DNA from: Corallium rubrum
Lineage: Eukaryota > Cnidaria > Anthozoa > Scleralcyonacea > Coralliidae
Length of the DNA stretch: 64,000 bases
NCBI GenBank assembly: GCA_964035015.1
Contig: OZ036010.1
Location: 8,642,173-8,706,172, forward strand
Reading direction: 5' to 3'
Part shown: in pieces, positions 1-64,000 of the stretch
Layout of the letters: each line of letters begins with the position of its first letter
Numbering within the stretch: position 1 is the first letter of the stretch
Translations under genes and position numbers: made by a program
Notes under the pieces: model-generated
What the model was told of the DNA's origin: nothing
Seen by the model: only the letters and a program-made list of their open reading frames with translations
Databases searched by the model: none

Positions 1-2609
1 ATACACCGTACAATGCTTGTCAATTTTATTACTTCCCTTGCCAACTAATACTAGCCAAATTCAACACCAGTGTGTTGAAAAGTGTTGCAGATAGTAACAC
101 AATGCAATATTAGTATCAAAATTGGGCTTAATTTAAACATGACAAAGATTAATAACATAATACAGTATAAACAACTTAAACTTTGATCATTTATGAGTCA
201 TTTTGACTCTTTAGTTTATTCAATTTAACCAACGAATCTCAGTTAGATCCACATGTACTGTTATGTGCATGAAATGTGTATCCCTTTCAGGTTTAACTCA
301 TAAATTAGATCTACTTTAATATATTTTTGTATCTACTGCGAAGCAGTAGATATAATGTTGTCGCGCTGTTAAGTTAAGTTAAGTTAAGTTAAGTTAAGTT
401 AAGTTAAGTTAAGTTAAGTTAAGTTAACAATAGAATGCCTTCGGAGCCAATCAAAACATAGAATTCAACGATTGACTCACGACAAACCACCGAAGCCAAA
501 ATTGTAAACGAAGTACTTCATGTAAGTCAATGCTATGGCAGCATGGAGTTGCTCGAGAGTGAGATATTCAGGGAGCGAGATATTTATTTCAAGAATAGAA
601 GTTTTTACAAGCTTAGTAAGTACTTTAAGTATGAATCGTTGTCAATTTTTAAATGTGATGTACTATAGACGATGTTGGAATGATGATACGTTTTTGAAAG
701 CCTCTTTAAAATAGTCTTTGGACAATTTCATATTCAGACGAGGCAATTTATATAACCAACATGTTGACATGTATTCAGCAGTCGGGTAGTTTACACTTTA
801 CCGTACCCGAATCACATCACTGTGTCAGGTTAGCGTATAAAGCTAGGCAATAAACACGTTAGTAGATCGGTAAGCGTATAATATAGTAGGGTTTTTGTTG
901 TTTGGGTTAGGTCATCAAATTAATTAAGGTAAAAACACAGCATGGCTAGCATTGACAATCTTGACAAAAATCTTGTTCAGCTCTGAATACAAGGTCACTA
1001 CAAGTACATACAGTAATTACAGCATTGTTTTTACCATAGTAGCTATAGGCATGATTGAAGGCAGTAGATACATGCATGTCTAGACATGCCTATTTTTATT
1101 TTTGTATTATAAGATTATTAAGATGATTGGCAAGGTCAATGGTAAGTCTTTATCTCTTATACAGTAAAACCTATTAATCACCCCTCAACTGTAACCTAAC
1201 CCAATTCCCTGTGTTCTTTGTGAACTGTACATATGCATGCTAACAAACAATTTTGTTCTTTAAAGTGTCAAAGACTTCTCAAAGAAATGAATTATCAAAC
1301 TGTTCTTCTTCATGGGAAACTAAGAAACTTGATTCACTAACCACAATGGATCTGTTAACTGTTGACTACCATTGGGGATGGAAGTGTACAAAATACCATG
1401 TGTTTGCGGACCTTTGGAACTGCTGTATATCTACAAGATGCTATTCCATACAGTACATCTGATTTATGTGGATTTCATCACAAAAACTTAACAGTATCTG
1501 GATACACTGCATGTGTATCTTTTTGTAGACTGTAATAAACTAACATGTGATGCAGTGACTGTACATTGAAGTCTGACAAGAAATGGATTATCATTTCACT
1601 CAAAAAAAGAAAAGTATGATTCACTTATAGCACAAATCAAGTATTAATCAGTCCTACTCCTGGATAGTCATGTTTCCTGGAAAGTAAATACAGTATTACA
1701 TGTTCTCTTAGAAAATAAACTACGTTTCAATGATGGATTGCAACACAATAATTATGCAGAGTGAGACATCTTGAAAGTAATGGATTGTCATCAATGACTA
1801 GTAAATCGCCTTGAAAGTTTTACCAAGAACTTATAAAAATCAGAGATTATAAACAATGCGCAACTCTAAAATGCTAGCATGCACAGTTTGGAATATAATT
1901 ATTATAGTTATACAAATTCTCCAAGGTTGGTGTATTGCTGTATAGTGTTTCAGCTATACATTTGTCATAACACGAAACACTTTGAATTGCATTGACAGCT
2001 GTGCCACAGCAAGAGGCATAATGATCTATTATTTGTATATTATATCAATACATGTTGTAGTGTTTAATGTTTATCCCGTCAAAACCCTTGCCAATTATAT
2101 TAAGAGATAAGTTTTATAGTAATGTATAATTTTAAATCTTATAATTAAAAATAAACGTGTAAATGTTCTCTGTCTGTTGCACTTAAAATTAAAGGACTTA
2201 TTTCAAGAATTTTGTAAAATATCAGGAAACTAATCAGTGCATTGTGCAGTCTCAGGTAGGGCAAGGGGGTGTCACTTTGGCCACAGACTGTGTAGAGTTG
2301 CCTGTGGAGTAGACTAAAACTTTTTGTCCCATTTGAGGCAGCATTTCACTTGCGATAGTAATTTCTAGTCCTTACACTAGCACTAACCCTAACAAATTTT
2401 GTGAACCTCAAACACCTGTTTTTTCTTATACGTCATTTTATGACGTTTTGTGACGTAGCATTTTATGCGGTCTCGTGCGTTTGAGGCCTAGGGCCCTAGC
2501 TTTTCTTTCGTCGCCAATGTCCTTTGAGTGAAACGTTTCTGTAAAAAGCGAGACTAATCCAACTTTTTATAGAATTTTATTATAAAATATAATTTTAGTT
2601 TCTTTATAG
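1..2609. other. Upstream non-coding stretch
   Basis: I find no convincing exon here on either strand. The stretch is AT-rich with only short shadow reading frames. It probably holds intron or upstream sequence of the exonuclease gene that begins at 2610, because that gene's catalytic motif I exon is missing and must lie in or beyond this region. The only clear structure is the pentanucleotide array at 368-427. Confidence 0.5.
368..427. repeat. (AAGTT)n microsatellite
   Basis: About eleven perfect tandem copies of the pentamer AAGTT, read directly. It lies in non-coding sequence. Confidence 0.95.
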
Positions 2610-5600
2610 CTACGAAGTCTGGTATAACAAAGGCGGTACTGAGTGATCAAGATTATTTTCCCGCTGTTTTTTCCCGTATGATGAAGTGGGTTAAAAACCT
2701 GAGAAAGAAGGTGCATGAGAAGAATAAGAAACATGGTATACCAGAGAAAGTTCGCCCAGGTATGGCTGTTGCGGAATAGCCTCGATGGCAAACACGCGCA
2801 TAACGAAGTAACGGAATAGCGTTGATGGCAATCATGCGCTCTAGATGAAGTGGGCCGATAACTCCAAGTTCAGGTCATGGGGGAGCCGCGCGGGATTATT
2901 TAACTTTCAAAAGGACTAGGGGGAGTTTCGAGGAACGGGAAATTCAGTCAAAAGTTTGTTTTTGAGCGAAAATTGCCTAGAAAAAGGCTTTGCACTTACT
3001 GTACGACAATTATTCTACTAAAATTACTGTACTCCGGTGACATGTTTTGTATTAAATTTCGAGTATCATTCAAAGTTTAAAAACTTTAAAAACCTTTATC
3101 TTTGTTGAAATACAGCTATTTAGTGGTCAAAAAGAGACCTTTTCGGCGGCGTATTCAGTGAGTTCACTGGACAAACATTAAGATCAACTGCCAACAAAGC
3201 CAGTTCAATTGTGTGTGTTGTTATGTGTGAGTGCGAAAAGCTATCATGTGTGATTTTGTCTTTTTTAGTATTGTGCGCGCATGGAGGCTTCGCGTTTGAT
3301 TTTAAGATTTTGTTGAGAAATGTGGAGCGATATGTTGGCCATTACTACCGGATGAAATACGTAAACTTGGCCTTTGCGGATACATTTGTGTTGTGCAAAC
3401 AAGTGAGTTATACATGTCCAATATTACGAAATGTTACAGATGGTAAGATTCGTTTTACAAACCGTATTTACCATCCGTGAATAAGGCGATTAAGAGTAAT
3501 GTATAATAAGAGTAATAATAAGGGCCCCCCTTCCCCCATGTGAGATGTTTTACGGATCGTAAAGGACAATTTACCATCAGCAAAGCACATTTACCATTGG
3601 TACGATTGGTACCAATGGTAGAAACGTAGAAGGGGTCCCTTCCCCTCATGTGAGTTGTTTTACAGATGTCACCATCTAAAACTTTTTGTAGTATCGGACC
3701 AACATCGTTTTGTGCGTTAATAAAGGATCCGTAAATCTTCAATCGTTGCCAAAACCAATGTTATATGTACCGTGTTTCAAGGCGCAGTACACAATAAAAA
3801 AAACCTGACAGACAAAAGATTATTTTACAAAATGAACGAAAACTGTGATTTCAGGCAAGGCAAAAGTCCATTTATTCTCAATGATGTATTTTTCATATTT
3901 TTTTCAGCTACAAGACCAGGGTTTGGAAGAACTCCAGAACACAACAAAGTTGGGTATGGATGGGCTGCATAACCATTTTTTTCCTGGGAAAAAATTTGCA
4001 GGTAGGTAAGACAAGGATAGAAGACATTTGCTGTGAAGCGAAGTGGGCGATAAGAAAATCATGCTACCGTAAGATTAAAAGTAATTGTTAGTTTAGTGAA
4101 AAAACTGTTTTACTCACAGTTGAAGTCCATGTGATTGGAATAAGTTTTTAAATACATTCTTGGTATACAGAAATTTTATAATTTTTAGGTCGTCACAGAG
4201 CTTTAGGAGACGTAAATGTCATGGTGGAAATTTTTGGCTATCAACTGTGGGAACATTTGTCAAAATTAGAGATCCTATCTTACAAATCGTTGTAAGTATT
4301 TGTTTTGCGAAGCGAGTTCTTAATTGTTTTGGTTCTCGCAGAAATAGTAAAATATATCAGGCCACAGCTACGCACATGGTTTCATGCATGTTCTCAGATT
4401 TTAGAAAACTCGTACACGTTTATAAAAAAACATGTTAAGTATGGCTGTTTTTGTGAATAGCTGCTCTGGTGGTCGTAAACTTCACAGTTGGAAGGAGTTA
4501 CTAGACGAAGTGGACAGAGGTAAGATTTTTGAAATTTTACCATTTCCTGCGCAAACTATTTTTCAATTTCATCAAAATCGTCGGTCTTGTGCCGTCCGGA
4601 GTTTGCCTGTAGCAAATAACGTGCTTGTTTATTAAAGTGCCACTACGATGAAAAACTCGTCGATCAGATTTTGGTTTTGATCACATATCATTGAAATAAC
4701 CGTAGAATAAACCTCAAGGCGTCTTCGGTTTCTCGATATTTTCTCTCGTTTGCAAAATATTCACCGTTTCAGAATATGCAAATTAGGCAGGTTGTGACGT
4801 AGTTTTAATTTCTCAACGTATACCAATGAGATTTAGAAAAGTGTGAATATCGTTGAATTGAATTGAGACAGAATCCATTCTAATTTACCATCAGTATTGT
4901 AATGATGTTTGTCACCATCACTGCATCATCACACTCTGTCTCCATCGAAACCTTTTAGAAATATGAACTACTTAACCAGAAAGCCATGTGTTTCATGTCA
5001 CCTATTTCTTGAGGAACAGAAGGATTTAAACGTCTGAAATACACAGGACAGAATACATGCATACACATGTATTCTGTCCTTCGCTTTTGCCTGGTTGTTG
5101 CGCGTTTAGTGAAGAAACAAACAGATATTGGACTACAAGTTAGACATTTCTTTCTACATGTTCCCTTTGGCAGCGACGTAATGCAGCTACTGGCATAATC
5201 GACCCATCACAGTACTGATACAAAATGTCAGTAAATTCTGTCAGATACTTCTGGAGATATTCGTCATTTTATAAATCTCATTATTATGCGTCGAGAAAAT
5301 TACGTCATATTATGCAAATTGGCATATTTTAAAAGAGAAATATCTCGAGCACGAGGAAAGATCACTGATCTCAAATAATAGACTCATTATACTGGATAGA
5401 GCATCCGGTGCTCGCTGTGAAGTCGGAATAAATTAGCGGCGGCCATTTCAGGTGGGACCCACTTGGTTTTCAACAGCCAATTTTAAGTTCTCCCATAGCG
5501 ACAGACATGTCACAAACATTTACCTGGTTTTCGTTCAAAATCCGATCATTTAAAGCGAAAACCAGAGGCGAAAACTATGATTCAGCAATATTGTGGGTCC

Positions 5601-6226
5601 CACCGGATATGGCCGCCGCGAGATTTTTACCCTCACTTCCGACTTCAATTTTTTCCACGCGCGAAACAATAGATGCTCTATCCAGTATAATGAGTCTATT
5701 ATTTGAGATCAGTGGGAAAGATATTGAGAAACTGAAAAGGCCGTTATGATTAACTTCGAAATGATCTTTTGTTGCGATAAAAATTGGATCGCCGATTTTT
5801 TTCATCATATTGTCACCTTAAGGTTCTCCGGTAAAGAAGGGAAGGACTAAAAAGAAGAAGAAGAAGAAAGGAAAGAAAGGAAAGAAAGATGATGAGAACG
5901 AAGGTATGGATAAGATATGCTGTTCATGAGGGGGAAAACGCAGAACAGAACAGCACATGTGATCTTGATCTAGTTCGGTTAAGAACCTGGACAAAGCATG
6001 CTTGAGTGCGGAAAGTATGTTTTGGGAACGTTGGACTGCATAAATATATTTAGCGATTGATATTCATTCTTTCCTTCATTTGTTGTTTCCTTTTCTTTTA
6101 AACGTTACTACATATAAATTCTGTCATGATTTCAGAATATCAGGGTTTTAATGTCTGTTTATTTGTTCTCTTTTTACAGATACTGTCACAATCTTAGCGC
6201 GGTTCACAGTGGATGATTTCTATTGA
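2610..6226 (+). CDS. DEDDh 3'-5' exonuclease, 5' end missing
   Basis: Seven exons join in phase: 2610-2759, 3269-3402, 3908-4001, 4189-4291, 4461-4519, 5823-5903 and 6180-6226 (stop), giving about 221 residues. All introns are GT-AG. Exon 2 contains VLCAHGGFAFDFKILL, matching the ExoII motif (AHN-x-FD) of RNase T/Pol III epsilon/TREX-like nucleases, followed by NLAFADTFVLCKQ. Exon 4 contains HRALGDVNVM, matching the ExoIII H-x-A-x-x-D motif. Exon 1 has the usual inter-motif text (SGITKAVL...WVKNLRKK). The ExoI (D-x-E) exon was not found and should lie upstream. The tail is a short Lys-rich stretch (exon 6) ending ARFTVDDFY. ExoII has G where N is common (AHGG for AHNG). Substrate (DNA or RNA) cannot be told. 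Exon structure is seen; family assignment rests on motifs. Confidence 0.75.
4640..5815. repeat. Intronic repeat block with large foldback
   Basis: This lies inside intron 5 of the exonuclease gene. A clear imperfect palindrome has arms at about 5341-5465 and 5600-5732 (for example GATAGAGCATC... against GATGCTCTATC...). The outer parts (4640-4700 and 5740-5815) also show weaker inverse similarity, so the whole may be one nested MITE. No coding potential is supported. Confidence 0.55.
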
Positions 6227-6589
6227 GACGGAGGTAGGTTGTATAGGTTAGGGATTAAACATTGTTGGCCAAATATTTGCTTTTCCGACATTCAGTTGCT
6301 TGACTCTGAAGAACGATACAAAAAAGCCGTGGGGATGGAATTATGAATTTGTGTTTTTTTATATGGAATTACGATTTTGTGTTTATTAGGCTGACGCCAA
6401 AAAGGTAGCGAGCATGAAAATAACAAGGTAAGTAACCAGATGAGTTAAAGACAGAAAAACAATGTATGTTACTTATGTTAAATCATGGTGGCCTACCCTT
6501 TTGAGAAGCTATTTCAAGCACTCGTAAATGTTCTTCAAGTGAATCTCCCATCAGGATGATGACATTGTGGCGTACTAGGCTTAGTCACA

Positions 6590-6835
6590 AAAAGTCGGCT
6601 GCGCCTCGTATTTTCAACCAGCTTGTCTGTATTTCGAAATTCACTTCAAGAACGCTTGCTTGTGTTTGAAATATTGTTTGTCGTTTCACACGGTATCTGA
6701 TTTTGTGTTATAATTTGCCACTTTAGACTACGAACTTTGCTGTGAAAGTTGCTGAGGAAGCATAGCTGGAAAGCTCCTTCCTTAGAAACAAAGAAATTGC
6801 TGCGTTATGGTGAGTTTTCAGCAAAATACTTGACC
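6590..6835 (+). pseudogene. Dispersed copy of an exon-bearing segment (frameshifted)
   Basis: This closely matches 60766-61002 in the same orientation. Both carry a splice-flanked exon-like unit (here about 6727-6809, AG before and GTGAGT after). In this copy an extra base makes the frame hit TAG, while the copy at 60899-60980 is open. The parent gene is not recognised. Confidence 0.55.
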
Positions 6836-6873
6836 ACTTGACCTAGTTCCATATTTTTGTATTTTGTTTTGCG

Positions 6874-7505
6874 AAGTGGGTTAAAAACCTGAGAAAGAAG
6901 GTGCATGAGAAGAATAAGAAACATGGTATACTAGAGAAAGTTCGCCCAGGTATGGCTGTTGCGGAATAGCCTCGATGGCAAACACGCGCATAACGAAGTA
7001 ACGGAATAGCGTTGATGGCAATCATGCGCTCTAGATGAAGTGGGCCGATAAGTCCAAGTTCAGTATTTCGAGTATCATTCAAAGTTTAAAAACTTTAAAA
7101 GCCTTGAGTTTATCTTTGTTGAAATACAGCTATTTAGTGGTCAAAAAGAGACCTTTTCGGCGGCGTATTCAGTGAGTTCACTGGGCAAACATTAAGATCA
7201 ACTGTGTGTGAGTGCGAAAAGCTATCATGTGTGATTTTGTCTTTTTTAGTATTGTGCGCGCATGGAGGCTTCGCGTTTGATTTTAAGATTTTGTTGAGAA
7301 ATGTGGAGCGATATGTTGGCCATTACTACCGGATGAAATACGTAAACTTGGCCTTTGCGGATACCATTGGCGCCATGCAATCATTACCATTGGTACGATT
7401 GGTACCAATGGTAGAAACGTAGAAGGGGTCCCTTCCCCTCATGTGAGTTGTTTTACAGATGTCACCATCTAAAACATTTTGTAGTATTGGACCAACATCG
7501 TTATA
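6874..7505 (+). pseudogene. Partial duplicate of the exonuclease gene
   Basis: A direct, truncated copy of the exonuclease region 4.2 kb upstream. It keeps the end of exon 1 (from GAAGTGGGTTAAAAACC), part of the intron, exon 2 with its acceptor (7234-7365) and a short block matching 3585-3720, with deletions between. It cannot encode a nuclease because the ExoIII exon is absent. Divergence is low, so the duplication looks fairly recent. Confidence 0.8.
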
Positions 7506-7584
7506 TTATATTATATTTTCTAAGGGTAGCCTTTTTTTTGATACACCCTGTAGTTAGTATACTGTAGTCTGACACTCGACCGCA

Positions 7585-7717
7585 CCACAGCTATTTATCA
7601 TATTTTGAAGACTAGCCTCAGTGGTGGAATGCAGAGCCAAGCAGCTGTGGGCAAACTGCCCTTAACAGAAGACAAAACTCCAACTGACTGGTCTCAAAAG
7701 CCAGAAAACGGCAAGAG
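7585..7717 (+). other. Candidate internal exon, unassigned
   Basis: An open stretch with plausible splice sites: acceptor CACAG near 7590 (or AAG near 7610) and donor AG|GTACGT at 7717. It encodes GGMQSQAAVGKLPLTEDK then TPTDWSQKPENGKR. The reading phase does not join directly to the PWWP exon at 8882, so it either belongs to another transcript or an exon is missing between. No family recognised. Confidence 0.35.
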
Positions 7718-8075
7718 GTACGTAAAAAGAAATCGAAATGATTTTCCGGTATGTTTTCGAAAAAGAGCTGTCGCTTTGCTCGCAAGACTTTAAAGAAGCT
7801 TTAGTAAAGGTACCGTATAATTTGTATTATAGATAAGCAATACTAATACGCATTCAAGAAGTTCTTGGACACTTTTAAACCCTCAAATCGCGTTTGTCCT
7901 ACAGCCCGTGGTTTAACCGGTTTAGAGTCCGGTGGTTTAACGGTTTTTAATTTAATCAAAACCGCCCAGAACACTAGTCTTGTTAAATTCATAGCAGATG
8001 TACCTGTTTCATTACTTCTATGGTAACCTTTTCTTCTGGATTTTTATAAATACCGCGTGAAAATCGCCATGGTTT

Positions 8076-8384
8076 AAGCATAGATAATGGAAGGGGAACT
8101 GGATAGGAAACTTACGAAACCGGAAACGATGTTTGCACAACTTGCTATGGTAATTCTACGCTTATAAGCGGGCAATGCACCTAACGGGTGGTCCCACATG
8201 GCTAAAATCAGACACTGCTGAACTTAAGTGATATTACACTTTTGTCCAATTTCAGCAATAGGTGCATTAGCTGCTTACAAGTGTGTAATTACCATAGCAA
8301 GTTGTGCAAACAACGTTTCCGGTTCTTTAACCTCGTTTGAAGTTTCCTATCCAGTTCCCCTTCCATTATCTATGGTTTAAGCCG
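8076..8384. mobile_element. Palindromic MITE
   Basis: An imperfect inverted repeat of about 110-125 bp arms (left from GGTTTAAGCATAGATAATGG, right ending CCATTATCTATGGTTTAAGC) with a short spacer. Non-coding. The target duplication is not clear. Confidence 0.75.
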
Positions 8385-8397
8385 AGTTTTTTTTCTT

Positions 8398-8456
8398 TCT
8401 CAATTTCACGAGTCCACCTCTCGATGATGCACAGACTACACGCAATTTTCTATAAT
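8398..8456 (-). pseudogene. Fragment similar to exon 5 of the 16-30 kb NTPase gene
   Basis: On the minus strand an acceptor-like TGTAG is followed by a frame reading CASSRGGLVKL. This parallels AASSRAGLVFL in the exon at 24364-24240, and the DNA around it (CACGAGTC..., CGACTACACGCAA) is also alike, roughly three quarters identical by eye. Neighbouring bases at 7990-8040 echo sequence near 24200. It is therefore likely a remnant of a paralogous gene. Confidence 0.45.
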
Positions 8457-8881
8457 GATCCTCAATGAATAGAAGTATAGAACTGTCAAATTACTACAAT
8501 AGGTTATATCTTATTTAAATTTCAAAGACTAGCCTTTTTTTTATACACACTGTAGATAAGCTCCTCTCCCCATTACCATTCAAAGAGGTGCTGCCTCATT
8601 AAATATTCTGTTGGTACAAAGTGTTACTCACAGAGTTAATTATTCTTGCATAAACCTGGACAATAACATAGACAATAACATTTTAATAACTGCAAGCCTA
8701 TAAGATACAAAAGCAGTTCTCAACATTTCGAGCAAAGGCCCATGGAGAACATTTTAGTAGAACATTTTCCATGACAAAGGACCTTAGCTCGAAACGTCGA
8801 TAACTACTTTTGCAGTTCAGACAGGAACAACTCTGTGGAAAGAACATTCTCTCATTTCTCTGGAAATGTCTTTTCTTCCAG

Positions 8882-9347
8882 GAGACCTGGTTTGGGCTAA
8901 AATGAAAGGATATCCTCACTGGCCAGCCAGAGTAAGTTGCTTGTTTGTTGGCTTTTTTATTGTGATTTACGTGAACGTATGTGATTTGGTGAATTTCCTT
9001 TCTCAACTTGCTTTCAGTAAAACGTATATGATTTGGTATAAAACTCGCTGACGATATCTCCGACAACTTGATTTTGAAATGCTGAGTCATCGTGTCATGG
9101 CCAGTTTTAATACACGAGTGATTTTGATCGGATGACTCACGAGTGTAATATTACCAAATATTGTTGTCGGAAATATCGTAAGTAAATTCACTAAATCGGA
9201 TGATACTCATCAAAGAGAGAATGCTCAGACATCTTGGGTGGCAATGACTCATTCAGTCTTTTTCTTGTTTCAGATTGATGAGGTGACACCTGGAAAAATG
9301 ATTCCAAAAAACAAGCTCCCAATATTTTTTTATGGCACACTTGAAAC
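8882..9347 (+). CDS. PWWP-domain protein of HDGF/PSIP1 type, two exons only
   Basis: Exon 8882-8931 encodes [17 protein letters not shown] and exon 9274-9347 encodes [14 protein letters not shown] followed by [11 protein letters not shown]. They join in phase across a GT-AG intron. This is the first two thirds of a PWWP domain, a methyl-lysine/DNA-binding chromatin reader, and the wording ([18 protein letters not shown]) is that of the hepatoma-derived growth factor related family rather than DNMT3, NSD or GLYR1. The upstream exon carrying the start codon and the downstream exon (expected FLG-x-x-DL-PY) were not found up to 13 kb. The gene is either spread over very long introns or truncated. 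The intron contains an inverted repeat (9047-9181). Confidence 0.75.
9047..9181. repeat. Small inverted repeat in the PWWP intron
   Basis: Ends ACGATATCTCCGACAA and TTGTCGGAAATATCGT are inverse copies about 100 bp apart, with further pairing inside (GATGACTCACGAGTG against inverse-like text). Non-coding MITE-like unit. Confidence 0.55.
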
Positions 9348-9416
9348 GTATGAAATGTTATATTACTCTAAACAATGACCAGCAAATAAGTGTTGTTAAA
9401 AATCAAGTGTCAAAGT

Positions 9417-9885
9417 CAACCTCGTCCCCAGGGCATTTTGCCTCCACGTTGGGAGGTCGGCGAAAATGGCCCTGGCATCGGCTGGTCGATTCTATAATCG
9501 GATTGGCCGGTTTAAAAACTTGATTAATTCAGATACAGTGTAATTTATTCATCAAAATATGAATTGCAATAAATCCACTCTGCGAAGTTCATCCAAAGAA
9601 TTGTAACGATAGCTTTGGTTAAAGTCAAGAAGAACATTAGATATATGTTTCTTCCCGACATTTAAATGTATCCTGGATAATCGTGGGGGGTATCATGATG
9701 AATAATGCTAGCCAGTTGCATTTATGATAAAGGTTCACAAGAGTGACTCTGCAGAGCGTTAAATATTTCTTATTTATTATTCATGTATACGTATACAAAA
9801 ACGAAACACAAAGACCGCATAAATTTTCTTGCCAAAACACCCCAAAATTCTGGGTGTCAGGCAAAATGCCCTGGGGACGAGGTTG
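9417..9885. mobile_element. 469-bp MITE with 10-bp target duplication
   Basis: Terminal inverted repeats begin CAACCTCGTCCCCAGGGC and end GCCCTGGGGACGAGGTTG. The element is flanked by the perfect direct repeat GTGTCAAAGT (9407-9416 and 9886-9895). A 9-10 bp duplication suggests a Mutator-like mobiliser. A second element with related ends and a 10-bp duplication lies at 54971-55185. Confidence 0.85.
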
Positions 9886-9895
9886 GTGTCAAAGT

Positions 9896-11384
9896 CTCAT
9901 TTTGTTTTCCTGCTGGTCACGCTGTACAAATCGATAGTGTGGTTGTGCGCAACTACTGAAAGTTCAAAGTCCATTCAATATTTTGAAACATTCGTTCCTG
10001 CATTCATAAGGAACGCTGTTTCCCTCAGGCCAGTGAATCAGTTGAGGATATGCGGCTTGATATTGTTCGAACTTGGCATGAAATGAGTACGCTGACTGCG
10101 CAGACATTAGCCTTTTTTATCTCGTTTTTTCCGGTTCTTCTTGTTTTTTCTGGATCTCATCGCTCAAGTGGTGTACAAACTCGCCAACATCTTGAAAAAA
10201 TACTCACAAAATCGAGATTCTGCCTGGAAAGATAAATACGTCCGAGAAAGGACTGGTTGCCTCGCTACGCTCGGTAGCAACAATAGAAAACTCAAACTTT
10301 TGCTAAATGTATAGGCTATAGTATAGCTAATAGTCAATGCTAACTAATATCGTGAATAGTTTCCTACCGAAACTTTTAGCGACTCATGCCACTATTTATG
10401 AGTTTATAATTATATGAGGATAGAAGTGCACTAAAAAATTACATTTTTTAGTAATTTAACAGTAACAGTAAAAAATTTCACATAACAGTAAAATTTTGCA
10501 AATTTCATGAAAATGTAAAAAAGCACGTAATTGCTGGCCAGAATATAATGTATACTGTAATTATATATGGATCACGCAAAAATAAATGAAGTTTGTATTA
10601 GGAAAGCAAATGGACAGTCGTCTAAGACCATCAAAGACATCTAAATGACTAAATATACATGTATACATATCTTTTATAGAGTACATGGAAAAATTATCTT
10701 TCTTGTAAAATAATAACCGTTCCCAACGTGACTAATGTCTACTTCTACTCCACTGTTATTATGAGTTTTATCGTGTTATCGATAACACAATCTTCTTAAT
10801 TCAGTGCTCAATTTTAAAAGATATCGGGGCCAAAAGTGGTTCTTGGGGAACCGCGAAAAATGTCCACATCTTGCATGTGAGCCGTTTTCACACAATTTCG
10901 ATCCGGTGCCGTGTGAACGCAACGGCGTTTTGTGACTTTTTAGCGCCGTTTTCAACTCGCTCCGGACTCGTGTGAACCGGGTCTTAACTCATTCCTGTCC
11001 GGGGGCTTCCCCAGAGGTGAATAAAATCGTCTGGCGTTAGCCGGAATAAAATACTAAAGACCAATTCGGACAAGAAAGAGTTAAACCGCTGTAGGGGTAG
11101 GGCATTTGACACCGAGCCGCGAGACGTGGGGCATTTGACACCAGACCGCGGGAGGTCCGGGACTAAATTTTCTTGATCGCACGCGTGCCTAAACTTCTTA
11201 ATCGCGCAATGGAGTACGCTTTAAAAGATTTTAAAGGCCAAAACAACAGCTACGTCTGACAAATGGAATGCAGAAGCTGATTGACAGTTTTGAGCGTGAG
11301 TACCTTCATTTTTCATACTCATATCAAGCAGGCCGTGCTTCTTTGAGTGGCTGTTTTTTAAAAACGTCTCTGTTTTTCCAAACT
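9896..11384. other. Non-coding, repeat-derived stretch
   Basis: No supported gene. Near 10870-10985 is a GC-richer MITE-like block with inverse-looking text (CACACAATTTCGATCCGG... and ...CTCGTGTGAACCGGG). Near 11095-11160 there is a short partial tandem repeat of GGGGCATTTGACACC. The rest is AT-rich. Confidence 0.4.
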
Positions 11385-12923
11385 CAGGGGCGGATCTAGG
11401 AATTTTTAAACCTTAGTCAAATTTGTTGAAGTCCACATTTTTAGGGCATGCGCCCCCCCCCCCCCCCTGGAAAATCTTTAAAATTTGGGTCTCTGTAAAC
11501 GGCGTTTCCCGCACTCTGACAGCAATTTTGAGCACAATTTTAAAAGTCTTAAAACATGTTTTTAAGGGCACCTTGTGTCCCAAAGTATGATGCACATTGC
11601 TACGTTACGTATAGGCATCATTCTTGTTTCTGAAACCTATCTATAATTCTTTATGTAATTTTATACTGCATGTTTAACAAACAGCCTTGGTTCGCGTCAT
11701 TTGATACGCAACATAGCCACAGGCTAATGAGCTAATATTCATTTGCGCTTTGTTAGTATAAAATCAAATATCTCCGTCGACGATTTACTCCCTTATATCT
11801 GCTATCACGCTACTTTAACACCAGTGTGGTGCTCATTATATACTCTTAAAACTTATAAATTACGACTGTTTACCGAGTTCAAATGAGCACACAGATTTTA
11901 CACAAATACAGGGAAAACCCTAACTTGCATGCCCGCAGCCAGACGTATTTTGAGATTGAAACCAAAACCCTGAATAAATTTAACAATTCTAGCAATCTTT
12001 TATATCGTAGAACGACCATAAACACGGGCACGTATCTCAAGCTTCCTTTCGAAAGCGCAACAAAATAGCTGTCAGCTTGTAATTTCGATAAACCTTTATA
12101 GGCTGATAAATTCATAAACATTTTCGCGCTCCGAGATCATGCAGTTATGACCTCAAGAATTGAAAGCAATACAGCACTATTGCCTCGGACAGCTACATAA
12201 ACGCCAATCATGATGAATATATGAAAACATTTTAAATTAAACTTGCCTTGGACTTTTTGAGCGATAGAATGCCCTTCACGGCTTCACGTGTTGAGGTATT
12301 TATATTAGGTAAAGCAGCCTTGAGAAAAATATTCTTCTTTAGTTACCGAGAACTCGACAAACCATGACGCCTTTCAGATGAAATCGATGCATATATTTGT
12401 CGTAATAACACCTTGTTGTTGCTTTTTAAAGCTGATCGCGCGCGATCAAATATGCTTGTAGAAGCCATGATCAAGGTAAACAGATCGCACACTTGGTGGC
12501 TGGGAAGTTAGTCAAGGTTCTGCATAGCCAATCAGATTGCTCAACTTGAGGTAAATCAGGCAAGATTTGGAGCAAGCCGTGTTCAACCAATGAGAATGGC
12601 TAAATCGGGTCAAATAAGTCAAAATGGCTGCCAGATACGGCAAACCAATCAATGGTCAGAATTTACCTTGTTTTGACCAATCAGAGTGGCTAAAACGGGG
12701 TAAATAAGTCAAAATGGCTGCCAAATTCGGCAAACCTAATCAGTGCCACCAGGAGGCATAAAATGTCCGCGCGCCTTCCCGCAAGTGGTCCTGGTGACGA
12801 ATTAGATTTTCCGCGATTGTTCTCCCTGCTATTACGTCGTTTTTAACCGGACTTTTTTTTGCAATCGCTATTTTTTTTACCTTAGTCGTCTGACTTATTT
12901 GACTAACGCTAGATCCGCCCCTG
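11385..12923. mobile_element. Non-autonomous hAT-like element, 1.54 kb
   Basis: Terminal inverted repeats CAGGGGCGGATCTAG and CTAGATCCGCCCCTG, with AAACT immediately outside both ends (11380-11384 and 12924-12928). CAGGGGCGGA-type ends are usual for hAT relatives, but the flanking repeat is 5 bp rather than the canonical 8. Inside is a run of poly-C and several degenerate direct repeats (CAATCAGA-TGGCT-AA-CGGG at about 12530-12700). No transposase reading frame is visible. A truncated right-end copy occurs at about 61370-61430. Confidence 0.7.
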
Positions 12924-12948
12924 AAACTCGAACTGACACAATTACAGT

Positions 12949-13097
12949 AAAGGCGGTTTTCCACTAGGCGACATTATTTTGTCGACCGACTCGACATTTT
13001 TCTTTTGTCTTGGCTAATTAGTTCCACTCGAGAGCTTGCGAGACAAAAGAAAATGTCGCTTCGCGCGACATTTTTCGCCCAGTGGAAAACCGCCTTA
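12949..13097. mobile_element. Palindromic MITE, ~150 bp
   Basis: Ends AAAGGCGGTTTTCCACTAGG and CCAGTGGAAAACCGCCTT are inverse copies, with internal arms around GTCGACCGACTCGACATT / AATGTCGCTTCGCGCGACA. It sits directly beside the hAT-like element. Only one end retains TTAA, so the target site is uncertain. Confidence 0.7.
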
Positions 13098-13944
13098 AGA
13101 ATGACCCGAGGGTTGGGGCATTTGACCATCGGCATTTGAACAGCTTTTTTGGCGCAAAATATCGAAAAGTTCAAATGCCCGGGGGTATGCCCGGGGGGGG
13201 GGATGTTAACAGTATAAATTGATTGACGCATTAGCGATACCTTTTTTACCGTGACCGATGTGAAGCAAGTGAGAGTGAACAAGCTCAGCATAACGGGTGT
13301 CGACTATACTATTCAATTTACGGACACGTTTGCCCATTTGGAGCTTTCCCAGTTCTATGACCGTCTCCACGAGATATTTCAAAACGTGTTAGATACGGTC
13401 ACTCGAGATCCCTGAGCACGATCAAGTTCGTTTTGTATTGCAATCGCCTCAGCTTGAATACCCTATTTCGCTGCCGTTTATGCCTCATCAACGCCTCACC
13501 ACTGCCTCACCACTGAACGTGTGCTAGCTGAAATTGAGCGTGTGATTCAATCTAATCGTGAATTTGGTTCGTTCTGATCCCACATGCATTAGAGAAGAAA
13601 CTCAAGGATATCTTACTTTTCTCCCCGACATTTTCACAAGTAATTTGAGAGTTGTGTGAACATGCCTAGCGCTTGTAATATTTGCGGAAAGAGCTTTTCT
13701 AACAAATAATGTCTCTCTGATATTCCTTTGGTACAGGGGTGATGGGGATATCTTTTGAGGCACCCCAGGGGTATTGGCAGTATCTTTGGGAGTGCCCCCA
13801 GGGTGAGGGGGTATCTTTGAACGGGCCAAAAGGCCTAAACGGGTCAGAAAAGGCCAAGCAGGGCCTAAAAGGGCCTAATGAAAGCACCTAACACGCCAAA
13901 AAATGTCAAATGCTTTCTGTCATTGCTCGAGTACACAACTAAAC
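13098..13944. other. No gene seen
   Basis: Short C/G homopolymers near 13190-13200 and G-rich degenerate sequence at 13730-13860 (CCCCAGGG-type repeats). No reading frame with family resemblance. Confidence 0.4.
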
Positions 13945-14259
13945 ATGAGTCGCACACGTAGAAACTGTCCTGTCATCGGTTGCGGAAGCACTAATCTTGC
14001 AAGGCTAGCAAATCATCTTGATCAAGTACATCACATGGATATCAAAGAACGCGCTAAATGGCTAAACTGGAGTAAAATTGGAATATGTGTTCCTTTACAG
14101 AGTAAAGAAACTATCGCAGACAGCACAGAACTAAATATGGAGAAAACTTTGAAAAGCATTATAACGAGACAAGAGGAAATGGCAACAAACTTCAATAATT
14201 ATCTAAGAGAGCAGCATGGGGAGTCCGTAAATTACACATCTTTCTTACACACTATATAG
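13945..14259 (+). CDS. Small zinc-finger-like hypothetical protein
   Basis: A 104-residue frame starting MSRTRRNCPVIGCGS, continuing to a C-x4-C...H-x4-H arrangement (CPVIGC...HLDQVHHMD) in the first 35 residues. The rest is polar and possibly helical (KSIITRQEEMATNFNNYL). The start at 13945 is chosen over an upstream in-frame ATG (13903) because the finger begins right after it. It resembles the single BED/C2H2-like finger proteins carried by invertebrate transposons, but I do not recognise the family. It sits tail to tail with the minus-strand frame at 14321-14806. Confidence 0.45.
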   Translation: MSRTRRNCPVIGCGSTNLARLANHLDQVHHMDIKERAKWLNWSKIGICVPLQSKETIADSTELNMEKTLKSIITRQEEMATNFNNYLREQHGESVNYTSFLHTI

Positions 14260-14320
14260 TCCAAGTAATTTTTTTTAAACTTAAAACATAATTTAACTTT
14301 GGATTAACTCGATAATGTTC

Positions 14321-14806
14321 TCAGAACACATATAGCATTAGATTGCTTTTCGTCGTTAAGTTTCTAGACTTTTCAAGAAGATACTCCTCGTAAGCCTCCC
14401 GAGGATTCTTTATCATACTCGTAAATTTTACACCAGTGTCTTTCACTTCGTACAGATACTTTAATGGACAGCTAAACAGAACAGATATAGAAAGAACATT
14501 TGGCGAGTCGTCAATTTCCTTCGGCTCGACAATTGTCTCTGACGTTTTTTGAGAGAGTCTCTTTCGTAATTTCAACGCCTCTCCCGCTTCGTTGAACTCC
14601 ATCCAGATTCGTTCGTCGACGTTTGTCCTGGTCTCTTCGTAGCGCCATCTCCGTTGCTCATCATCTGTTAGGCAACTATGTTGTTTCTGACTAGGATGGT
14701 TAGTCCTACAACCATTGCACTTTTCACGACAAAGCTTCGAATATTCTTCCCACAAAGCACAAAGTTTCATTGTAAATAGCTTCGAACATTGAAAACAATT
14801 TTTCAT
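14321..14806 (-). CDS. Cysteine-rich hypothetical protein
   Basis: A 161-residue minus-strand frame, MKNCFQCSKLFTMKLC..., with a cysteine/histidine cluster in the first 45 residues (C-x2-C, C, C-x3-C-x2-C, then HPSQKQHSC) suggestive of a zinc-binding domain. The middle is charged and probably helical (EAGEALKLRKRL, TIVEPKEIDD). The C-terminal half is less biased. I have the impression of a family of small proteins repeated in cnidarian genomes, but cannot name it or assign a function. It is complete as a single exon and convergent with the small finger protein at 13945. Confidence 0.5.
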   Translation of the reverse strand: MKNCFQCSKLFTMKLCALWEEYSKLCREKCNGCRTNHPSQKQHSCLTDDEQRRWRYEETRTNVDERIWMEFNEAGEALKLRKRLSQKTSETIVEPKEIDDSPNVLSISVLFSCPLKYLYEVKDTGVKFTSMIKNPREAYEEYLLEKSRNLTTKSNLMLYVF

Positions 14807-14983
14807 ATAAACCCTCCATCTCTGCGGTCTTACTCCAACAGCAAATAGTAAGCAAATGATACGCCGAGAAAACCGACGCCGTGAATAAGCATATTAATTA
14901 GGATTTGTTTGTCTAAACTCTGACGTTCAATAGTGTTGTACATGGACTTATACAAACATTAGCAACATTGCACTCAGCATATA

Positions 14984-15459
14984 ATGGTATACAACCGTAA
15001 TAGACGCCTATACGTTTTGGTTAAAGGTTTAGTCGTTGCGGTGATTTTCTTCATGATGAGTGAAGAAAAGTACGAACAAGAAAATGAAGAATGGAGACGA
15101 GCGATAAACCTTCGACTTTACCTACGGGATCATCAGCTTATAGAAAACCGCAGGGCCGAAGATTTAAACACAATATACTTCGAGCATATACAATCTTAAA
15201 ACTAAAGAAAAGAAAGAGACTACAGTGTCTGAATGAAAAGCAGACATTTGAAAAACGGTGCTCTTATCGTAACGATAAAATATCATATTGTTTAACAATT
15301 TATGCTAATATGCAGTTGGAGAAAAGAAGGAAAAGAAGAGAAACTACGCTAGTACGAATTCCCAAGGCTTATAGCGGTTATTCGAACAGTCAAGGGATAT
15401 GTTATACGAAGAGACAAAGCAGTTTTAGATGTAACATTAGTGCTTATACAAACTTTTGA
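14984..15459 (+). other. Overlapping short frames, probably a decayed ORF
   Basis: Two overlapping plus-strand frames (14984-15199 and 15091-15459). The first contains an acidic-basic stretch EEKYEQENEEWRRAINLRL and the second is Lys/Arg-rich. Neither alone looks like a complete protein, and together they could be one frameshifted gene. No family can be supported. The remainder up to 16300 shows nothing coding apart from a G-run at 15853-15868. Confidence 0.25.
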
Positions 15460-16306
15460 AAAGTTGTGATTGAGTAAACGTACTGCCTATGGGGACTAAG
15501 CAGTTAATCTGCGAACATTACAAATAATCCTCTACGCGCAGAGACGCCCAACGCTAAAGACTTTCTCCATTAATTCTGCGATGGTAAATTATGAAATTAT
15601 ATATTTTTGAAACTTGATCTCGTTATTTAGTCTTTATTATAAAAAACGTTTCTTTAAACAAATCACATTTTAAAAATTACAATCTTTTAAGATACCATTA
15701 TTGAAAGAATACAAACGAGATATTCTCATGCCTAAAGACTTAAAATAGGAGGTGTATACTCCAGAAATCCCACGTGAAAGACACCGTTTGTCAAACATTT
15801 GGAGCTTCGGAAATCAGTCAGAGAGCTATCGGGAATGACGTATTTATTACACGGGGGAGGGGGGGGGGCTGGTTTAAGAATCAGGGTTGGGGGGATGGAT
15901 AAAAGTTAGGGTTAAGGGACTCTCTAAGGAGCCTGAGACGAATGAAGGACGCGACGCGGTTTCTTCTCGACTAGACTTGCCCAAGCGCTTAATCCTCTTA
16001 ATGACCCCTAATGAGTTTCTCTTTTGTCTCCTGCACGTGCACTGAGGATAAATATTCAAATATCACACTTAGTAACAGAAATCGTAGCAACGCATTCAAA
16101 GTAATAAATCGCTTTGCTTTTAGTTATTATTTCGACATTTAAAATCGTTCTTTTCATGGCTTTTCGAAGTCTACAATTATTAGCCATATTAAGATAAAAC
16201 ACAATATTTATAAGAAAATCATTTATTACTTTCTCGCTTTCAAGACCTTATACATTATTATGGTATGTCAAAATTACAATTTGACAGTACCCTCAGACAA
16301 TGATTA

Positions 16307-29676
<13,370 letters not shown>

Positions 29677-29679
29677 CTG

Positions 29680-30510
29680 AAAAATATAAAAAGAAAGAAA
29701 AAGATTTTTTGTAGTCTAACTGGTTATCAAAGGCACATGCTTTTCGCACAACGAAACCCATGAAAAAGGTGCCGCCCTGCATGAACAATTCCAAAAAAGA
29801 ATAAAACTAAATCTTATGCATAACTAAACGTCTGACAATCAAAAACTGTTACCAAATAAATAAGCAACAGTTGTTGCTGTGGCAACAATGACATTTCAAA
29901 ATGGCCGCCAATTACCCTTCAAACTAATTTAATTCGAAAAAAACTTTGGTGACCCCAAATTTTTTTTTCATTAAAACTTTTCTTAAAGTATGAATAAATC
30001 AATAGTCGCAATACGAGTCTCTATTTCCTGATTTTTATTTTTCATTTGCAAAAAAATGGCTGGCTGTAAAACATGCACTTCGTTTTCTCATGGCCCAATA
30101 GGAAACAGAGCCTTTATTGATAAGCCAGGTAGTTTAGGTAACCACCCAAAAGAACGGTCTACCGACCATTTAAATGTCTAAACGAAACACCAATGTCTGG
30201 CAACTTGCTACAGACGCCGCATTGTTTGACGCGTCAACTCGAATAAAAATAGATTTGTCATTAAATCATTTTTTCGCATAATACTCTTAATGATACGTAA
30301 AAACTGGGCGCATATACCCATAACTTCAACGACGTTGTGGAAATAGTGGGCGAGTGTGGAGGGAAAGAAATACAAACGCATTTATTTAGTTGACGACCCC
30401 TAAAAATGCTACTTACCTTTCCCCGGAATATGTCTCAAAAATGATTCAAGTAATGGCCGATTACATAAGACAGCCTATACTTTCCACATTTCAAACACAA
30501 AATTACACAT
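29680..30510. other. Region upstream of the NTPase gene's first recognised exon
   Basis: On the minus strand a donor-like AAAG|GTAAGT ends at 30419 after a possible 17-base microexon (TATTCCGGGG...), which could join in phase to 29676. It is too short to be sure. Otherwise AT-rich with no supported feature. Confidence 0.3.
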
Positions 30511-30511
30511 T

Positions 30512-31990
30512 CTAAGCAAATCTAGCATTACGAAGAAGAATGTTTTTGTTCAAAAAGAAGTTTTCGAGTGCTGTCAATATGTTCTGTGCTGTCAGCGAAG
30601 CGCCAACTACTTTGCTGATGGGGATCAACCCGATGAAATGTTCGGAAATTATGTTGTTGATACAAAAAGTCGCGTACACAGCAAATTGTTCGACTGAAGT
30701 GACGTCCGTTGTTTCATCACCATGCATGCAGGACACGACCAACGTAAACTCGGGCGAGAGGGGAGGTTTGAAACGATACTTAGAGCGACGTTCCTCTGTT
30801 ACGTTGGATAGGTTGTAATAATCATAAGTTGGCGTTGTGTTTCAAACATCTTATACCACAGTTCCCCTGTATTTTCGATGTTGACGCATTTTTAGTAAAT
30901 CTTTGGAAATACTTTAAATATCGCCCTTTGCAATGAACTTTTTAGAGAATTCAGCAGATATATACGGTGATGACGTAACACCAGTTTGCCCTAGTGTAAC
31001 ACGCTGGACAGCTCACGAAAGGGCTTGTCAGACATTTTTTAAAGGATACAGACACTTTCTTAATGCCCTAACTTCTTGTTATAATGAAAGAAAAGAGCCC
31101 GAAGCATTAGGGCTGTTCATTCAAGCAACATCGATGGAGAATGTAGCAACGATATTGATGTTGCTTGAGGTATTTACAAATATTAAGCCATTGCTTCTTT
31201 ACTTTCAAAAAAGTCAAGAATCCATCTGCTTAAGTACAGCCCAAACTTGCGTGGATATCACTTTCCATAAATTAGATATCTCTTTGCAAACAAGACTTCA
31301 CATCAGAAAATTTTAATAGCATGAAGTCTATAGCTGCAGAAGAAAATCTCAATTTAAACTCTCCCAGTACGCGATCTGGAGCTGCCCGACCATTTACTTT
31401 TGATGAGTTCGAAATTTCTTATGTGAGATTTAATTCTGCCTTCAAAGAAGAGTTTTCTCAAATAAAGCTTTGGTCGCCTTTTACTATTTTCGACCCACGC
31501 ACATTGCCCGAGGATTTAACGTCGTTAGCATTACACGGCAATGACGATTTGAACAAACTCTTAGATCACTATGGATCACGTCAGTGACACATTTAAAGGG
31601 ACAACTGTCGACCAAGAGCCCGATGTCGATGCTGATATGGCAAGGGCTGAGTGGCCAAATTTCAAACATTTAATGTTTCTAAAACGCAAAGATTATCGCG
31701 AACGTTTTAATTCGCTATAAGTAATGCTAAAACTGTTGAAGAACTTGAAGAATTTGAGAAAGAGCGAAAAAAATGTGGTCCGCATGAGCTTTGGCAATGA
31801 TTGTGGTCGATAACACGTGCAAGAATACTTTTCCACAGTATTACAAACTATTGTATTTTTTACTGTTGTTTCCATTGAGTACAGCTTGCGTGGAAAGATT
31901 CTTTTCCAAAATGAAACTTGCCAAGACCCGTCTGAGAAACAAACCAGCCTAGAAAATTCCAATTATACAAGGGCTTCTTGAAGCCTGACA
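30512..31990. pseudogene. Rearranged hAT transposase relic
   Basis: Minus-strand 30742-30512 reads DETTDVTSVEQFAVY and continues as the front of a hAT RNase-H-like core. Plus-strand 30933-31316 reads CPSVTRWTAHERACQ and 31321-31587 continues it. After several stops, 31870-31960 reads STACVERFFSKMKLAK and TRLRNKPA, the hAT C-terminal dimerisation motif. So the front part is inverted relative to the rest and the whole is broken by stops. The family looks like the ZMYM/SCAND3-type hAT group. No terminal repeats were identified. Confidence 0.75.
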
Positions 31991-32407
31991 GTATAATTGG
32001 GGTTATATGAGTGAACGAAGGGAGAAATATATGAGAATACAAGTGGTATGGCTTACCTATTTGTGCTTCGGAACGTTTTAACACTAGGGGTACCCCTAAG
32101 AACAAAAACTTGGCCTCCCCAGTCCTCACCCTGAACCGCGCTGCCCCACAATGCTCCAGTGGCTATTTAACACATGGGCGCAGCTTACAGGGAGGGTAAT
32201 GGGAGGGAATCATATATTTACTGCTGATCAACAAGGCCAGTGTTTGATGTTATATTACATAAAAGTCAAAACAAATTAAGCTAATATATATGTTAAACTT
32301 TATTTTCACTTCATAGAAAATAATAAACTTATTCTGAATAATCCTCTGAATGCCATTGAATCATTACCCCGGGTTTTCTGTTGAGAGTGAAAATATATTG
32401 TTCAACT

Positions 32408-33228
32408 CATGGCCAGAAATTTGCGACATTTGAGCCTCCGGTGGTCAGCTGGCATTGATCATATTTTAAACTGTAGGAAATATTGATATACCCATAGTAT
32501 CTTTAGTATTGTCGCATTGCCGCGATTTACTTTAATTTTGCTGCCAATGAACAAACAGGAAGTTAGGGACTTTGCTGGATATGTGTTGGTATTGTGTGGG
32601 ATAGGGAGGGTGATATTGTTTTAATCCCACAGTACTTTGCACGGCTAGAAAGATTACCAAAGATGATGAATTTCGTTGGAAACTCTCGTTAACATTTCAA
32701 GACAACCCAGCGTTTTGGCTCAAAGCAATTTTTCACCTCCGCTTTTATCTTCCAACGCGAACTATGTGGAATTACAAAGATTTCAACATTGAAAAGCAGA
32801 GCAACTACGGCAGAAGCACAGGGGAATTTAAGTGCTAATTATGGTACTATCTGTTATATTCATGATGCGAACCACACATTTTTCAAAATGTTTGCCAATT
32901 CGCGTATACAAGGATTTTAAAAACTGTTCATGAGCAAGATTTACTATGAAATACATTGCCTGAGTGGTGCTGCAAAGCAGATTTAGTCGCGTTTCAAAAG
33001 CAACGTAACAGGGCTGATGCTTAAAGGTATGATAACTTACTGCGTTATGTTGTTCGGAATTAATAGTGAACCACACATTTTGCATTTAAAACATTTCCTT
33101 CGATATATTTAGACAAATATATACACCTCTCTATGTATTTATATGTAAATTTTGGAGCAATTCTCCAGTTAAATTCGGTATACCGCTGACAGGCGCGTGG
33201 GCTCAGATGTCGCAAATTTCTGGCCATG
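32408..33228. mobile_element. Non-autonomous element with CATGGCCAGAAATTT ends
   Basis: Left CATGGCCAGAAATTTGCGAC and right GTCGCAAATTTCTGGCCATG are inverse copies (821 bp apart end to end). No clear target duplication. A related single end is present at 63393-63450. No coding frame. Confidence 0.65.
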
Positions 33229-34061
33229 ACATCATTATGTCCGAGCTAGCATTCTTAAATTAATTTAATTGTTTGATTCTGGTCTTTTGGCTTATGATAA
33301 TATAATACCACAGCAGTTCTTCGTAGTGTAGCTTGTTCAGTTGATCAAATTTCCCGAATTCATTCGGTCCTTTGTGTAATGTGAAAATTTGTATTTGAAA
33401 ATTTGTATTTGAAACCTCCTAAAAACAATATATTTTTTACAAGCACAATTTAATAATGAAATTGGTATGTTCAACTTCATTAAATCAGTTTTATTGGTCA
33501 TCTTATCCATAAATTATCCCCGAGCCGGGCGTAGGGCCGAAGCCCCGGAGCCCAGTGAGGGTGCTAATCTCGACATGCGTGGAGTCCACTTTACACGCGT
33601 GTTCAAATGCGAATCAGTTTGAGCAATCTGAATATTTGTATATATATATGTGTGGACGGACCACGCGCGTGGAAGATTGTAGGGCACTGGAAACAATATA
33701 GTTCTTGACAAGAAAGATTTGAAGTAATATATTCTTGACAAAAAGACTTGAGAAAGGAGTTTTGGGGATACGTACATTCATTTCAAAAGAACAGAAACAA
33801 ATCAACGTCTTGACTAAAGGAAACCCATCAAACCGAACCTCGAAAGAGGGAAAAAGATATAGAAAACCAACGATGATAAAGGCCGAAAAGTTTAAGCTAC
33901 GGTAAAAATATAGAGCAGTCGCTCTCGGTAATCACGAACACTTAATAGTAGCAAAACTGTTCGAGTTTCCCTGTTTACATCTATGACTGTTAATTTTGTT
34001 TTATATTATGACATTTTGTGTGTCCTTGAAGTCCGTTTTAAACGTATCATATCCATAATTG
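33229..34061. other. No gene seen
   Basis: AT-rich sequence with a short TA-type run near 33637-33650. No conserved frame or inverted repeat noticed. Confidence 0.4.
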
Positions 34062-34801
34062 TAGAGCTGCTCCCATCGGTTAATTTTCGTAATCGATTAA
34101 TCGTTGTCAACAATCGATTAATATCGATTAATCGTATTGATAATTAATTTAAATATGACATTATTGACATGCCCATGGTGGTTTGTAATTAAATTAAAGT
34201 TTTTATTAAATTTTTGGGGGTTGCACCAGTCAGTATAAACGTTTTAAATCTGCGTTTAAAATGAACGTTAATCACAATTATAGATTACGCACTTTCTCGC
34301 GCTCTTACAGTTACACTTCACACAAGATACATGCATGAAAAGACAGAGACGATATTAAGGATGTTTACTTTAGTTGTTTACCTTTGACACTCCTAAGTGA
34401 ATTTGCGAGACTCTTATGGATAATTGGTTTATGAATTATGACAGGTTTAATTAACTAAGACGTGTTCGTAAATCGTAATCATAGTCCGTTATTACCTATC
34501 TGTTTAACAAAACTGTCAAAACAAGTTGTCAAGATTAAAGAATAATATCACTCTACAATAATTTTTCAAGTGAACAAAAAGTCAAAAACTAAAGAACGTA
34601 ACAAATACAATGTATATAAACGGTCTGAAGTCTAATACAGTTCATTAAAAACGTGACTGTCACTCAGAGTCTACATGTTATTTTTGTTTCAAAATAAAAG
34701 TGCGTCGACAACGGCTGGCTTAAGCGAGGCACGTTTCTTTGAGACGACAAGTCCAGCCTTGCTGAAAATCTGCTCGCTTGGCACAGACGTCGGCGGAGCT
34801 G

Positions 34802-36714
34802 CTAATACTCTGCAAGGTTCCGTACGAGAGGGTATCGTTTCTCGTTTTCTTTCCACCACATTAACGGATCTTCCGTCAAACCAATTGGTGCCTCGTTGCT
34901 GAGCTGCTGAATTTCCTTATCAATCCTTTGGTTCTTTTCCGCGCGAGATTCTACTTGGCAGGTGGATTCCCCAGAGCTATTTGACGATTTTCCTTTACCA
35001 AGCAACTCTTCCATGGCTACCTCTGATTTGGACTTCTTCTTTGGCGGTGGCAAGATCTCCGGTTCCGATGAACTGGTAGCAGCAACGTCGCTACTTGCAG
35101 GTAATGATGGCATGGCTTTCACGGTCTTTGACGCAAACTCCACTGATGCACTCCGCTCGGTTTCGCTCAGAAATGACAGATCACGAAACCTGGGATCCAT
35201 GAATGAAGTCAACAGATAAAATGGAACCATTTCGCAGGTGTCTGTTTCTTCACCGGTAACATCCAATTGGTCGAGAAAGAATCTGTCAGTCAACGACTGG
35301 ACGAGGGTATCCCTAAAATTCTGACCTGGCGGAGTGGTTGTCCGCCGTCGGCCATCGGTTACCGCACGCTCGAACGTCATGGCTTTCAATTGTTGAACTA
35401 AACCGGTAATAGCAGGCAGGACAACACCGGATGTTGTTTTGGACTGCGAGCTAAAAAGAACAGTAGCCAGCTCCACCTTCCTAAGAACTGGAACTATTTC
35501 CTCAGCAAGTTTCCAAGATTCGACGGGCATATCTAGGACCCTTGCTTCTTGTGGCTTGGTCAGAGATTGATCAGACAACACCGTAACGACTGGCCAACGC
35601 AACAGCGACAGACGCTCCAACATGTAAAATGTTGAGTTCCACCTGGTAGACACGTCCTGAATCAATCCCTTGCCATGATGTTCAGACGCCAGCATCTCTT
35701 TCACTTTAGCACGAAGACCATTTGTTGCCAGACTGGACATTTTAAAGTGCCCCACTAGCCTCCTGGCTGCAGCAACCATCTTTTCAAAGGGCTGGTCAAC
35801 CCCTTTCTTCATTGCATCTCCGATCGATAAATTTAGACTATGCGCCGCACAGCCGATATTGAAGGCTGTCGGTCTCTCTTTTGTGCCATTGATCATTTGG
35901 CCGGCGAGATTAACATTTGCAGCGTTATCATGAATACAGGCAAACACACGATCTTCAAGGCCAAATTCTTTCATCGTGTCGTTCACCTCAACAGCTAAAT
36001 TCACCCCGGTATGACGATCAAGGCTTGCTCTTGTCGCGAGGACTTTGCATGTCATTTCCCATTCACGAAGGAAGTGCACTACAAAAAATATTAAAATTAA
36101 ATAATTAATAAATAAGATATAAATTAGCAGAGCAAAAGTTACATGAAAACAGGTGTAGATTGAAAGTTACAACTTGGGAAGAAACTGTCAATTTAAATCT
36201 GTGACTTACCGGTAATTGTGAAGTAACTATCCTGAGCCATACTGGTCCAGCCGTCAGTTGTAATAGAGACGTCAGATATCAATCTTTCCAGTTCGCTCTT
36301 TAAAGCTTTTATGCCCGCAGTGTGTCGAAGCATGACCAGTTGACGGATCGTTTCTCGTTTTGGAATTTGATAGGTTGGCCATGCATGCTTAATGAGATCA
36401 CGGAACCCAGCATCTTTAACAATGCTAAATGGACGCAAATCTTTAACGCAGACGTTGGCAATATGCGCAGTGATCTCTTTTGCTTTGTCTCCTGATGGGT
36501 CAATCTTCTTTTGAAAAAAGCTCGTTATCGATGAACTGCCAGCGCTAGTTGATGCGGTTGGTTGGTAAACATTCGAGTGGCGTCTAATAAGGTGTTCTCG
36601 AAGATTTGTTGTATTGCCATGTCGGCGAATTGTTGCGTCGCAGTGTTTGCATTTCGCTGATGTTTGATTCTCGGCAACAAAATGGTCCCAGACGTCACTT
36701 CGGCTTTGAGACAT
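34802..36714 (-). CDS. hAT transposase with BED finger (C-terminus frameshifted)
   Basis: Exon 1 is 36714-36210, exon 2 is 36078-34802, joined in phase (GT-AG), about 593 residues. Residues ~6-50 form a BED zinc finger (SDVWDHFV, C-x2-C, LREHLIRRH). The RNase-H-like DDE core follows, with ITTDGWTSMAQDSY (first catalytic Asp) and RVFACIHDNAANV (second Asp); VSTRWNSTFYM is the conserved hAT phrase. A Lys/Ser-rich insert precedes PLMWWKENEKRYP. A premature stop after RNLAEY is due to one missing base near 34805: the next frame continues SVPSEQIFSKAGL and ends near 34689, the hAT dimerisation motif. The copy is therefore probably inactive but only just. Role in active copies: cut-and-paste transposition in the nucleus. 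Confidence 0.9.
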
Positions 36715-36756
36715 GTCGAAAAGACAGAAAACTGTGCGACAAAGCGCAAGTTGAAT

Positions 36757-37142
36757 GTGTCAGGTGTCATGTTTGAGCAATGAAACTGACACGTTTGGGC
36801 GGTTAAATATTAACAAACATGTTTTGCTCATGCACTTGAAAGGTTTTTAAGGTTTCCCGATTTTTTTCGCACGTTTGTAACTTGTAAGCAAGTATTATAC
36901 CTGTGGCATTACTGAATAAAGAATACAGTTGTATTTTAGAACTTGATTGAACGTAACACCAGCGAATTAAAATATAACTTTATTCTTTATTACTTAATAA
37001 CCTTATAACCTTGCTTACAATTACAAACGTGCGGGGGGGGGGGGAAACGGGAAACCTTTCAAGTGCATGAGCAAAACATGTTTGTTATTAATGTTTAACG
37101 CCCCCAAACGTGTCAATTTAATCGCTCAAACATGACACTTGG
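36757..37142. repeat. ~390-bp palindrome inside the hAT element
   Basis: GTCATGTTTGAGCAATGAAA... pairs with ...CGCTCAAACATGACAC, including inverse copies of TTTGCTCATGCACTTGAAAGG and the AACGTGC-containing centre. It is a MITE-like insertion or foldback between the transposase start and the right terminal repeat. Confidence 0.75.
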
Positions 37143-37456
37143 CGTGGCGAAACTAACGCTTTGAAACGTGAAACAAGGTTTTAAAATCCGCACGCCGCAA
37201 TGTTGGACGCAAATGGTAATAAATTCTTCTAATAAAAAACTTTAAAGATATTTTCGCAGCACTGGTAAACCCGATCAGACTATGGTAAACTTTGCACGCT
37301 GCGAGTGAATTTTTTAATCCGGAAAGAAATTAACTCATTCCCGCATCACACTGTGTGGTGTTATAGATGATCCGATTATCCGATTACTGTTAAGCATAAT
37401 CGATTGTGGAAAAATAATCGATTAATCGATTAATCGGGAGCAGCTCTACATAATTG

Positions 37457-38143
37457 CATGTTTTTTCTTGCCGATGTCCGTTGTATTTTTTACCTGTACA
37501 TGTGGCTGCCGTCTTATCTTCTTTTAAATAGTTTTCTTTTTGTAAAACTACTTAATATGACTAAGTAGCGGTTGTTTATAATAAATTTAGCATAAAAAAT
37601 GGAAAAGGAACATTTTTTTAAAACGTACAAATGCTGTTGAAATATTTATTAAGGCCATTGGCATTAACATGTATGTGAAAACATTTTCAGCAATTCTGAT
37701 TTTGAAATGAAAAACTGTTTTTGTTATATTTGTTTAAATAAATTTAAAATATCATAAATGAATACCAACCAGGCAGTTTGAGTAGTTTTCAAAATGCAAA
37801 TATTTTTAGATACCAAGGGTCTTTGTAAACATGGAAAGAAAGAACTGTACAATATAACCCTAATGTTTTGATAAAATTTTGACGCCTGTTTCAGTAGTGT
37901 GGTGGTAACATCGTCGGCTTGCGGCGACATGCAAATTTTTTCATCTTAATATATTTTACGAAATATCATCCTTAAATTTTTCTTTGTTTTTTTGTTGCAT
38001 TTTTCTTTAAAAAAATAGAGTTTTTGTTTTTTATTTCAAATATTCTACCAGAATTAAAACTATATTTTCATTCCGACAGGAGTAGCTATTTCCAGGCCTC
38101 CAATAAAAAAAGAGCGCAAGGGGGGTTGCTGTAAAAGCAGGCA
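37457..38143. other. Spacer between two transposons
   Basis: AT-rich, no supported gene or repeat. It ends in AGCAGGCA directly before the next element. Confidence 0.5.
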
Positions 38144-40686
38144 GGTTGATGCGCCATATAGCAAGTCACCGGTGACGTCAAGAATAATTATAATAATTAG
38201 AAGGCACACATGCATCGTAGAATTATAATAGCGGAGGGCAACTAGGATTGGGTATCGGTAAATATGTATTTGTGGCATTGTGTCTTTGGGTCTCTAGGTG
38301 TCTCTGGGTTTTTAGGTCGATAGGTCTTTGGGACTCTAGGTCTCTAGGTCTTTGGGCCTCTAGGTCTCTGGGTTTTTAGGTCTTTGGGAATCTAGGTCTT
38401 TGGGTCTCTATGTCTCTGGGTTTTTGGGTCTTTGGGTTTCTAGGTTTTTGGGTCTCTGGGTCTATGGGTCTCTGGGTCTCTGGGTCTCTGGGTCTCTGGG
38501 TCTTTGGGTCTTTGGGTCTCTGGGTCTCTGGGTCTCTGGGTCTCTGGGTCTCTGGGTCTCTGGGTCTTTGGGTCTTTGGGTCTCTGGGTCTCTGGGTCTC
38601 TGGGTCTTTGAGTCTTTGGGACTCTGGGTCTCTGGGTCTTTGGGTCTTTGGGTCTCTGGGCCTTTGGGTCTCTGGGTCTTTGGATCTCTGGGTCAAATAT
38701 ATTTTTTTGGAAAAGCCCAGTTTCTTCAAAATTCTCTTTGTATTGTCAATTAGCAGACCAGAAATAAGGCACGCTTCAGTCAGTATATACCGTAGCCTAA
38801 GTGCAATGTCTTAATTTTTTATATTATTTAACACTTTGTTTCAATAGACTTGACAGACCATGCGAAGACTGCGTGGTAAAATCTCGTATTTTCGAGAACT
38901 TGAAAGTGCATTCAACCAATTAAGACGATTTATTTGACCCAAGTCGAACACGTGCATCCCCCATACATAATCCAATTCATGTAGAATTTAAAAATACGTT
39001 AATACGGCTTTTTTTTTGGGGGGGGGGGGGGGGGGGGGGGGGGGTGGTGGGGTGGGGGGGGGGGGTGTTTCCATAAAATTTCATTATAGCATGTTGCGTG
39101 CTCGATTTTTTCAAGTTCTTTTGCCTTTGATCGAGTTGGGTTGAGGTGTTTTCCGATAGTATTGGTGAATTAATGAGTAGTTTACCAGTAATGTTGCTGA
39201 CAAGGTTTGTCCGCGAAGACAGAATAGACGAATTTATTACAGACGCGAAAAAATGCGCGCCGTGTTGACATCAGTACCTATGAAGACACAAGAAAGAGCC
39301 ACAGTATATCAGAGTACATATACGTACTGTTTACCTAGTAACGGCTTTCTCCTTGTTTGAATAGCTTTACCTTTTGCAAGTGACAGAGTTATAGATGATA
39401 AGTAATGCGGCTGGCAATTGTCTTCGTCATAAACATTCTTACAAAGGCTTACATGTGTTTACAACGTACTGACGCCGGCGATCGCGATAGACCTAGTATG
39501 TAAAATATGACGAGCTATTTCAAAACAGGTTGGCCCTGGCCTTGCTACTTTATAGTCCAACAGCTCAGTACAAAATGCAAGTATAGTATTAAGCACCGAA
39601 TAGAGCAAACTCAATATGTTGAACTGCTCAGTGTATGCATGTCCAGATATCGCGTAGGTGTCGCGTGTCGTATTACATTTGGAAACGTGTGTTTCAAAAC
39701 ATGTTTAAATATTCTCTGTTTGTCCGAATTAAAATAAATTCTATATCAGAATGATCGCTTGAATCTGCCGAATCCGACACTATAGGTTTTGTTTACTGTC
39801 TAAATATATTAGATCAGTTGCTCATTTTTCAGAAAAACGGCCTTGTTGCATGTGCAGTAATACATGTACGATTAGCAAACTTTCGGCGCTTCCTGCACTG
39901 CTGCAGTTCATATAAGACCATATAGATTCTATTTGTCAAAATCTATGCAATTATGCATTGCCATGTAGTCTTGCCAGAGTACGCACAGGCTACGCCAAGC
40001 TTTCAGAAATCAGTAGCCCGAGTGAACGCGGGCCTGACCAGGCGTCTTGTTGAAACAACAACCATTTGCGTTTCATTTTGAATTTCAGTTATCTGACATT
40101 TCCAGAAGAAAAATAGCAAACTCGAGGTTCTCTTATGTACTCAACTGTAATTAACAACTTCTCTTGTTGCAATAATAATTGACGGACACGTAGAAGTATA
40201 TTATATTTACACCATTTTCACAATGGCGTTTCAGTCTTAAATTCTTAATCAGCCTTTCTTGCCCCGATTGTACTGTGTCTGCAATTCAAATAATCTTGCT
40301 TCGTAACGAGCCCAGAAAGACTCATGTGTAGATTGTAGATCATGTGTAGATATTGCAAATAAAAGAATATTTAACACTTGAAAATAACGCCTTTATGACA
40401 GTGTAGCCTGCTTTGTCACATTAAAATACTCATTAATACTAATTCATGACCAAAACACGAAAGAAATCAATACCGTAGCAGTGCATGGTTGTAAATCGGA
40501 TACAGCATCGTCCTGATTTACATCAACTTTCGCTTCGATTTTCTCGGCTAAAACGAGATGTATCCCCAAAATAGTTGATGAACTTGATTACTTTGATGCA
40601 TTTGCAGCTCGCCTTGTAAATCAGATAGAGCTCGGCTGCTCATGCTGTATCTATTACTTACAACGTGGGCTGGCCAGTAGAAATTA
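38144..40686 (+). repeat. Left terminal inverted repeat
   Basis: About 2.5 kb whose inverse complement is 51691-54082, highly similar with small indels. A 234-bp stretch at 40426-40659 is present only on this side. It includes a GGGTCTCT-type minisatellite (38281-38692), a G-homopolymer tract (39019-39066) and a decayed copy of the helicase 5' coding end (40102-40190). The open frames running through the minisatellite (repeats of LGLWVSGS) are repeat artefacts. Confidence 0.92.
38281..38692. repeat. 8-bp minisatellite (GGGTCTCT/GGGTCTTT)n, left arm
   Basis: About fifty tandem octamers with C/T variation. Since 8 is not a multiple of 3, every frame reads the same 8-residue peptide cycle, which explains the open frames on both strands. 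It is mirrored at about 53440-53935. Confidence 0.95.
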
Positions 40687-40901
40687 TTTTAAAGGATAAA
40701 AACAGTTACTGTTACTCAGAGTTTCACGCTCATTGGCGATCATCGGACTAAACGATTTGAGGCTACAGTATATACAATGTGCTTTATAGTAGTTGTTTGC
40801 CTACATGTTCATATAATCACATTTATATTAGGTAAAAAAAGAAAACTCTAACAATGCAATTTATATCAGTTAATATATTATGCAATTTATATAGTTATAT
40901 A

Positions 40902-43241
40902 TTAGTTAGCTTCGTCTGTGTCATCTGTAACGGGTTCCGCAACCTCCGCTGCAGTTACCAATGTTTGGTGAGGGAGGGTTGGATGCGAATTATCACTCGA
41001 CTGCGATGCTTGAGTAATATACTCATCAAATCCTTCTTGATTAGGGTGTTGTACCTCTGCTCGTAGTATCTGTTGGTCTGTAAGCCCATGATCAACTCTG
41101 TCAAATATCGTTGTATATTCTTCGACCGTTAATCCAAACTTCGCCAAATCATCAGAAACAACAGCAGTTGGAAGTACTTTAAAAAAGACGTCAGAACGAT
41201 CGACTTGAAGCCTGACGCCAAGACCCATGTCTTGCAGCTTATCCATCTCCTGTCTCACGGTATTGGTGTCTGGCCTTATCCGCGAGCTAAACTTGCGATA
41301 TACCAATTTTACCGTTACAAAAGGGCCGGGATGTCTCAGGATGGCTTCTTGGATCTCGTCTGGCTCCACATAGGTTTTTGCTTGGACCTCGCCAAGCGAA
41401 GCACACTACAGTACAGAAAAAATAGCCGAAATTATTTTTTTCCCCCGAAAATATATAGTTATGGTTATCACCACGTATTTCAGTATACGTACTGATAATA
41501 ATCTAAGTTTTTGACCAGTGTATACCGTACAATCGCTGATAAATCCAATTACACAAGAACTGATAAACCTGAGTAATGGTGTATACTGATATTACACTAG
41601 AGTTGATCACTGATAAATATATTTTTTACCTAAGTCATGCAACTCGGGCTACAATTAACTCCGAGAAGGGCCAAAAATATTTTTATGCCAATGGGCTATA
41701 AAAAAGAGTTAATAGCATAATTTTAGATATCGATATCGTTACCCAGTTTAATTTACACAGCAGTTATCTAGTGTAATATCGTAATTTTAGAGGGCTACGC
41801 CTATACGAGTTTTTTAGTGTTCCACTATCTATAGATATCGATCGTTTTCATCTGACGTCACGGCGGCCATATTGGTGTACCGAAACAATGAAATGGCGGC
41901 CATATTGGTGTACCATCTTTATCCTATGAGAATTTAACTCTAATTCTTATTCAAAAATTTCGTATTGTTTCACCACCCCAATGGGGCCACCGATCACGTG
42001 AGTAAAACGATCCATATTGCCAAGCTCTATTATAAAATTTTCAGTTCAATTTAATTCAATTCTTTGGTTAAGACAATGAATCTAAAATTTGTTTAGTACC
42101 TAGCCTGATACATACGCAATGTAACTATGAAACAAACATATTTACGAAAATTTCACGTTACCTGTCTGAGAATTGCTCTCTGTTTTTCAAAGTATCCGGC
42201 CAGGGCAATGGCTGCAGACATGGTTCGGGCAGATATTCTTCCCGGAAGATCCTCTGCGCTTTGGTTTAGGGCTTGGTATATCATGGTGAATAGAACGTGG
42301 ATTACTGCTGCCAGCCTAACGATATTTTTGTCGTCTTTTGCATTACCAACGCCGCCGTCTTCTTGTGGAGATGAGTTCTCGTCATTTGTATGCTTCACGT
42401 ACATGTCAAGAGCTTCTTCTTCCAGGGAATACTTTGTTTGTTCGCCGGTGTTATGTTTCGCAAATATTTTCTCATACAACTTATCAAACGAGGCGAGACG
42501 AGTATCTTTGAGTCTTCTGCTGCATTCCATTCTATTGTTGATGGGCACATGCGTTGTTGGTGGCAGACATATGAGGAACCTGTCGAGAAGTCCATTGCTA
42601 TCAGTCACCAATCTAGGCATTATGGAGCGCAAAAAGGGCTCTGGTTGAGTGAAGCAAGACAATGCCATGGCTGCTGAAGGAACTCCGACTCTTTTGTTAG
42701 TGTTACCTTTCGTCTCGTACCAATGAGAGCCATCGTAACATTGAAGCAGTCGTTTCATTGACGGCGCCAAGGCACTACTTTTGGTACCAACCACAGCCTT
42801 AAACCATTCTTGGCATTCGTCGATGGCGCACAACGCAACTCGATTTGCACTTCTGGTGAAGAATCGGAATAGACCTTTTGAGGTGGCGTCTTCCAGAAGC
42901 ATTTCCTCTCCAACTTTTCCTTCAAGATGGTGCAAAATAGGCTGGGTAACACAGTTTTTGTGGCTTTGGGTTTTTCCAGTTGAGGGACCACCAAGAGCAA
43001 GCATGTAAAGATTAACTCTTTCTTCGTACCCGTCAAAAATTTCTACCACAGCATTTCCCATGAGAGCGCTGACTGCAGGAAAAGAGCTGGCCAGAAGAAA
43101 TTCTTTACACGTACCCTTTGCATTGGAGAACGTTGTCATCCATCCTTCCACTTCATCCTTGGCAATATCTTTCCAAGGAAGATAGCAAGCTCGAGCTTCT
43201 CTTATAATCGAGTCAACTGTAACGACTTCTCTTGTTGCCAT
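40902..43241 (-). CDS. DUF3987-like AAA+ (primase-helicase-like) ATPase of the large transposon
   Basis: Exon 1 is 43241-42162 and exon 2 is 41405-40902 (stop), GT-AG and in phase, 527 residues with no interruptions. Walker A is LGGPSTGKTQSHK (~residue 84), Walker B LCAIDECQEWF (~140), a sensor-like SCFTQPEPFL (~190) and an arginine-finger-like SNGLLDRFLICLPP (~210). This is the arrangement of DUF3987/D5-like helicases seen in phages, plasmids and some eukaryotic mobile elements. The C-terminal exon carries LVYRKFSSRIRPDT and VRQEMDKLQDMGLG, compatible with a winged helix, then an acidic tail. A TATA box (CTATAAAA) sits about 50 bp before the ATG. Probable role: DNA unwinding or replication of the element. 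Helicase class: good; exact family: inference. Confidence 0.8.
41850..41915. promoter_or_regulatory. CRE and duplicated YY1-like motif in the helicase intron
   Basis: TGACGTCA (palindromic CRE) is followed by GGCGGCCATATTGGTGTACC, which recurs 33 bp downstream (41862-41881 and 41895-41914). GCGGCCATATTG resembles a YY1 site (CAATATGGCCGC on the other strand). It could be a regulatory cassette or merely a repeat scrap. Confidence 0.3.
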
Positions 43242-43287
43242 AATGAAAGACGAACACGAAATAAATTCAAACGGGAGGTGCGGTTTG

Positions 43288-43295
43288 TTTTATAG
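43288..43295 (-). promoter_or_regulatory. TATA box of the helicase gene
   Basis: CTATAAAA on the minus strand, 47-54 bp upstream of the ATG at 43241, implying a very short 5' untranslated leader. Confidence 0.5.
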
Positions 43296-43868
43296 GTTCG
43301 AGATTAGAGAATGCAATTATAGGACAGGTTTATTTCAATAAACGTAAAATGACATTTCTTAATAAAACCTTAGGGTACAATCTATATTTGCCCACTCATG
43401 TTAATTAATACTGTCGGATGTTACTAAACACGTTGATCTATATACAAACTGAAAGATCGGAACTTGAAAGGGAACTATTTAGAATCACATGCACTGCAAT
43501 CACATTTTTATTACACTGCCAAACGTAACGATATATTTAATCTGAATGAATGTACCCTCAATATACGCGCGAAAACATATGGACAACAGCTAACCGCTCT
43601 TTTAAAGAAATATATACAAACGGAGTAAAGACATCTTTTAGGAAGTAAAATAATATAGTTACAACAAGACAGAGACATAAATAGTAATATACCTACATTT
43701 ACACTAATATAACTGAGAAACGTTCTATGATAAGTTGTAACTATATATACATGTATAGTGCATGTGGTACGTTTGCGAGCTTGGTGACGTGTAATGCATG
43801 TAACAGACGTTTGTCGTTTGGTGGACGTTCGTCACTGAGCTCAATTATATTACTCAGAAAATATTTCT

Positions 43869-43925
43869 GAGCCCCAGACAGGTATCGAACCTGCAACCTT
43901 CTAATAACCGATTGGCAACCCTTAA
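43869..43925 (-). repeat. tRNA-derived SINE fragment
   Basis: On the minus strand AGAAGGTTGCAGGTTCGATA and CCTGTCTGGGGCTC look like the T-arm (B box GGTTCGATACC) and acceptor end of a tRNA-derived SINE. The A-box half is degenerate, so this is not a working tRNA gene. Confidence 0.45.
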
Positions 43926-43995
43926 AAGCTTAAACGATCAACAGCGTAACTAAGTAATTTAATGTAATAATGTAGGTGTATTGCTATGTTGTCGT

Positions 43996-44857
43996 AGCGT
44001 GCGTGTAACCGCCCATGGGGGGAAATATCAGAGTTTATTTCCCTAACGCCACGTCACTAAATGGAGGAAGGGCGGCTACACACTGGCTACAAATTCGTAA
44101 CTACCGGTATGCCGCAATTGGGTGTGTCCACTGGGGTGTGTCCTTTTAACAGTTTTACATCTTCATCAGCATCGCAGAAGTTTCCTTTTCAGTCCATCCG
44201 ACGCCACGCCTGAAAACAAATCGACACTGAAACATGCACTCTAAAAATTTTGACGTTTGATCGTTTAGCTCTTGGCCATATGTTCAAAAATAGTTAAGAA
44301 TAGTTTTATATAATGATGTTCTCTCATTTCTTATTCTTGCTATCTGGTTCTCTTATTTATAAACTATTGTGATTCAATACAAATGCTTCGGTTGGCTTCG
44401 CTACATTATAACTGACTGACATTTGTACTGCAGTGTAAAAGGGAATAAGTACAATTTATAATAACCGAATAAAAAACAAAGTTATGCAACTTCGTCTTAT
44501 AGTTCTTCTTCTTTTTTTATTTAATATATGCCTTATATATGCTCATATCTCATGAGTTCTATTTAGTTCGTATAGATAAATATGATACTCGCTTAATGCG
44601 GCAATTATATATGTTTCCTTTTTTGTAAGGTGAATGAACAATCTAATTCTTCAGTGTTCTTTATATATTTCCGTATCTACTGAAATTAGATTGGTGCCCT
44701 GAAGGCCATATAGAAAAATAACCTTGTATAAATTGACACCGGGGAAATTTTACCCTCAAATTTGGCTCTAGTGTAAAAAAAGTTAGCTAGTTAAATGCAT
44801 GGGAATATAAATGCTTCATGGGTCACAAAAGTTTGTTATCGTTTATATATACTATGC
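43996..44857 (+). repeat. Inner inverted repeat, left copy
   Basis: The inverse complement matches 50663-51298, with indels (for example the AGTCCATCCGACGCCACGCC segment near 44192 and its inverse near 51160). A 120-bp piece of it is repeated directly at 45413-45540. It brackets the transposase gene, and its outer edge abuts the helicase promoter region. Confidence 0.8.
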
Positions 44858-45081
44858 GAAATCGTTTATATATACTATATACTTGCTTCATGACGAGAAC
44901 AGAAAGACTCATTTCAGATTTCTGAGATGTATAGTTAAACGAAGCGTCACAGGCACATTATATAACGTAGGTTATAGTCAGTAGAAATTGTATAGTCAAA
45001 CAGAAAATTTCCTTCGCTTTGAAAAGTCAGTTAATTACTTACATAAAGAAACCTCGGGGTATAGATTAGAATTTATAACAC

Positions 45082-45300
45082 TTGCCCACCTGTCGTCAGT
45101 ATGTCCCAAAAAAGACGTTAATATTTATCTATAATTCAATAATTCAGTCTTACCTCGATTACTATGATTTAGTATGGCACAGTGGTCTGAATCAAGATCA
45201 AACTGATCGACTACAAAAATTACATAACAGAGCAGCACGTGTAATTACCCAGGCTGAATATGAAATACGATCGTCTGATCTGTTAACTTGGCTGGGATAA
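45082..45300 (+). pseudogene. LINE reverse transcriptase C-terminal scrap
   Basis: The frame reads FIYNSIIQSYLDYYDLVWHS and LQKLHNRAARVITQ, the conserved segment after the RT palm in non-LTR retrotransposons (typically ...Y..LVW... LQ..QNRA.R.I). It continues after a stop with degenerate LINE-like text to about 45410. It is a dead fragment nested in the large transposon. Confidence 0.75.
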
Positions 45301-45808
45301 TTTACACTCTCGCCGAATAATCAATTCAGCCACAGTGATGCATAAAATATTTTATTGCAATACTTCTAATTACCTCAATAAATGTCATAAAATGAATGTT
45401 ATATAAATAAAGTTTCCTTTTCAGTCCATCCGACGCCACGCCTGAAAACAAACCGACATTGAAACATGCACTCTAAAATTTTCTACGTTTGATCTTTGAA
45501 CTCTTGGCAATATGTTCAATAATACTTGAAAATAATGTTATTTAATTAAATATCGCGCGCTTCAAAAAGCTAGCAATAACCCAGTAATAACAATGGCCGG
45601 GAAGTATATATTAACAACATATAAAACCATTTTGTTGGGTTTTTTTATCTGATCACGATGCCCTCAGCCGATAGGCGGCCAAACATGAGCCTGCTCGCAG
45701 GCTAACCAAACATATAGTCACTGTGACAAAATGAATTCGCACTCATATTCTGATTTCCGTCTGCTTGTTTGACATGCGTTACTGCTCTATTTACTGTGAA
45801 CAGTTGTT

Positions 45809-48800
45809 TTGTATAGTCGCTATTTTTTCGCAATGTTCAACGACAAGCCAATTTTGATATTTAAATGTATCATTTTTATATCAATAATTTCTGTCTGTGT
45901 CTCTCAAGGCATCCCTCCTTCTTGGGTAAATTACATTAAAAGTGCCATTGAAGCGTTTGAAAATTCTGGTAAACGTACATATCAATATGGGTCAAGTGAA
46001 AATATCGCGAGTTCGATAGTGTCGCTTTCTAATCAAGATCAAATCAGCCATGCAGATACTGTGTATACTCCTTCAATAATGTTGTGGAATCCGCTGATAC
46101 AATTCAGTGCTTATTCAGCTATTGAATGCCCGATTTGTCGAGGACAGTTAAAGGTATGGAGATGGAAAGATGGTTCTTCAGCAAGAGAAACTCCAAGGTC
46201 ACTTATTTGCCTACAAAAGAAGGTCTACCTTGTTTCGTGTGTGTATTTATGCGAACAAAATCAACACGAGATTGTCGGACACGACCCTGCAATTATTACA
46301 ACATTGCAAAACACGTTTCCTTTTCTGCACATTCCCTTCATTCTATTCCACAAGTCTGGCGTAACGAGAGAACTATATGACTTCATTTCTTCAAGTATCC
46401 AAAGTGGCCTATCGTTGATAGATATTGAAAGCATTATTACACAGCAACACAGCGCACGTCATTATCGCGATGCTTGTGAATATACAGCTTATAAAAAATT
46501 AAATAACATTGTTAATCTACAAGAGTTTCCAGCTTTTGATCCAGCGAAAGAGTACATAAGTAGGAAGCTCATTTTCCGGGTATTTTTGAAGAGTTTTGTA
46601 GAAGTGGAGCACATGTACACGGAACATATGGCGTCAAAGAGAGGGAAATGGATTTCAGCCGATCATACGTTCAAGGTAAAATTATATATAACATGCAGTA
46701 TGCATGAATCATTATTGTTCCCATTCGCTTTTTATATACACAGCAATATACACAACTTGAATAGGGAATTGAAGACATATTTCACCAAAAGTTTTAATAT
46801 TTTACTTTTTATCTTTTTCGTTATAATGTGTAATGGAAAATTCATTTGAGTAACGTTTTCGAGACTAAAAAATAGAGAAATATATACACATTAACGAATA
46901 CCCAAAAATAAAAGTGTTATAAACACAAGCCGCTATGCGAGTCGAGCCACATGTGTTTAGATCACAGTATCCTACCCATAAAACAATTTTGTATTCAACA
47001 AATAAATTTCCAAGCAGCCAGGTAAAAAATCAGACGTAGTTCAACGCTTCTCTGGCTTAAAAAAGCAACAAACTTTTAAGCCATAGTATAGCGTTAAACA
47101 ATATGTCGGAATTTGGTATTTATTTTAAAAATGCATGAAATTTGCAATTTTCTCGAACTTCATTTGTTCAACTCTCACGTGGGGGGTGAGGCAAGCTCAT
47201 TTGAACTTTCGTATATATGGTATAAATATTATTTAATAAACACATGCAGGTACTGCATGCTCTTGTTACCAGATTTTATTAGTAAAGTACTACTATGATA
47301 GCCGGTTTTATTGTTAATTCTCATATATGTTTTGGTACGTTACAGGTGACGGCAAACATTGGTTATTGGAAACACGGGATGTGGAATAAACTGTACGACT
47401 CCCTTTTTATCGCAATGAGCGAGAACAGTGACATATTGGCATGGCAATTAACAAAGGGTACATCTATAGACAATGTTGAAATTTTGCTTCGTTGGTATAA
47501 ATAATAGACTAACCAATCACGGTGAAGGTTTCGAAGGTATTGTATTGGACAACTGCTGTTCTGTGAAAAATAAATTTAAAAATATTTTTGGTGATGACGT
47601 TGTAATAAAATTAGACATATTCCATGCAATTCAGAGAATTATTGTACAAATACCAAAACGTCAATCGAACGCAGCAATGCAAAGGACACGAAGAATCATG
47701 ATTAAAGAACTGCGACTTTGCTTTCGTAAAAATAGTGACATTGGCCATATTCGTAAAGAGAAAACTCCAAGCCCGGAAGAGCTTGAAAATAACTTTCACA
47801 GATTTCTAAAAAGATGGGAAACTGAAGTAATTGATGATATCAACGTTCTTCCTCCAACAGCGGTCAACGAAGTTTACAATTTACTACACCATGTAAGATC
47901 AAGCTGTCTTTCTGATATCCCCCCAGGTGTTGGAACAAACAGGAACGAACGTCTTCACCGAAAAATGCGAAAGTGGATAAATAAAAATCGGATTGGCGTA
48001 AGCTACGCAGTTGCAGTTTTATTTCTAATGTTTTATGTTCACATGGAAAGAAAGGAGAAGCTGAAGCGTGGTGCAAAAGGAGGACAGAAGCATGTTATTG
48101 CACCTGTCACTAGATGGTATCAAGAATTTTTGGAGAAAGGAGATCAAAGGACATCAGAAAAATTTGGCATTGGGGTCAACGTACGGGATTTACCTAGTGA
48201 TGTATCTGCGGGTTCTGAAGACTCGCACGGCCATATATCACCAGATATTTACAAAGAAACAGATAGCACCAATAGTTCCGAAGAGTCTGATTCAGACGCC
48301 GAAAGTAGATCAACTGCCACTGTGTCAGCAGAAACTGCAAATAACCTTGTCGGTAGAGCTAGAGTTATGGAAAATGTTACAAAGAACATATTCAAGAACA
48401 CAAGTGCTCCTATGATATCGGACAAAACATTGTGGCTAGATTACCCAGCTTCTTTGTTGCTTTTCTCATATCCAGAGAGTAATATTCAGTGTGACTACGA
48501 CAAAGCAGTAGAAAGAGTAAAGAGTATGGTTGAAAACTACGGTTTTAAACTGATCGATATCGCTGGAGATGGAGACTGCTGTTTTAACTCAGTGGGGCAC
48601 GGATTAGAGAGTTTCTTTCAGGTAGAATCTTCTCCAATAGTTAGACATTTGACGTCAGTGGGAATTTTTAAAGGCCAGGATGAAGTGGATCGAATAATGC
48701 GTTTGCGGGAACTTGTTGTTGCGGAGTGGCTTGGTGAATTTAGCAGCGAGTATTCGATGTTTCTCACTGTTGCTGATCAATCGTCTTTTCACGATATGGC

Positions 48801-49602
48801 TCAACGCTTCATTCAAAGAGGCGTATTTGACTGCGAACTCGGAAACAGCGTGCTTATGGCTCTAGCAAACATTTTGAAGTGCCCAATAGTAGTCTTCACT
48901 TCAATTGATACTTATCCTATCATACCACTGATTCCCAGAGAAAGCCCGTTATCTGTAATTCCGATTTATGTTGCATTCAACCAAACTGGAAAGGGTCATT
49001 ATAACGCCCTCTGCAGCGTACCCGAAGAAGCACTCGCAATTAAAGAGACCGATGTCGAAAATGAAGTCATGCTTTCTAAAAAGTCATCATGTAGGTGTGG
49101 TCAAGGACGCGCAAAAGTAAAAGTGAAAAGCTTCTGCATAGATTATGGTTCAAGATGCAAGTGCTTTCAGCAAATGCAAGGATGCAATAATAATTGTGGA
49201 TGCAGGAATTGCGGTAACCCGCATGGAGAAAAAAAGGCTAACCCCACTCCAACACAAAGCAGGAAGCGGAGAAAACACGACACAACGCCAAAAACATCAA
49301 GCGAATTCGTGGACAACCATGGGGAGCAGCTTCCTCATGGCAAGTGGAGCGATTTTGAACGCTTCATTTTGCAACAAATTGTGCAAAACCGTGTGGCATT
49401 CGGAGAGCAAGAACCTGACTATGATAAAATATGTCAGGAATTTCTTTCTGTGATGACTCATAGTGGGAACACAAGCACAACCACGACTCAAACAACACCA
49501 AGAATCAAAGCGATGGCCAAGAATATTTTAAGCCAAAGAAACCTAACTCTTACATTGTTACAACGCGAGATGGAGAATAGTTTGTTGAATCAGAATAAAT
49601 GA
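45809..49602 (+). CDS. Zinc/DDE-transposase-OTU-CXC protein of the large transposon (one frameshift)
   Basis: Exon 1 (45809-46675) and exon 2 (47346-49602) join in phase, about 1,040 residues if the extra A near 47499 is ignored; the copy as read is broken there. Exon 1: ECPICRGQL and YLVSCVYLC (zinc site), then FHKSGVTRELYDFI, typical of DUF6729-like transposase N-termini. Catalytic candidates: ADHTFK (D), IVLDNCC and IKLDIFHAIQR (D), TNRNERLHR (E). OTU protease: GDGDCCFNSVGHG (Asp/Cys) and GKGHYNALC (His) at 48565-49010, apparently intact. CXC zinc domain: CRCGQGRAK to CGCRNCGNPHG (49093-49227). The N-terminus is hydrophobic, so the real start may be later or in another exon. Inferred role: transposase, with the OTU possibly removing ubiquitin from host or self proteins. 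Confidence 0.8.
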
Positions 49603-50662
49603 TGCGATTATATATAGAAATCCTATGAATGTTTTAAAATATAGCATTGTAACCAACTATATTACTACTCCAAATCAATAATTACAAGGAAAATTATTAT
49701 AAATGATATTCTGACATATTATTGTCATATTATTAGTGATTGAGAAGCAGTATATATGTTCATCATGCTTCCTTGTGTTCGAATCGATTAAGATTAAATA
49801 CTTTTTACGAAAAAACGCCATAAGATATTCAGGTCAGTTAATCCTGTACATGTGTTGCGATAGAATAATCAATATGATAATAAATATTTACTTTTTGTTT
49901 GTGCTCTTACTAGCATCAACAGTTGGTACCTTTTGGTCATATAAAAAGTTATTATTAAGTTACACATTACAGTGAACAAGAATGCATGCATGTGTACGAA
50001 AAAAAAATCGTTCAAACCTCCACGCACTCGTTTCCGTATCAGCTGTATATTCAATCGTCAAAGTTTTGTTAGCCTGCACTAGCCTGCACCACAGTGCGAT
50101 CAAAACGGTGTTCTATAACGGATTATTCTTAAAAATTAATAATTCATATAGAAAACACAACGGGAATCAGTTACAGCGCGCGTCGTTGGTAAGTCTTGAA
50201 ATAAAGCAAATAAATCAACACAGCTAAATCTCAGACAGTATAAACAGCTTCTGGTTCATGATATATAGTACATGAACTCCAACAGGTACCTATTTACTCT
50301 TGACGGTTATATACATTATTTACTATAGTCTATATAATAGTAAATAATTTGACGTCTCTGTATAATATGCATGACGGACGCGTATATATATATATTATAT
50401 ATATATATATATTCTTGTCTTGACCATTCGAATAGTATAGTCATATGCAAAGCAAAAAGTACAGCAGAAATAAAAAAAAACACGCATGTTATAGACTTGT
50501 AATCAGATTATAATAGCACCACGCCTTTAATTTAGAAATACAAGATGGTGTATTCTTGGCTTTTTAAATGTGTTAACTGATATGTCGCTTATTTTTATGC
50601 ACTGTACCATTGTAGATACACCGTTCCATCTGGTACGGCACCGAATAAATACAATGCATATA
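49603..50662. other. 3' flank of the transposase gene
   Basis: AT-rich with a short TA run at 50383-50413. Probably the 3' untranslated and spacer part of the element. No gene supported. Confidence 0.5.
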
Positions 50663-51298
50663 ATAGTGTATATATAAACGATAACAAACTTTTGTGACCC
50701 ATGCATGAAGCATTCAGTATATCCATTTAATTATAACGAGAGAAGGTTAACATAATGAGCCTTATTTTAACTAGCAAACTGTTTTTTTAAAACAAAATTT
50801 GAGGTAAAATTTCCCCGGTGCCAAAACCAATTTACAAGGTTATTTTTCTATATGGCCTTCAGGGCAACAATCTAATTTAAGTAGATCCAGAAACATGAAG
50901 AACACTGAAGAATTAAATACAATTTTACACTGTAGCACAAATGTCAGTCAGTTATAATGTAGCGAAGCCAACCGAAGCATTTCTATTGAATCACAATAGT
51001 TTATAAATAAGAGAACCAGATAGCAAGAATACGAGATGCGAGAACATCATATTGTATATAAAATTATTTTAAACTATTTTTGAACATATGGACAAGAGTC
51101 CAATGATCAAATGTCAGAACGTTTTAGAGTGCATGTTTCAATGTCGGTTTGCTTTCAGGCGTGGCGTCGGATGGACTGAAAAGGAAACTTCTGCGATGCT
51201 GACAAACGGAAGTAAAACTATTGAAAGGACACACCCAAACTGCGGCATAGTCACGAATTTGTGGCCTTCCCCCAAGGGCGGCCACACGCACGCTTAAC
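50663..51298 (-). repeat. Inner inverted repeat, right copy
   Basis: Inverse partner of 43996-44857. It shares, for example, the TATGGCCTTCAGGGCA and GTAGCGAAGCCAACCGAAGC segments in reverse. Confidence 0.8.
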
Positions 51299-51690
51299 GG
51301 TCGAATTTGCTGTAAAACATGCAGTGCCATATAGTGTGTTTATATATATCTTAAAATGTAAAATAATACATATATCATAACTTTACAAGTTCAGTCGTAG
51401 TTTGGTTCTCAAGTAGAGCGGTTAAGTAAGGTGACGTAAGAGAAAGAAACTCTGATTTTTCATAAAGTTTTGGGAAACATGTTTTAGAAGCTACTCATAA
51501 CTAAGTCACCCTGAAAACCTAGACCAATTTAGACACCTTTTACAATAATGATCGTCATAACATTTGCAGATGTAGTAATGGAGTTTTTCGAGAAAAGTTT
51601 TAAGTCAATATATATATATACATATATACATACATATCGTATTAATGGAGTTCACAGCCGGGATAAGAAAACCGCTCTTTTCGACTACAA

Positions 51691-54082
51691 TTTCTACTGC
51701 CTACTGGCCAGCCCACGTTGTAACATGTGTCTGCATGTGACAAAGCAGGCTACACTGTCATATTGTCATAAAGGCGTTATTTCAAGTGTTAAATATTCTT
51801 TTATTTACAATATCTACACATGATCTACAATCTACACATGAGTCTTTCTGGGCTCGTTACGAAGCAAGATTATTTGAATTGCAGACACAGTACAATCGGG
51901 GTAAGAAAGGCTGATTAAGAATTTAAGACTGAAACGCCATTGTGAAAATGGTGTAAATATAATATACTTCTACGTGTCCGTCAATTTTTATTGCAACAAG
52001 AGAAGTTGTTACAGTTGAGTACATAAGAGAACCTCGAGTTTGCTATTTTTCTTCTGGAAATGCCAGATAACTGAAATTCAAAATGAAACGCAAATGGTTG
52101 TTGTTTCAACAAGACGCCTGGTCAGGCCCGCGTTCACTCGGGCTACTGATTTCTGAAAGCTTGGCGTAGCCTGTGCGTACTCTAGCAAGACTACATGGCA
52201 ATGCATAATTGCATAGATTTTGACAAATAGAATCTATATGGTCTTATATGAACTGCAGCAGTGCAGGAAGCGCCGAAAGTTTGCTAATCGTACATGTATT
52301 ACTGCACATGCAACAAGGTCGTTTTTCTGAAAAATAAGCAACTGATCTAATATATTTAGACAGTAGAAAAAACCTATAGTGTCGGATTCGGCAGATTCAA
52401 GCGATCATTCTGATATAGAATTTATTTAAATTCGGACAAACAGAGAATATTTAAACATGTTTTGAAACACGTTTCCAAATGTAATACGACACGCGACACC
52501 TACGCGATATCTGGACATGCATACACTGAGCAGTTCAACATATTGAGTTTGCTCTATTCGGTGCTTAATACTATACTTGCATTTTGTACTGAGCTGTTGG
52601 ACTATAAAGCAGCAAGGCCAGGGCCAACCTGTTTTGAAATAGCTCGTCATATTTTACATACTAGGTCTATCGCGATCGCCGGCGTCAGTACGTTGTAAAC
52701 ACATGTAAGCCTTTGTAAGAATGTTTATGACGAAGACAATTGCCAGCCGCATTACTTATCATCTATAACTCTGTCACTTGCAAAAGGTAAAGCTATTCAA
52801 ACAAGGAGAAAGCCGTTACTAGGTTAACAGTACGTATATGTACTGTGATATACTGTGGCTCTTTCTTGTGTCTTCATAGGTACTGATGTCAACACGGCGC
52901 GCATTTTCTCGCGTCTGTAATAAATTCGTCTATTCTGTCTTCGCGGACAAACCTTGTCAGCAACAGTACTGGTAAACTACTCATTAATTCACCAATACTA
53001 TCGGAAAACACCTCAACCCAACTCAATCAAAGGCAAAAGAACTTGAAAAAATCGAGCACGCAACATGATGCTATAATGAAATTTTATGGAAACACCCCCC
53101 CACCCCCCACCCCCCCCAAAAAAGCCGTATTAACGTATTTTTAAATTCTACATGAATTGGATTATGTATGGGGGATGCACGTGTTCGACTTGGGTCAAAT
53201 AAATCGTCTTAATTGGTTGAATGCACTTTCAAGTTCTCGAAAATACGAGATTTTACCACGCAGTCTTCGCATGGTCTGTCAAGTCTATTGAAACAAAGTG
53301 TTAAATAATATAAAAAATTAAGACATTGCACTTAGGCTACGGTATATACTGACTGAAGCGTGCCTTATTTCTGGTCTGCTAATTGACAATACAAAGAGAA
53401 TTTTGAAGAAACTGGGCTTTTCCAAAAAAATATATTTGACCCAGAGATCCAAAGACCCAGAGACCCAAAGGCCCAAAGGCCCAGAGACCCAGAGACCCAA
53501 AGATCCAAAGACCCAGAGACCCAGAGACCCAGAGACCCAGAGACCCAGAGACCCAGAGACCCAGAGACCCAGAGACCCAGAGACCCAGAGACCCAGAGAC
53601 CCAGAGACCCAGAGACCCAGAGACCCAGAGACCCAGAGACCCAGAGACCCAGAGACCCAGAGACCCAAAGACCCAAAGACCCAGAGACCCAAAGACCCAG
53701 AGACCCAAAGACCCAGAGACCTATAGACCCAGAGACCCTAAAACCTAGAAACCCAAAGACCCAAAAACCCAGAGACATAGAGACCCAAAGACCTAGAGAC
53801 CTAGAGTCCCAAAGACCTAAAAACCCAGAGACCTAGAGACCCAAAGACCTAGAGACCTAGAGTCCCAAAGACCTATCGACCTAAAAACCCAGAGACCTAG
53901 AGACCCAAAGACACAGACCCAAAGACACAATGCCACAAATACATATTTACCGATACCCAATCCTTGTTGCCCTCCGCTATTATAATTCTACGACTATATA
54001 ACGAACGTATGCTGCATGTGTGCTTCTAATTATTATAATTATTCTTGACGTCACCGGTGACTTGCTATATGGCGCATCAACC
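51691..54082 (-). repeat. Right terminal inverted repeat
   Basis: About 2.4 kb, inverse of 38144-40686. It contains the C-tract (53093-53118) opposite the left G-tract, the minisatellite (about 53440-53935), and at 51973-52059 a decayed helicase start whose plus strand reads ATREVVTV followed by degenerate text. Confidence 0.92.
53440..53935. repeat. 8-bp minisatellite, right arm
   Basis: Tandem AGAGACCC/AAAGACCC octamers, the mirror of the left-arm array but longer. Copy number differs between the arms, as expected for slippage after the arms became paired. Confidence 0.95.
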
Positions 54083-54090
54083 AGCAGGCG

Positions 54091-54859
54091 AGGGGTTATT
54101 GCATTTATGTATTTCTAGTTTAATTAACTTGACTGAGGGTGTTTGGGTGGGGGGTGTTTCAAAAAAGCATGCAAAAGTGGGCGAGGGGTTGTTGCATTTA
54201 TGTATTCCTAGTTAGTCTTTTATGAAGCGTGAAAATGTCCTATAATTATCCTCTCTTTGAACACTAAATACAGTAATAATCCAAATATATTACAGTGTTC
54301 AATCATACGGGTACAACTGCAATTTGGCACAATCTATTTGTCTAAGTATTACTGGTGATAAGAAAATCTTAGGCATACCTCTTGAGTCTCATTAACTTCA
54401 CTACTCTGACTGGTGCTGGCATCCATTTTCCCTCTTTTATGTCTCCTTGACGAGTAAAAGAAAAAAAAAGAACCACATTGATTACAAAAAGTTCTGGTAT
54501 AAAAGGAGCATGGCCAGGCGGCCCTTCGATTTTTCATCAACCATCAGTATTACTTCATTGCTTCTCCAAGGTTTTTCAAAACACAAGTATACACTGTAAA
54601 TCTTTACACGGTTCTCATTATTTGCCATTAACGAAACAGTTCTTGGAAGAACTCTTCAGTTAAGTTAAGTTCAGTTCACAACAGTTCCAGTAAGAAACTA
54701 AAACTATTCAGTATCAAAGATATCACCATTTCACCATGGTTTAAAACGAATCGGTTTATAGTAAAACTCGAAATTAATACTGCACTTACGGTTTGTAATC
54801 GGCCATTTACAACGCCATAGAGTGGTTTGGTAAAATCTTGACTTGAGCCAGACCCATAC
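54091..54859. other. Flank right of the large element
   Basis: GCGAGGGGTTATTGCATTTA recurs, slightly changed, at about 54181 (GCGAGGGGTTGTTGCATTTA), a short direct repeat. No gene supported. Confidence 0.4.
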
Positions 54860-54970
54860 CACAGAATAGTAAGACAACCAGAAGTCCGACTCGCGTCGGA
54901 ACCTTTGAAGTTTATGTCCTCGCGCATGTCTCCTCGCGCATCTTGATTCCTCGCCATCCTACGCCATCCT

Positions 54971-55185
54971 CAATCTCGTCCCCAGAGCCTGCGGTCCTTT
55001 TGCACAGCGGCAAGGAGCCATCGGCTCTGGCCGGAACGAGTCCGTGAGTCGGAAAAACGCGGACTTTCAACATGCGAGCCATCGGATTTTCCAGCCAATC
55101 AAAATTCAGCTTTACCTCGTTCCGGCCAGAGCCGATGGCTCTTTGCCGCTGGGCAAAAGGACCGCAGGCTCTGGGGACGAGATTG
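54971..55185. mobile_element. 215-bp nested MITE with 10-bp TSD
   Basis: Ends CAATCTCGTCCCCAGAGCC and GGCTCTGGGGACGAGATTG. Flanking direct repeat ACGCCATCCT (54961-54970 and 55186-55195). The ends match the MITE at 9417 (CAACCTCGTCCCCAGGGC), so both belong to one superfamily. It is inserted inside the 54860 element. Confidence 0.88.
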
Positions 55186-55202
55186 ACGCCATCCTACGCC
55201 AT

Positions 55203-55268
55203 CCTGGCAAGTTCCCCCGGCAGTTTGGACCTTCAAAAGAAGGTTAAAACTGCCGGGGGAACTTGCCA
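55203..55268. repeat. Hairpin inside the MITE
   Basis: AAGTTCCCCCGGCAGTTT and its inverse AAACTGCCGGGGGAACTT flank about 28 bp. Confidence 0.85.
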
Positions 55269-55416
55269 GGATTGCGTAGGATGGCGTAGAACATTGCGTA
55301 GGATCGCGTAGGATCGCGTCGGATGGCGTAAAATATCGCGCATGCGCATTGAAGAAATGCGGACAAGTTTCCACTCGAGTCGGACTTCTGGTTGTCTTAC
55401 TATTCTGTGCCCATAC

Positions 55417-57721
55417 ATCTCAGAGCCCCTACCATATACGGTATATATGTTCACGTGACTTCTAAATATGGAGAGAATACAATTAATCGTACAGCACTCT
55501 ACCTGTGCAAAAATTATGAATGATAAGGCAGTGTTGAACACCTCTACATATTTGTCGAACTCTTTGTTTAGTTTATTATTTTACTCTGTCTATATAATTA
55601 TTTCATATAACCTATACCAGGAGTTTGTTTTTATACTGTATTGCGAAGAATATTATGTTTTAACATCAATTGGCATTGCGTAGGTCGGCATACTGTCAGC
55701 TCACCAGCTGGTCCGCAGGATATAAATTTTAAAAATTAATATGGTGGATTTTCATAACAATTTGTTATATAAACAGGACTTTTTTTTTGTATGTGCAAGC
55801 AGGGTGGGATAAATTTTGTGTAAAGTTGGCTCAAAATAGGGTTCAAATGCTAGGCCAACTGGACACCAATATGACTTTGATTGTTTGTTCGATGATTTTG
55901 ATGAGTCATATAATTGGTTTGACTTGGTAATAAATTGAAATGCCATGCAGTAAGGCTACTTAAAAAAAAATAGTTGGTGATCATCCTCGCCTGCCCACAA
56001 AAAAGGGCCCATTTTTTATTTTTTTTTAAAACAACTTCTATCGACGTTAAAAATGTATGCATGTGCCTTTGCAATTGAAAGACAGCAGAAAACCAATAAC
56101 GTTCGTGAGTTTTGACCCATGATACCTTTATATTCGTTCAGAGAAAACAAGCAGTGGGTGTTGCCTAAATTTTAAAGTTGTGGTTGTCAGAGTTGTGTTG
56201 TACCCAGGGTTGTGAGCTAGTTAAAATATAAAGCCGCAACTTTTTACTTTATTTTAATTTAAAAATTTGCCTAAGGCTGGTGCACAGCAAAAGGACACAA
56301 GGTCCCCTACAAGACTTGGTCACCAAAAAACCATTGACTGTTTATATCAGAGACATTTGGCATAAAAGCTGCAGCTTATTTTCTTCTGATTGCTTTTATT
56401 AAAGATGAAGTACCTTGTCATGTGTTTATTTGGCTAATTGTGAATAGTTGAAGTTAAATGTTCAAGGAGGGGGACATTGGGATTTGCGGTACTGCGGTAT
56501 CGGCCAATCGGAATTGCGGTGAAAAATTTCGAAGTTTACGGTGTTGCGGTATGGTCAACTCTGGCGGTGTGCGAGATTTCGTTTTTAAAGCTGCGGTGTT
56601 GCGGGGAAAAATACCAAAAATGGCGGTAATACGGTGTTTCAAATTCATTGCGGTGCGCGGGATTACCGATTAACTTGCAGTTCTTCCGTTGTTACGACAA
56701 GAAGCGATGACATAATTATTCCAAAAGCCAATCATGTGTGTATTTCTGATAGACCTGATATGTAATTTGATCCACACATGTCAGATCTCTAAATGGTTTA
56801 TAAAGACACTGACAGAGAAGCCTCTATCCTATGAGACTAGTATAAGCATCTTCATGAACATCTTGGCGATCCCTTCGTATATATAAAGCATATAAAGCAT
56901 ATAAAGCAGGTAAAGCATATAAAGCAGGTAAAGCATAAGTACCACTATATGTCATAATGTAAGTACCACTATATGTCATAAGCGTATACTATTAAATATA
57001 TATATAACCACTATATGTACCCTAACATGAAGTACCTACCGTTACCCAGGCCTCTGCGCTGACCAAAAATTACGGGCTCATTTTTTCTTGAATTCTCACA
57101 ATTTCTTGAATTAAAACAAAAATACAAAGTTTTGGAAAATATTTTACCTGTTTACAACGAATATTATTATCAAACAGTTGATAATCTTGCTGAGGAAGGC
57201 AGCTTCCTTAAGATGTGCTGTATCATGCTTGCTGCTAGAAACGATGTTCGTATACTCACGGCACTGTGCAAGTGAATACGTTTTGCATCCGTTTTACACT
57301 GTTTTTTCCCCAAAAATAAACGTTAACAAAAAGAAACACCAATAATACTGTAAGGTTGGTGAACGCCTGCGGGCGGGTGCTAATATCGACCGGCGTTTAG
57401 TCCCTTACGCGTAATGCGTGTGTCATCGGCTTCCCCGAGGGGGGGGGGACCCCGGGCTGACTGGGGCAAATGTGGGGACATTTAAGGGGAATTGATGAAG
57501 AAAATGACCCGTGACCCTCGGGGAAATCGCAACTTTTGTGGAGAATTGTAATTGTGCCCTCACACATTTTTAATTGGTCAGCAGTAATTGAAGTTGGTAC
57601 ATCATGTAATAAAAGTCTTCTGACACAATTGATCCGTTAAACGTGTTTGGTTGACTTTAAAATTATTTTCAATCCAATTCCATCTAATATATAAAACTGT
57701 ACGACTTTAAAATTAAAAAGT
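55417..57721. other. Non-coding stretch with low-complexity repeats
   Basis: 56470-56660 is rich in TGCGGT/GCGGTAT motifs without a fixed period. 56879-56938 is a tandem of ATATAAAGC/AGGTAAAGC, and AAGTACCACTATATGTCATA is doubled at 56936-56982. A short G run lies at 57440. No gene supported. Confidence 0.5.
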
Positions 57722-58493
57722 ATGTTTTTGAAAGTATGGGGAAACGACAGAAAGAAGGCAGTTGTGGTCGAAAACTTCGAGGAATTGTTGAAGAAAGGTA
57801 TGTTTTTAAGTTTCTACAATTTACATATTCGTGATATTGTAATTTTTGAATATTTAAATTTTAGATATAAATAAATACAATATTTATATGGTCGTTTGAC
57901 TTCCGACTGATTCTTTTTGTTGTATTTTCTATACGTATGGTCAACTAGGAAAAGAGAAACTTGAAATGAGCGACTGTGAAACGGTAAAAGTGTTCCTAAA
58001 CGACGGAACAGAAATCGATGACAACGAAACCCTCAAGTGTTGTTCTGATGGAACAGTTGTTCAGTTTGTTGATACTTCAAGTATCATTGTTGAGGAAAAA
58101 CAAATTGCCAATGTAAAAGAACCAGCTTTATCTTCAAATCATGGTACGTATTTCAGTGACAATATATGGGTAGTGTTTATAAAATTATATCATGTTTTCA
58201 AATCTCTAATGATTGTGATGTTTTTGTGTGTACTGTATTAATAAGACTATTAAAGTTCAAAGATATTAAATGTGACATACATACTGATATGGTAAGGGTT
58301 CACAACACCTCTGCTGGTTGGTGGTGGCCAAATAGGGGGGGGGGGGGCAGAGATGGGGGGTGGTATTAAATTGTCTTATCAAATCCATGTATGATATATA
58401 CTGGGAGAACTACAATTACATCTGGATTTATGAATACCGTGGCTGATGCTGAACCCAAGTTTGTTCCATTTATGAAATATACAAATGTTTACA

Positions 58494-58676
58494 GTTGATT
58501 TCACATTACTTTACCGCCGTGTGTTGCGAAGTTCGTTGGGAAGTTGGATCAAAACTCATTCTGATTGGATAATTTTTCAACCTTGGCAACGTAATTCCGA
58601 ACTTCCGAACGAATATCTGAACTTCCCAATGAACTTCGCAACACACGGCGGTAAAGTAATGTGAAATCAACTATAA
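58494..58676. mobile_element. Palindromic MITE in intron 2
   Basis: AGTTGATTTCACATTACTTT... and ...AAAGTAATGTGAAATCAACT are inverse copies with arms over 50 bp. It may be flanked by TA (mariner-like), not certain. Confidence 0.8.
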
Positions 58677-58797
58677 AAGAAATACAAGAAATACTATTAA
58701 AAACATACAGCTGTCAGTTAATATTGCAATAAGAACTATTTAATGTGTATGCTTATTGGACTATTCCATTATTATCCTTATTATCCATACCCCCCTG

Positions 58798-59045
58798 TCA
58801 AAGATAGCTGGAATTCTTCAGGGGTACCTCCATTTTTGGCTGGAATTCTCAGTATATAATTAAGCTGGAATTCTTCTGGGGTTACATCAATTTTAAACAT
58901 GGATACACTTACTGTAGATGACAATTTCTTCAAGGGTATACCCAAAAATGATCTTGAAAAATCATCCTGGGGTGATTTCTAAATATGTTGGATTTCTTCA
59001 GGAGCTTGTTAAATTTACTAAAATCTTCAAGGTGTATTAAGTCCT
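58798..59045. repeat. Degenerate tandem repeats with CTGGAATTCTTCAGGGG core
   Basis: Three to six imperfect units containing GGAATTCTTC or GATTTCTTCAGG at roughly 30-70 bp spacing, in the last intron of the CIDE-N gene. Confidence 0.5.
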
Positions 59046-60460
59046 GTTTTTAACATGTGTATCCTCGAGATGCCTTGGCATGTAGTAATGTAGCATTACT
59101 GTAAATGTTTATAAGTTAATTGTAATGTAATATTTGTTATGTTGTTTAAAAGTTGTTGTTATATCTTTTAGCAAATACCAAGACTGGAAAGAAAAAACAA
59201 ATGACATTGACCATGCTGAACAATAAGATTTCTCTTGGCCCAGAAATAGTATGAAAAAGAAACCAAAGTCATCTTCACAAAACAAGATTACCTTAGACGA
59301 CTCTACAGAGGGGGATACTGACATAATAGAATCTTCTGACGAGGAGTCTTCGTCACAGATAAGTCGTGATCCATTACTCCCTCCTTTGACGAGATGCAAT
59401 GCAGCCACACCCGAGAGCTTAAGAGCATTTTGTTCTTCCAGCGAGCCCCAGTCTCCCAGAAATGATTCGGTTGATACTACAATAAGTGTTGAGCAAAGCA
59501 ACAAGTCCCCCTCTTCTGCGGATAACAAAAGCCAAGACGGTGATTTTGATATAAGTCTTGCATTCAATGATGAACCTACTTTTTTAGATTTCGACTGGAC
59601 ACCACATTTACTCATAAGCAGCATCCGGTTTTGCAAGATAATTCAAACGCTGAACTGACAACACGGACTGATTTTCTGAACAAATATTCGTCACTACTTC
59701 AAACTACCTCGTATCTTTTCATGGGAATGGAAAATACACCTGTTACTTGTGTTGGTGTAGTCAAACCACAAAAAATCTATCCTAAACACCCGGGACAACA
59801 CGCTGCAGATTTGAATATGCTCAGTTCACATGCTGAGGTAAAGCCATTGATGGAAGGGAAGAAGATTGAATGCATTCGTGTTGACGGCGCAATGGATGAA
59901 AGTCCTTCTCTTCAAGAAGTTCAATTTCAGTGGACTGAAAGACACTTTAAGCAAGGGACATTGTGCACAATTGTTACATCAAGGTATAGTGGTGGCAGCT
60001 ATCTAAATAAAGTTGAACTTCAAAATGGCTGCTTAGCACTTGGTCATTCCAATATTTTCATTCCTTCCACTATACATGGGTCAAACATGGATGCTGATGG
60101 AAAACCTTGTCGCGAAAAACTGAAGAAAAACTTGGATGCTGCCGCGGACGTTTACATCAACACTGTTTCTGGAACGCCATGTTTTGGTACCCAAATTCAC
60201 CTCGTAAAAGGAGCTACAGATGAAGTGAGTGAGTTGTATTGTGATCGTCGGTCGAAACTCTTCACGTTTTTGAGAGGTTCTAAGAAAGCTAAGGAAAATC
60301 TTCGACAATCTTATCCACAAGATTTCCAATATTTTTCTGAAATATGGGAAATACGTAAACGGCATATGGTACCTGAATTGCCAACGAACTATCTCTTTAT
60401 GCTTTTACCATGTTACCATTTTAACTGAGTTCAAATAAGTAATAAAACAATTCGGTTCTC

Positions 60461-60765
60461 AACCTCGTACCCGCTGCGGAAAGACCCTGGTCCAGGCTGG
60501 TCACGAGTGGTCGCATGGTATATTCTAGGAATTTGGCTGGCGATGTTACGGCGCTGCTCGACATATCGCTTCGAGAAAATCTAGGCCTAAACAAATTTGA
60601 AAGGAAACTGTAAAGTGGAAATTTCAAATTCAGTTCGTGAACGCTATCGACCCGTCAATAACGCCTGTTTCACTTCTTAATCGACCTGAAGAAGTAATTG
60701 TGTATTTCGGTAGCGTTAAACTGCAGACATTTAACATGAAATGAGTTCTTTTACGTAAGCGTAGT
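60461..60765. other. MITE-like end, otherwise nothing
   Basis: CAACCTCGTACCCGCTGCGG starts immediately after the transposase-like frame and resembles other CAACCTCGT termini in the window. No partner end found. Confidence 0.35.
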
Positions 60766-61002
60766 CACAAAAATTCGGCTGCGCCTCGTATTTCCAACTG
60801 ACCAGCTTGTCTGTATTTTGAAATTCACTTCAAGAACGCTTACTTGTATTTGAAACATTGTTTGTCGTTTCACACGGTATTTGATTTACTCTCTTTAGAC
60901 TACGAACTTTGCTGTGAAAGTTGCTAGGAAGCATAGCTGGAAAGCTCCTTCCTTAGAAACAAAGAAATTGCTGCGTTATGGTGAGTTTTCAGCAAAATAC
61001 TT
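60766..61002 (+). other. Dispersed copy of an exon-bearing segment (open copy)
   Basis: Direct copy of 6590-6835. Between acceptor CTTTAG (60898) and donor GTGAGT (60981) lies an open 82-bp unit encoding TTNFAVKVARKHSWKAPS then LETKKLLRY. The gene it belongs to is unknown. It could be an exon spread with a mobile element. Confidence 0.5.
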
Positions 61003-61369
61003 CCGTATTTTTATGTCCAATGGATTTCCTGCCCGACTTATTTGACAGTTGTTTTAATTGCTCTATCGAGAAGAAATTCTGCAATGCAAACCTTTGTGCA
61101 AAATTTCAACATACGAGAAAAATATTGAAGCATAGCGCTTTGTTTTTCGATGTCAGCAATTAATTCGCGTCACGGGGAGAACGCGCCCGGAGATGACGTG
61201 AGCAACTTGAAACATTGTCCGCCAATACAGACTGTCACGTGAGAATGTTGCAGGGTGCGATTTTATTGCGATTTCCGCGGAGAGAACATGCTGATATACA
61301 TACTGATATTGAGAAAATTACGTCACATTATGCAAATTGGCATAATTTAGGGCAAATTGTGGAAAGTAC

Positions 61370-61430
61370 CAGGGGCGGATTTAGCGTTAGTCAAATAAGT
61401 CATACGACTAAGGTAAAAGAATCGGCAAGA
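61370..61430. mobile_element. Truncated hAT-like end
   Basis: CAGGGGCGGATTTAGCGTTA and about 40 further bases match the inverse of the right end of the 11385-12923 element. Confidence 0.7.
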
Positions 61431-61886
61431 AAAAATAATTATCGTATATCGTTCTTCCCTCAGTCTCGACTCTCGAGATCGCCGAGATAATCGATTAGGT
61501 GAGACTGCCGACCGGCACTTCAACCCGCGCCGCGCGGTTGACTTTGTTCTTTCTCGACGGATTTGAGCCTATTGTATCAACCGCTGTGATTGGTTGAATT
61601 TATAAGTTAGCCTTTATAGCGACCTGTGATTGGCTTGCCGAGTGTTCGCCGGATTTCTTTGTCTTTCTCGACGGATTTAGACCCCTTGTATCACCAAGCT
61701 ATACGTAGCAAAACACAGCTATGCACAGCTATACTATAGTTACAGTCACGATTACGGCAGAAAAACGTCATCTATATAATGAGGGTCTGCTGACTTGTTT
61801 GCTGCAGTCTGCTGCGTGAGCGTATTCTATAGCTGATTAGCTGAACTTCTGGACACGTGGTCAACTTGTGTGTCTCCTTAAAAAGC

Positions 61887-62102
61887 ATGGCTGAACAAAA
61901 CACTCCCTCCAGGGGAAAAGAAAGCAGCAATAAAGCCAAACGTTATAGCAACCAAAAGGAAAACGCCGTGGAAGAAAATGGTGAATACGGATTCTATCGA
62001 AATGAAAATTTCTATGCACTCTGCAACTTTGTGTTGAAGTGTGAAGGCGTTGTTCTAGAATCTAGAGGATCAATATATAATTGGACATATGGTACGAGCT
62101 AA
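61887..62102 (+). other. Possible first exon
   Basis: ATG at 61887 opens MAEQNTPSRGKESSNKAKRY..., a Lys/Ser/Asn-rich start followed by YGFYRNENFYALCNFVLKC. It either stops at 62102 or splices at TATG|GTACGA (62093). A TATA-like CTATATAA lies at about 61770. Its second half is part of a foldback (see 62002-62742), so it may be transposon sequence. Not recognised. Confidence 0.35.
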
Positions 62103-62742
62103 ACCAAAAAAACAACAGGAATGAAGATGAGGGAGCGTGGTGAGTTAAAGTTTTGCTGTATTCTGCAAAACTTATTTAACATTTGAAAATATTCTGAACC
62201 GCATCGTGCATAGCAACATGCATGCCTCTCATATAAACAGCCCCTATAATAATCCAAACAGAGAAGGCATTTTGCAAAACATGATTCTACGCCAGGTTGG
62301 AAAACGTGCATTTGCTCTTTTTTTTGCCTTAGCGGAAACGGAGAACACTTGCAGCCGGTGGCAAATGGTCGTGGGAAATATTTGCGGTACTGGCAGCTGT
62401 AATAACTCGCCATTTGCAGTTACGCGTAAGCGAAAATATACACGTTTTCCAACCTGGATTTTACGAGTTGTTTTTATTTCAAGGCATGTTATTGTTACTC
62501 GAAAAAAATCAAAAAATTTCAAAAAAACTGCATGTTGCTATGCACGATGCGGTTCAGAATATTTTCAAACGTTAAATAAATTTTGCAGAATACAGCAAAA
62601 CTTTAACTCACCACGCTCCCTCATCTTCATTCCTGTTGTTTTTTTGGGTTAGCTCGTACCATATGCCCAATTATATCTTGATCCTCTAGAACAACGCCTT
62701 CACACTTCAACACAAAATTGCAGAGTGCATAGAAATTTTCAT
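62002..62742. repeat. 0.74-kb foldback
   Basis: Left arm about 62002-62222 (AATGAAAATTTCTATGCACT...) is the inverse of about 62534-62742, with a 310-bp centre. Pairing is nearly complete, including CATGCATG-flanked text. Confidence 0.85.
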
Positions 62743-63266
62743 TACTTATTTTTTTGACAAAACTTGTCTACTGTTCAACTTACAAATCTTAATCTTCAGC
62801 ATGCTTTTGAACACACCGAGTCCTTGTATATGGAAAAATGTGTACTTTAAAATAATGGACAAAAATATTTAATATGTTTTGATTTGAGAATTGAAGCATT
62901 TTCCCACTAAAAAGTACATGTATAAAGGCTTGAATTATTGTAAAACCCTATTCATTTCTAAACATATTGAAAAGTTTGGTACAAAAAATGATGTTTTTTA
63001 ACCAGGAAATAGCAGAAAAGTTATACAACATACATAACTACACAATTCCTAAAGTTTTCAGAAAAATCGTGGGAAAGATGCCTGAGAAATAACGAATTTC
63101 CTACACGGTATTTTGCTCACTTTTAGCGCTCGTTCTAAACCCAGTCCCCTGGCCGAGCGCGGTCCCTATAGTAACTGGTTGGGAATTACCTTACAGTGGC
63201 ATGGGAACACAGTATTGCGAAACCATCTGAATTTTTGTATCTGCGCAGCAGATATATTGCTATCGT

Positions 63267-63267
63267 G

Positions 63268-63363
<96 letters not shown>

Positions 63364-63366
63364 ATG
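63267..63366. repeat. (GT)n then (GTAT)n microsatellite
   Basis: About forty GT units followed by a short TATG run. Open frames through it (VCVCVC, THTHTH) are artefacts. The rest of the window to 64000 shows a single CATGGCCAGAAAT end at 63393 and no gene. Confidence 0.95.
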
Positions 63367-64000
63367 TGGGTTAGCTTTTTTGGGTAACCACTCATGGCCA
63401 GAAATCGAGGACAGTCAGCGGCAGTGGCCTGTGGGCTCAGATTTAGATGGAAATATTAATTTGAAGATTCTGATGGCTAAATATCGATCATTTCGGCTAT
63501 AAACAGAAGTCTATAACAACAAATTAAAGTAGAGTTATTCCCTAAAATGTGTTATTGAGCCATTTCTTACCCAAATATCAAATTACAAAAGGTTTAATCG
63601 TCTAGACAGGCCTGTACACTCACAATATTAAATTGCTGCATAAATTTCGGTTATTATTTCTGAATCCACGGTCTATAACAATGTAAATAATACAGCGGTA
63701 AAGACCATGGGAACCCCTAGCAACAGTGCTTTTATAATGGCGATCAAGAACCCGAATTGTCGAGCAATGTTTTGCTTCTTCACGCTTTCTTGGCGCTTGA
63801 TGGATTAAATTGCAACGACTCTGCAGCATGAAAACCCTATATTTCAAGTCGTTTGGGAACAAGTTTAAATACGTTGCAATGCCTTTAGATGCTGGTCAAA
63901 ACAAAGTATTGTCCACCTCGAATGCGTCTAGATGTGGGCCCGTGCGAAAAGTCGAATATATGTTGCCAAATTTGCGTCTAAGAAAACCTCACTTCGGCAA

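What the first reader, a model, noticed from the sequence alone, without database searches (positions are those of the whole stretch)
38144..54082. Giant DNA transposon pairing a DUF3987-like helicase with a DDE-OTU-CXC protein between kilobase inverted repeats
Seen: exact inverse ends (GGTTGATGCGCC...), an 8-bp flanking repeat AGCAGGC[A/G], 2.4-2.5 kb arms, two divergent intron-containing genes. Known: DDE transposases, OTU proteases and DUF3987 AAA+ helicases are each found in mobile DNA. Inference: the combination of helicase, ubiquitin protease and transposase with very long terminal repeats may define an undescribed superfamily or a replicative, virus-like lifestyle. KDZ/Zisupton and Academ are the nearest comparisons I can name, and neither clearly fits.
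Basis: partly seen in the sequence, partly recalled or inferred. Interest (0 to 1): 0.93.

Follow-up and report, generated by a model that had tools for sequence, protein, structure and literature searches.

The report
Giant jumping gene with helicase partner
This is a real, recently mobile 16-kb jumping gene in an animal-like genome that carries its own cut-and-paste enzyme together with a helicase-like protein otherwise known from phages and bacterial mobile elements, and the same two-gene pairing recurs in distantly related elements of the same genome.

Summary
38144-54082 is a 15.9-kb DNA transposon with 2.3-kb inverted arms and an 8-bp target-site duplication. Of 12 places examined in the window's own 474-Mb genome, 7 had both ends (5 with perfect 8-bp duplications) and 4 carry both genes. 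The joined flanks match unoccupied sites at up to 113/113 bases. Gene 1 is a DDE-OTU-CXC transposase whose catalytic fold is closest to ISCth4 (IS256/Mutator type). Gene 2 is an AAA+ DUF3987 protein, a predicted replication helicase of bacterial mobile elements. The pairing is not a one-off nest: 35 of 59 DUF3987 loci lie within 30 kb of a DDE-OTU locus (0.4 expected under uniform placement; at most 15 in 2000 within-contig shuffles). Two further families read from DNA, with DUF3987 only 32-33% identical, share it and related termini. So DUF3987 looks like a conserved second core gene of a diverse, apparently undescribed group of Mutator-related transposons. "New superfamily" is partly supported; a virus-like life cycle is not. 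What DUF3987 does is inferred. 24 of 59 DUF3987 loci are unpaired, and linkage in other species was not shown.

The parts
38136..38143 (.). left target-site duplication AGCAGGCA
   Evidence: single AGCAGGCG in unoccupied sites
38144..40421 (+). left terminal inverted repeat; end GGTTGATGCGCCATATAGCAAGTCACCGGTGACGTCA
38278..38694 (.). subterminal minisatellite, 8-bp unit (GGGTCTCT-like)
40099..40190 (-). decayed fragment of a DUF3987 gene start inside the left arm (77% to 43170-43258)
40902..41405 (-). exon 2 of the DUF3987 gene (167 aa C-terminal part)
   Evidence: related frame in family 3
42162..43241 (-). exon 1 of the DUF3987 gene: AAA+ ATPase with Walker A GGPSTGKT and Walker B CAIDE
   Evidence: Pfam DUF3987 9e-26; PHROG DNA helicase 7e-17; conserved GKT and DE
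44134..44852 (+). inner inverted repeat, left arm (continues the outer arm; the DUF3987 module lies between)
45833..46675 (+). exon 1 of the DDE-OTU-CXC transposase; first catalytic Asp in ADHTFK (46658)
47346..49602 (+). exon 2: VLDNCC (47542), KLDIFHA (47608), NRNERLH (47938), OTU GDGDCCF (48565) and GHYNAL (48994), CXC from 49090; one frame break near 47490 in this copy only among the four
50668..51236 (-). inner inverted repeat, right arm
   Evidence: kept in three gene-less copies
51735..54082 (-). right terminal inverted repeat
51973..52060 (+). decayed DUF3987 gene-start fragment inside the right arm (79%)
53438..53917 (.). subterminal minisatellite in the right arm
54083..54090 (.). 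right target-site duplication AGCAGGCG

Best explanation
The element belongs to a diverse group of Mutator/IS256-related DNA transposons whose core is two genes: a DDE-OTU-CXC transposase and a DUF3987 AAA+ ATPase. Shown: defined ends, 8-bp target duplication, several copies with the same ends and genes, unoccupied sites, and recurrence of the pair in at least three sequence-diverged families with related termini. Inferred: the transposase binds the ends (the shared GGTTNATG tip and a nearby GACGTCA), cuts with its D-D-E triad and inserts with an 8-bp stagger; CXC helps bind DNA; OTU strips ubiquitin from the transposase or from host repair or silencing factors. My most likely role for DUF3987 (about 0.5) is an ATP-driven helicase that unwinds strand-transfer or gap intermediates so that the kilobase-armed element is copied or repaired; an AAA+ transposase helper or target selector (MuB/TnsC/IstB style, about 0.3) is the main alternative. 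Short gene-less copies with the same ends are probably moved in trans.
Against: 24 of 59 DUF3987 loci and 20 of 55 DDE loci have no partner within 30 kb, and the 35 pairs include several copies of the same family, so they are not 35 independent events. At C1:70.2 Mb the flanks were read 7 kb to each side and hold no DDE-OTU match. No linkage in another species could be shown: none of the longest-contig lengths coincide (my comparison by eye). The DUF3987 structure model was too poor to use (mean pLDDT 37). Pfam MULE and Transposase_mut are hit by only 1 of 27 homologues each, E 0.039 and 0.084. Drosophila P element transposase is the next transposase in the fold list (E 7.5e-3). Gene order varies among pairs (15 convergent, 14 divergent, 6 same strand, counted). 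DUF3987 is damaged in two of the four family-1 copies.
Confidence: 0.85

Rival explanations
1. Nested elements: a DDE-OTU-CXC transposon (inner repeats 44134-44852 / 50668-51236) sits inside an unrelated DUF3987 element, and the pair travels only because of one old nesting event.
For: The inner inverted repeats frame the transposase gene, and the DUF3987 module interrupts the left arm.
Against: The alignment shows no sharp inner end or target duplication. The inner repeat is more diverged (83-91% in its matched pieces) than the outer one. Three gene-less copies keep the inner right repeat joined to the outer arms. The pairing recurs in families with 32-33% identical DUF3987, different gene order and their own ends.
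Confidence: 0.07
2. DUF3987 is not a helicase here but an AAA+ partner of the transposase that selects targets or remodels the transpososome, as MuB, TnsC or IstB do.
For: A DDE transposase plus AAA+ ATPase is a recurrent bacterial design (recalled). The protein keeps GKT and DE. The two primase families matched at E below 1e-7 align only from position 341 of 750 and 378 of 788, that is beyond the N-terminal part (a third, phrog_14296, 417 long, matches from position 18 at E 0.027). No polymerase or primase gene was seen in the element.
Against: The nearest profiles are DUF3987 and phage DNA helicase/primase families; no TnsC, MuB or IstB family was reported.
Confidence: 0.3
3. DUF3987 is passenger cargo captured once, Pack-MULE style, without a role in transposition.
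For: Mutator-like elements capture genes (PMC6431247 and PMC6446971, passages). The DUF3987 module sits within an arm.
Against: Recurrence beside DDE-OTU genes in 35 loci of diverged families; motif conservation; a related second-exon frame in family 3.
Confidence: 0.1
4. Assembly artefact or chance inverted repeat.
For: Long arms and minisatellites are hard to assemble.
Against: Separate loci with distinct perfect TSDs; unoccupied sites.
Confidence: 0.01

Closest known systems
Mutator-like elements (MULEs) and prokaryotic IS256
   Same: DDE RNase-H fold with a long helical insertion before the Glu (best transposase match ISCth4; that ISCth4 is IS256-family is recalled), 8-bp TSD, kilobase TIRs, gene-less derivatives. 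PMC6446971 (passages read) gives 8-11 bp TSDs and long TIRs.
   Different: OTU and CXC on the transposase protein; a DUF3987 AAA+ second gene. The main text of PMC6446971 has 0 occurrences of OTU and helicase. Pfam MULE is not reached at cut-off.
Rehavkus
   Same: Mutator-related animal transposons with a minisatellite beside a TIR (PMC6446971, passages).
   Different: 9-bp TSD, PHD finger, one ORF according to that paper; here 8-bp TSD, CXC and OTU, two genes.
KDZ / Zisupton
   Same: 8-bp TSD for Zisupton (PMC12730594, passages).
   Different: No KDZ family among the 25 of 32 Pfam families shown for 27 homologues; the fold search points to IS256. No direct KDZ comparison was made.
Tm1 Mutator/Foldback elements of nematodes
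   Same: Composite TIRs with tandem repeats in a Mutator-type family (PMC3169594, abstract and passages).
   Different: Mostly 9-bp TSD; no helicase gene mentioned in the passages seen.
DUF3987 helicases of phages and bacterial mobile elements
   Same: Same Pfam domain; predicted replication helicases (PMC5862659, passages).
   Different: There fused to primases in bacteria and archaea; here without a recognised primase, with an intron, beside a eukaryotic DDE transposase.
Helentrons and Ginger transposons
   Same: Helentrons carry OTU-like proteases (PMC6431247, passage). For Ginger the listing of PMC2836005 shows 17 occurrences of OTU; that some Ginger elements carry the domain is recalled.
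   Different: Helentrons use a rolling-circle Rep plus helicase (same passage); Ginger uses a Gypsy-integrase-like DDE enzyme (abstract start).

Membership tests
Mutator/MULE-IS256 | DDE RNase-H transposase of IS256/MULE fold | tested here: met
Mutator/MULE-IS256 | sequence profile match (Pfam MULE or Transposase_mut) | tested here: inconclusive
   1 of 27 homologues each, E 0.039 and 0.084 (MULE 14.8 bits against cut-off 27.6); therefore called related, not formally filed as a MULE
Mutator/MULE-IS256 | 8-11 bp target-site duplication | tested here: met
   8 bp; perfect in 5 of 7 family-1 elements and in the one family-3 element; imperfect in the one family-2 copy checked
Mutator/MULE-IS256 | long terminal inverted repeats | tested here: met
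   2.3 kb in family 1, about 270 bp in family 3
Rehavkus | 9-bp TSD and PHD finger | tested here: not met
   8-bp TSD; no PHD family in the window's own Pfam scan or among the families shown; CXC instead
Rehavkus | minisatellite beside the terminal repeat | tested here: met
   tandem repeats near the ends of family 2 too
KDZ/Zisupton | 8-bp TSD | tested here: met
   Zisupton TSD length from PMC12730594
KDZ/Zisupton | KDZ transposase similarity | tested here: inconclusive
   none among the 25 of 32 families shown for 27 homologues; no direct KDZ comparison
Academ | 3-4 bp TSD (recalled) | tested here: not met
   8-bp TSD
Maverick/Polinton or virus | polymerase, integrase or capsid genes between the TIRs | tested here: not met
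   the long window frames show none; the Maverick-like insert in another copy is a separate nested element
DUF3987 (PF13148) | profile match above the curated cut-off | tested here: met
   91.3 bits against cut-off 27
Replication helicase | unwinding activity | not testable with these tools
   only Walker motifs and profiles seen

The most novel reading that the evidence does not exclude
A distinct eukaryotic transposon superfamily in which a Mutator-fold DDE-OTU-CXC transposase works with its own dedicated AAA+ motor taken from the bacterial/phage replication repertoire, moving by a replicative or AAA+-guided route (a eukaryotic counterpart of Mu or Tn7 logic) rather than by simple cut-and-paste.
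Probability: 0.35. Interest if true: 0.92.

Novelty: new variant of a known kind. Interest (0 to 1): 0.77.

Why it matters
Animal cut-and-paste transposons are usually thought to need only a transposase. A conserved second gene of phage/bacterial helicase type, kept with the transposase across diverged families and gene orders, would mean that some eukaryotic transposons bring their own DNA-remodelling motor, and would give a testable route from prokaryotic replication genes into animal mobile DNA. It would also give a home to eukaryotic DUF3987 and OTU-CXC proteins now annotated as hypothetical.

Tried and rejected
Chance or artefact repeats: rejected by separate TSDs and unoccupied sites. 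One-off nesting of the two genes: rejected by recurrence. Virus-like element: no relatives confirmed in viral contigs (3, 23 and 24 stretches matched a pattern, none was confirmed); the 4 matches at E 0.001 or better in the viral fold library are two OTU-type proteins, one iridovirus 'virion core protein' and one unnamed entry. Prokaryotic contigs: no relatives of either protein confirmed (72 and 19 pattern matches). DUF3987 structure: model too poor, so no fold search was made with it; PDB sequence searches gave 0 matches. Cross-species linkage by equal contig lengths in the protein database: none (compared by eye; both lists came from about 8000 scored candidates). Programmed frameshift for the frame break near 47490: rejected, because the other three two-gene copies lack it. 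Structural aligner: most rows are OTU matches, so absence of other transposase families there is no evidence.

Literature: searches are the only searches with the term DUF3987 (10 papers in all; from titles and abstract starts they concern bacteria, archaea or phages; I read passages of 2, PMC5862659 and PMC10803314). One search (MULE, OTU domain, transposase) found 0 papers. Searches looked for neighbouring families; nothing with this gene set was seen in the listings or passages. The library lacks most subscription journals, and Repbase and Dfam were not available, so absence from print is not proven.

Weaknesses: locus counts rest on capped candidate lists (one search scored 63 of 190 candidates; one search scored 40 of 41, and many of its 129 matches are overlapping minisatellite hits). 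I copied the match tables into the script. Contig lengths in its shuffle control were known for 7 contigs and otherwise approximated (C37 set by hand, the rest from the largest coordinate seen). Same-strand matches less than 6 kb apart were merged. DUF3987 exon 1 of family 3 was seen only as a match; its DNA was not fetched. Host identity is not established.
Full report
Observation. The element at 38144-54082 (15,939 bp) has inverse ends and 2.3-kb arms, 98.7% identical over ungapped columns, and is flanked by AGCAGGCA/AGCAGGCG. Each arm carries a minisatellite of 8-bp units and a 77-79% decayed copy of the start of the DUF3987 gene. Between the arms lie two divergent, two-exon genes: DUF3987 (minus) and DDE-OTU-CXC (plus). 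A second, more diverged inverted repeat (83-91% in its matched pieces) frames the transposase gene.

Copies in the same genome. The window lies in an unnamed 474-Mb assembly. A 301-base end query gave 129 matches, many of them overlapping minisatellite hits. I examined 12 places (the window and 11 fetched). Both ends were found in 7 of 12: TSDs ACTTGTCT, CTTAAACT, CCCAAAGA, GTCAATTC and CACCCCAG are perfect (5 of 7), the window is 7/8 and C15 6/8. The other 5 showed one end only within the stretch read. The chance of a perfect 8-bp match at a given pair is about 2e-5. Four of 12 carry both genes in the same order (window, C1:72.4 Mb, C1:77.5 Mb, C8:29.06 Mb); in 8 of 12 neither gene was found in the stretch read. 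Three gene-less copies (5.7, 6.9 and 13.1 kb) keep parts of the arms plus the inner right repeat and share one internal deletion junction, so they are deletion derivatives, probably moved in trans. The C8 copy differs from the window by 3 substitutions in 3766 aligned bases over the transposase gene and has both genes uninterrupted, but its right end was not found in the 20 kb read. The window copy has one frame break near 47490; DUF3987 is damaged in C1:77.5 Mb (a stop) and C1:72.4 Mb (frame change in exon 2).

Empty site. Joining the two flanks with one target copy gives a 113-base sequence found elsewhere at full length and 100% identity; 40 of the 45 listed matches span the junction at 96-100% identity. 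The element thus inserted into one copy of a dispersed repeat, and the pre-insertion site had AGCAGGCG once.

The DUF3987 protein. Pfam DUF3987, E 9e-26; phage DNA helicase and primase families, the two better primase matches lying beyond the N-terminal part of those profiles. GKT of Walker A and DE of Walker B are invariant in 9 aligned proteins including a 32% identical one. PMC5862659 (passages) predicts that DUF3987 domains are helicases of mobile-element replication. The AlphaFold model was unusable.

The pair is conserved. Whole-genome searches gave 69 DUF3987 and 76 DDE-OTU matches. The only loci reaching 98-100% identity are the four two-gene copies. Merged into 59 and 55 loci, 35 of 59 DUF3987 loci have a DDE-OTU locus within 30 kb, 31 within 10 kb and 22 within 5 kb; uniform chance expects 0.42. 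A within-contig shuffle, harsh on small contigs, gives mean 7.9 and maximum 15 in 2000 runs; on contigs taken as over 2 Mb it is 22 of 38 against mean 1.4 and maximum 6. Several pairs are copies of one family, so these are not 35 independent events. Gene orders are 15 convergent, 14 divergent and 6 same strand. I read the flanks of four further DUF3987 loci: three had a DDE-OTU gene (C13:1.96 Mb, C8:12.99 Mb, C1:87.9 Mb) and one had none within 7 kb (C1:70.2 Mb). Family 3 (C1:87.9 Mb, about 8.3 kb) has inverse ends GGTTAATGCGCCATATACCAAGTCACGAGCGACGTCA and a perfect TSD TTCCCACC; family 2 ends in GGTTCATGACCAGTGTAAGAGACACAGCTGACGTCA with an imperfect duplication in the copy checked (AAACTTTG/AAACTTGT); the window ends in GGTTGATGCGCCATATAGCAAGTCACCGGTGACGTCA. 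The GGTTNATG tip and GACGTCA are shared by all three. Family 3 also has a relative of the window's DUF3987 exon 2 (30% over 111 residues). DUF3987 identities to the window are 33% (family 2) and 32% (family 3), so the pairing is old.

How the unusual anatomy arose. In the three two-gene copies besides the window, the left arm continues inward with sequence matching the right arm (about 80%), then is interrupted by the DUF3987 module, then resumes as the inner repeat. So the long arms once ran further in, and DUF3987 now lies inside one arm in this family. In families 2 and 3 the two genes are convergent. I infer rearrangement between the arms; this is not shown.

Mechanism. Shown: precise insertion with 8-bp duplication, recent copies, deletion derivatives, conserved catalytic residues. 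Inferred: transposase cleavage and strand transfer at the ends; OTU as deubiquitinase protecting the machinery; CXC as DNA-binding aid; DUF3987 as ATP-driven helper. I favour a helicase acting on strand-transfer or gap-repair intermediates (0.5), then a MuB/TnsC/IstB-like regulator (0.3). No primase or polymerase gene was seen, so autonomous replication is unlikely.

Known or new. PMC6446971 (passages) summarises Mutator-like groups and Rehavkus; its main text has 0 hits for OTU and helicase. PMC13359780 has 0 for OTU, helicase and DUF3987. PMC6431247 on giant transposons has one OTU passage, on Helentrons. (term DUF3987, 10 papers) list bacterial, archaeal and phage work. Repbase and Dfam could not be checked. 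I rate it a new variant of a known kind, possibly a new superfamily.

Limits. Host species unnamed; introns and the nearest named relatives (anthozoans) suggest an anthozoan-like animal, not established. Linkage of the two genes in other species was not shown. 24 of 59 DUF3987 and 20 of 55 DDE loci are unpaired; whether these are broken copies is untested except at C1:70.2 Mb.

Noticed in passing
L016-L018 (copy at C1:77.5 Mb): An 18.6-kb Maverick/Polinton-like element (judged by eye from its open frames) with about 945-bp inverted repeats is nested in this copy between the two genes; described only.
   Followed up: partly
L013 (copy at C1:72.4 Mb): About 2.4 kb of the left arm is present three times in tandem; this copy is 23.3 kb long.
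   Followed up: no
L009, L010, L011-L012: Three gene-less copies share the same internal deletion junction, so a non-autonomous subfamily has spread.
   Followed up: partly
window 38080-38143 and 54083-54213: The target is a dispersed repeat (40 long matches listed), with a second partial unit at 54170-54213.
   Followed up: partly
window 34802-36759 (minus): Two long open frames look by eye like a BED-finger/hAT-type transposase; not scanned.
   Followed up: no
G000 contig C82: This contig holds five DUF3987/DDE-OTU pairs within 30 kb, an unusual concentration.
   Followed up: no
L041-L042 (C1:70.2 Mb): A DUF3987 frame (34% to the window) lies between Gypsy-like and LINE-like frames (judged by eye) with no DDE-OTU match within 7 kb.
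   Followed up: partly
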